Of a stretch of DNA of 64,000 bases, positions 1 to 64,000 are shown piece after piece. The stretch covers positions 85,317 through 149,316 of the forward strand of contig CACIST010000002.1 of the NCBI GenBank assembly GCA_902589395.1, given 5' to 3'. The DNA is from an uncultured Pelagibacteraceae bacterium. Lineage in GTDB: Bacteria > Pseudomonadota > Alphaproteobacteria > Pelagibacterales > Pelagibacteraceae. The first letter of the stretch is position 1; every line of letters starts with the position of its first letter. A model generated the notes under the pieces. That model saw nothing but the letters and a program-made list of their open reading frames with translations. It made no database searches and was not told the DNA's origin. The translations under genes and the position numbers were made by a program.

Positions 1-125
1 TACCTTTCTTAGGTATGAAGGAAAAAACTACCCCATTACCTCTAAGTATAACTGAGCCAGTATTGGGCGGATCCGCTGATATGGTGATGGCTAGAAATAA
101 TTCAGATTTTAAAGAGAAACTGTGA
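1..125 (+). CDS. petB: cytochrome b of bc1 complex, C-terminal fragment (starts before window)
   Basis: Frame 3 reads PFLGMKEKTTPLPLSITEPVLGGSADMVMARNNSDFKEKL*, a cytochrome b tail, overlapping the petC start. Confidence 0.8.
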   Translation, partial: PFLGMKEKTTPLPLSITEPVLGGSADMVMARNNSDFKEKL

Positions 126-907
126 AAATCTTTTTAAAATTAACTTTCTTTTTTGTTATAATTTCATCATTAATTTTATCGAGAGCAAATGCAGCTGGCG
201 AACAGCAAGAATTATTAAAAGTTGATTGGTCTTTTAAGAGCTTCTTTGGTAAATTCGATAGAGCTTCCTTACAAAGAGGATATCAAGTTTACACAGAGGT
301 TTGTGCCTCGTGCCATTCACTTAAACATTTAAGTTATAGAAATCTTGCAGAAAAGGGTGGACCAGAGTTTACAGAGCTCGAGGCTAAAGCAATTGCCTCA
401 AATTTTGAGGTAACAGACGGACCAAATAGTGATGGAGAAATGTTTGAAAGGCCAGCTAAATTATCTGATAAATTTGTAATGCCTTATGCAAATGTTCAGG
501 AAGCTATTGCTGCTAATGGTGGAGCTTATCCTCCAGACATGTCAGTGCTTGTTAAAGCTAGAAAAGGTGGAGCAAATTATATTTATTCTGTTTTAATGGG
601 CTATGATGAGCCTCCAGCTGGTATGGAACTCGATGACGGTGTTTATTACAATAAATATATGTATGGTAATAAAATTAAAATGTCGTCTCCTCTAGATGAT
701 GACATTGTAGAGTATTCAGATGGAACAAAGGCAACAATAGATCAAATGGCTAAAGATGTAACAACTTTTTTACAGTGGACCGCAGAGCCTCACTTAGAAA
801 CAAGACACAAACTAGGTTTTAGAGTAATAATATATTTATCTGTTTTAACAGTTTTAGTTTATTTCAGTATGAAAAAAATATGGTCACGTATTGAAACGAA
901 AGTTTAA
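122..907 (+). CDS. petC: cytochrome c1 of bc1 complex
   Basis: Signal peptide, CASCH heme motif, C-terminal TM helix; follows cyt b. Confidence 0.93.
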   Translation: MKIFLKLTFFFVIISSLILSRANAAGEQQELLKVDWSFKSFFGKFDRASLQRGYQVYTEVCASCHSLKHLSYRNLAEKGGPEFTELEAKAIASNFEVTDGPNSDGEMFERPAKLSDKFVMPYANVQEAIAANGGAYPPDMSVLVKARKGGANYIYSVLMGYDEPPAGMELDDGVYYNKYMYGNKIKMSSPLDDDIVEYSDGTKATIDQMAKDVTTFLQWTAEPHLETRHKLGFRVIIYLSVLTVLVYFSMKKIWSRIETKV

Positions 908-1960
908 AATATCTCCGTCTTTAACAATATATTCTTTACCTTCCAATCTCATTTTTCCAGCCTCTTTAGATTTTAACCATCCCTGATTATTCAAAAAATC
1001 TTCGTAAGAAATTGCTTCAGCTTTTATAAATCCTTTTTCAAAGTCAGAATGAATTTCTCCTGCAGCATTTGGAGCAGTTGATTCCTTTGTAATAGTCCAA
1101 GCTCTAGTCTCCTCTGGTCCAGATGTAAAAAAAGTTTGTAAGGATAAAAGATCGTATCCTTTTCTTATTAATGAATTAAGTCCTGTCTCTGATATATTGA
1201 TCATTTTCATATAATTTTTTTTTTCATTTTCATCCTCTAATTGGTTTATTTGATTTTCTATATCTGCAGATATTATCAATGTGTTTTTTTCATCAAATTT
1301 TTTTATAAATTCCTCAGTATATTTGTTACCTGACTTAATACTCTCTTCGTCCACATTACATACGTATAGTTTTGGTTTAGTGCTAAGAAGTCCACTATTT
1401 TTTAAAAGTTTTTCATCAAATTCATTTGTGATCAATGTCAAATCTCCATCCTCATCTATTATCTTTTGGGCTGCTTCTAGTAACTTAAGCTCTTCAATAT
1501 CAACATTTTTTTTATTTTTTTTGTCAAGTCTCTTTTGAATTGACTCTAGATCAGCTAACTTCATTTCAGTATCTATAATCTCCAAATCTCTTACAGGATC
1601 AACGGTAGGGTTAACATTTTGAATATCATCTGAGTCAAAACATCTGATCATATGAATAATGGCATCAACTTCTCTGATGTGAGACAAAAATTTGTTACCT
1701 AATCCTTCACCTTTGGAGGCTCCCTTAACAAGACCTGCAATATCGACAAATGAAATTGTAGTGTTAATTTTTTTTTTTGAAATCGATATTTCAGCAAGTT
1801 TATCAAGTCTTTTATCTGGAACTGATACAATGCCTATATTTGGATCAATTGTGCAAAAGGGAAAATTTTCTGCTTGTGCTTTATTAGAGTTTGTTAAAGC
1901 GTTAAATAAAGTAGACTTACCAACATTTGGTAATCCAACGATTCCACATTTAAAACCCAT
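884..1960 (-). CDS. ychF: redox-regulated ATPase/GTPase YchF
   Basis: MGFKCGIVGLPNVGKSTLFNALTN, C-terminal TGS-like domain. Confidence 0.95.
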   Translation of the reverse strand: MGFKCGIVGLPNVGKSTLFNALTNSNKAQAENFPFCTIDPNIGIVSVPDKRLDKLAEISISKKKINTTISFVDIAGLVKGASKGEGLGNKFLSHIREVDAIIHMIRCFDSDDIQNVNPTVDPVRDLEIIDTEMKLADLESIQKRLDKKNKKNVDIEELKLLEAAQKIIDEDGDLTLITNEFDEKLLKNSGLLSTKPKLYVCNVDEESIKSGNKYTEEFIKKFDEKNTLIISADIENQINQLEDENEKKNYMKMINISETGLNSLIRKGYDLLSLQTFFTSGPEETRAWTITKESTAPNAAGEIHSDFEKGFIKAEAISYEDFLNNQGWLKSKEAGKMRLEGKEYIVKDGDILNFRFNT

Positions 1961-2521
1961 TTAATTGTTGTTAACAGTACTTGAAAATAAGTCTAATTTT
2001 TTATCAATCAATATAGTTAAAGACTCAATTATATTACTTGTTATCGAGTCCAAATGAACTTGTTCATCCTCATTAAAGTCGTTTAGTACATAATCTGAGA
2101 CAGCTATTTTATTTTCAGGCTTTCCTATACCAATACGAACTCTTGAATATTCCTTGCCTATAAATTTGTCAATTGATGCGATGCCGTTATGACCTGCACT
2201 TGATCCTCCAAACTTTGCTTTAATTTTCCCAAATTCAATATCTAGGTCATCATGAAATACAATCACATCTTCTGCATCTATTTTGAAGTATTCAAGTAAC
2301 TCTCTAATACAAATTCCTGAATTATTCATAAATGTTAGAGGTTTAATTGCATATATTTTCTTATCACCAATATTTCCAGTAGTTAATAATCCTTTAAATT
2401 TTGGTTTTTGCTTAGACAGTCCAAATTTTTGGTTAATTGCATCGACAATTTTAAAACCAATGTTGTGTCTATTATTTTGACTATTTGGAGTCGGATTTCC
2501 TAAACCAACAAGTAACAACAT
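1961..2521 (-). CDS. pth: peptidyl-tRNA hydrolase
   Basis: LLVGLGNPTPNSQNNRHNIGF, FHDDLD, GGSSAGHNG motifs. Confidence 0.95.
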   Translation of the reverse strand: MLLLVGLGNPTPNSQNNRHNIGFKIVDAINQKFGLSKQKPKFKGLLTTGNIGDKKIYAIKPLTFMNNSGICIRELLEYFKIDAEDVIVFHDDLDIEFGKIKAKFGGSSAGHNGIASIDKFIGKEYSRVRIGIGKPENKIAVSDYVLNDFNEDEQVHLDSITSNIIESLTILIDKKLDLFSSTVNNN

Positions 2522-2557
2522 ATCAAATTAAATCTTGAAAAAAAATTTCACTATTTA

Positions 2558-3274
2558 TTATTTTTTATCTGATGAAGATTTATCTTCTTCTTTAGTTTTG
2601 TCACCCTCAGCTTTATCACCATCGGTTGGAGTTTTATCACTACCTTCTGCGGTTGCTTCTGCTCCTTCTGCAGCTTCACCTTCAGCTGCCTCTGCTGGTT
2701 TTTCTGGCTCTTTAACTACCGTAGGTGCAGCAACTGTTGCAATTACGAAGTCTCTTCCTTGAATCGTAGGGGTAACGTTTTCAGGTAAATTAATTGAGGA
2801 TATTTTTATACTTGTACCAATATCTAATCCTTCTAAATCTACAACTAGCTCAGTTGGAATATTTTCTGCAGGACACCTTAATTCTACCTTACGTCTTACA
2901 ATATTTAGTACACCTCCACGTTTAAGCCCTGGTGATAGTTCGTTGTTTATGAATTTCACAGGTATTTCTAAAATAATTTTTCCACCTTTAACAATTCTCA
3001 TTAAGTCGAAATGAATAGGCTCATCAGTGACAGTGTCAAAAGCAATATTTCTTGTTAAAACCTTTTGCTCTTGCCCATTTAAGCTAATAGAAATTACATT
3101 AGATAAAAAATTTTCTTTATTTATTAAATTTTTTAGCTCTTTAGTTGTAATTGTAATTTTTTCATTTGGTTGTTCTCCACCATAAACTATACCTGGAACA
3201 TTACCTTTATTTCTTAGGTCGTTCACTTGGCCTTTGGTTTTTGTTTCTCTAATTGTTGCTTGTATTGTGCTCAT
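2558..3274 (-). CDS. rplY: 50S ribosomal protein L25/Ctc with long acidic Ala/Glu-rich tail
   Basis: L25/TL5 fold motifs (NVPGIVYGG, HFDLMRI); next to pth and prs. Confidence 0.9.
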   Translation of the reverse strand: MSTIQATIRETKTKGQVNDLRNKGNVPGIVYGGEQPNEKITITTKELKNLINKENFLSNVISISLNGQEQKVLTRNIAFDTVTDEPIHFDLMRIVKGGKIILEIPVKFINNELSPGLKRGGVLNIVRRKVELRCPAENIPTELVVDLEGLDIGTSIKISSINLPENVTPTIQGRDFVIATVAAPTVVKEPEKPAEAAEGEAAEGAEATAEGSDKTPTDGDKAEGDKTKEEDKSSSDKK

Positions 3275-3316
3275 AAAGAGCTGGTTTTTAACCGAAGTTT
3301 GCTAATTTTACAAGTT

Positions 3317-4249
3317 TTATTTAAATAGATCTGAAACAGATGTTGAATTAGAAATCCTTTTAATAGCCTCAGCCAATAATATTGATATTGATAATACTTC
3401 AATATTTCTTACTTTTTTTAATTTGTCTGAACTGTCTATACTATCTGTAATAACTAAATTTTTAATTTTTGAATTCTTTATCTTTTTAACTGCATCACCA
3501 CTAAAAACCCCATGAGTTGCATATACATGAACTTCTTTTGCACCTCTTTTTAATAAAGCATCAGCTGCATTGACAATTGTTCCTCCGGAATCAATTATAT
3601 CATCAGTTAAAATACAAATTTTGTTTTTAACATTTCCAATAACATTCATAACTTGTGACTTTCCAGGACTAGGTCTCCTTTTATCAACTATTGCTAAACC
3701 GACGTCTAATTTTTTTCCTAAAGCTCTTGCTCTTTCAACTCCTCCAACATCAGGTGCAACGCAAATTATATTATTACTTTTAATTTTCCTTTTAATATGC
3801 TTTGCAAATATTGGGGTTGCAAAAAGGTTATCAACTGGGATATCAAAAAAACCTTGAATTTGTCCTGCGTGTAAATCCACTGTCACTACTCTGTCAGCAC
3901 CTGCATTTGTAATTAAGTTTGAGACTAATTTTGCAGAAATAGAAGTTCTTGGTACAACTTTACGATCTTGTCTGGCATACCCAAAATAAGGAATCACAGT
4001 AGTAATATTTTTTGCAGATGATCTTTTAAGTGCATCTATACAAAGAAGTAACTCCATTAAATTATCATTTGCTGGCGAGGACACTGATTGAATTATAAAA
4101 ATACTGTTACCTCGTATATTTTCGTTAATCTCAATATAGATCTCACCATCTGCAAATTTTCTAATACTGGTATTGACTAATTTATTTTTTAGATTTTTTG
4201 AAATTTTATTACTTAGCTGTTTATTGCTATTTCCAGTAAGAATCTTCAT
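3317..4249 (-). CDS. prs: ribose-phosphate pyrophosphokinase
   Basis: KFADGEIYIEINENIRG, PYFGYARQDRK, DDIIDSGGTI motifs. Confidence 0.95.
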   Translation of the reverse strand: MKILTGNSNKQLSNKISKNLKNKLVNTSIRKFADGEIYIEINENIRGNSIFIIQSVSSPANDNLMELLLCIDALKRSSAKNITTVIPYFGYARQDRKVVPRTSISAKLVSNLITNAGADRVVTVDLHAGQIQGFFDIPVDNLFATPIFAKHIKRKIKSNNIICVAPDVGGVERARALGKKLDVGLAIVDKRRPSPGKSQVMNVIGNVKNKICILTDDIIDSGGTIVNAADALLKRGAKEVHVYATHGVFSGDAVKKIKNSKIKNLVITDSIDSSDKLKKVRNIEVLSISILLAEAIKRISNSTSVSDLFK

Positions 4250-4263
4250 TTTTTGAGAATAAT

Positions 4264-5016
4264 CTATTTAATCATAATTACAGAAATATTTCTACCATAA
4301 TCATTTAATTTATTTTTAAGTGATCTCCTAGCACTGAAAAAGTTGTTACTTAATAAAAATGTATCTTTTTTGATAATTTCAATGTTTTTAACCCCAAATT
4401 TCACAAGTTGGTCTTTTATATAATCTATTAAACTGAAATATATTTTATTTCTTTTGGTTTTAAAAAATTTTTTATTAGATCTTTTTTGTTTAATAAATTT
4501 ATCCAAGAAATCATTTCTTACCTCATAGTTATCTTTTCCTATACAAGGTCCAATTACAACTATTAAATCATTAAAATTACTACCACTTAACTTAAATTTT
4601 TTTAATGTTGTAGATACTATTTTTTTGTATGCTCCTTTCCATCCTGCATGTAGAGCACTAACTAAATTATTAACTGGATCATATATAAAAACAGGAGCAC
4701 AATCAGCTGTCAAAATTCCTAAAGCGATACCCTCTTTATTTGTTATTAATGAGTCACCTTTTAATTTTTTCTTTGGAATTTTACTTATTTTATAAACATT
4801 ATTACTGTGAATTTGATCTAACAATACGAGATTATTTTTATTACAGCCGATTTTTTGGCAAACTTTTTCTATATTTTTCTTAACATCTCTAATTTTATCA
4901 TCAGATCCTAAGCCACAATTTAAACCTTTATAAATACCTTTTGAGACACCTCCAAAGCGATTAAAAAACCCATGTCTTATCATTTTAAATTTAGAGAGTT
5001 TTTTTGATTTAAACAT
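4264..5016 (-). CDS. pgeF: YfiH/laccase-domain purine nucleoside phosphorylase-like protein
   Basis: HGFFNRFGGVSKGIYKGLNCG, TADCAPV, HAGWKG motifs. Confidence 0.88.
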   Translation of the reverse strand: MFKSKKLSKFKMIRHGFFNRFGGVSKGIYKGLNCGLGSDDKIRDVKKNIEKVCQKIGCNKNNLVLLDQIHSNNVYKISKIPKKKLKGDSLITNKEGIALGILTADCAPVFIYDPVNNLVSALHAGWKGAYKKIVSTTLKKFKLSGSNFNDLIVVIGPCIGKDNYEVRNDFLDKFIKQKRSNKKFFKTKRNKIYFSLIDYIKDQLVKFGVKNIEIIKKDTFLLSNNFFSARRSLKNKLNDYGRNISVIMIK

Positions 5017-6098
5017 TATTCAAAGCCAAAAAAATTATTATTGTTATTTTTGTATCCAAAAATTACCTTAAAGAGGCTACCCATTTGTTTTTCTTCTAGT
5101 AGCCGAGATAAAGTTTCTTTCATATATTTCTGCTCTTCATTAGTCCTTTTTTTCTCTAAAATATGTGCTCTTTCAATTATGCCCATTCTTTCTAGAAAAA
5201 ACCTTTGAGTGACTACTTTTTTTACTTTAAGATTATTCTTAAGGAAATACTCTTTTAATAAATTAAAATTTACTAGTGAAGTTATATCTGCTTTGCCAAG
5301 ATTTTTTAACATTGTCTCGGTTGAAATTTTCTTATTACCCATCACTGCCTGAATGGTATTTGAGTTATTACTATTCAAATAACCGTAATCTATAAGTAAA
5401 ATACCACCAGAAAGTTTATTGATTTTCTTTATTATTGGATTTAACTCTAATAATCCCTTTTTAGGAAATTCAATAAATTTAAGTTTTTTTAATGTCCCAA
5501 AAGTCATTATTTGAGCAACATCTTTTTTATTACTTCTTATAAACTTTTCAATAATATCAACATTGTCTTTAACTGAATAACATTTTTCAAATAACTCATT
5601 ATTTATATTCGAAAACTGTTTAATTGGTATTGCATCAAAAAACTCGTTACCAAAAAAAATAACTGGTCCCTTTTTTATTGAGTTAAAGTTTTTGATCCAT
5701 TTAATTCTTTTATTATCTAAATTTTGCTTTTGTAATTTTTTTAAAAATAAACTTTTCTCATATAAGTAAATTTTTATAGCTTTGTTTAATTCTGGAAACT
5801 TTTTTAAGGTACTAATTATAACTTTAGTTAAACTTCCATCTCCTGGTCCAAGTTCTACAAAATTAAATACTTTAGGTTTACCCATTTTTTCCCAGGCAGA
5901 AATCAACCATATGCCTATAATTTCTGAAAATAGATTTGAAATAGTGGGGGATGTTATAAAATCTCCATTTTTGCCAAAGGGATCTTTGCTAGAATAATAA
6001 CCTATCTCAGGTTCATATAGAATTTTTTCAATAAAATCATCAATAGGTAAAGGTTTTTTTGATGTAATTTTAAATTTTTTGAGATTTGGTTTCATCAT
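5016..6098 (-). CDS. SAM-dependent methyltransferase, MidA/NDUFAF7 family
   Basis: GYYSSKDPFGKNGDFITSPTIS, ELGPGDGSL, GNEFFDAIPI motifs. Confidence 0.9.
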   Translation of the reverse strand: MMKPNLKKFKITSKKPLPIDDFIEKILYEPEIGYYSSKDPFGKNGDFITSPTISNLFSEIIGIWLISAWEKMGKPKVFNFVELGPGDGSLTKVIISTLKKFPELNKAIKIYLYEKSLFLKKLQKQNLDNKRIKWIKNFNSIKKGPVIFFGNEFFDAIPIKQFSNINNELFEKCYSVKDNVDIIEKFIRSNKKDVAQIMTFGTLKKLKFIEFPKKGLLELNPIIKKINKLSGGILLIDYGYLNSNNSNTIQAVMGNKKISTETMLKNLGKADITSLVNFNLLKEYFLKNNLKVKKVVTQRFFLERMGIIERAHILEKKRTNEEQKYMKETLSRLLEEKQMGSLFKVIFGYKNNNNNFFGFE

Positions 6099-6855
6099 TT
6101 CTTTTAAAATAAATTAAAAACCCAATTAAAATCATTATGGTGCTTAAAAGTATTCCCATACTAACATGTCCAAATAAATATCCAATTTGTATATCTGGCT
6201 CTCTAAAAATTTCAGATGTAATTCTAAAGCATCCATAAAGTATTAAGAATATGAAAGAGCAGGTCCCAATTTTATAATTTTTATTAAAAAAAATTAAATT
6301 CATTAGAATAAATAAAATAATACCTTCTAAAAATGCTTCATATAATTGAGAAGGGTGTCTTAATTTATTGTCATAGTTTGGAAAAAAAACTCCCCAATTA
6401 GAATTTGTAACTTTTCCAACTAATTCTCCATTTATAAAGTTTGAAATCCTACCAAAGAAAATTCCTATTGGTGCTGTGATAGATACTAAATCTAAAAAAA
6501 TATAAATATCTTTCTTATTTTTTTTTGAAAATAAATGAGTAGCAATAACTACACCCATTAAACCACCATGAAATGACATGCCACCGTTCCATATCATAAA
6601 AATTTCAACTGGATTATTTAAAAAATATGTAAAATTGTAAAAAATTATATATCCTAGCCTTCCTCCAATAATAATTCCTATTATCAAATATGAGATATAA
6701 TCTTCAAATAATTTTGAAATTAAATTGTCCTTAATAAGTATTTTTTTACAATATAACCAACCAAAAATAATCCCAAAAATATACGCTAGCGAATACCACC
6801 TGACACTAAAAGAGAATATTTCAAAAGCTACTGGGTCAAAATTATTAGTAAACAT
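6070..6855 (-). CDS. lgt: prolipoprotein diacylglyceryl transferase
   Basis: Multi-TM; GGRLGYIIFYN, GGMSFHGGLMG, GRISNFINGELVG motifs. Confidence 0.95.
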   Translation of the reverse strand: MFTNNFDPVAFEIFSFSVRWYSLAYIFGIIFGWLYCKKILIKDNLISKLFEDYISYLIIGIIIGGRLGYIIFYNFTYFLNNPVEIFMIWNGGMSFHGGLMGVVIATHLFSKKNKKDIYIFLDLVSITAPIGIFFGRISNFINGELVGKVTNSNWGVFFPNYDNKLRHPSQLYEAFLEGIILFILMNLIFFNKNYKIGTCSFIFLILYGCFRITSEIFREPDIQIGYLFGHVSMGILLSTIMILIGFLIYFKRNDETKSQKI

Positions 6856-6905
6856 TTGTAAATTTTATTATAAGCTATTAAATATAATTCTAGTAAATAA
6901 TTATT

Positions 6906-7148
6906 ATGTCAAAATCAAGATTCGTATTCGATAAATTTGCAAAACTAATTGAACAAGGTCTGATTAATTATAAAGATGTATCTGATGAGGTAATCTCAAT
7001 ACTAAAATCAAAAAGAGATGAAATTGTATTTAAAATGAAACTAGCAAGTAAAGAAGAAGTAGATGTTTTGAATAAGAGAATTAGTATCCTTGAAAAAAAA
7101 CTAGAAGAGAAGAAAAAAAGAAAAAAGACTAGTAAGGTAAAGAAATAG
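6906..7148 (+). CDS. ubiK: UbiK/YqiC (BMFP) family accessory factor
   Basis: Short protein, C-terminal coiled coil with Lys-rich tail; family pattern. Confidence 0.7.
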   Translation: MSKSRFVFDKFAKLIEQGLINYKDVSDEVISILKSKRDEIVFKMKLASKEEVDVLNKRISILEKKLEEKKKRKKTSKVKK

Positions 7149-8445
7149 TCACTTTCAACCCACCCAATTTTGATTTATTAAACTTAATGTCTCCTCCATG
7201 AGACTTTATAATATCAGATGATATTGATAAACCTAAACCGACACTTGATTTAGATTCAGATCTACTTTTGTCTATTTTATAGAATGGTTTTGTAATGTTA
7301 TTAAATTCTGATTTATCTACACCAGGACCATCATCATGAATTGATATTATAATTGTTGAGTTTTTTGTTTCTAAATTTAATAATATTTTTTCTGCATATT
7401 TAACAGAATTCTCTAGTAAATTATTGATGCACCTCGTAATTAAATTTTTTCTTCCGTTGAAATAGATTTTTTTCTTAATTTTTTTTTCAATATTATTATT
7501 TTCATACTTTAAAATTATTTCATCTATAAGTTCAGAAATATCAAAGGTCTCAGTTTTATCTTTTGCGCCTGTGCTTGCAAACTGAAGGTATTCATTTAGC
7601 ATTTTTTCCATTTCATCAACATCCTTTGATATTTTTTCTGAAAGATCCTTGTCCTTAATAACAGCAAGTTGTAATTTAATTCTTGTAAGAGGTGTTCTTA
7701 AATCATGACTTATTCCAGATAGCATCTCAGATCTTTGATTTAAATGTCTTAGAATTCTTTTTCTCATCTTTTCAAATTCAAGACCCGCTTTTCTTATTTC
7801 TAAAGCTCCTGATGGTCTAAACTCCTCAACGTCTTCACCTCTGCCAAATCTCTCTGATGCTTGGGCTAATTTAGTTATAGGTCTAGTTTGATTTTTTAGG
7901 AAAATCATCGCCACTGCTATCATCAAAATTGCAGGAACTGTAATCCAAAATGCAAAAATTCTTATTGAAGATACTTGAATTCTTTCCTTGGGAAAAAATA
8001 TTTGTAAAACACCGTCTCTAAATTTTATTCTTAAATCTACAACTTCCTTATAAGAAATTGTATTAAACCAATGTTGACCAATTTTAGGTTTCAATTCCCT
8101 CCTCAATGTTCTGTCCATTGGACTGAACCACCTCTCAACTTTAATATCTGGCAATTTTTCATTCTTTAAAAATCTCACTGAAAAGCTAAAATTTTTGTTA
8201 TATAGATCTGTAACTATTTTTTTATTGTACTGACTTTCGTTATTATAAATATCAATAATTGTTACAATCTCACTTACCAAAGCTTTAGTTAAACCCTTAT
8301 TTGTTTTAATCCATAAACTGTCAAAAAAAACTAAAGAGATTGTAATTTGTAAAATTAATATCGGGACAGCAACAATTAGCAATCCTCTATAAAATAATCT
8401 TTTAGGCAATATGTTCTTTACAATTCTATTCAATCCAAAGGACAT
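7129..8445 (-). CDS. envZ: EnvZ-like sensor histidine kinase (start probably ATG at 8445; track ORF runs to 8499)
   Basis: Two TM helices, HAMP, SGISHDLRTPLTRIKLQL, N/G boxes. Confidence 0.88.
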   Translation of the reverse strand: MSFGLNRIVKNILPKRLFYRGLLIVAVPILILQITISLVFFDSLWIKTNKGLTKALVSEIVTIIDIYNNESQYNKKIVTDLYNKNFSFSVRFLKNEKLPDIKVERWFSPMDRTLRRELKPKIGQHWFNTISYKEVVDLRIKFRDGVLQIFFPKERIQVSSIRIFAFWITVPAILMIAVAMIFLKNQTRPITKLAQASERFGRGEDVEEFRPSGALEIRKAGLEFEKMRKRILRHLNQRSEMLSGISHDLRTPLTRIKLQLAVIKDKDLSEKISKDVDEMEKMLNEYLQFASTGAKDKTETFDISELIDEIILKYENNNIEKKIKKKIYFNGRKNLITRCINNLLENSVKYAEKILLNLETKNSTIIISIHDDGPGVDKSEFNNITKPFYKIDKSRSESKSSVGLGLSISSDIIKSHGGDIKFNKSKLGGLKVTISLPY

Positions 8446-9100
8446 AACCTTCTCCTCTAATGGTTTGCAAGTATTTGGGACTTTTTGGAGTTTCTTCAAT
8501 TTTTTTTCTTAATCTAGTTATAATAACATCTATTGATCTTTCTTTATTTAGATCTATCAAACTTGCAATTTCATCTCTTTTATAGATTTTGCCAGGAGAA
8601 CTTATCATTTTTTCTAAAATTAGTTTTTCGGTGTTGTTTATTTTTAGTCTTTGTTCACCTTTAAAGATAAAAAGCTTTTTTAGGTCTATTTTTATATTGC
8701 CAAATTCAACAATTCTTTTTATTTCTAATGATTTAGTTTTATTTAAAATATTATTTATTCGTAAAATTAATTCCTTTGGTTCAAAAGGTTTTGTTAAATA
8801 ATCATCTGCACCTACTTCAAGTCCTTCAATTCTTTCAGATGGTTCTCCTTTGGCTGTTAGCAATAAAATTGGTGTATCAATTTTTTTTTTATAATCTTGA
8901 GTAAACTCTAAACCAGTTTTTCCTGGCATCATTATATCTAACACTATTAAGTCAAATTTGACAACTTTAGTCTTTTCTAAAGCATCATTTGAATCTTTGG
9001 CAGTTGAAACAAGATAATTATTTTGATTTAAATACTCTTTTACTAGATCTCTAATTCTATCATCATCATCTACAATTAATATATGCGCTTTAAAGTTTTT
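8426..9100 (-). CDS. ompR: OmpR-family response regulator (start probably 9100)
   Basis: ILIVDDDDRIRDLV receiver, DIMMPGKTG, C-terminal winged helix. Confidence 0.9.
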   Translation of the reverse strand, partial: KNFKAHILIVDDDDRIRDLVKEYLNQNNYLVSTAKDSNDALEKTKVVKFDLIVLDIMMPGKTGLEFTQDYKKKIDTPILLLTAKGEPSERIEGLEVGADDYLTKPFEPKELILRINNILNKTKSLEIKRIVEFGNIKIDLKKLFIFKGEQRLKINNTEKLILEKMISSPGKIYKRDEIASLIDLNKERSIDVIITRLRKKIEETPKSPKYLQTIRGEGYVLWIE

Positions 9101-9533
9101 CATTAATAATTTTTTTAAGTACTTTATCAAAACTTATAACATCGTTAGATTCAGAACTTAAAAATGCATCATAAATTCTTTTTTTTTGAGCCGAAAAAAT
9201 TTCATCAAATATTCTTTCTCCTTCTTCTGTTAAGTATACATGTTTAACTCTTGTATCTATTTCGTCTCTTTTAAATTTTATAGCCTTGATCTCTACCAAA
9301 TCATTAAGAACTCTATTTAAACTTTGTTTCGTAACCTTAAGCTTTCTTAATAAGCTTGAAATAGTTATGCCTTTATACAAAGATATAAGGTGAATTACTT
9401 TATTGTGAGCAGTTCCTAAAGCATGTTTATCTAAAACCTTTTTAGCATCAGCGACAGTTTCTCTATATCCATTGAATATTTTTTCGATATATTCTTTTAA
9501 TTGATGATCTTTTAGATATAAAAGTTTTTTCAT
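9090..9533 (-). CDS. MarR-family transcriptional regulator
   Basis: Winged helix (SSLLRKLKVTKQSLNRVLNDLVEIKAIKFKRDEIDTRVKHVYLTEEG). Confidence 0.88.
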   Translation of the reverse strand: MKKLLYLKDHQLKEYIEKIFNGYRETVADAKKVLDKHALGTAHNKVIHLISLYKGITISSLLRKLKVTKQSLNRVLNDLVEIKAIKFKRDEIDTRVKHVYLTEEGERIFDEIFSAQKKRIYDAFLSSESNDVISFDKVLKKIINEKL

Positions 9534-9547
9534 AATGGTAAGTTATA

Positions 9548-9576
9548 TTGACATATTATATATACAAAGATATTTT
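9548..9576 (+). promoter_or_regulatory. candidate sigma70 promoter for ilvE
   Basis: TTGACA (9548-9553), 17-nt spacer, TATTTT (9571-9576) in the divergent marR/ilvE gap. Confidence 0.4.
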
Positions 9577-9593
9577 TTCTAAAAATAAATCAA

Positions 9594-10475
9594 ATGATAC
9601 CTTACGATAAAAGAGACGGAAAAATCTGGTACAATGGTGGTCTTGTTGAGTGGCAGGATGCAAAGCTGCATGTCATCAGTCATGGATTACACTATGCAAG
9701 TTTAGTTTTTGAGGGTGTGAGGGTGTATGATGGTGAAATTTTCAAGCTTCAAGAACATACAGATAGATTGTATCATTCGGCTAAAAGAATGGATATGAAC
9801 ATTCCTTACACAAAAGAAGAAATAAACAAAGCTTGTAACCAGATAATAAAAATCCAAAATGTACAGAATGGTTATTTAAGACCTTTTGCTTGGAGAGGAA
9901 GTGAAATGATGGGTGTATCCGCTCAAAAAACAAAAATAAATGTAGCGGTAGCTACTTGGGAGTGGGGTGACTATTTCGATCCTAAGTTGAAAATTGAAGG
10001 CATTAAATTAAATATTTCTAATTGGAGAAGACCAGCTCCAAATACTATACCGTGGGATAGCAAAGCTGCAGGATTGTATATGATTTGTACACTTTCTAAG
10101 CATGAAGCTGAAAGACAAGGCTATAGCGAGTCATTAATGTTAGATCACGAGGATAATGTTGCAGAGTCAACGAGTGCAAACATATTTTTTAAAGATAAAA
10201 ATGGTGAACTTCATACGCCAATTCCAGATTCATTTTTAAATGGTATCACAAGGCAAACTGTTATTGAATTAGCAAAATCAAAAAATATAAAAGTTAATGA
10301 AAGAAAAATTAAACCAGATGAATTAGCAAGTTTTGAAGGATGCTTTTTAACTGGGACAGCTGCTGAGATAACACCAATTTCTCAAATTGCTGAAAATAAC
10401 TATAAAGTTTGCGATCTTATTTTAGATTTATCGTCAAGCTATGGCAAATTAGTAAGAAAAAAAAAGGCTGCTTAA
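9594..10475 (+). CDS. ilvE: branched-chain amino acid aminotransferase
   Basis: Class IV PLP aminotransferase motifs (HGLHYASLVFEGVR, PWDSKAAGLY, NVAESTSANIF). Confidence 0.93.
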   Translation: MIPYDKRDGKIWYNGGLVEWQDAKLHVISHGLHYASLVFEGVRVYDGEIFKLQEHTDRLYHSAKRMDMNIPYTKEEINKACNQIIKIQNVQNGYLRPFAWRGSEMMGVSAQKTKINVAVATWEWGDYFDPKLKIEGIKLNISNWRRPAPNTIPWDSKAAGLYMICTLSKHEAERQGYSESLMLDHEDNVAESTSANIFFKDKNGELHTPIPDSFLNGITRQTVIELAKSKNIKVNERKIKPDELASFEGCFLTGTAAEITPISQIAENNYKVCDLILDLSSSYGKLVRKKKAA

Positions 10476-11050
10476 TCTTTATTATCTTCAGATATCGCGT
10501 GGTCTATACCTTTCCTTAAATATTCATATCCAGTATATAAAGTAAGAAAAGCTGATAGCCACAATAAAATTATTCCAATTGTTTGAGCATTATAGTCTTG
10601 GAAATTTATAATTTTATTTCCAGTTTCTCCAGTGAGCAAAACAGAAATACAAAACATTTGAAGAAAAGTCTTTACTTTTGCTAGACTTGAAACTGGAAGT
10701 TTGACACTTCCTTTAGCTAAAAATTCTCTTAAACCAGAAATTAATACCTCTCTCGTAAGTATTATTATTGCAGCAATAACTTCATAGTTTTTAATAGTTC
10801 CATCCATAACTAGCAATATTAGAGCAGTTGCTACTATAATTTTATCAGCAATTGGGTCTAATAACTCTCCAAGTTTGGATTCCTCTTTAAACATTCTTGC
10901 TAATAATCCATCTAAGAAGTCAGTAAATGAGGCAATTACAAACAGTGCAAAAGGAATTACATCTCCATAAAAACCTGGCAAATAAAATGCGAAAACAAAT
11001 ATAGGAACAATTATAATTCTACCAATAGTTAAATAATTTGGAATTTTCAT
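10472..11050 (-). CDS. pgsA: CDP-diacylglycerol-glycerol-3-phosphate 3-phosphatidyltransferase
   Basis: CDP-alcohol phosphotransferase motif DFLDGLLAR...GELLDPIADKI. Confidence 0.93.
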   Translation of the reverse strand: MKIPNYLTIGRIIIVPIFVFAFYLPGFYGDVIPFALFVIASFTDFLDGLLARMFKEESKLGELLDPIADKIIVATALILLVMDGTIKNYEVIAAIIILTREVLISGLREFLAKGSVKLPVSSLAKVKTFLQMFCISVLLTGETGNKIINFQDYNAQTIGIILLWLSAFLTLYTGYEYLRKGIDHAISEDNKD

Positions 11051-11053
11051 ATA

Positions 11054-12889
11054 TTACTCGTGAAAGTAATTATATATCTTTTTTGCAACTTTTTCCTCAA
11101 CTCCCTCAACTGTTTTTATCTCATCTAAGCTTGCAGATTCAACTGCTCTGGCTGAGCCAAAGTGATTTAAAAGTGCTCTTTTTCTAATAGATCCAATTCC
11201 ATCAATTTGATCAAGTAAAGACTTACTAATACCTTTCTTTCTCTTCGCTCTGTGGGCACTTATTGCAAATCTATGAGACTCGTCTCTTAATCTCTGTAAA
11301 AAAAAGAGGGTAGGGTCATTTTTTTCAAACTTAAATTCTTTACCATTATGAAAAAAGGTTTCATTACCACTATTTCTAAATTTACCTTTTGCGATTGCTA
11401 TCATTGGAATATCATGTAATCCTAATTCATTAAGTGTTTCTCTAGCTACTGAGTATTGTCCTTTCCCACCGTCAACTATTACTAAGTCTGGCATTGTTAA
11501 ATAATTATCTTTTTCTTGAACAGCTCTTTTAAATCTTCTATTTAAAACTTCTCGCATCATTCCATAATCATCTTGCTCATTTTTCTTAATTTTAATATTA
11601 AATTTTCTATACCTTTTTTTAATAAAACCTTCATCACCAAAAGTAATGAGTGCACCAACACTATTAGTTCCTTGAATATGACTATTGTCATAAACCTCAA
11701 CTAGATTAATATTATTTTCTAGATTAAATTTTTTAGAAACATTTTCAAATAACTCTTTATTATTTTGGCTTTCATAAATTTTTCTATTTAGGCTATCTTT
11801 TGCATTTTTTAGAGCTTGATTTACAACTTTTAGTTTAGAACCTCTTTTTGCAACAGAAATATTTATTTCTTTATTTTCTTTTTGGGAAAGTGTTTTTTCA
11901 ATTAGGACTTTTTCCTTTATTTCATTACTTAAGATAATGGAACTTGGCACACTTTTATTTTCATAAAATTGAGAAACAAAAGAATTCAAAATTTCTTTTA
12001 GATTATCGTCTGGGTCATGTTTAGGAAAAAAGGCTTGGTTTCCCCAGTTTTGTTTTGATCTATAGAAAAATACTTGAATACAAGTCTTACCAGACTCTTT
12101 GTATCCAGCTATAACATCTGCTTCAACTAAATTTGCCTCATTTATTCTTTGAGATGATTGAATAATATTTAAAGATTTAATTCTATCCCTCAATATTGCA
12201 GCTTTTTCAAAATCTAAATCAGAACTTGCTTTTTCCATTTGTCCTGACAAATTTTTTTGTATCTTTCTTGATTTACCAGATACGAATTCAATCGCGCTCT
12301 CTACTGATAGCTTATAATCATCTTTTTCTATGTATCCAACGCATGGCCCAGAACATCTCTTGATTTGATAAAGGATGCACGGTCTTTCTCTTTTTTTAAA
12401 TACTGTATCATCACAAACTCTTAGTTGAAAAATTTTCTGAATCATTTTAATAGTCCAATTTGCAGATCCAGCTGAAGCAAATGGTCCAAAGTAAAAACCG
12501 TCTCTAGTTTTTTTTCCTCTATGTCTTCTAATTTGAGGCCATTTATCCTCATTTCCAATAAAAATAAACGGAAATGATTTGTCATCCCGTAAAAGTATAT
12601 TGAATTTCGGTTTATATTTTTTTATTAAGTTTGCTTCTAAAAGAAGTGCTTCACTCTCATTAGAGGTACTTGTGATCTCAATTTTCCTTGTTTGAGATAG
12701 CATTCTCTCAGTTCTAATAATATGATTTTTTTCCGAAACATAACTCTTTAATCTGTTAGGTAAATTTTTTGCTTTACCAACATAAAGTATCACATTTTTT
12801 TCATTTAACATTCTGTATACACCAGGAAGCTTGGGTATAAGTGGTAGCTCTTTTTTAATTGCTTCTTTACCTATATCAGAGCTGATCAT
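11054..12889 (-). CDS. uvrC: excinuclease ABC subunit C (start probably 12889; track ORF runs to 12919)
   Basis: GIY-YIG domain (PGVYRM...[10 protein letters not shown]), UvrBC motif, C-terminal HhH. Confidence 0.95.
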
Positions 12890-13301
12890 GACTTCTTTTT
12901 TTTGAAATTTGAATACCAACGGATGAGCAATCTTTCATGATTTCTAATTTCTCAATTTGAAGACTTATTTTATCAATTCTTCCATCTTTAAATAGTTCAT
13001 CGAATACATCTTCCGCTAATGTTTCAAGAAAATTATAATGTTTATTTTTGATAAGTTTCTTTATCAATCTTACAATTTTCGCATAATTTACTATTGATTT
13101 AATATCCCTATCATTTGAAGGCTTTTTATCTTCGTAGTTTACTTCTAAATTAAATTTAACTTTTTGGGGAGCCTCTTTTTCAAAATCAAAATAACCAAGT
13201 TTTAAATTTAAAATAAGTTCTTTGATAAGAACTTTCTTTTCATAATTGAAAAGGCTTTTGATTTTATCAATCTTTACAATTTTTAAATCATTTTTTTTCA
13301 T
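12876..13301 (-). CDS. folB: dihydroneopterin aldolase
   Basis: [28 protein letters not shown] residues of FolB fold. Confidence 0.82.
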
Positions 13302-14218
13302 ATTCTAGATCCTATATATTCTAATATAACTGGATTGTAATATTGAAAACAGGTTGCCTGATCCATACTATGTCCATCTTTAACTTTAAATTTATCTGAT
13401 TTATTTTTCCCTAATTTAAAACATTTTTTTCCATCAATTGTATAATCTTTAGATATAACAACTCTTTTCATTCCATCAATTTGATCTAACCAATCAGAAG
13501 TCAATCCTTCAAAAGGATCTTTTGGATGAGTAAAAGCCAATAGTGGAACTTTAAGATTTTTTAATATTTCATCATTATATTGGGATCTTAAATCGTATTG
13601 TGCAGGTTTTTTTTCTTTAAATTTAGCTAAACCTTCTTCTAATCCTAATTTTGATATCTTATACTTCTTACTTAGTCTATCAAAGCACGCTTGCATATAA
13701 GCTATTCCTCCCCCAGCTTTGTCAGGATATCTTGAAAAGAATAGTAGAGTTGTTAATCCACCACAAGAATGTCCAGTGACAAATATCTGTTTTCTAGGAA
13801 CGCCTAGAGAAACTAGTTTTTCTACTAACTCTAAATTTTGTTCTACTCTTTTGTCTAACTTTGATTTGCCTTCGTATGGTTTTTTTGAAAACCACCATTT
13901 TTTTCCCATATCACCTACTATTTTATGTGCACATAAATTATAGAGCATAATTTTTTTTCCATTTATTTCTTCATCTATTAATGAAACACGGTTTCTAATT
14001 TGGTCTATAGATGTACAAAAATTTTGTTTTCCATCAAAATTACTTTGACCATGGTTATTGATTAAAATGATTTTATTGGTCGGATCGTCAATTGTTGATA
14101 ATTTAGTTACTTTAAATTTCTTTGATAAAAATCCATCTTTCTTAATATTGTGACCATCAGCAAAAGATGTTGATATTGTCAGAATAAATATAGATAAAAA
14201 TAAGTATAAATTTTTCAT
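13298..14218 (-). CDS. secreted alpha/beta-hydrolase-like protein (start at [11 protein letters not shown])
   Basis: Signal peptide; serine-hydrolase elbow VTGHSCGGLTT; late HPKDPF and GHSMDQ segments. Confidence 0.65.
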   Translation of the reverse strand: MKNLYLFLSIFILTISTSFADGHNIKKDGFLSKKFKVTKLSTIDDPTNKIILINNHGQSNFDGKQNFCTSIDQIRNRVSLIDEEINGKKIMLYNLCAHKIVGDMGKKWWFSKKPYEGKSKLDKRVEQNLELVEKLVSLGVPRKQIFVTGHSCGGLTTLLFFSRYPDKAGGGIAYMQACFDRLSKKYKISKLGLEEGLAKFKEKKPAQYDLRSQYNDEILKNLKVPLLAFTHPKDPFEGLTSDWLDQIDGMKRVVISKDYTIDGKKCFKLGKNKSDKFKVKDGHSMDQATCFQYYNPVILEYIGSRI

Positions 14219-14951
14219 TCTTTTCCACCCATTATGTCTGGAGTTTGCCAATTTAAGTTTTGACCACTATCTATTGCCAATACTTGTCCAGTAATAGATA
14301 TATTTTTAATAAAAAAGTCTACCGCGTTGCATATTTGCTGAACATCTACTTGTCTTTTGAGAGGTGTTGCCATGTATTGTTTTTTAAAATGTTTTTCACT
14401 TTGCCTCTTGTTTTTAATTGTAGGACCAGGGGCAATTCCATTAACTCTTATTTTTGGCGCCAAACTCATGGCACTAGTTTTTGTAAGGGTATAAAGTCCA
14501 GTTTTACTTATGGTATATGAAAAAAAATAGGGAGTAAGTTTAAAAACTCTTTGATCAATTATATTTATTATATTATTGTTTTTACTCTTAATATTTTTAG
14601 CAAATTCTTTTGACAAAAGCGCAGGTGTTCTTAGATTTGTTCTTAAATGTTGCCCCCAACTATCCGTGTTAAAGTTTTCTAATTTATCATTTTCAAACAG
14701 AGAAGCATTATTTATCAAACAGTCAAAATATTTTAATTTGGATTTTGCAAATTTAACAATCTTATTTACATCACTTTCAACACTTAGATCTCCTTTAATC
14801 AAATAAACTTTCGTACCATTTATAGATAATTCTTTTTTAAGTTTTTCAGCCTTTACTTTTGATTTGTTATAATGAATTACGATTTCTATTCCCTTGCCTG
14901 AAAGTTTCCTAGCTATGGCAGCACCAATTCTAGTGGCTCCGCCAGTAATTA

Positions 14952-14970
<19 letters not shown>
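14215..14970 (-). CDS. SDR oxidoreductase, pteridine-reductase/FolM-like
   Basis: [16 protein letters not shown], YxxxK (YTISKTGL); one gene from folB. Confidence 0.8.
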
Positions 14971-19361
<4,391 letters not shown>

Positions 19362-19372
19362 TTCTGTGAAAA

Positions 19373-19756
19373 TTATTTAGTTTTTTTCTTTTTCTCTAAA
19401 CCAAATAATGGAGAGTTTCTAAATCTTAAAACAAGAATTGCTATAGCAATTAAAACAATGGCACCTGCTTCATATAATAATACTTCTGGATTAATTGATT
19501 TTCCTTGTAAAATTATAAATCTAGAAAGGGCAGTAATTGCAATAAATAATGGTAGAGTTATTTGAATTGACTGACTTTCCCAAAATACTCTTACCATTGC
19601 TAAAACTTCTAGGTACAGGAAAAGTAAAAGCAAATCAGCCAAAGTAACTTTTTGAACAACTATCATTTGATATATTTCGATACCAAATGCTATAACTGTA
19701 GCAGCAAGTATAATTACCAAAGCTATTAATTGGATTTGTTTTACTATATTTTCCAT
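19373..19756 (-). CDS. PsiE-like small membrane protein
   Basis: Four predicted TM helices, PsiE family pattern. Confidence 0.6.
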   Translation of the reverse strand: MENIVKQIQLIALVIILAATVIAFGIEIYQMIVVQKVTLADLLLLFLYLEVLAMVRVFWESQSIQITLPLFIAITALSRFIILQGKSINPEVLLYEAGAIVLIAIAILVLRFRNSPLFGLEKKKKTK

Positions 19757-19780
19757 GGATAACTTATAAATGATCTTAAA

Positions 19781-20728
19781 TTAATTTGAAGCTAAATATT
19801 TTTCTGCTTCTAGAGCAGCCATACAGCCCATTCCTGCTGCTGTTACTGCTTGTCTAAAAATTTTGTCTTTAACATCTCCTGCAGCATAAACACCTGGAAC
19901 ATTTGTTTCAGTAGAATCACTTTTTGTAATTAGATAACCTGTATTGTCCATTTCTAATTGATCTTTAAATAGTGAAGTAGCAGGGTCATGACCAATAGCT
20001 ATAAATAAACCATCAATTTTTAGCTCTGACATTTCATTAGTTTTAGTATTTTTAATTTTTAAACCTTTTACATTTCTCGGATCTTCATCCCCAATCACTT
20101 CTTCAACAACAGAGTCCCAGATAATTTCAATTTTTTTGTTTTCCATTAATTTTTTTTGCAAAAGTTTTTCTGCTCTAAGTTCATTTCTTCTGTGAATTAG
20201 CTGCACTTTTGATGCAAATTTTGTAAGAAACATTGCCTCCTCAACTGCTGCATTACCACCTCCAACTACTGCTACTGTTTTATCTTTAAAAAAGAAACCA
20301 TCACATGTTGCACATGCCGAAACTCCAAATCCTTTAAATTTTTCTTCTGACTCAATGTTTAACCATCTTGCTTGAGCACCTGTTGAAATTATAATTGAGT
20401 CTGCAGTATATTTTTGCCCACCATCGCCTATCGCTTCAAAAGGTTTAGATTTTAAATTTACTGATTGAATATGATCTTCAACTAAATCAGTTCCCACTGC
20501 TTTTGCTTGCTCTCTCATTTGTTCCATTAACCATGGTCCTTGTATAACATCAGCAAAACCTGGATAGTTCTCAACATCAGTTGTAATTGTTAGTTGACCA
20601 CCTGGCTGCATTCCTGCAACTAGCATTGGTTTAAGCATAGCTCTTGCTGCATAAACTGCAGCAGTGTATCCCGCTGGACCAGATCCAATTATTAACACTT
20701 TTGTATGTTTAGTTGGTTTTTCACTCAT
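19781..20728 (-). CDS. trxB: thioredoxin-disulfide reductase
   Basis: GSGPAGYTAAVYAAR, CATCDG redox motif, GGGNAAVEEA. Confidence 0.96.
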   Translation of the reverse strand: MSEKPTKHTKVLIIGSGPAGYTAAVYAARAMLKPMLVAGMQPGGQLTITTDVENYPGFADVIQGPWLMEQMREQAKAVGTDLVEDHIQSVNLKSKPFEAIGDGGQKYTADSIIISTGAQARWLNIESEEKFKGFGVSACATCDGFFFKDKTVAVVGGGNAAVEEAMFLTKFASKVQLIHRRNELRAEKLLQKKLMENKKIEIIWDSVVEEVIGDEDPRNVKGLKIKNTKTNEMSELKIDGLFIAIGHDPATSLFKDQLEMDNTGYLITKSDSTETNVPGVYAAGDVKDKIFRQAVTAAGMGCMAALEAEKYLASN

Positions 20729-20748
20729 AGAGGTCTATATAGTTAATA

Positions 20749-21693
20749 ATGAGCAAATTAAAAGGTATTTTATTGACCGAGGGTATGCACGGAATGCTGA
20801 GCCAGGTTGAAGGCTTAGCTAAAGCTTTAGAAATAGAATTTACTCACCACAAGGTTGAACTAAATAATTTTTGGAAGTTAATTCCGCCAAAATTTACGCC
20901 AATTTCTCAAAGTGTTTATAAAAAAATAAATTACACAGATTATGATTTTATAATATCATGCGGCCGAAAAAGTATAATTCCATCTATCCATTTAAAAAGT
21001 ATTTCAAACAAAAAAGTTTTAAATATCCATATTCAAGATCCGAAAATAAACTTAAATTACTTTGATTTTATAGTAGCCCCAGAACATGATGGAATTAACG
21101 GGCCCAATGTCATTACTACTAAAGGGGCTCTCCATTATCTTAAAGAAAGTGAAATAGTTGAGCATAAGAATTATTTAAACTCTTTTATCAAAAAAGATGA
21201 CAGAAAAATCTGGTGCTTGATAATGGGTGGGCCCACAAAATACTATGATTATTCAACAAAAAATATGAAACATATTTTTTCAATATTTTACAAACTTTTG
21301 AAAAAACATGAATTTCAACTTGTTGTGATACCATCAATGAGAACTCCACTTAATACTATTCACTATGCAAAAGAATTTTTTGGCGAAAATCATACTGTTG
21401 TAATGAACGTTGAGAAAAAAGCTTACTTATCAGCTCTAGCTATTTCTGAAAATATTGTTGTTACATGTGACTCTAGCTCAATGATTTCAGAAGCTGCTTT
21501 AACTGGAAAACCAGTTTATATTGCAAATATTTTGCCTAGAAAAAATGATATAAGATTCCAAAGATTTAGAAATTTATTTAGAGAATTAAATATCACAAGA
21601 AACTTGGGGGAAGATATGGAAACTTGGACTTATCAAAAACTTGATGAAGCAAATAGAGTAGCAAAAATCATAAAAGAGAGATTAAATATCTAA
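20749..21693 (+). CDS. ELM1/DUF1022-like (mitochondrial fission protein ELM1 family)
   Basis: LLTEGMHGMLSQVEGLAKAL; C-terminal VTCDSSSMISEAALTGKPVYI typical of the family. Confidence 0.75.
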   Translation: MSKLKGILLTEGMHGMLSQVEGLAKALEIEFTHHKVELNNFWKLIPPKFTPISQSVYKKINYTDYDFIISCGRKSIIPSIHLKSISNKKVLNIHIQDPKINLNYFDFIVAPEHDGINGPNVITTKGALHYLKESEIVEHKNYLNSFIKKDDRKIWCLIMGGPTKYYDYSTKNMKHIFSIFYKLLKKHEFQLVVIPSMRTPLNTIHYAKEFFGENHTVVMNVEKKAYLSALAISENIVVTCDSSSMISEAALTGKPVYIANILPRKNDIRFQRFRNLFRELNITRNLGEDMETWTYQKLDEANRVAKIIKERLNI

Positions 21694-22358
21694 TGTCCTA
21701 TTTAAATTCAATTCTTAATGATTCAAAAAAATTTGACAGTCCTTTCGTACATTGGGAATTAAACAAGCCTCTTACAGATGAACAAATAAATGAAATAGTT
21801 TCAGCTGATATCACCGATCCTGCAAAACATAATCTCAATTATGATGGTACTAGAGCTATAGATGGAGGAGAAGGAAAATTTAGGGAAGGTATTTCAGATG
21901 GTGGGAAGGCCTTAAAATTTAGATGTTTTGTCACCAAAGAAAATAGTAATGAATTCCCAGGACTTACTAATTTAATCAAAGAACTTCAAAATAAAAAAAC
22001 ATATCAAAAAATATCTGAATTAATTAATAAAGACCTATCAAATTCCTATGTAAGAGTTGAAGTAATTTGTGATCGTGAGGGTTTCTGGTTAAAACCACAT
22101 TGTGATATCAAAGAGAAACTTATGTCGTGCTTGTTATTTGTTAACAAACATAATGAAAGTGAAGATTTAGGAACTGATTTTTATGATAATGATTTAAAAC
22201 TAATAAAAACATTGCCTTATAAAGATAATTATGGATATTTTTTTTCAAGTGGGCCTGATACTTGGCATGGAATGGAAAAAAAAGAAATAATTAAAGAGAG
22301 AAGATGCTTACAAGTAAATTACGTTACTTTTAAAACTGATTGGAAGGTAGAAGATTAA
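21693..22358 (+). CDS. putative 2OG-Fe(II) oxygenase
   Basis: Double-stranded beta-helix facial triad pattern HCD...TWHG...RRCLQVNYV. Confidence 0.65.
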   Translation: MSYLNSILNDSKKFDSPFVHWELNKPLTDEQINEIVSADITDPAKHNLNYDGTRAIDGGEGKFREGISDGGKALKFRCFVTKENSNEFPGLTNLIKELQNKKTYQKISELINKDLSNSYVRVEVICDREGFWLKPHCDIKEKLMSCLLFVNKHNESEDLGTDFYDNDLKLIKTLPYKDNYGYFFSSGPDTWHGMEKKEIIKERRCLQVNYVTFKTDWKVED

Positions 22359-22369
22359 TCTTCCCAATC
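22338..22369. terminator. candidate bidirectional hairpin across shared stop codons
   Basis: GATTGGAAG (22338-22346) pairs with CTTCCCAATC (22360-22369), one bulged C; inner palindrome GAAGATTAATCTTC (22350-22363). Confidence 0.45.
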
Positions 22370-23080
22370 GAATCTAGGAAAAGTGTCAAAAACTTTAAAA
22401 ATTCCCTCAGACCAAGTATTACAAACTTTCGAATAATCCTCATCATTTAAACTTAAACATTTTAAAGAAGCTAATTTATTTTCATCTTTTTTATAAATTG
22501 CAAAATCTATTGGTGGCCCTACAGTTAAATCACTTTTTAAAGTTGAATCCATGGATATTAAAGCACATCTAGATGCATCTCCAATTGATACATTTGGTTT
22601 AATAACTCTATCTAGTATTGGTTTTCCATATTTAACTTCACCAATAACAAGATAGGGTTTACTGTCTGCTGGTCTTATATAATTTCCTTGAGGATAAATA
22701 AGATAGAGTTCTGTTTTTTGTCCTTTTATTTGCCCACCAATAATAAAAGTGGAACCTAAAAGCACATTATCAGTGTTAATTCCCTGAGGAGAAGAGTGCT
22801 CAATATTTAAAGATCCAACATATGAAGCTATTTGTTCAAAATCTTTGCAAGTATTTAAATTCATTATTCCAGATGAACTACCTAAATCTTTTTCGATTGA
22901 TTTATAGACTGCCTGTGATGTTCCTAAATTTCCTGATGTAACAATTACTATTGTTCTATCCCCAACATCATGTGTAAACATTTTAGAATATATATTTACA
23001 TTATCCAAACCGGCGTTAGTCCTGGAGTCTGATGCAAATACTAGTCCTTCGTTTGTTTTAATTCCTATACAATATGTCAT
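22355..23080 (-). CDS. Anbu-type proteasome-related peptidase (start at 23080 so Thr follows Met)
   Basis: MTYCIGIKTNEGLVFASDSRTNAGLDNV; proteasome/HslV-like beta fold. Confidence 0.85.
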   Translation of the reverse strand: MTYCIGIKTNEGLVFASDSRTNAGLDNVNIYSKMFTHDVGDRTIVIVTSGNLGTSQAVYKSIEKDLGSSSGIMNLNTCKDFEQIASYVGSLNIEHSSPQGINTDNVLLGSTFIIGGQIKGQKTELYLIYPQGNYIRPADSKPYLVIGEVKYGKPILDRVIKPNVSIGDASRCALISMDSTLKSDLTVGPPIDFAIYKKDENKLASLKCLSLNDEDYSKVCNTWSEGIFKVFDTFPRFDWED

Positions 23081-23187
23081 GACCAATTCTTATTTAAAAA
23101 AGCCATATTTTTCAAACCTTTTATGTCATAGCTGATATTTAATTTTAGCATTTGTTTTGCAAATTTATTTAATAAAAAATCTTATAT

Positions 23188-24633
23188 ATGGTTACTTCGT
23201 TTTGGAAAAACTATGATGCTAAGTCCGCATATGACGGATATTTGACAGAAGATAACAAGCTTAGAAAGCATGCTAGAATAATGTCAGGTATTCTGGAAAG
23301 GCATGGAAAAAAAAAATTACAGGAAATTGAAAAAAATTGTCAAAGCACAATAAGTGCAAGAGGTATAAATTTTAGAGTTTATGCTGCGAATAATAGAGCA
23401 GAGGAAAAAAAGTGGCCCTTAGATATTATCCCTAGAATCATACCCAAGTCTCAATGGAATAAAATATCAAGAGGATTAACCCAAAGGGTAAAAGCATTAA
23501 ACTTATTTATTGATGATGTTTATAACAAGAAAAAAATTTTTAAGGATAAAGTTATACCTAGGGATTTGATATTCAATTCACCATACTATTTGAAAGAATG
23601 CGAAGGATTTTCACCAAAGTATAAAGCTTGGGCAAACATTTCAGGTATAGATTTAATAAGAAATTATAATGGAGAGTATTTAGTCCTTGAAGATAATTTA
23701 CGCGTTCCCTCTGGAGTGTCATACATGCTAGAAAATAGAATGGTTATGAGGGATGTATTTCCAGAATTATTCACAAGATACAAAGTTTCATCAGTCCATC
23801 AATATTCTAACAAACTCTACCAAAGTATGGTTGAGTGTATTCCAAAAAAAACAGATAATCCACATATGGTTGTATTGACACCAGGTATTTATAATTCTGC
23901 TTATTTTGAACATTCGTTCTTAGCAGAACAAATGGGAATAGCTCTTGTAGAGGGTAAAGATCTGTTTGTTGAAAATGATAATGTCTATATGAAAACTGTT
24001 AAAGGTAAATTAAAAGTTGATTGTATTTACAGAAGATTAGATGACACATTTCTTGATCCAAAAGTGTTTAATAAAAGTTCTCTAATTGGGGTCCCTGGAT
24101 TATTCAAATGTTGGAAAAAAGGGAATGTTGGAATAATTAATGCAATTGGAACAGGTGTAGCAGATGATAAAGCTGTTTACGCTTATGTAAATAAAATGAT
24201 TGTTTACTATTTAGGAGAACAGCCAAAATTAAACCAAGTAGAAACATTTTTATGTGAAAAAAAAGTTCACAGACAGCATGTGATTGAAAATATATCTAAG
24301 TTAGTTGTCAAACCTGCAAATGCCTCTGGAGGATATGGTATAATGATAGGTCCTAAAGCTCCAAAAAAAGAGAGAGAAGAAATGATAAAAAAAATTAAAC
24401 AAAATCCAAGAGAATTTGTAGCACAACCTCTGGAGATATTATCAACGATTCCAACAATCTCTGAAAACGGAATAGAGCCTAGGCATTTAGATTTAAGACC
24501 GTTTATATTAAATGGCAAGTCTACTTATGTTACAATGGGAGGACTTACTAGAGTTGCATTAAGAAAAGGAAGTACTATTGTTAATAGTTCACAAGGTGGA
24601 GGCTCAAAGGATACGATGGTTGTTGAAACCTAA
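23188..24633 (+). CDS. circularly permuted ATP-grasp type 2 protein (COG2308-like)
   Basis: [59 protein letters not shown]. Confidence 0.88.
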
Positions 24634-24666
24634 TTTTCTTGGAGGGGTTTAACCATTAATTTTTTT
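24617..24666 (+). terminator. candidate intrinsic terminator of the ATP-grasp gene inside the carB 3' end
   Basis: TGGTT(gttg)AAACC pairs with GGTTTAACCA, followed by TTAAT and a T7 run. Confidence 0.4.
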
Positions 24667-27600
24667 GTCTTTAATGAGTTTATTGCCTCTAAAAATGAAT
24701 AGGCTGTTGACATATTTGTACAATAAGGAATTTTATTAGCTAAAGTTCCTCTTCTTAAAGCTAAAGCATCATTAATTCTACTTTCACTATTTCCCCCGCC
24801 TGTATTGACAACTAAAGCAATTTTTTTAGAATTTAAAACATCAACTATATGAGGTTTTCCACTACTTACTTTGTTGATTTTTCTACATCTCATTCCATTT
24901 TTTATTAAGATCTTTGCAGTTCCTTTAGTGGCTGATAAAGTAAATCCAAGTTTTACAAGTCTTTGAGCAACGCCAATAATCTCTTGTTTGTGAGAATCTT
25001 TAACTGATAAAAAAGCTAAACCTTTGGTAGGTAATGAGTTTGCTGCAGCAATTTGACTTTTAGCAATTGCCATTCCAAAATCATCATCAAATCCCATCAC
25101 TTCACCTGTTGATTTCATCTCTGGCCCAAGTAATAAATCGCTGTCTGGAAATTTGTTAAATGGAAATACAGCCTCTTTGACAGCAAATTTTTTATTCGTT
25201 TTATATTTTAATTTATATTTTGAAAGTTTTTCACCTGCCATTATTCTTGATGCGATTTTGGCCAATGGTATTCCATTAGCTTTAGATACAAATGGAACTG
25301 TCCTGCTGGCCCTTGGATTTACTTCAATAACAAATATTTCATCTTTTTTAATTGCAAATTGAATATTTAAAAGTCCTTTAACTTTTAATGCTAAAGCTAA
25401 TTTTCTTGTTTGAATTTTAATTTCTTTTAAAAGATTATCCTTGATAGAAACTGGAGGAAGACAACAAGCAGAGTCGCCAGAATGTACTCCTGCTTCTTCT
25501 ATATGCTGCATGATACCAGCAACATAAACATCTTTACCATCAGAAATAGCATCCACATCAACTTCCATTGCGTGATCTATAAATTTATCAATTAAAATAG
25601 GATTTTGTTCCGAAGCTTTAAAAGCTTCATTAATAAACTTTTTAAGTTGGCTTTTATCATGAACAATCTCCATTGCTCTTCCACCTAAAACATATGAAGG
25701 TCTAACAACAACAGGCAGTCCAATTTTTTCACTTATTTTAATTGCTTGATCAAATTTATTAGCAATTCCACTTTCTGCTTGTTTTAAATTTAATTTAATT
25801 AATAGATCTCTAAATCTGTCTCTGTCTTCTGCAAGATCAATTGAAGTATATTGAGTACCAAGTATTGGTAATTTATTCTCATGTAAGAATTTTGCCAATT
25901 TAATTGGAGTTTGACCCCCAAATTGAGCAATTACCCCCATAAGATTTCCCTTTGATTTTTCTTTATGAATAATATTTTGAACGTATTCTTCAACCAATGG
26001 CTCAAAATAAAGTCTATCACTGGTGTCATAATCAGTTGATACTGTTTCAGGGTTACAATTAACCATTATTGTTTCAAAGCCTGCTTCCTTTAAGGAAAAA
26101 CTAGCCTGGCAACAACAATAATCAAACTCTATACCTTGACCAATTCTATTTGGGCCTCCTCCAAGTATTATTATTTTTTTCTTATTGCTCGGATCTGCTT
26201 CACACTCAGTATCTGTTGAAAAACTTCTCTGGTATGTTGAATACATATATGGAGTAAAGGATTTAAATTCTGCGGCACAAGTATCCACTTTTTTAAATAC
26301 TGGCAAAACTTTAAGCGCAACTCTTTTGGATCTTACAATTTTTTCTTTTATACCAGTAATATCTGATAATTTTTTATCTGAAAAGCCAATAGATTTTATT
26401 CTATTAAATTCATTATATGTTTTAGGAATACCTCTCTTTTTTATATTCTTCTCCTCATTTACAAGATCCTTAATTTGATTTAAGAACCAAGGATCAACAT
26501 TTGATAATTTGTAAATTTTATCTAATGAAATATTTTTTCTAAAAGCTTCAGCAATTAATATTAATCTATTTGGAATATTAATTTTTAAATTTTTTAAAAT
26601 ATCTTTTTTTGAATAATTAAAAATATTATCCAATCCAGAAAATCCAGTTTCTAAAGATACCAAGGCTTTTTGAAACGATTCTTTAAAGTTTCTTCCAATT
26701 GCCATTGCTTCACCAACAGATCTCATTGAAGTTCCAAGTATTGCTTTAGTGTCTGAAAACTTTTCAAATGTAAATCTTGGTATTTTTGTAACAACATAAT
26801 CAATTGTTGGTTCAAATGAAGCTGGAGTTACTTTTGTAATTTCATTTTTTAATTCATCTAGAGTGTATCCCACTGCAAGTTTAGCTGCTACTTTAGCGAT
26901 TGGGAATCCTGTCGCTTTAGATGCAAGAGCAGAGGATCTTGATACTCTTGGATTCATCTCTATTATAACCATTCTTCCATTTCTAGGATTTATCGCAAAC
27001 TGAACATTCGATCCCCCTGTTTCAACTCCAATTTTTCTTAAGCAAGCAATAGATGCATTTCTCATGACCTGGTATTCTTTATCAGTTAAGGTTAATGCTG
27101 GTGCAACTGTAATAGAGTCTCCTGTATGAATACCCATTGGATCTACATTCTCAATTGAACAAATTATTATGCAGTTATCATTTTTGTCCCGCACAACTTC
27201 CATTTCAAATTCCTTCCAGCCTTCTAATGATTCTTCGATTAAAACCTGATTTTGAGGGGACTCGTTCATTCCTGTTTTGACAAGTTTATAGAAATCTTTT
27301 TTATTTTTTGCGATTCCTCCACCTAAACCTCCTAATGTAAAAGAGGGTCTTATAATCGCCGGTAAACCAATTTCTTTCAAACACTTAGATGCATCTTTAA
27401 AACGATTTATAATTCTTGATTTTGGCAGATCTAAACCAATTTCAGACATATTTTTTCTAAATTTTTTACGATCTTCAGCATTTTCAATTGCCTTTGACTT
27501 TGCACCTATTAATTCAATTTTGTATTTTTTAAGTATTCCAGCTTTTTCTGCGCTTATTGCTAAATTTAATGCGGTCTGTCCTCCCATTGTTGGTAAAATT

Positions 27601-27854
27601 GCATTAGGTTTTTCTTTTTTTATAACTTCTTCTAAAACAGGAATTGTGATGGGTTCAATATATGTTTTATCAGCAACTCCAGGATCAGTCATGATAGTTG
27701 CAGGATTTGAATTTATTAAAACTACCTCGAAACCTTCATCTTTTAGAGCTTTACACGCCTGTGTGCCTGAATAATCAAATTCACATGCTTGTCCAATTAT
27801 TATTGGTCCTGCTCCAATAACTAATATTTTTTTAATGTCTTTTCTTTTTGGCAT
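24630..27854 (-). CDS. carB: carbamoyl-phosphate synthase large subunit
   Basis: Two ATP-grasp halves, full length, adjacent to carA. Confidence 0.97.
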
Positions 27855-29025
27855 ATTTTTTTACATCTTGAATAAAATTATTAAATAAATATTGGCTGTC
27901 TTGTGGTCCAGGATTTGCTTCTGGATGATATTGAACGGAGAAGACAGGTTTATTTTTTAACCTTATTCCTTCAATAGAATCATCAAAAAGTGACTGATGA
28001 GTTATTTGAATATTTTTTGATAAACTTTTTTCTATAACAACAAATCCATGATTTTGACTTGTAATTTCAACTGAGTTAGTAATTAAATTTTTGACTGGAT
28101 GATTTGCACCTCTGTGACCTAATTTCATTTTTTTTGTTTTTGCATTTAAAGCTAAGGCTAAAATTTGATGACCAAGGCAAATTCCAAAAATTGGATATTT
28201 CGATTTTATCAATTTTTTTATAGTATCAATTGCATACGCTCCAGTTGCCGCTGGGTCTCCAGGACCATTAGATAAAAAAATACCATCAGGATTAAGTTTT
28301 ATAATTTCATCAGCAGTTTTTTTACAAGAAACTACTTTAACCTCACAGTTATAATCGGAAAAATATCTTAAAATATTTTTCTTTATCCCATAATCAATTG
28401 CAACAATTTTAAATTTTGTTTTAATATTTTTTTTATACCCAATTTCTTTTTTCCAAGTTTTAAAACCTTTCCAGATATAAGTTTTTTTTGTCGATACTTC
28501 TTTTGCTAAATCAAGACCATTTAAACCAGGCCATTTGATTGACATATTAATTAATTTTTTTACATTGAATTTTCCTTTTTTATTATTTGAGATTGTGCCT
28601 TTTGGAGCACCTTTATCTCTAATAAAGTTTGTTAATTTTCTAGTATCTAATCCAGTAAGTCCAACAATCTTATTTTTTTTTAGCCATTCATCTAAATTCT
28701 TCAAAGCTCTATAATTTGATGGAGATGTGATTTCGGAATTAAATATTGCACCCTTCGTCCAAACTTTATCGGATTCTAAATCTTCATTGTTGGTTCCAAC
28801 ATTTCCAATATGAGGAAATGTAAAGTTTATAATTTGTCCAGCATAAGATGGGTCTGATATAATTTCCTGATATCCTGTTAAGGATGTATTGAAACAAACC
28901 TCACCAGTTGAAGTTCCCTGATATCCAAGGCCAATTCCTCTAAAAACTAGCTTATTATCTAGAACTAAAATACCTGTTGGAAATTGATGTTTGATTGCAA
29001 TTTTATTTTTTTGTTTTTTGTTCAA
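27832..29025 (-). CDS. carA: carbamoyl-phosphate synthase small subunit
   Basis: Class I glutamine amidotransferase motif [19 protein letters not shown]. Confidence 0.97.
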
Positions 29026-29148
29026 TTACAACTCATGAGTTAAAGGTCTATACAATAAAACCTTTTTTTGCGCAACAGATCTAATGTATATTTTGTAAAA
29101 AAAAATTTTTTTTTTTTGAAGAATATTCTTAATACGCTAAAATTAAAT

Positions 29149-29613
29149 ATGCCACTAAGAGATAGTATAGAGTCCGACTACAAAACAGCTTTAAAAGCTA
29201 AAGACAAAAATAAAATATCAACTTACAGGTTAATATTATCTGGGATTAAGGATTTGGATATTTACAATAGATCTGGGAAAGAAAAAAAGGAAACTGATAA
29301 TGAGGATATAAAGAAGCTATTAAAAAAAATGATTAAACAGCGCAGCGAATCGATTGAATTGTATAAAAAAAATAATCGTACGGATCTCCAAGATATAGAA
29401 GAGCAAGAAGTGCGGGTAATTAGTCAATATTTACCTAAACAGATTAACGAAGAGGATACCAAGAAAATTTGTGAAGAATTAATTAAATCAACAGGTGCAA
29501 CTTCAATAAAAGATATGGGAAAAGTAATGGCTGAATTAAAGAAAAATAATGCTGACAGTATTGATTTTTCTAAAGCAGGGGCAATTATAAAAGAATTGTT
29601 AAATCAAAAATGA
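29149..29613 (+). CDS. GatB/YqeY domain protein (start at MPLRDSIESDYK)
   Basis: YqeY motifs (IESDYKTALKAKDK, YLPKQINEED, DMGKVMAELK); upstream of dnaG. Confidence 0.9.
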   Translation: MPLRDSIESDYKTALKAKDKNKISTYRLILSGIKDLDIYNRSGKEKKETDNEDIKKLLKKMIKQRSESIELYKKNNRTDLQDIEEQEVRVISQYLPKQINEEDTKKICEELIKSTGATSIKDMGKVMAELKKNNADSIDFSKAGAIIKELLNQK

Positions 29614-31385
29614 AATACCCAAAAGAGTACTTACAAGAAATTAAAACTAGATTAAAAATTTCAACTGTAGTCTCAAAAACTGTAAGTTTAAAAAAGAGGG
29701 GAAAGGAGTATGTTGGCCTTTCTCCATTTAAAACTGAAAAAACACCCTCTTTTACAGTGAATGATGAAAAGGAATTTTATCACTGCTTTAGTACTACAGA
29801 GCACGGAAATATTTTTGATTTTGTAATGAAAACCCAAAACCTTAAATTTGGTGAGTCAGTCAAATACCTTGCAAATTTAGCAGGTATGAGACCTTATACA
29901 TTTTCAAAAGAGGATGAGATCAGAGAAGAAAAGTGGAAAAAATATAAATTGATATATGCAAAATATGTTGAATTTTATCATAAAGATCTTTTTAAAAATC
30001 CCTTAGCAAAAAATGCGAAGGACTATTTGAAAAACAGAGATCTTACTATTGATGAAGTAAAGAAATTTAAAATTGGTTATGTTTCAAACGATGAAAACTT
30101 TAAAGAAAATATTTTTAAAGAATTTACAGAAAGTGAAATCAAAGACACAGGATTATTCTATTTTGATGAAAATAAAAAAAAATATGTAGATAGATTTAAA
30201 GATAGAGTAATTTTTCCAATAAATAATATTTCAGGAGACCCAATCGCTCTTGGGGGAAGAATTTTAAAAGATAATAAATATCTTGCTAAGTATATAAACT
30301 CACCTGAGACACCATTTTTTAAAAAAGGATCTAATCTTTATAATCTAGATTATACTAGGAAACTTTCAAACAATATTAATAATATATTTCTTGTTGAAGG
30401 TTATATGGATGTCGTTGGTCTTAGCAAAAACAAAGTGGAAAATGTTGTTGCAAATTTGGGAACTTCTTTAACTACAAGACAAATATTAACTCTTAACCAA
30501 TTTTTTCAGCATATCATTGTTTGTTTCGATGGTGATGAAAGTGGATACAAAGCAGCTTTAAGAGCAGCCGAAAACTCTATCATTGAATTAAGACCTGAAA
30601 AAGAGATTTCATTTCTATTTTTACCTAATAATCATGATCCAGATAGTTTTGTTAATGAAAAGGGAAAAGATTTTTTTGAAGATTTTTCAAAAAGTAATTC
30701 AGTTCCTATTCATGAATTTATTTTTAGTCATTATTCGAAAGACATAGATGATAAACCTTCATCAAGAGCTATCTTTGAGAAAAATCTAAGAGCAATCTCA
30801 GCAAATATTAAAGACGAATTTATTAGAAAGTATGTACTTGAATACTTTCTGGGAAAAGTTTCTGAACTAACACCAAATACAAATTTTAAATATAAAAAAA
30901 ATTATATCAAACCCACAAGGTCACTTAAATCAACTCAAAATTATTATAATGAGACAAAGTCTTTAAAAGCTATTGATATTAAGGAATTTTCTTTTTTATA
31001 TCTTTTATTAAAAAAACCTGACCTTATAAAAGAAAATTTTAATTTAATTGAAAATACGAAGTTATTTAGTAGTGAAAATAAATTATTATTTGAAGAAATA
31101 AAGAGGCAAACCAAAAATTTTGAAAGTATTGATATTGAAAGTTTAAAAATTGACCAAATTTTGATAGATAGGGTTTTTAAATATGCATCTATTAAGCATA
31201 TCTTATCCAAAAATTTAAATGATGATCAAAAAATTCTTGAAATTTTATCAGAGTTAATAAGAGACCTTAAGAATTATGAGCTAGAATTAAGAATAACTGA
31301 TTTAGAATCAAGATTTTCTAAAGATTTAAGTGAAGCAACATTTAATGAGTTAAAAGAGCTCAAAAAACTACAAAAAATCAATTAA
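29610..31385 (+). CDS. dnaG: DNA primase
   Basis: CHC2-like zinc region, TOPRIM (VEGYMDVVGL, CFDGDESG). Confidence 0.95.
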   Translation: MKYPKEYLQEIKTRLKISTVVSKTVSLKKRGKEYVGLSPFKTEKTPSFTVNDEKEFYHCFSTTEHGNIFDFVMKTQNLKFGESVKYLANLAGMRPYTFSKEDEIREEKWKKYKLIYAKYVEFYHKDLFKNPLAKNAKDYLKNRDLTIDEVKKFKIGYVSNDENFKENIFKEFTESEIKDTGLFYFDENKKKYVDRFKDRVIFPINNISGDPIALGGRILKDNKYLAKYINSPETPFFKKGSNLYNLDYTRKLSNNINNIFLVEGYMDVVGLSKNKVENVVANLGTSLTTRQILTLNQFFQHIIVCFDGDESGYKAALRAAENSIIELRPEKEISFLFLPNNHDPDSFVNEKGKDFFEDFSKSNSVPIHEFIFSHYSKDIDDKPSSRAIFEKNLRAISANIKDEFIRKYVLEYFLGKVSELTPNTNFKYKKNYIKPTRSLKSTQNYYNETKSLKAIDIKEFSFLYLLLKKPDLIKENFNLIENTKLFSSENKLLFEEIKRQTKNFESIDIESLKIDQILIDRVFKYASIKHILSKNLNDDQKILEILSELIRDLKNYELELRITDLESRFSKDLSEATFNELKELKKLQKIN

Positions 31386-31450
31386 ATTAAAATCAGAATC
31401 CCATAGATTTTTTTAATTTTAGCATTATATACATTCTGAACTTTTTTATT

Positions 31451-33289
31451 GTGGAACGTATAATTACAAAATCATTTGCAAGACTTATGGGCAGAGGTGT
31501 CCATAGAGGTTTCATCACTCACGAAGAATTGAATAAATCATTAGGAAAAAGAAATTTGTCTAATGAAAACTTGGAGCAAGCTTTCATACATATCCTAGAT
31601 GAAAAAATTATATTAGTTGAAAAAAAAGCAGATTTTAAGATTTTAAGAAAAAAAGATAATGGTTCCAAAGAAGAGGGGAAGTCCATTGAAAAAAGTGACG
31701 ACCCGATAAGAATGTATCTAAGAGAAATGGGAGGTGTCGAACTTCTTTCTAGGGAAGGAGAGATTGCCATTGCCAAAAGAATAGAGGCTGGAAAAGATGT
31801 TATGTTAAATGCACTTTCTCAAAGTCCAATTACGGCACAACAACTTTTTGAATGGAATACAAAACTTCAAAATGATGAGATTTTAGTTAGAGAAATTATT
31901 GATATTGATACGAATTATATGGAAGATGAAGATACTGGCCAAAGCGCTAAACAAAAAAAATCAAATGATGGTGGGGAAATTCAAAATGGTCAAGAAACGG
32001 AAAGCAACGCGGATGAGGACGAATTTAACCCTACACTCGCTGCAATGGAGACAGAAATTAAACCTAAAGTTTTACAAACAATTAATAATTTAACCAAGGA
32101 ATACAATAAACTCATAAAGTATCAGAAAGAAAAGTTGGAATGTGTATTAAATTCTAAGCAGTTTTCACCTTCAAAAGAAAAAAATTATAAAAAAATTGTG
32201 GATGATATTTTAGAAAATATAAAAACTCTCCAGCTTTCCCCTTCCGTCTTAGAGGAATTAGTTCAAAAACATTATGTAGAAAATAGAAAAATAATTTCAC
32301 TAGAAGGCAATCTATTGAGATTTGCGTTAAATGAAAAAATTTCAAGGGATGAATTCATAAAATTTTATGTAGGTAATGAAATTAATCCTAAACTAAAAAT
32401 TTTTTTAGGTACAAATGAAACTTGGAAAAAATTTTTTCAAAAATATAAAGATGAATTCAAAAATATAAGAGATAGACTTATTGAGACAAGTAATAGGTTA
32501 GGAATTTCAGTTACAGATTACAAATCGATGGTAAGTAGAATTCAAAAGGGTGAAAAAGAATCTAGAATTGCAAAAAAAGAAATGGTTGAAGCTAATCTTA
32601 GATTAGTTATTTCAATTGCAAAAAAATATACAAATAGAGGTTTGCAATTTCTAGATTTAATACAAGAAGGTAATATAGGTTTAATGAAAGCTGTGGATAA
32701 ATTTGAGTATAGAAGAGGTTATAAATTTTCTACATACGCCACATGGTGGATAAGACAAGCTATAACTAGATCAATTGCAGATCAAGCTAGAACAATAAGA
32801 ATTCCAGTTCATATGATTGAAACCATTAACAAAATTGTGAGAACGCAAAGGTTAATTTTAAGTGAATTTGGAAGAGAGGCAACTCCAGAGGAACTTGCTA
32901 AAAAATTAAGAATGCCACTGGAAAAGGTTAGAAAAGTATTAAAAATTTCTAAAGAACCAGTGTCACTAGAAAAGCCAGTTGGAGATGAGGAAGATAGTAG
33001 TCTAGGCGATTTTATTGAGGATACAAAAGCATTAGCCCCACTAGAGCAAGCAATTAAATCAAATTTAAGTGAGGCAACTACTAAAATACTTTCAACTTTA
33101 ACTCCAAGAGAAGAGCGTGTTTTAAGAATGAGATTTGGAGTTGGAATGAATACTGATCATACTTTAGAAGAGGTTGGTTTGCAGTTTTCAGTAACAAGAG
33201 AAAGAATTCGTCAAATAGAGGCAAAAGCACTAAGAAAACTGAAGCACCCTAGTCGATCAAAACAACTTAAAAGTTTCTTAGAAAGTTAA
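31451..33289 (+). CDS. rpoD: RNA polymerase sigma factor RpoD
   Basis: Region 2 ([33 protein letters not shown]) and region 4 motifs. Confidence 0.96.
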
Positions 33290-33290
33290 A

Positions 33291-33365
33291 GGGCCGTTAG
33301 CTCAATAGTAGAGTACTGCATTGACATTGCAGGGGCAGTTGGAGCGTAACCAACACGGCCCACCA
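33291..33365 (+). tRNA. tRNA-Val(GAC), non-canonical D- and T-loops, CCA encoded
   Basis: GGGCCGT/ACGGCCC acceptor; GCTC/GAGT; CTGCA-TTGACAT-TGCAG; GTTGG-AGCGTAA-CCAAC. Confidence 0.8.
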
Positions 33366-33382
33366 TATCTTATAATACAAAG

Positions 33383-34957
33383 TTATTCGTTGATTAGTAG
33401 TTCAACCTTTCCCCAATTTTTATGGGTTTCATAGTAGGTAAAATAATATTTATTGGGTAAATACTTTAAATTTATATCTTCCGCACAGTTATAAGCAAAC
33501 CTTGATAGGTTAATTGGTGATTTTACGATTTTAGTATTCATTTTATTTTCACATTTTTCTGGGTAAAAAACTAAATTGAAAATTTTTGACCTATCAATTT
33601 TATTATCAATATTATCATTTTCATCAGCATTTATTATTTGTTGATCGTTTTTATTTAAAGTGTAACCATGATCACCACTAAAAATAATTATTTTTTGTTT
33701 TTCAGAAAGTAAATTTATATTTTTTACAAATTTTTTAATTAAATTAAGTGTACATTTGTAATTATCTTCATATTTACCATTTGTATTTATAGAATTACAA
33801 TTTTTATCAACATTAAAAGGTGCATGAGGTTTCATTAGGTGCATAAAAAAAAAATTTTTATTATTAAAGTCAATTTTTTTAAAAAACTTAAGATCATTAT
33901 CATTCATTATTTCAAAAGTTGATTGAACACCTGATTTATTAAGTGATTTGTTATTAATTCTTCTTATCAAAAAATCTAACAAGCTCTTTTCGTAAAAAAT
34001 TTCCAAAGAATTTAAATAATGGATAAGTTTTTTTTGTTTACCACACATATTAGGCTCATAAGCATTACTTTTGCAGTACTGATAGTCATTACCAGTCCAA
34101 TAAAATTTTCTGTTAAATTTATTATTCAAAAATGTAATTGGTAATTTTTCATAATCATTTATTAAAGTATTTGGAAAAAAATTTTTATAAGATGAATATT
34201 TTTTTGATTTTTCAGTAATTGGATAATTCAAATTAAAAATAGACTGCAAACTCAAATGTGTGGTTGGGTAATTAGATATTGAATTAAAAATATAACTTCC
34301 CTTCAAATTTTCCAATTGTCTAATTATTTTATTTTGATTTTTTATTACACCATTAGTTTCAGCATACTCTAGACTGATCATGCCATCCAATATAATAAAA
34401 TATATATCTATATTGTTAGTATTATTAACAATCTTAATTTCATCTAAATTGAAAGCCTCTGTCTGATAATTTACAGTGTCTTTCTGACTAAAAAATTTAA
34501 AAAAGTTGAATGTAATATATCCATAATTAAGAATTATAAAAATAAGTATAAAATTATAAAATTTATTTTTAAACTTGTTTGAGTTTAAAATATAGTAAGT
34601 AATAAAAAATATTAAAATCAAGATTATCGAAAAAATTATAATTGAAAATAAAAATCCACTAAATATAACATTCTCAAAAAAAGCCTTGAATTTTAAGTCT
34701 TCAAAAAAAAAACTTATAAAATAAGTAATACTAATACTTAATATAAACCCATCAAAGTTAACTAAATTTTTTGAAAAAATAAATTCTAATAAGAATATAA
34801 ATAAAAAAATTGCAGAAATAATTAAAATTTGAAAACTTAATATATTAATAATATCGTAATTATTGATTTGAATTAAATTTTGCTCTCTTAAAAATAATAA
34901 ACATGGTAAAAAAAAAATTAATATAGATAAAAATTTGTTATTAAGTAATTTTTTCAT
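33383..34957 (-). CDS. membrane-anchored sulfatase/alkaline-phosphatase-superfamily-like protein
   Basis: N-terminal TM helices, then IDIYFIILDGM...FMHLMKPHAPF...FSGDHGYTL metal-site motifs. Confidence 0.7.
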   Translation of the reverse strand: MKKLLNNKFLSILIFFLPCLLFLREQNLIQINNYDIINILSFQILIISAIFLFIFLLEFIFSKNLVNFDGFILSISITYFISFFFEDLKFKAFFENVIFSGFLFSIIIFSIILILIFFITYYILNSNKFKNKFYNFILIFIILNYGYITFNFFKFFSQKDTVNYQTEAFNLDEIKIVNNTNNIDIYFIILDGMISLEYAETNGVIKNQNKIIRQLENLKGSYIFNSISNYPTTHLSLQSIFNLNYPITEKSKKYSSYKNFFPNTLINDYEKLPITFLNNKFNRKFYWTGNDYQYCKSNAYEPNMCGKQKKLIHYLNSLEIFYEKSLLDFLIRRINNKSLNKSGVQSTFEIMNDNDLKFFKKIDFNNKNFFFMHLMKPHAPFNVDKNCNSINTNGKYEDNYKCTLNLIKKFVKNINLLSEKQKIIIFSGDHGYTLNKNDQQIINADENDNIDNKIDRSKIFNLVFYPEKCENKMNTKIVKSPINLSRFAYNCAEDINLKYLPNKYYFTYYETHKNWGKVELLINE

Positions 34958-36311
34958 AGTAAATAATTTTTCTTTTTGAACCTTTTAAATCATGTACTTT
35001 AACAATATTGCATTTTTCTTTAAGAAATTTTAAAAAATTTTCTAAATTATAATCATCATAATTTTTAGTTTTAAACATCTTCATCCTTTTAACCATTTCA
35101 TCATCATTAGGAATAAATTCAACCAAGCCTTTTTTTGATAATTTTATAATAAAATTTAAGACTTCAAAGAGTGGTATATTTTTGCTAATAACCAAATGAT
35201 GAATTAGTGCAAAAGATAATGAAAAATCAAAATTAAACCTTTCAACAAAACTTTTTTTTTCTTTACAATCCCAACCTATTGACGAAGATAAGTTTGACAA
35301 ATCCGCATACAGAGGAGTTATGACTTCGTTATTATCAAATCCAATTTTTTCTAAGCATTGCATGTCATAATCTAAAGCAATAATTTTTTTTACCCCTAAC
35401 TCTTTTGAAATGAATGAATATTTTGCATCATTACAACCTATGTCTATTAACGAATAAGGTTTATTTGTTGAGATATAAGATTTTAATATATTTTCTTTTT
35501 CTATTTCACTTTCTTTTGAATAAGAATGAGTATTTGAATAATTAGACCAAGTCGATTTATTTTTTTTATATTTTAATTTTTCAATAAAATTTTTTAAATT
35601 CTTAATTAAAAAAGTTTGACTTTGTTTGTAAGATCTTTTCCTATTTTTTTTTGATATTCCACTTTTGCTACTAAGATTTTCTGTAAAATATACGTTAATT
35701 AAAAGTGAAAATGAAAAAAAAATTTTGTAACCTAACAAGTTAATTAGTTGCCTATTAGAAATACCATTTAAATTTCCTTTATAAATTTCATTAAATGGTA
35801 AATTAAAGTAAGATGAATAAACCAATGGATTTAAAAATTCTTCACAAAATTGTTTGTGTCCTTGCCATGGAGTGTTTTCATCTAATTTTTGTAAAGATAA
35901 TATATCAATAAATATTGGCTTATTATTTTTAAATTGTACATTATAAGCCGACGCATCTTTTAAACTTATATTCTTTTCAAGTAAAAAAAGCTGAAAATCC
36001 AAATGAAAAATTGCTGCGTTTTTAAGTTGCGAAAAAGTCCATTCATATGGATAGGTCCAATTTTCTAATTTTTCATGTTCTATGAATTTATTTACTTCGT
36101 CAAAATTTTGAGAAATTAAATCTTGCTCTTTTACTTCCCAGCTATTTATTAGTAAATTTTTATTTATTAATATTTGGTAGATATCTTGATTTTCGAGAAA
36201 ATTATAATTTTCAATATAATTATTTTTTATTGATCTAAATATTCTATTTTTAAAATTAAATATTTGACCAGCATCATCCCTAAATGAAGATGGATCATTT
36301 ATCAGTGTCAT
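34941..36311 (-). CDS. class I SAM-methyltransferase (NoeA-like) with kinase-like N-terminal region
   Basis: SLIDIGCNDAKYSF SAM motif, IALDYD; N-terminal LKDASAYNVQF...PIFIDILS. Confidence 0.6.
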   Translation of the reverse strand: MTLINDPSSFRDDAGQIFNFKNRIFRSIKNNYIENYNFLENQDIYQILINKNLLINSWEVKEQDLISQNFDEVNKFIEHEKLENWTYPYEWTFSQLKNAAIFHLDFQLFLLEKNISLKDASAYNVQFKNNKPIFIDILSLQKLDENTPWQGHKQFCEEFLNPLVYSSYFNLPFNEIYKGNLNGISNRQLINLLGYKIFFSFSLLINVYFTENLSSKSGISKKNRKRSYKQSQTFLIKNLKNFIEKLKYKKNKSTWSNYSNTHSYSKESEIEKENILKSYISTNKPYSLIDIGCNDAKYSFISKELGVKKIIALDYDMQCLEKIGFDNNEVITPLYADLSNLSSSIGWDCKEKKSFVERFNFDFSLSFALIHHLVISKNIPLFEVLNFIIKLSKKGLVEFIPNDDEMVKRMKMFKTKNYDDYNLENFLKFLKEKCNIVKVHDLKGSKRKIIYYEKIT

Positions 36312-36516
36312 TTTTAGTTTCTTTAGAAAAAAATTTTTTTAATTTACAAAAAAAATTATATATATTTCTTCTTACACTTGAAAAAAAAACTCCAACCGCT
36401 GCTATACTTGCAATTATTCCTTGTAAAATAATGCTTCCAATGCCAGGATCAATATATGCTAATGCATTTGAAGTAAATACCATATAAATTAGAAAAGATG
36501 TTAAAATAAATTTCAT
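36295..36516 (-). CDS. small membrane protein with YIDPGxGS motif
   Basis: 73 aa: signal-like helix, AYIDPGIGSIILQ, TM helix, basic tail; overlaps next gene. Confidence 0.65.
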   Translation of the reverse strand: MKFILTSFLIYMVFTSNALAYIDPGIGSIILQGIIASIAAVGVFFSSVRRNIYNFFCKLKKFFSKETKNDTDK

Positions 36517-36639
36517 TTTTTATTATAATTCTCTAAAATTAAATTAGAATACCTTTAGCAAAAGAACAAAACTATGTCATCTTAAAACAGGCATATCTTG
36601 ATTAAATTGAAAAATAAAGTAGAACTATTTTCTTATAAT

Positions 36640-36716
36640 GGGCCTGTAGCTCAGTTGGTTAGAGCAGTACACTCATAATGTATTGGTCCCAGGTTCGAGT
36701 CCTGGCGGGCCCACCA
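36640..36716 (+). tRNA. tRNA with CAT anticodon (elongator Met or Ile2)
   Basis: Canonical cloverleaf, anticodon loop CTCATAA, T-arm CCAGG-TTCGAGT-CCTGG, CCA encoded. Confidence 0.9.
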
Positions 36717-36717
36717 A

Positions 36718-37308
36718 TTACTTGATAATAAACTCTTCCAAAGATTTAAAGAGGTAATCAATATCTCCATTATTATTTTGCAATATAGATTTAAACTCTT
36801 CTTTTTGAGTTCTTGCTAAACTTAATCCTTCTACAATAAGATCTCTAATTAAAGGTCTCTCAGGATTTTTAGTATATATTCTCCAATCAATTTTTATTTC
36901 TGGATTTTTAGAAGTTTCTTCTAAAACACTACTGACAATTGTATATTTTTCGTTAATTTTTTTTTCTGATACTACACTTATTTTTGGGTCAGAGTAATCT
37001 ACTAATCGACTAGAAAAACTTTTTAAGAAATAACTTTTAAACAGCTTGTTATATTTTATTTTTTGATCTTCGTTTAGGCCTTTGCGATATTTCCCGAGGG
37101 TATACATTCCGATACCATTAATATCAACATTATTTTCAGCAATATTATTTAATCTAATTATTTTAGCCTCTACAGGATCAGGGCTTGATAAAATGACTGA
37201 TGCCTCATTAACAATTTCAGTTATTAATATACTTGGCTCTTTAGCAGATGAAATACTATTTAAAAATAAAATAAAAAAAAAAAATGAAATTAATTTAATT
37301 TTAGTCAT
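36718..37308 (-). CDS. mlaC: MlaC-family phospholipid-binding protein
   Basis: Signal peptide; TtgD/MlaC pattern; adjacent to mlaA. Confidence 0.82.
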   Translation of the reverse strand: MTKIKLISFFFFILFLNSISSAKEPSILITEIVNEASVILSSPDPVEAKIIRLNNIAENNVDINGIGMYTLGKYRKGLNEDQKIKYNKLFKSYFLKSFSSRLVDYSDPKISVVSEKKINEKYTIVSSVLEETSKNPEIKIDWRIYTKNPERPLIRDLIVEGLSLARTQKEEFKSILQNNNGDIDYLFKSLEEFIIK

Positions 37309-37314
37309 TAATAA

Positions 37315-38118
37315 TTATTGGGTATCTATTTCTTCCCAATCATCATCATTCATAGTTTCTGTGGTTTCATCTGAGTTTAAAATTTTTCTTTTTCTATCTT
37401 GTAAATATAAACTTCTTACAGATGCATATAAGTCCATTGAATTATTTTCAAGACTAGTAAAAGCCTCTAAGTTTTTAGCTCTAAAATCTACGCCAGCAGT
37501 CAATCTGGAATAATAATAATCCGAATTTTCAAAATATTTTGTGTCATTAGCTATTGTAACGTTGTACCAGGCGTCGCCTCCTCCAAAATTAGCTAATGAA
37601 CCTATTGTATCTCTCACTGTAGTTGGACCAAGGACTGGTAAAACAAAGTAACATCCTTCATTTATACCCCAGGTTCCAAGTGTTTGACCATAGTCTTCTT
37701 TATCTTGTTTTTTTAATCCATAATACGAAGCCACATCAAAAATCCCCGCTATACCAAGTGTAGAGTTAATAGAAAATCTTAAAGAATTTATTCCAGCTTC
37801 TTTAAATTGACCCTGCAAAATGTTGTTAGGTATTGTTACAACATTTGATAAATTGCCTAGAGCATTGCTTGTTCCCGATCTGATTGGTTTAGGTAAGTAT
37901 CTGTAGCCCTTAGCGATAGGTTTAAAAAAAACTTTATCTAATCCCTGATTAAATGCGAAAATACCTCTATTAACTGTTTCAAAACAATCTTTAACTTCTT
38001 TGTCTTGCCCTTTAGCTTTATTTTTAATTTCTAAACTTCCATCTGATCCAGCTAACAAACTGAATGTGGCGAGTTGAGAAATTAAACAAATTATAAATAC
38101 TTTTAAAATCTTTTTCAT
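37315..38118 (-). CDS. mlaA: MlaA/VacJ family lipoprotein-like
   Basis: ETVNRGIFAFNQGLDKVFFKPIAKGYRYLPKPIR...LGIAGIFDVA...YFVLPVLGPTTVRD. Confidence 0.9.
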   Translation of the reverse strand: MKKILKVFIICLISQLATFSLLAGSDGSLEIKNKAKGQDKEVKDCFETVNRGIFAFNQGLDKVFFKPIAKGYRYLPKPIRSGTSNALGNLSNVVTIPNNILQGQFKEAGINSLRFSINSTLGIAGIFDVASYYGLKKQDKEDYGQTLGTWGINEGCYFVLPVLGPTTVRDTIGSLANFGGGDAWYNVTIANDTKYFENSDYYYSRLTAGVDFRAKNLEAFTSLENNSMDLYASVRSLYLQDRKRKILNSDETTETMNDDDWEEIDTQ

Positions 38119-38161
38119 TAATGCCGTTTATATTATATCCTCTATTTATTAAAAGATTTAA

Positions 38162-38908
38162 TTGTTTAAAATAATGCAGAAAAATGTTGAAAAAATGACT
38201 ATTAACTATTCTCCTAATTTTGATCTCAAAAAAAGAGATAAAAATAAAATAAAGTATTTAATCTTTCATTATACTGGAATGAAAAATGATAAATTGGCAA
38301 TTAAAAAGTTAACTAATTTAAATTCTAATGTAAGTTGTCATTATTATATAACTAAATCTGGAAATATCATTCAAATGGTTCCTGATTTATATGTCGCCTG
38401 GCACGCAGGTAAGTCTAAATGGGGCAATTATAAATCCTTAAATAGAAACTCAATAGGTATTGAAATTTCTAATCCTGGCCATGAATATGGGTACAGAAAA
38501 TTTAGTCATAATCAAATTAAATGTTTAATAAGAATTTCAAAATATATAATTAAAAAATATAATATTGATAATAACAAAATTTTAGGTCATTCAGATATAG
38601 CTCCTTTAAGAAAAAAAGACCCAGGAGAAAAGTTTCCTTGGAAGCTATTAAGTAAAAAGAAAATTGGAATTTGGCATGATATTAATTCAAAAATACTTAA
38701 ATCCTTAAGAGGAAAAAAATCAGAATTTAAGTTAAATAAATTTATTATTTATTTAAAGAATTTAGGCTATAACATGGAATACTCAAATTTAAATGAATTA
38801 AGAAAAATTATTAAAGCCTTTCAAATGAGATTTAGACCGGAGTTGATTGATGGAAAATTCGATTTAGAGTGCTATAAAATAGCAAAATCTCTTTATAATC
38901 TTAGATAA
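38162..38908 (+). CDS. N-acetylmuramoyl-L-alanine amidase (AmpD/AmiD type) with C-terminal PG-binding-like domain
   Basis: Amidase_2 motifs (FHYTGM, SCHYYI, HAGKSKWG, GHSDIAPLRKKDPG). Confidence 0.88.
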   Translation: MFKIMQKNVEKMTINYSPNFDLKKRDKNKIKYLIFHYTGMKNDKLAIKKLTNLNSNVSCHYYITKSGNIIQMVPDLYVAWHAGKSKWGNYKSLNRNSIGIEISNPGHEYGYRKFSHNQIKCLIRISKYIIKKYNIDNNKILGHSDIAPLRKKDPGEKFPWKLLSKKKIGIWHDINSKILKSLRGKKSEFKLNKFIIYLKNLGYNMEYSNLNELRKIIKAFQMRFRPELIDGKFDLECYKIAKSLYNLR

Positions 38909-38948
38909 TAAATAATTGCACTTCGTATAAAATTTTATATTGTTCATC

Positions 38949-39306
38949 CGCCAGATAAAAGACTTATCGCTTTAATTTATTAAAGAGGAAAGTCCGGGCT
39001 CTACAAAGACACAGTGCCAGTTAATGGCTGGCGGGGGCGACCCTAGGGATAGTGCCACAGAAAATAAACCGCCTTATCAAGGCAAGGGTGAAAAGGTGTG
39101 GTAAGAGCACACCGGCTAAGTTGGTAACAGCTAGCGCATGGAAAACCCCACTGGGAGCAAGACTGAGTAGAGATGACACTGTTAGAAATAACGAAAAGCA
39201 GTCTTTGGCTAGTCATCTGGGTTAGTTGCTTGAGCCTTAAAGTGATTTAAGGTCTAGAGAAATGATAAGTTTAAAAGACAGAACCCGGCTTATATTTTAT
39301 CTGGCA
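38949..39306 (+). ncRNA. rnpB: RNase P RNA (boundaries approximate)
   Basis: GAGGAAAGTCCGGGCT conserved core; P1 stem GCCAGATAAAA/TTTTATCTGGC; 3' CAGAACCCGGCTTAT. Confidence 0.93.
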
Positions 39307-39417
39307 AAATCATAACCTTTTAATTCTTATCTTGTACTAAATAAAATCATTATTTCTATTTTGTTACATTGAAGAAATTAAGAACAAATCAAGAATACTC
39401 AATTGTAATATTAGGTG

Positions 39418-39446
39418 TTGACGATTTAATTTAAAACCCATAATAT
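39418..39446 (+). promoter_or_regulatory. predicted sigma70 promoter of mraZ/dcw operon
   Basis: TTGACG (39418-39423), 17-nt spacer, TAATAT (39441-39446). Confidence 0.65.
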
Positions 39447-39460
39447 CCCATAATATCCCA
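39436..39460 (-). promoter_or_regulatory. three phased MraZ boxes (TGGGN, 10-bp period)
   Basis: ACCCA/TCCCA/TCCCA at 39436, 39446, 39456 = TGGGA-N5-TGGGA-N5-TGGGT on the minus strand. Confidence 0.7.
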
Positions 39461-39479
39461 AATATGGAATTTATGGATT

Positions 39480-39935
39480 ATGTTTTTATCTACTTACGAA
39501 AACAAATTGGACAAAAAAGGAAGGGTATCCGTGCCTGCTAGTTTCAGAAGCTATCTATCAAACATGGGATATAATGGAATCGTATGTTTTCCATCATTTA
39601 ACAATCAATCAATAGAAGCTTGGCCGCAAGACAGAATTGAAAAAATTTCAAATACAATAGACTCTTTAAATCCATTTGAAGATAAGAAAGATTATTTTGC
39701 CACCTCAATATTATCAGAAAGTATTAATTTACAATTTGATAGTGAAGGAAGAATTCTTATTACTGAAAAACTATTAAAACATGCGAAAATAAAAAAAAAC
39801 ATGTTGTTTGTTGGTCAGGGAAAAACTTTCCAAATATGGGAACCAACAAGTTTTGAAAAATTTAGGGTCACTGCTAGAAAAAAATCAAACATTAACAGGG
39901 CTAACCTTAAATGGGAGCAAAAACTTAATAACTAA
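39480..39935 (+). CDS. mraZ: transcriptional regulator MraZ
   Basis: MFLSTYENKLDKKGRVSVPASFR; AbrB/MraZ repeat; head of dcw cluster. Confidence 0.93.
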   Translation: MFLSTYENKLDKKGRVSVPASFRSYLSNMGYNGIVCFPSFNNQSIEAWPQDRIEKISNTIDSLNPFEDKKDYFATSILSESINLQFDSEGRILITEKLLKHAKIKKNMLFVGQGKTFQIWEPTSFEKFRVTARKKSNINRANLKWEQKLNN

Positions 39936-39946
39936 ACGGGGGATAA

Positions 39947-41419
39947 ATGACAATTAATTTTAAAGCACCAGACATAAAAGAGCTGAAACCAAGAATACTA
40001 GTTTTAGGTATTGGAGGAGCAGGAGGTAATGCAATCAATGGTATGATAGAGTCAGGTTTACAAGGAGTAGAGTTTATAGCTGTAAATACTGATGCTCAAG
40101 ATTTAAGACTAAGCCATGCACAAACTAAAATCCAAATGGGATTAAATTTAACAAAAGGATTAGGTGCTGGAGCAAAATTAGATATAGGTGAAGCTGCTGC
40201 CGATGAATCCTTAAATGAAATTGTGAATGTCCTTCAAGGTTCTAACATGGTTTTCATAACTGCAGGAATGGGTGGAGGAACCGGAACTGGTGCTGCTCAT
40301 GTTATTGCTCGTGCTGCAAAAGAATTAAATATTCTAACAATTGGAGTAGTGACTCTTCCTTTCTTATATGAAGGTCCTTCAAGAATGAGAAAAGCAAATC
40401 AAGGTCTTGAGGAATTAAGAAAACATGTAGATACTATAATTGTAGTTCCAAATCAAAATTTATTCAAAATCGCAAGTGAGCAAACTACATTTGAAGAGTC
40501 ATTTTTGTTATCTAATGATGTATTAAAGCATGGAGTTCAAAGTATCACAGACCTTATGGTAAGACCTGGTTTAATAAATTTAGATTTTGCTGATGTTGAA
40601 ACAGTCATGAGTTCAATGGGTAAAGCTATGATGGGAACAGGTCAGGCTGAAGGCGAAGGTAGAGCAGTTAAAGCTGCTGAAATGGCTATAAGCAATCCTC
40701 TTATAGATGACTATACATTAAAAGGAGCTAAAGGCTTACTAGTCAACATTACTGGTGGAAAGGACCTTAAACTTTTTGAAGTAGACGAAGCTGTAAATAA
40801 AGTTAGAGCTGAAGTAGATCCAGAAGCAGAACTAATAATTGGAGCAATTACAGATGAAAATCTTGATGGTTTAATGAGAGTTTCAATTGTAGCAACTTCT
40901 TTAGATGGTCAACAACCAGAGCCGAAATCAGTGATTAATATGGTCCATAGAATACAAAATAGAAATCCTGGATATTCTGATTTTTCTAATACTGGTTCTT
41001 CTCAAGCTTTTACATTTTCAAATCAAAATAGCTCAATCATAACTAATGGTGCAAATGCACTTAAAATTGAGGAAGAGGTAAAAACTGAAACTGAAAGTCA
41101 AGCAACATCTGAAATTAATAATTCTGAAGAAATAACAGGTTCATTAAGTACTGAAGCAGAAGTAAGCTCAGTCGAAAATGAGTTGTCTACGATTTCTGAA
41201 ACCACAGTTGACAATGAAGAGACTGATGAAATAAATTCCTCAACCTCTAATGGATTGGAAAACTTCAATTTTGATGAAGAAACACCCGAGTTATTTAATT
41301 CTGATGGATCAACAGATGAAATAGATAACGAAACTTCTTCAATACTTGAAACAAGTGAATCAAAAGAGCAAGAAGATGATTTAGAAATCCCAGCATTTTT
41401 GAGAAGACAAAAAAATTAA
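39947..41419 (+). CDS. ftsZ: cell division protein FtsZ
   Basis: [25 protein letters not shown] loop; C-terminal peptide [11 protein letters not shown]. Confidence 0.97.
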
Positions 41420-41437
41420 TGGTCTTCAAAAAAATAA

Positions 41438-42433
41438 ATGAATGCCACCATAAATCTGGAAAAAAAACATTTTCCAGTTCTGCTAAATGAACTAATTAGC
41501 ATTATTTCCCCTCTTTATGGTGGCACATTTATTGATTGCACATTTGGTCAAGGTGGCTATTCAGAAAAAATTCTTGAGAACAATAAAAATAATGTAATTG
41601 CACTTGATAGAGATAAAGATGTTTTAACTAGTGTATCTAAACTCAAGGCAAAATTTAAAAATAGATTTCAATTTTATAATCTTAAATTTTCTCAATTAGA
41701 TAAAATCAAAATAAAAGACAATAAACTTAAAGGTATAATTTTCGATTTAGGGTATTCTTTTAACCAGATTAAAAATTCTCAGAAAGGCTTATCATTTACT
41801 GATAGGGGAAAACTTAATATGAAAATGGGTATTAATGATTTCTCAGCTAATGATATTATATCAAATATGGAAGAAAAAAATCTTTCTAAGGTGTTTAAAG
41901 TATTTGGTGATGAAAGATATTCAAAAAAAATTGCTAAAGAAATTGTAAAAAAAAGAAATGAAAAAAATATAAATACTGAAGATTTAGTTCAAATTATAGA
42001 CAACATTAAAAAATATCAAAAAACAAAAATTCATAATTCTACTAAAGTTTTTCAGGCATTAAGAATTTTAGTAAATAAAGAAATAAGTGAATTAATTAAT
42101 GCTTTGGTAAATTCATTTAACCTAGTTCCTATAGGAGGAATAATAGCTGTAGTTACTTTTCATTCAATAGAGGATAAAATTGTTAAATTTTTCTTTAAAC
42201 ACTACTCAGAGCAAAGAAACGCCTCTAGGTATTTGCCTGAGGCAAAGCTATCAGAAAAATGTTTTAATCTAATAAATAAGAAAGCAATTTTACCGAGTAA
42301 TAGTGAGATCAGACAAAACCCACCTTCAAGATCAGCTAAATTAAGGTATGGAATAAAAACTAACAATAAATGTGATTTTACTGAATTTAGAGAAAAATTC
42401 AAAAATCTAACCGATGTTGAGGCTCTAAGATAA
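41438..42433 (+). CDS. rsmH: 16S rRNA (cytosine-N4) methyltransferase
   Basis: HFPVLLNELI, FIDCTFGQGGYS, TFHSIEDKIVK. Confidence 0.96.
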   Translation: MNATINLEKKHFPVLLNELISIISPLYGGTFIDCTFGQGGYSEKILENNKNNVIALDRDKDVLTSVSKLKAKFKNRFQFYNLKFSQLDKIKIKDNKLKGIIFDLGYSFNQIKNSQKGLSFTDRGKLNMKMGINDFSANDIISNMEEKNLSKVFKVFGDERYSKKIAKEIVKKRNEKNINTEDLVQIIDNIKKYQKTKIHNSTKVFQALRILVNKEISELINALVNSFNLVPIGGIIAVVTFHSIEDKIVKFFFKHYSEQRNASRYLPEAKLSEKCFNLINKKAILPSNSEIRQNPPSRSAKLRYGIKTNNKCDFTEFREKFKNLTDVEALR

Positions 42434-42437
42434 TTTA

Positions 42438-42743
42438 ATGAAAAGATTATTTTTTTTTATACCTATAGTTGTTTTAGTATTTGCAACAACTTTAACTAAA
42501 AATTCTACAAAAAAACTTGATAGAGAAATTTTTCAATTAAAAGAAAATATAAGAATTTTAGAAGATCGTTATGAATTTACTTTATTAGATTATAGTATTT
42601 TAACTTCACCAAAAAAACTGATCGAATATCAACAGTATTATTTTGATAATAAATTTACACAAAAAAAATTAGAAAATTTGAATACGATTCAAATTCTGAG
42701 GGATAATTTAAAAATAGAAGCAATGGTTAATATTGATGAGTGA
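42438..42743 (+). CDS. ftsL: cell division protein FtsL-like
   Basis: Short bitopic protein between rsmH and ftsI. Confidence 0.75.
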   Translation: MKRLFFFIPIVVLVFATTLTKNSTKKLDREIFQLKENIRILEDRYEFTLLDYSILTSPKKLIEYQQYYFDNKFTQKKLENLNTIQILRDNLKIEAMVNIDE

Positions 42744-44388
42744 ATTTAATGAATACCCTGAAAAGTCTGATAAATATAATCAAAACTTTTCTTTTGAAGA
42801 GAACAAGTCATATCTAAAAATATCTTTTGAGAGAATAGCTTTTATTTTTTTTGTTTTTTTTATCTTGGCAATTATTTTTTCATCAAAAGTGATATTATTG
42901 AGTGCAAAAGCTATCCCTGAAATAAAAAAAGAGACAAAAAAAGAAAATTTTAGATCAAGTATTTTAGATAATGATGGAAATATTTTGGCAAAAAGTGTTC
43001 CAGTAGTTAATTTAGGTATTAACCCTAATTTAGTAATTAACAAAGAAAAATTATTAATCTCTCTTAAGATAATTTTTCCTAATAAAAGTTTTGAAAAAAA
43101 GATATATGGAAATAAATTCTTTTATGTAAAAAAAAAAATAAGTCCAGAAAAACTTGAGCAGATTTTACTTCTAGGGGATAAATCATTTATTCAAGAGGAG
43201 AGTATTGCAAGAATATATCCTAACGGAAATTTATTTAGTCATATAATTGGGCAAGTTGATAATGATAACAATGGTATATCAGGAATTGAAAAAACATTTG
43301 ATTATGAATTAACTACTACAAGAGAACCATTAAAATTAACAATTGATAAAAATTTGCAATATTTAATTAAAGAAGAATTATTAAAATCTAGTAATATATT
43401 TAATAATATTGGAAGTGCTGCAATTTTAATGGATATAAATAATGGCAACATTTTATCAATGGTATCACTTCCTGATTTTGATCTTAACAAAAGAGAAAAA
43501 ATCAATGATGTAAAATATATTAATAGAGCAACAAAAGGTGTTTATGAATTTGGATCTGTTTTTAAAACATTCACTTTAGCTGCAGGCTTACAATATAATG
43601 TTGTAGAACCAGGTACAGAATTTAAAGATTTAAAAAAAAGAATCACGTGTGCAGGAAATTCAATATCTGAATATGATGATAAAATACCCTCAGACTTAAC
43701 TGCAGAAGAGATTTTAATTAGGTCTGGAAATATTGGCTCAGTTAGGATAGCTGAAAAAGTTGGTATTGATAACTATAATGAGTTTTTACAAACAATTGGA
43801 ATTATATCTAATCTAGAATTTGATATTCAGGAAGTAGGCACAACTCAAATAGGGAGATGGGGAAAATGTAAACTTGCGACAGTCGCTTTTGGTCATGGAA
43901 TTGCTACAACCTTATTACAGCTTTCAAAAGGTTATTCAATTATAAGCAATGGTGGATACGAAATAGCACCTACATTATTTGAGAAGGAAAATTTGAAAAA
44001 AAAAAGAATACTTAATAAAAATTTATCAAAAAAAATAAACCCCATTCTTAGAAAAATTGTATCAACAAAAGAAGGAACTGCAGGCTTTGCAAATGTTAAA
44101 GGTTACCAAATAGGAGGTAAAACTGGTACCGCAGATCAACCTTCAAAGGGTGGCTATTCAAAAAAAAAAGTAAATACTTTTGCATCAATTTTTCCTACTT
44201 CAGACCCAAAATTTGTATTAGCTGTAATGTTGGATGAACCAAAAGCAAATAGAGAATTTGTCTATCATTACAGAGATGAAAGATATCCTTACAAAGGGAA
44301 TTGGAGGAATACAGCTGGTTGGACTACTGTGTGGGTGACAGGTCAGATAATGGATAAAATCGGGCCAATTTTAGCCACAAAATATTAA
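42736..44388 (+). CDS. ftsI: penicillin-binding transpeptidase FtsI (PBP3)
   Basis: TM + dimerisation + transpeptidase; GSVFKTF (SxxK), SGN, KTGTA. Confidence 0.94.
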   Translation: MSEFNEYPEKSDKYNQNFSFEENKSYLKISFERIAFIFFVFFILAIIFSSKVILLSAKAIPEIKKETKKENFRSSILDNDGNILAKSVPVVNLGINPNLVINKEKLLISLKIIFPNKSFEKKIYGNKFFYVKKKISPEKLEQILLLGDKSFIQEESIARIYPNGNLFSHIIGQVDNDNNGISGIEKTFDYELTTTREPLKLTIDKNLQYLIKEELLKSSNIFNNIGSAAILMDINNGNILSMVSLPDFDLNKREKINDVKYINRATKGVYEFGSVFKTFTLAAGLQYNVVEPGTEFKDLKKRITCAGNSISEYDDKIPSDLTAEEILIRSGNIGSVRIAEKVGIDNYNEFLQTIGIISNLEFDIQEVGTTQIGRWGKCKLATVAFGHGIATTLLQLSKGYSIISNGGYEIAPTLFEKENLKKKRILNKNLSKKINPILRKIVSTKEGTAGFANVKGYQIGGKTGTADQPSKGGYSKKKVNTFASIFPTSDPKFVLAVMLDEPKANREFVYHYRDERYPYKGNWRNTAGWTTVWVTGQIMDKIGPILATKY

Positions 44389-44399
44389 GAGCGTAAACC

Positions 44400-47246
44400 A
44401 TGTTACTCAAAGATTACATCCCAAATTTAAATAAAAAATATTATAATTTAAGTTTTAAAGGAATAGCTTTTAATTCTAAAAAAGTTAAAGAAGGGTATAT
44501 TTTTTTTGCATTTAAAGGGAACAGTACTGATGGAAACTTGTTCATAAATGAAGCGATTAAAAATGGATCAAAAATAATAATCACTGACAAATTAAAGACG
44601 AATATTCGGAAAAATAATATTTTATTTTTAAAAGATAAAAACCCTAGAAATTTATTGGCTAAATTTAGCTCTAAAATATTTAGTAAAAAACCAAAAAATT
44701 TAATAGCTGTCACGGGGACAAATGGTAAATCATCTATAGCAAATTTTTATTTTCAAATTTTAACTCTTAATGGAATTAAAGCAGCCTCAATTGGAACATT
44801 GGGAGTCAAAGGTTTAAATATAAAAAAAAATTTTTCAAATACCACTTTTGATACCATCCAATTAAATAAAATTTTGGAGAAATTAAAAGAAAAAAAAATT
44901 GAAAACGTTATATTGGAAGCATCAAGTCATGGGTTATATCAGAATAGATTAGATGGATTAGAATTCGATACTGGTATATTTACAAATTTAACAAGAGATC
45001 ATTTGGATTATCACAAAACCTTTAAAAATTATTTTAATTCAAAATTAATATTATTTAAAAAATTATTGAAAAAAAAGTCTCAAGCTATTTATGATGATGA
45101 ATTAAAAATTTCATCAAATTTAAATAAAATTACTAAATACAATCAAATAAAAAGACTTACATTAGGAAATTCCAAATCAAGTTTTACAATAATCAATCAT
45201 CAATTTTTAAAAGACGAACAGAAAATAACATTTACATTTGATAAACGAAAATACTCTTTTTCAACTAAGTTAATTGGAAGTATTCAAATTAAAAATTTAC
45301 TTATGGCAATCATGGCAGCAATGAAAAGTAAAATTTTATTAGAAAAAATTTTAAAAGTTATACAAAAAATAAAGCCAGTAAATGGAAGATTAGAAAAAGT
45401 AGGAAACCTTCATAATAATGGAATTGTTATCCTTGATTATGCTCACACACCAGATGCTTTAAGGACCTGTATTAAAAATGTGAAGGACCAATTTAAATTA
45501 CGAAAAATTAATCTAGTATTTGGATGTGGAGGTGAGAGAGATAAACCCAAAAGAAAAATAATGGGAAATATTGCGAATAGTTACTGTGATAAAATATTTT
45601 TAACAGACGATAACCCTAGAAATGAAGATCCAAAAAAAATTAGAAGAGATGTCAGATCTAATATTGCAAAGAGTAAAGTAATAGAAATACCATCAAGAGA
45701 GAGAGCAATAAAATCTGCAATTTTGGATATTAAGTCAAACGAGGTAGTTATTGTTGCTGGAAAAGGTCATGAAGTCTATCAAGAATATGTGTCTAAAAAA
45801 TTCTTTTCAGATAAAAAATGTATTGAAAAATTTATTAAGATTAAAAATAAATCTTTAAATAAAAATTGGAAATCAAATATTATTTCAGAGATAACTAAAA
45901 AGAAAATAGAAAAAAATATTATTATTAATGAAGCTTCAATTGATTCAAGAAAAACAAAAAAAAATAATATTTTCTTTGGTATTAAGGGAAAAAACTTTGA
46001 TGGAAACAAATTTGTTAATCAAGCTTTTAAAAATGGAGCCTCAATTTCAATTAACGAAAATAAAAAAAAAAATAAATTAAGAAATGATTTATTTGTAAAA
46101 AACTCATTAAAAACACTTTCAGAGGTTGCCAAAATGGTAAGAGTATCATCTAATATTTCTTCTATAGCAATTACAGGATCATCAGGTAAAACATCTTTAA
46201 AGGAGATGTTGGGGCAAATGATGAATAAATTATGCCAAACATCCTATTCAAAAAAATCTTTTAATAACAAGTATGGAGTTCCAATTTCTTTATTCAACAT
46301 AAATTATAAAGATAAAATTGGTATCTTTGAAGTTGGGATGGATAAGAAAGGAGAGATAGATTTTTTAACTAAAATAATAATGCCCAATGTTGGAGTTATT
46401 ACTAATATTTCATATGCACATATTAAAAACTTTAAAAATTTAAAAGGTGTAGCTAATGCTAAATCAGAAATAATTAACAACATTGTTGAACATGGATCGA
46501 TTATATTAAATGCTGATGATAGATTTTTTAAATTTTTTAAATCTAAATCGATAAAAAGAAAATTACGAATAATTTCTTTTGGAATAAAAAATAAATCAGA
46601 TGTAAGTTTGACTAAAATAAAAAAAGGAAAATTTAGTTCTGTTATTTATATAAAAAATAATGAAAAAATATTAAAATTTACTATTAAAAAAAATTTAGAA
46701 AATTATATTTATAATATTTTATCAACTTTAGCTGTAATCTCCCTTTACTTTGATTTAGAAAAATTAGATAAGCATTTTTTTAATGACTATCAGTTTCCAG
46801 TAGGAAGGGGAGATTTAAGTATAATTAAGTTACAAAAAAAAAGAATTAATTTAATCGATGAAAGTTATAATTCTAACCCCTTGTCTCTTCAATTCGCCCT
46901 AAATAAATTAAATAGCTTAAATACTAAATCTAAAAGAAAATTAATTTTATTGGGGGATATGCTGGAGCTTGGTAAATATTCTAAAAAGCTTCACATAGAA
47001 GCTGCCAAGCGCATTAATGACTCCAAAATTGATAAAGTTTATGTTTATGGCAAGGACATTATTGAGACATTTAACAAAATTAAACCACAAAAAAGTGGAA
47101 AAATATTAAATTCAAAAAAAGATATCTTAAATTTTATGATAAATGATATTAAGAATGACGAATATTTAATGATTAAGGGTTCCAACTCCACAGGTTTAAA
47201 TAAAATAAGTCAAAGCTTAAAAGTAGGCAAAATAAATGCTTTTTAG
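44400..47246 (+). CDS. fused MurE-MurF (UDP-MurNAc-tripeptide and -pentapeptide ligases)
   Basis: Two complete Mur ligase modules in one 948-aa ORF: AVTGTNGKSS...DNPR and AITGSSGKTS...DESYNSNP. Confidence 0.93.
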   Translation: MLLKDYIPNLNKKYYNLSFKGIAFNSKKVKEGYIFFAFKGNSTDGNLFINEAIKNGSKIIITDKLKTNIRKNNILFLKDKNPRNLLAKFSSKIFSKKPKNLIAVTGTNGKSSIANFYFQILTLNGIKAASIGTLGVKGLNIKKNFSNTTFDTIQLNKILEKLKEKKIENVILEASSHGLYQNRLDGLEFDTGIFTNLTRDHLDYHKTFKNYFNSKLILFKKLLKKKSQAIYDDELKISSNLNKITKYNQIKRLTLGNSKSSFTIINHQFLKDEQKITFTFDKRKYSFSTKLIGSIQIKNLLMAIMAAMKSKILLEKILKVIQKIKPVNGRLEKVGNLHNNGIVILDYAHTPDALRTCIKNVKDQFKLRKINLVFGCGGERDKPKRKIMGNIANSYCDKIFLTDDNPRNEDPKKIRRDVRSNIAKSKVIEIPSRERAIKSAILDIKSNEVVIVAGKGHEVYQEYVSKKFFSDKKCIEKFIKIKNKSLNKNWKSNIISEITKKKIEKNIIINEASIDSRKTKKNNIFFGIKGKNFDGNKFVNQAFKNGASISINENKKKNKLRNDLFVKNSLKTLSEVAKMVRVSSNISSIAITGSSGKTSLKEMLGQMMNKLCQTSYSKKSFNNKYGVPISLFNINYKDKIGIFEVGMDKKGEIDFLTKIIMPNVGVITNISYAHIKNFKNLKGVANAKSEIINNIVEHGSIILNADDRFFKFFKSKSIKRKLRIISFGIKNKSDVSLTKIKKGKFSSVIYIKNNEKILKFTIKKNLENYIYNILSTLAVISLYFDLEKLDKHFFNDYQFPVGRGDLSIIKLQKKRINLIDESYNSNPLSLQFALNKLNSLNTKSKRKLILLGDMLELGKYSKKLHIEAAKRINDSKIDKVYVYGKDIIETFNKIKPQKSGKILNSKKDILNFMINDIKNDEYLMIKGSNSTGLNKISQSLKVGKINAF

Positions 47247-48321
47247 TCTATTTTCTAACCTAGTTGAAATTTTTAGTTTTCTTAATGTTTTTAAATATTT
47301 AACTGTAAGAACTGGTCTATCAATGTTTACATCGATGGTAGTAGTTTTTTTAGTTGGCGGACCACTTATAAATTATTTTTCTACACATCAAATTCATGAC
47401 CCAATTAGAGAAGATGGGCCTAGTGAGCATATAGTTAAAAAAATTGGAACTCCTACCATGGGAGGTCTTATGATATTACTAGGTATTTTCTCAGGTGTTA
47501 TTTTATGGGGTGATTTCACGAATCCCTATAACTGGTTCTTACTTTATATAGTTGGATCTTTTGGGTTGCTTGGAGCTTATGATGACTATCAAAAAATAAA
47601 AAAAAATAATTCAAATGGTATAAGCTCAAAAACAAAGATTATAATTCAAATTATTTTAGCATTAGTTGGAATTTTTATACTCTATTTTTATAGCGGGTCA
47701 AATGAACTACAAAACCTATATTTTCCATTTTTTAAAAACTTAATAATTAATTTAGGATGGTTTTTCATTCCATTTTATTTATTTGTTATTGTAGGATCAT
47801 CAAATGCAGTTAACTTGACTGATGGACTAGATGGTTTAGCTACAGTGCCAGTAATATTAGTTGCAGCATGTTTTGCTTTTATTAGTTATGTAACAGGAAA
47901 TATAGTATTTTCAGGATATTTACAAATTACATACATTGAAGGAGTAGGAGAAGCATCAATTTTTTGTGGGGCAATTATCGGATCTTGTTTAGGTTTTTTG
48001 TGGTTTAATGCACCACCCGCGAAGATATTTATGGGTGATACAGGTTCATTAGCTTTAGGAGGATCTTTGGGGGCAGTAGGTATTATTACAAAACATGAAA
48101 TCGTTCTAGCAATTACGGGTGGATTGTTTGTGTTAGAAGCTGTTTCAGTGATTGCTCAAGTGATATCATTTAAACTTACCGGAAAAAGGATCTTTAAAAT
48201 GGCACCTATACACCATCATTTTGAAAAAAAAGGGTGGCCAGAGTCTACCGTAGTTATTAGATTTTGGATCATATCAATTATCTTAGCAATGATAGGTCTA
48301 GCAACATTAAAACTAAGATAA
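47236..48321 (+). CDS. mraY: phospho-MurNAc-pentapeptide-transferase
   Basis: GTPTMGGLMI, NLTDGLDGLA, FMGDTGSLALGG, APIHHHFEKKGWPE. Confidence 0.97.
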   Translation: MLFSLFSNLVEIFSFLNVFKYLTVRTGLSMFTSMVVVFLVGGPLINYFSTHQIHDPIREDGPSEHIVKKIGTPTMGGLMILLGIFSGVILWGDFTNPYNWFLLYIVGSFGLLGAYDDYQKIKKNNSNGISSKTKIIIQIILALVGIFILYFYSGSNELQNLYFPFFKNLIINLGWFFIPFYLFVIVGSSNAVNLTDGLDGLATVPVILVAACFAFISYVTGNIVFSGYLQITYIEGVGEASIFCGAIIGSCLGFLWFNAPPAKIFMGDTGSLALGGSLGAVGIITKHEIVLAITGGLFVLEAVSVIAQVISFKLTGKRIFKMAPIHHHFEKKGWPESTVVIRFWIISIILAMIGLATLKLR

Positions 48322-49625
48322 TGAATGAAAAAAAAATTTATTTTAAAAATAAAAAAATTTTAATCTATGGTTTTGGAAAGTCTGGTACGGCTTGTTTTAA
48401 TTTTTTAAAAAAAAATAATATCTGCACAATTTTTGATGATAATAAAAACAATATTTCAGCAAAGTATAAAAAAAAATTAATAACTATTCATAAATTATCT
48501 TCTTTAAATTTTGATTTTATTGTTTTGAGTCCAGGGATAGATACTAAGAAATGTAAAATTTCTCATTATTTGAAAAAAAATAGTTCTAAAATTATTACAG
48601 AGCTTGATATATTTGCCTTAAGCTATCCAAATATAAATAAAATTACAATTACTGGAACAAATGGTAAATCGACTACTTCGAAACTACTCTATGAGGTTCT
48701 TAAAAATAATAAGAAGGACGTAAGATTAACTGGTAATATTGGATATCCCATATTAATGGAGAGAAAAATTAAAAATAATACAATTTTTGTAATTGAAGCA
48801 TCCTCTTATCAACTTGATTATAGCAAATACTATAGATCTAAATACTCAATTATACTTAATTTAAGTCCAGATCATTTAGAAAGACATGGGTCTTTCAAAA
48901 ATTATGTTGAAGCAAAATTTAAAATTGTAAAATCACAAAGCAACAATGACATTACTTTTATAGACAACGAAAATAAATTTTTAAAAGAATTAGTTAAAAA
49001 AAACAAAATTAAATCAAAAATAATTAAAATTGATCATTTTGAAAATAAAAAATATTGTAAACAAATAGATAATATTTACTTTAACAATTCCAGTAATGAA
49101 AAAAATCTTAGCTTCGTTTTCAGTATTGCCAAGGTATTAAAACTCAATTTAAAAACAGTTATAAATACTGCAAATAAATTTAAAGGGTTAGATTATAGAC
49201 AACAAGTAATCTATAAATCGAAAAAATTATTAATTATAAACGACTCAAAATCTACTAGTTTTTCATCGACAGCCCCATTACTTGAAAGTTATGAAAATAT
49301 ATATTGGATATTGGGAGGACTTGCTAAAAAAGGAGATAAACTCAAACTTAAAAAAAAATATGTTTCAAATATAAGAGCTTATGTTTATGGAAAAGATAGA
49401 AATTTTTTGATCAATTCACTTCCTATTAAAATTTCTTGTACATCTTCTGCAACGCTCAAAGAAGTTATGAAAAATTTAAATAATAATATTAAAAATGACA
49501 ATTCTAAAAAAGTAATTCTTTTTAGCCCGTGTGCAGCTTCTTTCGATCAGTTCAAAAACTTTGAGCAAAGGGGAAATTTTTTTAACAAGATTGTAAAAGT
49601 TATGCTTAAAAAAATTAAAAAATGA
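48321..49625 (+). CDS. murD: UDP-MurNAc-L-Ala-D-Glu ligase (start at MNEKK, TAATG overlap with mraY)
   Basis: ITITGTNGKSTTSKL, NLSPDHLERHGS, NDSKSTS. Confidence 0.94.
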   Translation: MNEKKIYFKNKKILIYGFGKSGTACFNFLKKNNICTIFDDNKNNISAKYKKKLITIHKLSSLNFDFIVLSPGIDTKKCKISHYLKKNSSKIITELDIFALSYPNINKITITGTNGKSTTSKLLYEVLKNNKKDVRLTGNIGYPILMERKIKNNTIFVIEASSYQLDYSKYYRSKYSIILNLSPDHLERHGSFKNYVEAKFKIVKSQSNNDITFIDNENKFLKELVKKNKIKSKIIKIDHFENKKYCKQIDNIYFNNSSNEKNLSFVFSIAKVLKLNLKTVINTANKFKGLDYRQQVIYKSKKLLIINDSKSTSFSSTAPLLESYENIYWILGGLAKKGDKLKLKKKYVSNIRAYVYGKDRNFLINSLPIKISCTSSATLKEVMKNLNNNIKNDNSKKVILFSPCAASFDQFKNFEQRGNFFNKIVKVMLKKIKK

Positions 49626-50731
49626 ACAAATATTTAGATACTTTCTATGATTGGTGGAAAAATATAGATAAATTTTTATTATTCCTAATTTTAGGTTTAT
49701 TTTTATTAGGCCTTTTCTTTTCATTGGTCTCTACTTCTCTAATTGCATCAGACAAATTAAATACAAAATCATATTATTTTTTTTTTAAACATTTTGCTTA
49801 TATAGCTTTAGCCATAGCTATTTTAATTATATTTTCGTTTCTGAATCAAAAAATTTTAGCAAAATTTTCATTGATTTTATTTTTAATAGCATTTCTAAGT
49901 TTGCTACTAGTTCCTTTTTTAGGGATTGAGGTGAAGGGTTCAAAAAGATGGTTAGATTTGATATTTTTGCCTAGATTTCAGCCTGTTGAGATTGTTAAAC
50001 CATTTTTTATAGTAACATTATCATTCATGTTAACTATGCAAAATAGAAGATTATATTTTAAATACTTCTTAAGTACTTTATTCACACTGCCAATATTAAT
50101 GTTACTTGTTTATCAACCTGATATTGGACAAACCCTTTTGATTTCAATGGTTTGGTTAGCTTTAATATTTATCTCTGGCATTAATATTTTTGTTTTTTTT
50201 ATATTCTTTCTCTTTGTTGGTTCAACTGTAAGCTATTTAGTTTTATTTGTGACAAAATTTGAATATATAAAAATTAGACTTTTCGCTTTTTTAGATTCAA
50301 GTTCAGGTAATAATTATCAAGCAGAAAAAGCAAGTGATGCGATAATAAATGGAGGTTTTTTTGGAAAAGGTATTGGAGAAGGTACTTTGAATTCAAGAGT
50401 CCCTGAGGCACATACAGATTATATAGTCTCAGTTATATCAGAAGAGTTCGGTGCAATAATAGTTATTGGAATATTGTTTCTATATCTAATCTTTTCTTAC
50501 AGGGTAATCCAAAAAATTAATTTTATAAATGAAGATTTGCCAAAACTTATTTTAAGTGGGTGTATCTCTTTAATTTTGTTACAAACTTTTATACATGTAG
50601 GTGTTAATATAAGAATATTGCCAACTACAGGAATGACTTTACCCTTTTTAAGTTATGGCGGTTCATCCATAGTCAGTACAGCATTTTTATCAGGATTAAT
50701 TTTGAATTTAACAAAAAGAAAATTAGATTGA
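49622..50731 (+). CDS. ftsW: SEDS protein FtsW
   Basis: Ten-TM SEDS pattern; RWLDLIFLPRFQPVEIVKP; GMTLPFLSYGGSS. Confidence 0.95.
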   Translation: MNKYLDTFYDWWKNIDKFLLFLILGLFLLGLFFSLVSTSLIASDKLNTKSYYFFFKHFAYIALAIAILIIFSFLNQKILAKFSLILFLIAFLSLLLVPFLGIEVKGSKRWLDLIFLPRFQPVEIVKPFFIVTLSFMLTMQNRRLYFKYFLSTLFTLPILMLLVYQPDIGQTLLISMVWLALIFISGINIFVFFIFFLFVGSTVSYLVLFVTKFEYIKIRLFAFLDSSSGNNYQAEKASDAIINGGFFGKGIGEGTLNSRVPEAHTDYIVSVISEEFGAIIVIGILFLYLIFSYRVIQKINFINEDLPKLILSGCISLILLQTFIHVGVNIRILPTTGMTLPFLSYGGSSIVSTAFLSGLILNLTKRKLD

Positions 50732-50735
50732 ACTG

Positions 50736-51813
50736 ATGAAAAAAATAATTATTACAACAGGTGGTTCAGGTGGACATGTAATTCCATCATTAAGTATATA
50801 TGATGCTTTAAAAGATAATTTTGAAGTAGAAATTTCTACAGATTTAAGAGGATCAAAGTATATTAATAACGAGAATTATAATTATTCATTAATTGATGTT
50901 CCAAATTTATTCTCAAACTTGTTATTACTTCCTTATAATTTAATTAAATTTTGTATTTCAATAATAAAATCTTATAAATACTTAAAATTAAATAATTTTA
51001 ATATTCTAATTAGTACTGGTGGGTATATGTCCTTGCCTTTATGTTTAGCCTCTACTTTGTTGAATATAAAAATTTATATTTTTGAACCAAATTCTGTTCT
51101 AGGTAGAGCAAATAAATCAATACTTAGTTTTGCTGAAAAAAGTTATTTGTTATGATAAAAACTTAAAAGGTATTTCTAAGAAATTCATAAATAAGGTTTA
51201 TTTGATTAAACCATTACTTAGAAAAGAAATATATAAATTTAAAAAAAATAAAAAAACTACGATTACAGAAAAAAAAAAAATATTAATTATCGGAGGAAGT
51301 CAAGGAGCAAAGTTCTTCGACGAAACTATTACTAAAACTATAATAAAGCTTTCAAAAATAAAGAAAATTCAAGTTTTACAACAAGTAATTAATATTAATT
51401 CAAGAGAAAATATTAAAGAGTCCTATCAAAAAAATCTTATCGAACACGAATTATTCAATTTTGATGATAAATTATTAATTAAAGCTGCTAATTATGATCT
51501 AGCTATTACACGGGCTGGCGCGTCAACAATTTCAGAATTAGGTTATTTAAATATTCCATTTGTGGCAATTCCATTTCCATATGCTAAAGATAATCATCAA
51601 TATTACAATGCAGAATTTTATGAAAAAAATAAATCTTGTTGGCTAATGATACAAAAAGATATCGATGAAAATAATTTAAAAGATTTAATTATAAAAATTT
51701 TTGAAGATCAAAGCGAATATTTTTCTAAAAAAAATAATTTAAGTCTATTAAATAAAGAAAATATGTGGGAAAAAAATAAATCTAAACTAATTGAGCTTAT
51801 AAATGAAAATTGA
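50736..51813 (+). pseudogene. murG: murG interrupted by a +1 frameshift (ORFs 50736..51155 and 51130..51813)
   Basis: N-part TTGGSGGHVIPS, C-part IIGGSQGAKFF; removing one A of A6 (51136-51141) gives FAEKVICYDKNLKGI. Confidence 0.88.
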
Positions 51814-53194
51814 TTTAGGAAAAAATGAACTTATTCATTTTGTTGGAATTGGTGGAATAGGAATGAGTGGCCTAGCATTGATTATGAATGGATTAGGTTA
51901 CAAAGTGCAAGGTAGTGATATAGCTAATAATCGAAATATTGAGAGATTACAAAAAAAAAAAATAAGAATATTTTTAAATCATAAAAAAGAGAATATAAAA
52001 AAAACTACAGTTATAGTGATTTCTTCAGCAATTAAAAAAAATAACCCAGAATTAGTTGAAGCTATCAAAAAAAATTTACCAGTTTATACAAGAGGAGATA
52101 TGTTAGGACACATAGTATCTTTCATGAGAAATATTGTAATAACTGGTTCACATGGAAAAACAACTACAACATCTTTGATATCTAGTATTTTTACAGTAGG
52201 TAATTTAGATCCAACTATAATTAATGGCGGTGTTCTAAATTCATTTGGTAATTCTGCAAAATTGGGTAAAAGTAACTGGTGTATTACCGAGTCAGACGAG
52301 TCTGATGGAAGTTTTTTAAAAATTCCCTTTACATATTCTATAGCTACTAATTTGGATTCTGAGCACTTAGATTTTTATAAAAATATAAACAACCTTAAAA
52401 GAAGTTTTCAAAAATTTATAGAAAAAATACCGTCTGTAGGTAAAGGCTTTGTATGTAATGACGATCAAAATCTTAAAAAAGTTTTTAAAAAAACAATAAA
52501 CAAAAATTTTTATACATATGGTAAAAATAAAAATTCAAATTTCCAAATAATAAATATTAAACAAACAATTAACTTTTCTAGTTTCGACATTAAAATTAAT
52601 ATACCAAGTAAAAAAAAAATAATTAAAGGAATTAAGCTTCCAATGATTGGAATACATAATATTCAAAATGCAACTGCTGCAGCCTCTTTAGCTTTTACAA
52701 TTGGATTGCCTGAAAAATATATTAAACTTGGCCTGTGCAGTTTTAAAGGAGTTCAGAGAAGGTTTTCTTATTTATTCAATTATAAAAACGTGAGTTTCTA
52801 TGATGATTATGCCCATCACCCAACAGAAATAAGTTCAGTTTTAAATGGTGTTAAAAATGTACATAAAAACAAAGAAATTGTTTGTGTTTTTCAACCTCAC
52901 AGAATTTCAAGAGTAGTTAATTTGAAAAAAGAATTTTCAAAATGTTTTAAAATGGCAGATACAGTTTTGTTGTGTCCCATTTACACAGCAAATGAAAAAC
53001 TAAAACTTAATTTTACATATCTTTCTTTTGCAAAGTTAATAATTAAAAATTCTAGTGTTAAGTTGATACAGGTTGATAATGAAATACAATTACGAAATTT
53101 TATAAGACAGAATACATTTGGTAAAAAAATTTATATAGGTATGGGTGCAGGATCGATATCAAATTGGATGAAAAATTTGAAAAATATTTTTTAA
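51803..53194 (+). CDS. murC: UDP-MurNAc-L-alanine ligase
   Basis: HFVGIGGIGMSGLA, GSHGKTTTTSL, DDYAHHPTE. Confidence 0.96.
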   Translation: MKIDLGKNELIHFVGIGGIGMSGLALIMNGLGYKVQGSDIANNRNIERLQKKKIRIFLNHKKENIKKTTVIVISSAIKKNNPELVEAIKKNLPVYTRGDMLGHIVSFMRNIVITGSHGKTTTTSLISSIFTVGNLDPTIINGGVLNSFGNSAKLGKSNWCITESDESDGSFLKIPFTYSIATNLDSEHLDFYKNINNLKRSFQKFIEKIPSVGKGFVCNDDQNLKKVFKKTINKNFYTYGKNKNSNFQIINIKQTINFSSFDIKINIPSKKKIIKGIKLPMIGIHNIQNATAAASLAFTIGLPEKYIKLGLCSFKGVQRRFSYLFNYKNVSFYDDYAHHPTEISSVLNGVKNVHKNKEIVCVFQPHRISRVVNLKKEFSKCFKMADTVLLCPIYTANEKLKLNFTYLSFAKLIIKNSSVKLIQVDNEIQLRNFIRQNTFGKKIYIGMGAGSISNWMKNLKNIF

Positions 53195-54103
53195 TGAAAA
53201 TTGAGGATATAAAAAAATCAGTATTATTAATAGATGGTGATATTTTTTTTTGATCAGAGTATTAAAAATCTTAATTGGTTTAATATTGGAGGGAAAACTA
53301 AAATTTTTTTTAAACCGAAATCTCTAAAAGGTTTAATAGAATATTTAAGACTTTATGCTTTAAGAGGCAAAATATTTATTTTAGGTAATGGATCAAATGT
53401 ATTATTTGATGATGAAACATACCAAGGCACAGTAATAAAGTTAGGTAAAAATTTCTCAAATATCACTTTGCTAGACAATGAAACGATCATTGCCGGAGCA
53501 GCTGCTTCACAAAAAAAAGTTTCAGAATTTGCAAAGGATAATAACATTTCTGGACTAGAGTTTATGTCATGTATTCCAGGTTCAATAGGAGGTGGTATTA
53601 GGATGAACTCTGGATGTTTCAAAAAAGAATTTAAAGATTTTCTTATTTCTATTCAAGTAGTTGATTTTAAAGGTTTAGTAAGAAGTATTCCAGCGAATAA
53701 AATAAGCTTTAATTATAGGTCGATAGAATTGCCTAAAGATTTAATATTTTTAAGTGCAACTTTCAAAGGAAAACAAAAAAATAGCGAGGAAATAAATAAT
53801 TATATGACTGAGCTTAATACAATTAAAAATATGGCTCAACCAACTAAAATTAAAACTAGCGGTAGTACTTTTAAAAACCCTATTAGTCAAACAGATAAAA
53901 AGGTATGGGAATTAATTAAATCAAGTGTTTCTCATGAAATAAGTTATGGAGATGCAGTTATTTCTAAGAAACATGCAAATTTTTTTGTGAATAAAAAAAA
54001 TGCAAAAGCTGCAGATATGAAATCTTTAATCAATTTTGTAAAAAAGAAAGTTAAAGACCAGACAGGTATAAAATTAGAATTAGAAATTGTAGTTGTTGAA
54101 TAA
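53194..54103 (+). CDS. murB: UDP-MurNAc enolpyruvoyl reductase; 5' end apparently frameshifted (in-frame ORF 53234..54103)
   Basis: NWFNIGGKTKIFFKP, GNGSNVL, CIPGSIGGGIRMNSG; ATG at 53194 overlaps murC TAA (TAATG) in a different frame. Confidence 0.88.
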
Positions 54104-55023
54104 TGGATAAAATTATAATTTTAGCTGGAGGATATTCCAATGAAAGAGAAATAAGCTTAATTACAGCTGCAAGCGTTACCAAAGAGTTAAAAAAGAATAA
54201 GAAATACAAACTTTTAACAATAGAACCAGATGGGGATTTTGTTAAAAAATTAAGAAAATTCAAACCAAAATTAGTACTAAATCTTTTACATGGCAGATAT
54301 GGCGAAGATGGTTACATACAATCAATTCTTGAGTCTGAGAAAGTAAAATATACTCATTCTGGGGTTCTATCCTCATCTTTAGCAATTGATAAAGAAATAT
54401 CAAAAAAAATATTTATTAAAAATAAAATTCTAACACCTCCATATTTCAAATTTATTTTTAAAAAAAATTTAAACTACAAAAATATAATAAAAAAAATTGA
54501 TAAAATGTTTAAATTTCCAGTAGTGCTAAAGCCTATTAATGAAGGTTCTAGTGTAGGAGTATATATAGCTAACAAAAAAAACTTTAATAATAATTTAATG
54601 AAGCTCCAAAAATTTAAAGAAATATTAATTGAAAAATATATTCCTGGAAGAGAAATTCAAGCAGCAATTTTAGGAAATAAAAAATTAGGTATAATAGAGT
54701 TAAAACCTAAAAGAAAGTTTTATGATTATAAAGCTAAGTACAGCATTAGTGCGAAGACAAAGCATTTGATTCCAGTCAATATAACTTATAAAAATTTTAA
54801 TAAAATTAACTCAATAGCGTTTAAAGCGCACAAGCTTTTAAAATGCAGGGGAGTATCAAGGTCAGATTTTAGATTTTTCAAAAATAAATTTTATTTGTTA
54901 GAATTAAATACGCAGCCAGGGATGACTTCTTTGTCTCTAGTTCCAGAAATTGCAAGTCATAATAATATTAGTTTTATGCAACTTATAGAAGAAATAATGA
55001 AAGATGCCTCAATCAATAAGTAA
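54103..55023 (+). CDS. ddl: D-alanine-D-alanine ligase
   Basis: GGYSNEREISL, HGRYGEDGYIQ, KPINEGSSVGV, ELNTQPGMT. Confidence 0.95.
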   Translation: MDKIIILAGGYSNEREISLITAASVTKELKKNKKYKLLTIEPDGDFVKKLRKFKPKLVLNLLHGRYGEDGYIQSILESEKVKYTHSGVLSSSLAIDKEISKKIFIKNKILTPPYFKFIFKKNLNYKNIIKKIDKMFKFPVVLKPINEGSSVGVYIANKKNFNNNLMKLQKFKEILIEKYIPGREIQAAILGNKKLGIIELKPKRKFYDYKAKYSISAKTKHLIPVNITYKNFNKINSIAFKAHKLLKCRGVSRSDFRFFKNKFYLLELNTQPGMTSLSLVPEIASHNNISFMQLIEEIMKDASINK

Positions 55024-55699
55024 TTACAATTTATATCTTTATTTTTTTTTTTTAATTTTTTTAAGTTCAATATTTAATTTTCAAATTTTAGATAATTATC
55101 ATGATAAATTTCGTTTAAAGAATATTAATATTAATGGTTTGCCTTATAACGAAAAAAAAAATATTCAAATTGAACTCAATAAATTGAAAAATATAAATAT
55201 TTTCTATTTAAAAAAAGATAAAGTTTTAGAAAAGTTAACTAAATTTAATTTTTTAGAAAATATTTATGTTAATAAAGTTATACCTTCCTCAATAAATATA
55301 AATTTTTCAAAAACAGCGATACTTGGAAAAACTATAATAAAGGGAAAAAAATTTTACATAGGCAAAAATGGAAATTTTATAAATCCAGATTTACTATCAG
55401 AGGAAAATAATTTACCATCGGTTTATGGAGAATTTCAAATAGATGAGTATTTAAGTTTGATAAAAAAACTTAAAAAACATCACATAGATATCGAAAATAT
55501 TAAAGGATATTATTATTACAAAAATAAAAGATGGGATTTATTATTCTCTAATAATACTACATTAAAGTTACCTTCTAAAAAGGATGGGGAATCAATAAAA
55601 ATTTACAAAAAATTATTAAATAATAATGATTTAATAAATGTAAAAATTATTGACCTTAGAGTATCCAATCAAATTATATTAACAAATAATAATGACTAA
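55004..55699 (+). CDS. ftsQ: cell division protein FtsQ-like (POTRA)
   Basis: Bitopic protein between ddl and ftsA; POTRA-like region. Confidence 0.82.
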   Translation: MPQSISNYNLYLYFFFLIFLSSIFNFQILDNYHDKFRLKNININGLPYNEKKNIQIELNKLKNINIFYLKKDKVLEKLTKFNFLENIYVNKVIPSSININFSKTAILGKTIIKGKKFYIGKNGNFINPDLLSEENNLPSVYGEFQIDEYLSLIKKLKKHHIDIENIKGYYYYKNKRWDLLFSNNTTLKLPSKKDGESIKIYKKLLNNNDLINVKIIDLRVSNQIILTNNND

Positions 55700-56843
55700 T
55701 TTTGAAACAATAATTGATTTTGGTTCAAAAAATTTAAGATTAGGTATATTTGATTTAAAATCAAAAAATATTTATTCTTCAAAACAAAAAATTATCGATA
55801 GCTCAGAAAAATCATTAAATATTTTAATAAAAGATGCTGAAAAATATTTATCAAAACATATAGATAATATTGTTGTTTTATATGATTCTCCAAAATTTTA
55901 TTCTTTAGATATATCTATTAAAAAAGTATTCGACTATGATATTTCAATTAAAAATGTTTACAACAACCTAATTGAAGAGGCTTGTTTTATTGTATCTCAA
56001 AATAATTTTAAAGATCAAATCATACATGTAGTGATTAATAATATTTTTATAGATGATAACAAAAAGTTAAATAAAATTATTGAGGATATAAAAATAAAAA
56101 CGTTAATATTAGAAATTAAATTTATTTGTTTAAGCAAAATTATAGTTGATGATATATCTAGAAAATTTAGAAATAATAATTTAAAAATTATTAACTTGTA
56201 TTGTTCAAGTTATGTAAAAACTATCAACTATATGAAAAAGTTGGATCATAAGGATTGTATTTTTTTTTTAGATACTGGTTTTGAAAGATCTAGTATTTTG
56301 ATTTTTAATATGAATAAATTTGACTTTTTTAAATCAATACCGTTGGGGGGCAATAATGTAACTAAAGATATTTCTCAAGTTTTAAAATTGGATCCTGAAT
56401 ATTCAGAAGAGCTGAAGAAAAAATTTAATAAATTAGAAAGTGATTTATCATTTAATAAAAGTGATAGTAATGATATTAATTTATACAGTGAAATCTTAGA
56501 AAAAAATATATCTATCGAATTGTTGAAACAAGTTATTGAAGCAAGATTAGATGAAATTATAGAATTGTTGTTACTGGAGACTAATTATATTAAGAATTTG
56601 AATGATAAAATAAAACCAAGATTAGTTGTATTTGGAAATGGTGCTAGATTATTATCTAATATTTATAATGTTAGTATAAAAAAAATATTTTCTGAAATTA
56701 CTATTGTTGATGAAAATGATTCAAATGTGTGTAAGTCAGCTTTAGACTATCATAAGAGTGACGAAAGTTTTCTAAGTAAAACAAAAAAAAAGCCACAAAA
56801 ATCAGGCTTTTTCGAGACATTTTTTAACCTGTTTTCTAAATAA
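55692..56843 (+). CDS. ftsA: cell division protein FtsA (divergent)
   Basis: Actin-fold: TIIDFGSKNLRLGI, FLDTGFERSSI, GGNNVTKDIS; amphipathic C-terminus. Confidence 0.85.
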   Translation: MTNFETIIDFGSKNLRLGIFDLKSKNIYSSKQKIIDSSEKSLNILIKDAEKYLSKHIDNIVVLYDSPKFYSLDISIKKVFDYDISIKNVYNNLIEEACFIVSQNNFKDQIIHVVINNIFIDDNKKLNKIIEDIKIKTLILEIKFICLSKIIVDDISRKFRNNNLKIINLYCSSYVKTINYMKKLDHKDCIFFLDTGFERSSILIFNMNKFDFFKSIPLGGNNVTKDISQVLKLDPEYSEELKKKFNKLESDLSFNKSDSNDINLYSEILEKNISIELLKQVIEARLDEIIELLLLETNYIKNLNDKIKPRLVVFGNGARLLSNIYNVSIKKIFSEITIVDENDSNVCKSALDYHKSDESFLSKTKKKPQKSGFFETFFNLFSK

Positions 56844-56904
56844 TCGTATTTTCTTGTAATATTACTTGAATACTAAATTTTTACTTATTTTATATATTTA
56901 GTTC

Positions 56905-57828
56905 ATGTCTGTCCTGTCCCAATCGACAATTGCTAATAAAATATCTTTTTCTGGTGTTGGTATTCACACAGGTGAGAGAGTAAATATAAATATTTTACCC
57001 TCATCCCCAAATTCTGGGATTGTTTTTAAAAGAATAGATTTGAAACAAAATAATGTTGTTATTCCAAATTTTGAAAACGTTTGTGATGCTACGCTTTGCA
57101 CAACAGTATCAAATCAATTTGGAGTAAAAGTTTCTACTATAGAGCATCTCATGGCCGCCTTTTTAGGCCTAGGTATAGACAATGCTATAGTAGAAGTCGA
57201 TTCGCAAGAAGTACCTATTCTTGATGGCTCAGCTAAAGATTTCATAAAAATTTTAAAAAAAACAGGCCTAAAAGTTAGTGATGTTCCAATCAAATTAATA
57301 AAAATTAACAACTTTATCGAATTACAGGAGGGGAGCAAATATATTTCAATAGATAAATCGAATACAACATTAGAAATTGAATTTGAGATAAATTATAAAA
57401 ATCAAATGATTCAAAATCAAAAAAATAAAGTAAATATATTTGAAGATAATTTGGAAGATATTTATAATTCAAGAACTTTTTGCCTTTACGAAGATATAGA
57501 AAAACTTAAAAAGGCTGGTTTAGGAAAAGGTGGATCTTTAGAGAATGCAATTGTAGTTAAAGATGACAAGATACTTAATGAGAGTGGATTGAGAAATAAA
57601 AAAGAATTTGTAAATCATAAAATTCTTGATTGTATGGGAGACTTATATCTAGTTGGTTATAGAATAATTGGATCACTAAAGTGTAGTCATGGAGGTCACA
57701 GTTTAACAAATAAATTGCTTAGAAAAATATTTAGTGATACTAAAAATTACTCTTTGATAGAGATAAAAGGTAAAAATTTACCTCATTCATTAATAAATAA
57801 TCGTCATAATCTAAAATCTATTGCTTAA
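56905..57828 (+). CDS. lpxC: UDP-3-O-acyl-GlcNAc deacetylase
   Basis: SFSGVGIHTGERV, STIEHLMAAFLGLGIDN, EVPILDGSAKDF. Confidence 0.96.
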   Translation: MSVLSQSTIANKISFSGVGIHTGERVNINILPSSPNSGIVFKRIDLKQNNVVIPNFENVCDATLCTTVSNQFGVKVSTIEHLMAAFLGLGIDNAIVEVDSQEVPILDGSAKDFIKILKKTGLKVSDVPIKLIKINNFIELQEGSKYISIDKSNTTLEIEFEINYKNQMIQNQKNKVNIFEDNLEDIYNSRTFCLYEDIEKLKKAGLGKGGSLENAIVVKDDKILNESGLRNKKEFVNHKILDCMGDLYLVGYRIIGSLKCSHGGHSLTNKLLRKIFSDTKNYSLIEIKGKNLPHSLINNRHNLKSIA

Positions 57829-57866
57829 AAATTAGAATTTTAAAAATATTCTGATAAAATTCTAAG

Positions 57867-58706
57867 ATGAAATTTCAAAATTTTTTATTAAGTTTATTCA
57901 TTATATTTTGTTTAATTTCCTGTGCTGAAAAAAAAGAGAAAGTCTCAATTATCAAGGAAGATAATTTAGAGATGCAAATGATAGAAGCTTATAATGAGGG
58001 ACTTAAAGAATTTAATAGAGGTGATATCTTTTTTGCAGTAAAAAAATTTAATGAAGTTGAGCTTTTGTATCCTCAATCTTCATGGGCTCCAAGATCCGTC
58101 TTAATGTCGGCATATGCTTATTATTCTCAAATGTATTTTAATGATGCTATCTTTGAATTAAATAGGTTCTTAGATAAATATAAAAATCATCAAAATACTG
58201 ACTATGCTTATTATTTATTAGCTGTTTGTCACTATAATCAAATTGTGGATGAAAAAAAAGATCTAGGAGAAATAATTAAGGCTAAGGAATATTTCAAATT
58301 ATTAGTAAAAGACTTTCCAAATACTGATTTTGCTGAAGATGCATATTTCAAACTTGAACTAATTGCTGAAATACTTGCTTCTAAAGAGTTGTATCTAGCA
58401 AACTATTATCTAGATAGAGAAAAATGGATACCAGCCATGAATAGATACAAAAATATTGTAAGTGAATATGATACAACTATTTTTGTAGAAGAAGCTTTAT
58501 ATAGGCTCGTCGAATTAAATTATAAGTTAGGTCTATTAGATGAAGCAAAAAAATATACTGCTTTACTTGGATATAATTATCAATCAAGTGAATGGTATGA
58601 AAGATCGTACAATATTGTCAATAAAAATTATAATAAAACTAATATTAAAAAAGATCTTGAAAAAGAAAAATCTTTATTAAATAAATTTAAAGATTTGTTT
58701 AAATAA
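57867..58706 (+). CDS. bamD: outer membrane assembly lipoprotein BamD
   Basis: Lipoprotein signal (LISC), TPR; downstream of lpxC. Confidence 0.88.
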   Translation: MKFQNFLLSLFIIFCLISCAEKKEKVSIIKEDNLEMQMIEAYNEGLKEFNRGDIFFAVKKFNEVELLYPQSSWAPRSVLMSAYAYYSQMYFNDAIFELNRFLDKYKNHQNTDYAYYLLAVCHYNQIVDEKKDLGEIIKAKEYFKLLVKDFPNTDFAEDAYFKLELIAEILASKELYLANYYLDREKWIPAMNRYKNIVSEYDTTIFVEEALYRLVELNYKLGLLDEAKKYTALLGYNYQSSEWYERSYNIVNKNYNKTNIKKDLEKEKSLLNKFKDLFK

Positions 58707-58715
58707 TTATATAAA

Positions 58716-60729
58716 ATGAACGAAAATGAGATAAGAGAATATTATACCAATAAAATAAAAGAACTTAAAAAAAATAATAAACTTTATTTCGAAGAAAGCT
58801 CTCCTACTATATCTGACAAGGAATATGATCAAATCAAAAAAGAAATAATTCAACTAGAAAAGAAATACTCATATTTAAGAAATACTTCATCTCCATCAAT
58901 TTCATTAGGATATGCTCCCTCTAAAAATTTTGTTAAACATAAGCACAGAGTTAAAATGTTATCTTTATCAAATGCTTTTGACAATGAAGATTTAGAAAAT
59001 TTTGAAAAGAAAATATTTAATTACTTAAATAAAAAATTAGATCTTGAATATAGTGTTGAACCAAAAATAGATGGTATCTCAGCTTCATTAACATATAAAG
59101 ATGGCATATTAAAAGTTGGTACTTCAAGAGGCGATGGTACTACAGGTGAAGTAATTACTGAAAATTTAAAAACTATCAAAGATATACCACAGAAGATAAC
59201 ATCAAAGGATTTTCCAAACGATATTGATATTAGAGGAGAAGTTTTTATAACCAAAGATGATTTTGACAAATTAAAAAATAATTTCGCAAATCCCAGAAAT
59301 GCCGCATCGGGTTCTTTAAGACAAAAAAAACCCTGAAGAGACAAAAAAAATACCTCTTAATTTCATAGCATATACTTATGGTTATTTTGAAAGTGGTAAA
59401 ATCAAAAAACAGTCAGATTTTTTAAGTTCATTAAAAAAATGGGGTTTCAAAATAAATGAGCATAACAAAGTTTTAAAAACCATTATTGATTTGAAAAATT
59501 TTCATAAAAAATTTGAAAATGACAGGTTTGATTTAGAATATGATGTGGATGGTCTTGTTTATAAAATAAACAGTCTAGAACTTCAAAAAAGACTAGGATT
59601 TACTGCAAACTCTCCAAGGTGGGCTATTGCTCATAAATTTTCTGCTGATAGTGCCTATTCTCAAATAAGAGATATAAGTATTCAAGTTGGAAGAACAGGT
59701 GCATTAACACCAGTAGCAAGAATAAAACCAGTAAATATTGGTGGTGTAGTAGTTTCAAATGCAACACTTCATAATGAAGATGAAATAATTAGAAAAGATA
59801 TACGAATTGGTGATACTGTAAAAGTAGAGAGAGCAGGTGATGTTATTCCCCATGTTATTTTAGTTGATCTAAAAAAAAGAGAAAAAAAATCAAAAAAATT
59901 TATTTTTCCTAATAATTGTCCCTCTTGTGGTGCAGAAACAATAAAAGAATTTAATAAAACAACTAAAAAACATGATGCTGTTAGAAGATGTACTAATGAA
60001 GGTTATGATTGTGAAAAAATTGCAATTGAAAAAATTAAACACTTTATATCTAAAGACGCAATGAATATTGATGGTCTCGGAAAAAAAGTTGTGGAAAATT
60101 TTTGGGATCTTAATTTAATCAGATTTCCACAAGATATTTATAATTTAGATTATGATAAAATATCAAATTTAGAGGGATGGGGAGATCTATCAGTTTCAAA
60201 CTTAAAATACTCTATAGATCAATCAAAAAAAGTTTCTTTGGATAAATTTTTGTATGCTATCGGGATAAGACATATTGGAATTGAAAATGCAAAACTTTTG
60301 GCAGAACATGTTAAGTCTATAAAAAATTTAATTATTTTAGTAAATAAAAATAAATTGAATGAATTTTTGGATATAGATGGAATTGGTGAAACTCAAATAA
60401 ATTCCTTGAAAACTTTTTTTGAAAAAAAATCAAATTATAAAATAATCGAAAAGTTATCTTCCATTTTAAATATTTCTGATCTCAAATTAAATAAAGATGG
60501 TAAACTTTTAAACAATACATTTATGTTTACAGGAAAATTATCAAATATGAGTAGAGCCGAGGCAAAATCATTAATTGAAGAGAATTCAGGGTCTGTAGTA
60601 AGTTCAGTGAATAAAAAATTAAATTATTTAATAATTGGTGAAAAACCAACAAAGCGAAAAGTTGAAGAAGCTAAAAAATTGGGAATAAAAATTTTATCTC
60701 AAAAAGAATGGCTTAATTTACTAAATTAG
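58716..60729 (+). pseudogene. ligA: NAD-dependent DNA ligase interrupted by +1 frameshift (ORFs 58716..59336 and 59491..60729)
   Basis: EPKIDGISASLTY active site, zinc finger, HhH, BRCT; one A fewer in A8 near 59323-59330 restores RQKNPEETKKIPLNFIAYTYG through to the second ORF. Confidence 0.9.
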
Positions 60730-62430
60730 CTTAGCTAACCATTTTTTCTCATTTTTATTTAAATATGGTGAAACAGTACTATAAACATCAAAGTGGTACT
60801 TAAATAAATAATTCTTTTCTTTTTTACTAAGCATTTTAAAATTAATTAGGTCGGTATCTATGGGTGCCATTGTTAGATTTTCAAATGAAAGCTTAGATTT
60901 AATTTTTTTAATAAAAACTAAATTTTCAATTCTAATTCCATAATCATTTTTTTTATAAAAACCAGGTTCATTGCTTAAAACCATTCCTTCTTTTAGTTTT
61001 ACGTGATTGTGTTTTGATATTCCTTGCGGTCCTTCATGAACATTAAGAAATGCCCCAACTCCATGACCAGTTCCATGACGATAATCAAGACCAATAGAAT
61101 TTAGGCTTTTTCTGGCAATCTTATCAATATTATGGCCATTTCTCTCTTTATTTATATTTGTTAATGCAACAGCAATATGACCTTTTAAAACCCTAGTAAA
61201 TACTTCTTTTACTTTATTTGAGACGTTAGAAAAACATACTGTCCTTGTTACATCTGTTGTTCCCCACTTATATTGACCACCAGAATCAAGTAATAGCAAA
61301 TCATTCTTCCTTAACTGTCTGTTTGAAAATTTATCGGATCTATAATGTATAATTGCTCCATTTGGTCCAGATCCAGCAATTGTATCAAAACTTGGGTATA
61401 AGTAGTTTTTTCTACTTTTTCTAAAACTCTCTAATTTTCTTTCAATTATTTTCTCTGTAAGGTTATTTATTTTAAGATTTTTAATCCAATATAAGAATTT
61501 TGTTAAAGCAACGCCATCTTCAATATGTGCATTAACCATATTTTTAATTTCAATTTTATTTTTTAAAGATTTTAAATTATAAATAGGGTCTTCTCTATAA
61601 ATTATTTTAAATCTATAGCTGATTAAGCTTTCGTCAAAAATTGAACAAGTTTTATCATCAATGCAAAAATTCCCATTTTTTAATCTTACCAGGCAATTTA
61701 AAATTTTATTTTCTTCAAAAAAAAATATTTTTAATTTTTTAAGACTTAATTTTATTTTTTTAATTTTGTTTTGATTTGAAAAAAAATAGATTTGTCTATC
61801 TTTTGTTATGATCATTTTACAATTAGCAACAGGAGAATTTGGAAGATCTCTACCTCTTATATTTAGAAGCCAACAAATATTTTCACCAGAACTAATATAT
61901 GTATAATCAATTTTTTTATTTTTCATTATTTGAATTAATCGATTAATTTTACTATTTACGCTTTCACCCGCTACTACAGGATTTAAATTGAAAAATGGAT
62001 AATTATTTTTAGTCCTATTTTTGTTTTCAAATTTAAAATTTAAAGGAACTAATTTGTAATTTTTTCCAAAATATTTATTTAGGGTTGACCAAGTAAATAT
62101 ATCAGGATCGTATCCAATTTTAATTTGCTTCTTTAAAATATCTTTAGGCCAGACATATGGAATTTCATAAATTTTAAATTTTTCCCCTGATTCTTTTTCT
62201 GCTTGAATAGTGTATCTACCATCAACAAATAAATATTTTTTTTTATTTTTCAAAAAAATTGCAAAGCCTGCAGAACCTGTAAATTTTGTAATAGACTTTA
62301 AGTTATTTATATTAGAATATTCAGTAAAATAATTATCATTTTTTGGTAAGATATATCCATCTAAATTATTTGAATAGATAATATTATTTATTTTAGCACT
62401 CATTTTAATTTTTTTTGATATCTTATCCAA
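60721..62430 (-). CDS. pepP: Xaa-Pro aminopeptidase (M24B)
   Basis: Creatinase N domains, DSGGQY, GTGHGVGAFLNVHE, NEPG. Confidence 0.93.
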   Translation of the reverse strand: MDKISKKIKMSAKINNIIYSNNLDGYILPKNDNYFTEYSNINNLKSITKFTGSAGFAIFLKNKKKYLFVDGRYTIQAEKESGEKFKIYEIPYVWPKDILKKQIKIGYDPDIFTWSTLNKYFGKNYKLVPLNFKFENKNRTKNNYPFFNLNPVVAGESVNSKINRLIQIMKNKKIDYTYISSGENICWLLNIRGRDLPNSPVANCKMIITKDRQIYFFSNQNKIKKIKLSLKKLKIFFFEENKILNCLVRLKNGNFCIDDKTCSIFDESLISYRFKIIYREDPIYNLKSLKNKIEIKNMVNAHIEDGVALTKFLYWIKNLKINNLTEKIIERKLESFRKSRKNYLYPSFDTIAGSGPNGAIIHYRSDKFSNRQLRKNDLLLLDSGGQYKWGTTDVTRTVCFSNVSNKVKEVFTRVLKGHIAVALTNINKERNGHNIDKIARKSLNSIGLDYRHGTGHGVGAFLNVHEGPQGISKHNHVKLKEGMVLSNEPGFYKKNDYGIRIENLVFIKKIKSKLSFENLTMAPIDTDLINFKMLSKKEKNYLFKYHFDVYSTVSPYLNKNEKKWLAKLI

Positions 62431-64000
62431 CCAGGACTTCTAATTTCACTATCACTATTAAAATCTATATCTTGGTTAAATTCAAAATCTTCTTCTTTTT
62501 CATCTACAAAATTATTATTTTTTTTTATATATTCATCTGGTAGCTCATCCACAAATCTTGATGCCATACTGTCTATCCAGTCTCCTTGATAAAATCTGTT
62601 CATAGAAAATGATATTTTAGCAAGCTTTTTTGCCCTAGTAATCGCTACATAAGCCAATCTTCTCTCCTCCTCTAAACCGCTTTCACCTTTTTCCTCAATA
62701 CTTTTTTGATGTGGGAATAAACCTTCTTCCCATCCAGGTAAGAATACGACATCAAATTCTAATCCTTTAGATGCGTGTATTGTCATTAAATTGACCTTTT
62801 CACTTTTCCAATCTTGGTCTAAGGATGTTGCAAGAGCAACATGTTCTAAAAAACTTTCTAAATTATCAAATTCTTTCATCGCATTTAATAATTCTTTTAT
62901 ATTTTCTAATCTATTTTCATTTTCTAAGTCTTTCTTATTTTTAAGCATTTCACTATATCCAGACTCATCAAGAATTATTTGTAATAACTTGTTGTGATTT
63001 ATTTTATTCTTTAAATCATCTCTCCATTTAGCTAAAAGATTTAGAAGAGAATTTAAACCTAATTTTGTTTTGGGTTTAATTTTGTTTTGTTCAATTAAAT
63101 GTTTTGATGCAACTTCTAATGAACATTTATTTAATTTTGCAAAATTATTGATAGCTTTTACAGTAGTATCTCCAATAGATCTTTTTGGGACATTTAAAAT
63201 TCTCTCAAAAGCCAAGTCATCCTGAGGTTGAAAAACTGTTTTTAAGTATGCAACACAATCCTTTACTTCAGCTCTTTCATAAAATTTAATACCACCAATA
63301 ATTCTGTATGGAACACCAATTTTTAAAAACCTTTCTTCAAATTCTCTAGTTTGAAAAATAGCTCTGACTAGAATTGCAACTTCATTAAATGAAATTTTAT
63401 TTTTAAAATCTTCAATATTAGAACCAATTTCAGTTGCTTCATCTTTTACATTTCTAAAACAGTTTAAAGTCACAAGTTCACCGTCTTCTTGATCTGTAAA
63501 AAGTTTTTTTCCAACTCTATTTTGATTATTTTCAATAATATTTGATGCTACATTTAAAATATTTTGAGTGGATCTATAATTCTTTTCTAATCTTATTATT
63601 TTTGTATTTTCGTAAACATTTTCAAATTGAAGAAAATTTTTAATTTCTGCTCCCCTCCAACTATATATTGATTGATCATCGTCTCCCACACAACAAATAT
63701 TTTGATTATGTTCTGCTAGATATTTAAGCCATTCGCTTTGGATAAAGTTTGTATCCTGATATTCATCAACTAAAATATATTTAAACTTTTTTGAATACAT
63801 TTTTGATATATCAGTATGTTTTTCAAAAATTTTAACAGTATGAAGTATTAAGTCACTGAAATCAGCAGCATTTAAATCTATTAATTTTTGTTGATAAATT
63901 TTATAAATTCCAAGAAAACTTTTTTCTAATATGTCTTTACGTTTGAGCACAACTTCCTCGGGGTAAAACCCTTTATTCTTCCATTTATCAATGACTGCTA
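62400..64000 (-). CDS. uvrD: UvrD/PcrA-like DNA helicase, partial (continues past window end)
   Basis: VDEYQDTN, GDDDQSIYSWRGA, LMTIHASKGLEFDVV, VAITRAK; frame stays open to 64000. Confidence 0.94.
   Translation of the reverse strand, partial: AVIDKWKNKGFYPEEVVLKRKDILEKSFLGIYKIYQQKLIDLNAADFSDLILHTVKIFEKHTDISKMYSKKFKYILVDEYQDTNFIQSEWLKYLAEHNQNICCVGDDDQSIYSWRGAEIKNFLQFENVYENTKIIRLEKNYRSTQNILNVASNIIENNQNRVGKKLFTDQEDGELVTLNCFRNVKDEATEIGSNIEDFKNKISFNEVAILVRAIFQTREFEERFLKIGVPYRIIGGIKFYERAEVKDCVAYLKTVFQPQDDLAFERILNVPKRSIGDTTVKAINNFAKLNKCSLEVASKHLIEQNKIKPKTKLGLNSLLNLLAKWRDDLKNKINHNKLLQIILDESGYSEMLKNKKDLENENRLENIKELLNAMKEFDNLESFLEHVALATSLDQDWKSEKVNLMTIHASKGLEFDVVFLPGWEEGLFPHQKSIEEKGESGLEEERRLAYVAITRAKKLAKISFSMNRFYQGDWIDSMASRFVDELPDEYIKKNNNFVDEKEEDFEFNQDIDFNSDSEIRSPGWIRYQKKLK

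Follow-up and report, generated by a model that had tools for sequence, protein, structure and literature searches.

A Conserved Non-Canonical Elbow in a Pelagibacterales tRNA-Val(GAC), with Covariation of the 18/55 and 54/58 Pairs

Introduction

Textbooks present positions 18, 54, 55 and 58 of tRNA as near-invariant, and the models with which tRNA genes are found rely on them. The canonical contacts of the elbow are G18-Psi55, G19-C56 and m5U54-A58 (PMC4810234, PMC7912444), with G18 entering the gap between 57 and 58 to meet Psi55, and G19-C56 forming the face exposed to the ribosome and RNase P (PMC4810234). A tRNA-Val(GAC) gene in a 64,000-nucleotide stretch of DNA from an uncultured Pelagibacteraceae bacterium (the window) departs from the canonical sequence at all four of these positions, and we ask here whether this reflects an error, a gene in decay, or a working tRNA whose elbow is paired in another way.

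The tRNA-Val(GAC) gene

ARAGORN calls a tRNA-Val(gac) on the forward strand at 33291-33365, and the Rfam model RF00005 matches 33291-33362 with 53.6 bits, well over its cut-off of 29. From the acceptor to the anticodon arm the gene reads GGGCCGT TA GCTC AATAGTA GAGT A CTGCA TTGACAT TGCAG, with the anticodon GAC (reading GUU and GUC) placed by ARAGORN at 33323-33325, and from the variable region to the 3′ end it reads GGGCA GTTGG AGCGTAA CCAAC ACGGCCC A CCA. All 21 of the 21 stem pairs form, and the cloverleaf is the predicted minimum-energy fold (-28.6 kcal/mol, z -3.5). The four paired stems, encoded CCA, and D- and T-loop sequences given in the initial annotation are thus borne out by the sequence, ARAGORN, Rfam and the fold. 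An alternative fold pairing a T-loop GAGC with the D-stem GCTC was dropped, since the minimum-energy structure and the centroid are both the cloverleaf. The rpoD gene lies immediately upstream on the same strand (31451-33289), and because a single base separates the end of its stop codon from the tRNA the two are likely to be co-transcribed. The same window also contains a class A RNase P RNA (38951-39308, forward strand).

With numbering taken from the alignment, the D-loop AATAGTA (33304-33310) is A14 A15 T16 A18 G19 T20 A21, and the T-loop AGCGTAA (33343-33349) is A54 G55 C56 G57 U58 A59 A60. In place of the canonical G18-U55 and U54-A58 there are therefore two coupled swaps: G·U to A·G at 18/55, in which A18 (33307) is the proposed intercalated partner of G55, and U·A to A·U at 54/58, around a G55-C56-G57 triloop (33343-33347). 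The G19-C56 pair is present, and G19 (33308) is kept in all of the SAR11 elbow variants that we read. Positions 48 and 60 are both purines, with A48 (33337) opposite A15 in an unusual R15/R48 Levitt position. The 54/58 swap and the retention of C56 and of a single D-loop G, which proves to be G19, had already been recognized; position 55 has also changed, as was first described, but so has position 18, from G to A, such that 55 is compensated and is not an unpaired oddity.

Within the window genome the deviation is peculiar to this gene: the tRNA at 36640 has an ordinary TTCGAGT T-loop, and GG and TTC are present in each of the 25 further tRNAs identified in this 80% complete assembly. A search of the same 80% complete genome (46 contigs) for a second tRNA-Val(GAC) found none; it carries a normal tRNA-Val(UAC).

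Variation among relatives

BLAST of the window 75-mer against 298 Pelagibacterales genomes gave matches in 189, of which ten have a canonical elbow, one is a 3′ remnant, and 178 were taken as non-canonical, with base-by-base reading covering nearly all of the divergent matches and 30 of the near-identical ones. The non-canonical elbow is thus present in about 178 of the 298 genomes, in most of them with one mismatch to the window. About 150 other genomes differ from the 75-mer by a single base and have unrelated flanks; because the flanks differ among relatives, selection acts on tRNA-Val(GAC) itself. In all 29 such relatives that were read the difference is at position 47 (33336), where the window has C and the relatives T. 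Sequencing error or private mutation is thereby ruled out as the origin of the elbow, which is common to about 178 genomes and to which the private C47 does not belong, and chance is excluded as its source. Some relatives with a canonical loop at this locus, which by the initial annotation would point to a private error or mutation, do exist, but they differ at 18, 54, 55 and 58 together.

Strong conservation alone is normal for a tRNA, and Val(UAC) is conserved to a similar degree in the same genus; the point is that Val(GAC) is not decaying. Across 15 distinct Val(GAC) sequences from SAR11 every stem cell is paired (315/315), and 15 of the 21 pairs have changed on both sides. The 54/58 pair in these 15 rows is UA in nine, AU in six and a mismatch in none, and 18/55 in distinct SAR11 Val(GAC) sequences is either G/U or A/G. 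In the double-swap set positions 18, 19, 53-56, 58, 60 and 61 are invariant, 57 varies only between G and A, 59 varies between A and T, and the acceptor and anticodon stems vary. One genome (G193) has an intermediate Val(GAC) with A18/G55 and with U54/A58 still there, the first swap only, and the two swaps are therefore separable.

These data bear directly on whether the gene is a decaying tRNA or pseudogene, redundant with tRNA-Val(UAC) and in the course of losing its elbow. Val(UAC) is indeed near-universal across the order, one genome (G111) retains just a 3′ remnant of Val(GAC), and in a few Pelagibacter-genus (g1) genomes no Val(GAC) could be detected; but decay does not account for some 150 genomes lying one base from the window, for stems that all pair with compensatory changes, or for invariant elbow positions, nor for the same 18/55 swap in the tRNA-Phe of a genome (G026) that has no other Phe gene. 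We consider decay very improbable for this gene, and as a general explanation it is ruled out by the compensatory changes and by the recurrence described below. Genus-wide conservation, compensatory stem changes and altered positions that covary as pairs instead uphold the original impression of a reorganized elbow.

Elbow swaps in other tRNAs, bacteria and viruses

An RNA model (R1) proved too permissive to single out Val(GAC), but its search of the remaining genomes yielded a tRNA-Phe(GAA) whose D-loop reads AGTAGTA and whose T-loop reads TGCGATT. The corresponding pattern, A18/G55 with U54/A58, was run over 85,462 species with an ARAGORN check of the matches listed, and among these are ARAGORN-confirmed tRNAs of many isotypes, from Pelagibacteraceae, Patescibacteria, Elusimicrobia, Verrucomicrobia, Chloroflexi, Planctomycetes and DPANN archaea. 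It is present in 123 of 248 SAR11 genomes, chiefly in Phe, when tRNAs with a GCTC/GAG D-stem are considered, and A18/G55 is also found in SAR11 His (G001, G007) and Thr(GGU) (G026, G185) tRNAs. The deviation that had appeared specific to one gene is thus so in the window genome but not in its relatives, whose Phe, Thr and His tRNAs also show the 18/55 swap.

Mixed states are rare. In the 248 SAR11 genomes the pattern search (same D-stem) recovered no G18/G55 and no true A18/U55, the five raw matches to the latter being GG D-loops preceded by A. Strict patterns in viral contigs, with the same D-stem, matched A18/G55 in at least 120 stretches, A18/U55 in six and G18/G55 in none, and A18/U55 is accordingly tolerated in a few viral tRNAs. 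A looser viral G18/G55 pattern matched 78 stretches, 21 of them inside ARAGORN tRNAs; among the matches listed, most are ordinary TTC-loop tRNAs and a few are not. At least 30 viral tRNAs, belonging to eight kinds, carry the double swap independently; eight of them are Val(GAC) and six Val(UAC).

We also counted unique bystander tRNAs, which were not selected by the patterns but come from loci chosen for at least one variant. Pooled, these give 18x55 counts of GU 426, GG 2, AU 2 and AG 54 (p ~1e-66), with mixed states in 4 of 484, and 54x58 counts of UA 463, UU 0, AA 6 and AU 19 (p 3e-29), relatedness being ignored for tRNAs that are not phylogenetically independent. A54/U58 is also seen with G18/U55 (for example in ATCGTTA loops), and the two swaps are therefore independent. 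It is accompanied by purines at position 48 (42/52, versus 112/491) and position 60 (49/52, versus 10/491). Because purine 48 is already found in canonical SAR11 Val(GAC), it probably preceded the elbow swaps in SAR11.

Several individual loci deserve mention. Five viral loci (L340, L342, L347, L361, L371) show the second swap by itself, in tRNAs that have G18/U55 but an inverted 54/58 pair (T-loops ATCGTNA). Four Verrucomicrobia/Planctomycetes-like MAG contigs (L200, L212, L220, L262) carry dense tRNA arrays with many TGC T-loops and A18-type D-loops, and these are probably large phages. Five Streptomyces/Streptacidiphilus loci (L194, L203, L213, L216, L250) have genes resembling tRNA-Gly(TCC) that combine A18/G55 with a poor T-stem, and L194 contains four tandem matches to the A18/G55 pattern.

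TruB and the elbow

TruB makes Psi55; G55 cannot be a TruB substrate, nor A54 a TrmA substrate. A search for TruB (TruB_N) in five Pelagibacter-genus genomes and one from a sister genus (G070) gave no match in any of them, but four SAR11 genomes that branch earlier do have TruB. The gene order in G026 is infB-rbfA-rpsO-pnp, versus infB-rbfA-truB-rpsO-pnp in G001 and G009, an order that is intact in earlier-branching SAR11. At about 1215525-1218110 in G026 (L668 and neighbours) rbfA is followed by rpsO with truB cleanly excised from between them. The early concern that the altered loop would affect TruB recognition is consequently moot, the genus having no detectable TruB, and recognition by RNase P need not be impaired, as the G19-C56 face on which RNase P stacks is always kept. 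We infer that lack of Psi55 synthesis favoured the switch or allowed it to be tolerated. Loss of TruB as a strict requirement for the variant is ruled out by G159, which has both TruB and a double-swap Val, and by G001, which has TruB and an A18/G55 His tRNA.

G026 is a complete genome, of which 99.8% was read, and three of its 32 tRNAs are A18/G55: Val(GAC), Thr(GGU) and the only Phe detected. Because a Phe tRNA is required and only one was found, the A18/G55 elbow must support translation. Val(GAC), on the other hand, could be dispensable if tRNA-Val(UAC) covers GUU and GUC, which together make up 58% of the Val codons in G026.

Some tRNAs serve outside translation, the staphylococcal peptidoglycan tRNA-Gly being one for comparison, and a specialized non-translational tRNA of that sort might look like the present case, where of two redundant isoacceptors one has a changed elbow. 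The 18/55 swap is found in many isotypes, however, including an apparently sole Phe tRNA, the G19-C56 surface is intact, and the codons at stake are the majority of the Val codons in G026; we consider a non-translational role very improbable.

Evolution of the locus

Two minus-strand ORFs lie at 33383-36311 of the window, in the variable island that separates tRNA-Val from tRNA-Met, the first a weak match to a sulfatase family (PF00884) and the second without a family match. In G111 (L072, 1500-1545) a 46-nt 3′ remnant of tRNA-Val(GAC) with its 5′ half missing lies upstream of the usual tRNA-Met and looks like a scar left at the attachment site when an island integrated. A carB tree of 28 genomes, a sample chosen for variants and a gene that may itself recombine, shows seven or more changes of elbow label.

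One account of this pattern is allelic replacement, in which a Val(GAC) gene at the edge of a variable island is exchanged by phage or island integration and the elbow is cargo. The sister genomes G046 and G167 have nearly identical carB genes, and yet their Val(GAC) alleles, at one and the same locus, are very different and are followed downstream by non-homologous DNA; together with the att-like 3′ fragment in G111 this places Val(GAC) at an island edge and indicates exchange of alleles, and Val tRNAs with the same elbow are found on viral contigs. The canonical and non-canonical alleles in two near-identical pairs (G257 versus the major type, and G289 versus G167) are nonetheless distinguished by little besides the elbow, as though it had been changed in place, and among the viral copies read none is close to a SAR11 allele. 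Alleles at this locus have thus been both exchanged and, in near-identical pairs, changed in place, and replacement as the explanation of the elbow is possible but somewhat doubtful.

Neutral constructive drift would explain the same changes differently: after loss of TruB, and perhaps of other elbow modifications, position 55 would no longer have been held by its modification, and 18/55 and then 54/58 would have drifted from one equivalent state to another without benefit. The repeated changes on the carB tree, the purine 48 already in canonical SAR11 Val(GAC), and the stepwise intermediate in G193 are as expected for such a process. It fits less well with the near-absence of mixed states, which suggests that 18/55 intermediates are costly, and with the double swap in phage tRNAs and in the TruB-bearing G159. 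We regard drift as a serious candidate at a little under even odds. It addresses why the elbow changed and, like allelic replacement, is compatible with a re-paired elbow.

Discussion

We conclude, with a probability of roughly 85%, that the window gene encodes a working elongator tRNA-Val(GAC) with a re-paired D-loop/T-loop elbow; the elbow is real, it is conserved and it is very probably functional, and the tRNA is presumably expressed and active in decoding. In the proposed structure A18-G55 would replace G18-U(Psi)55 as a compensating alternative and A54-U58 would replace the U54-A58 closing pair of the T-loop, leaving unchanged the exposed G19-C56 pair seen by the ribosome and RNase P. 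A18 most likely enters between 57 and 58 as G18 does, meeting G55 there, a geometry that we infer, and G55-C56-R57 plus A18 may form a GNRA-like composite similar to that made with the outside A in riboswitch UGNRA T-loops. Such an elbow would need neither m5U54 nor Psi55.

More tentatively, A18-G55 with or without A54-U58 could be a second, RNA-encoded elbow state of bacterial and phage tRNAs that replaces the Psi55/m5U54 elbow, spread in SAR11 with the loss of TruB, and recurs where modification is absent or unreliable, as in phage tRNA arrays and reduced genomes; we put this broader proposal forward as a conjecture that may well prove wrong. A contact set regarded as near-universal does have a natural alternative, which recurs in phage tRNAs and in essential tRNAs other than Val. 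Natural covariation is seen at both tertiary pairs, including in the apparently sole Phe tRNA of very abundant ocean cells, and this covariation is comparative proof of the 18/55 and 54/58 pairs. The SAR11 elbows offer a natural test of the purpose of m5U54 and Psi55, and the absence of TruB provides a specific and testable link between loss of a modification and RNA sequence evolution. On the practical side, gene finders under-score tRNAs with a swapped elbow.

We found no earlier description of A18/G55 or A54/U58 in tRNA in the open-access literature, but there are several systems with which the SAR11 elbow can be compared. It shares with the canonical elbow the cloverleaf, G53-C61, C56, R57, G19-C56, a 7-nt T-loop and an encoded CCA, and differs from it in A18, A54, G55 and U58 at four signature positions and in the purines A60 and A48.

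Riboswitch T-loops provide a second comparison. In the TPP and FMN riboswitches an outside A (or the TPP pyrimidine) fills the gap between positions 4 and 5 (PMC2258182, PMC3764141); FMN riboswitch T-loops with G at position 2 take an A in this same gap (PMC3764141), and in UGNRA triloops the loop G pairs with an A from elsewhere, the two completing a composite GNRA tetraloop (PMC2258182). Because riboswitch loops with G at position 2 accept an intercalated A, A18/G55 fits a known alternative T-loop state. By analogy with the UGNRA T-loop or lone-pair triloop, A18/G55 would be expected to have its G at loop position 2, and this G is indeed exchanged jointly with a change of the intercalating base to A, as the 18x55 association attests. 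The U-A closing pair of the UGNRA loop is kept in Phe, Thr and the G193 Val but inverted to A-U in SAR11 Val (A54/U58), and the SAR11 case differs from the riboswitch loops in being an intramolecular tRNA elbow, of predicted geometry.

A third comparison is with eukaryotic initiator tRNA and tRNA-Ala(AGC), which combine A54/A58 with R15/A48 and R60 (PMC7566577); the same A54 companions occur in eukaryotic tRNA-Ala, and the pairs are stated to be absent from bacterial and archaeal tRNAs (PMC7566577). A54, R15/A48 and R60 do co-occur in the SAR11 tRNA, which differs from the eukaryotic type in having U and not A at 58, and A/G at 18/55. Lastly, the Steinberg group reportedly obtained E. coli suppressor tRNAs from randomized D- and T-loops, in which alternative 54-58 and 18-55 combinations are said to function; those suppressors are the products of artificial selection, whereas the SAR11 elbow is natural.
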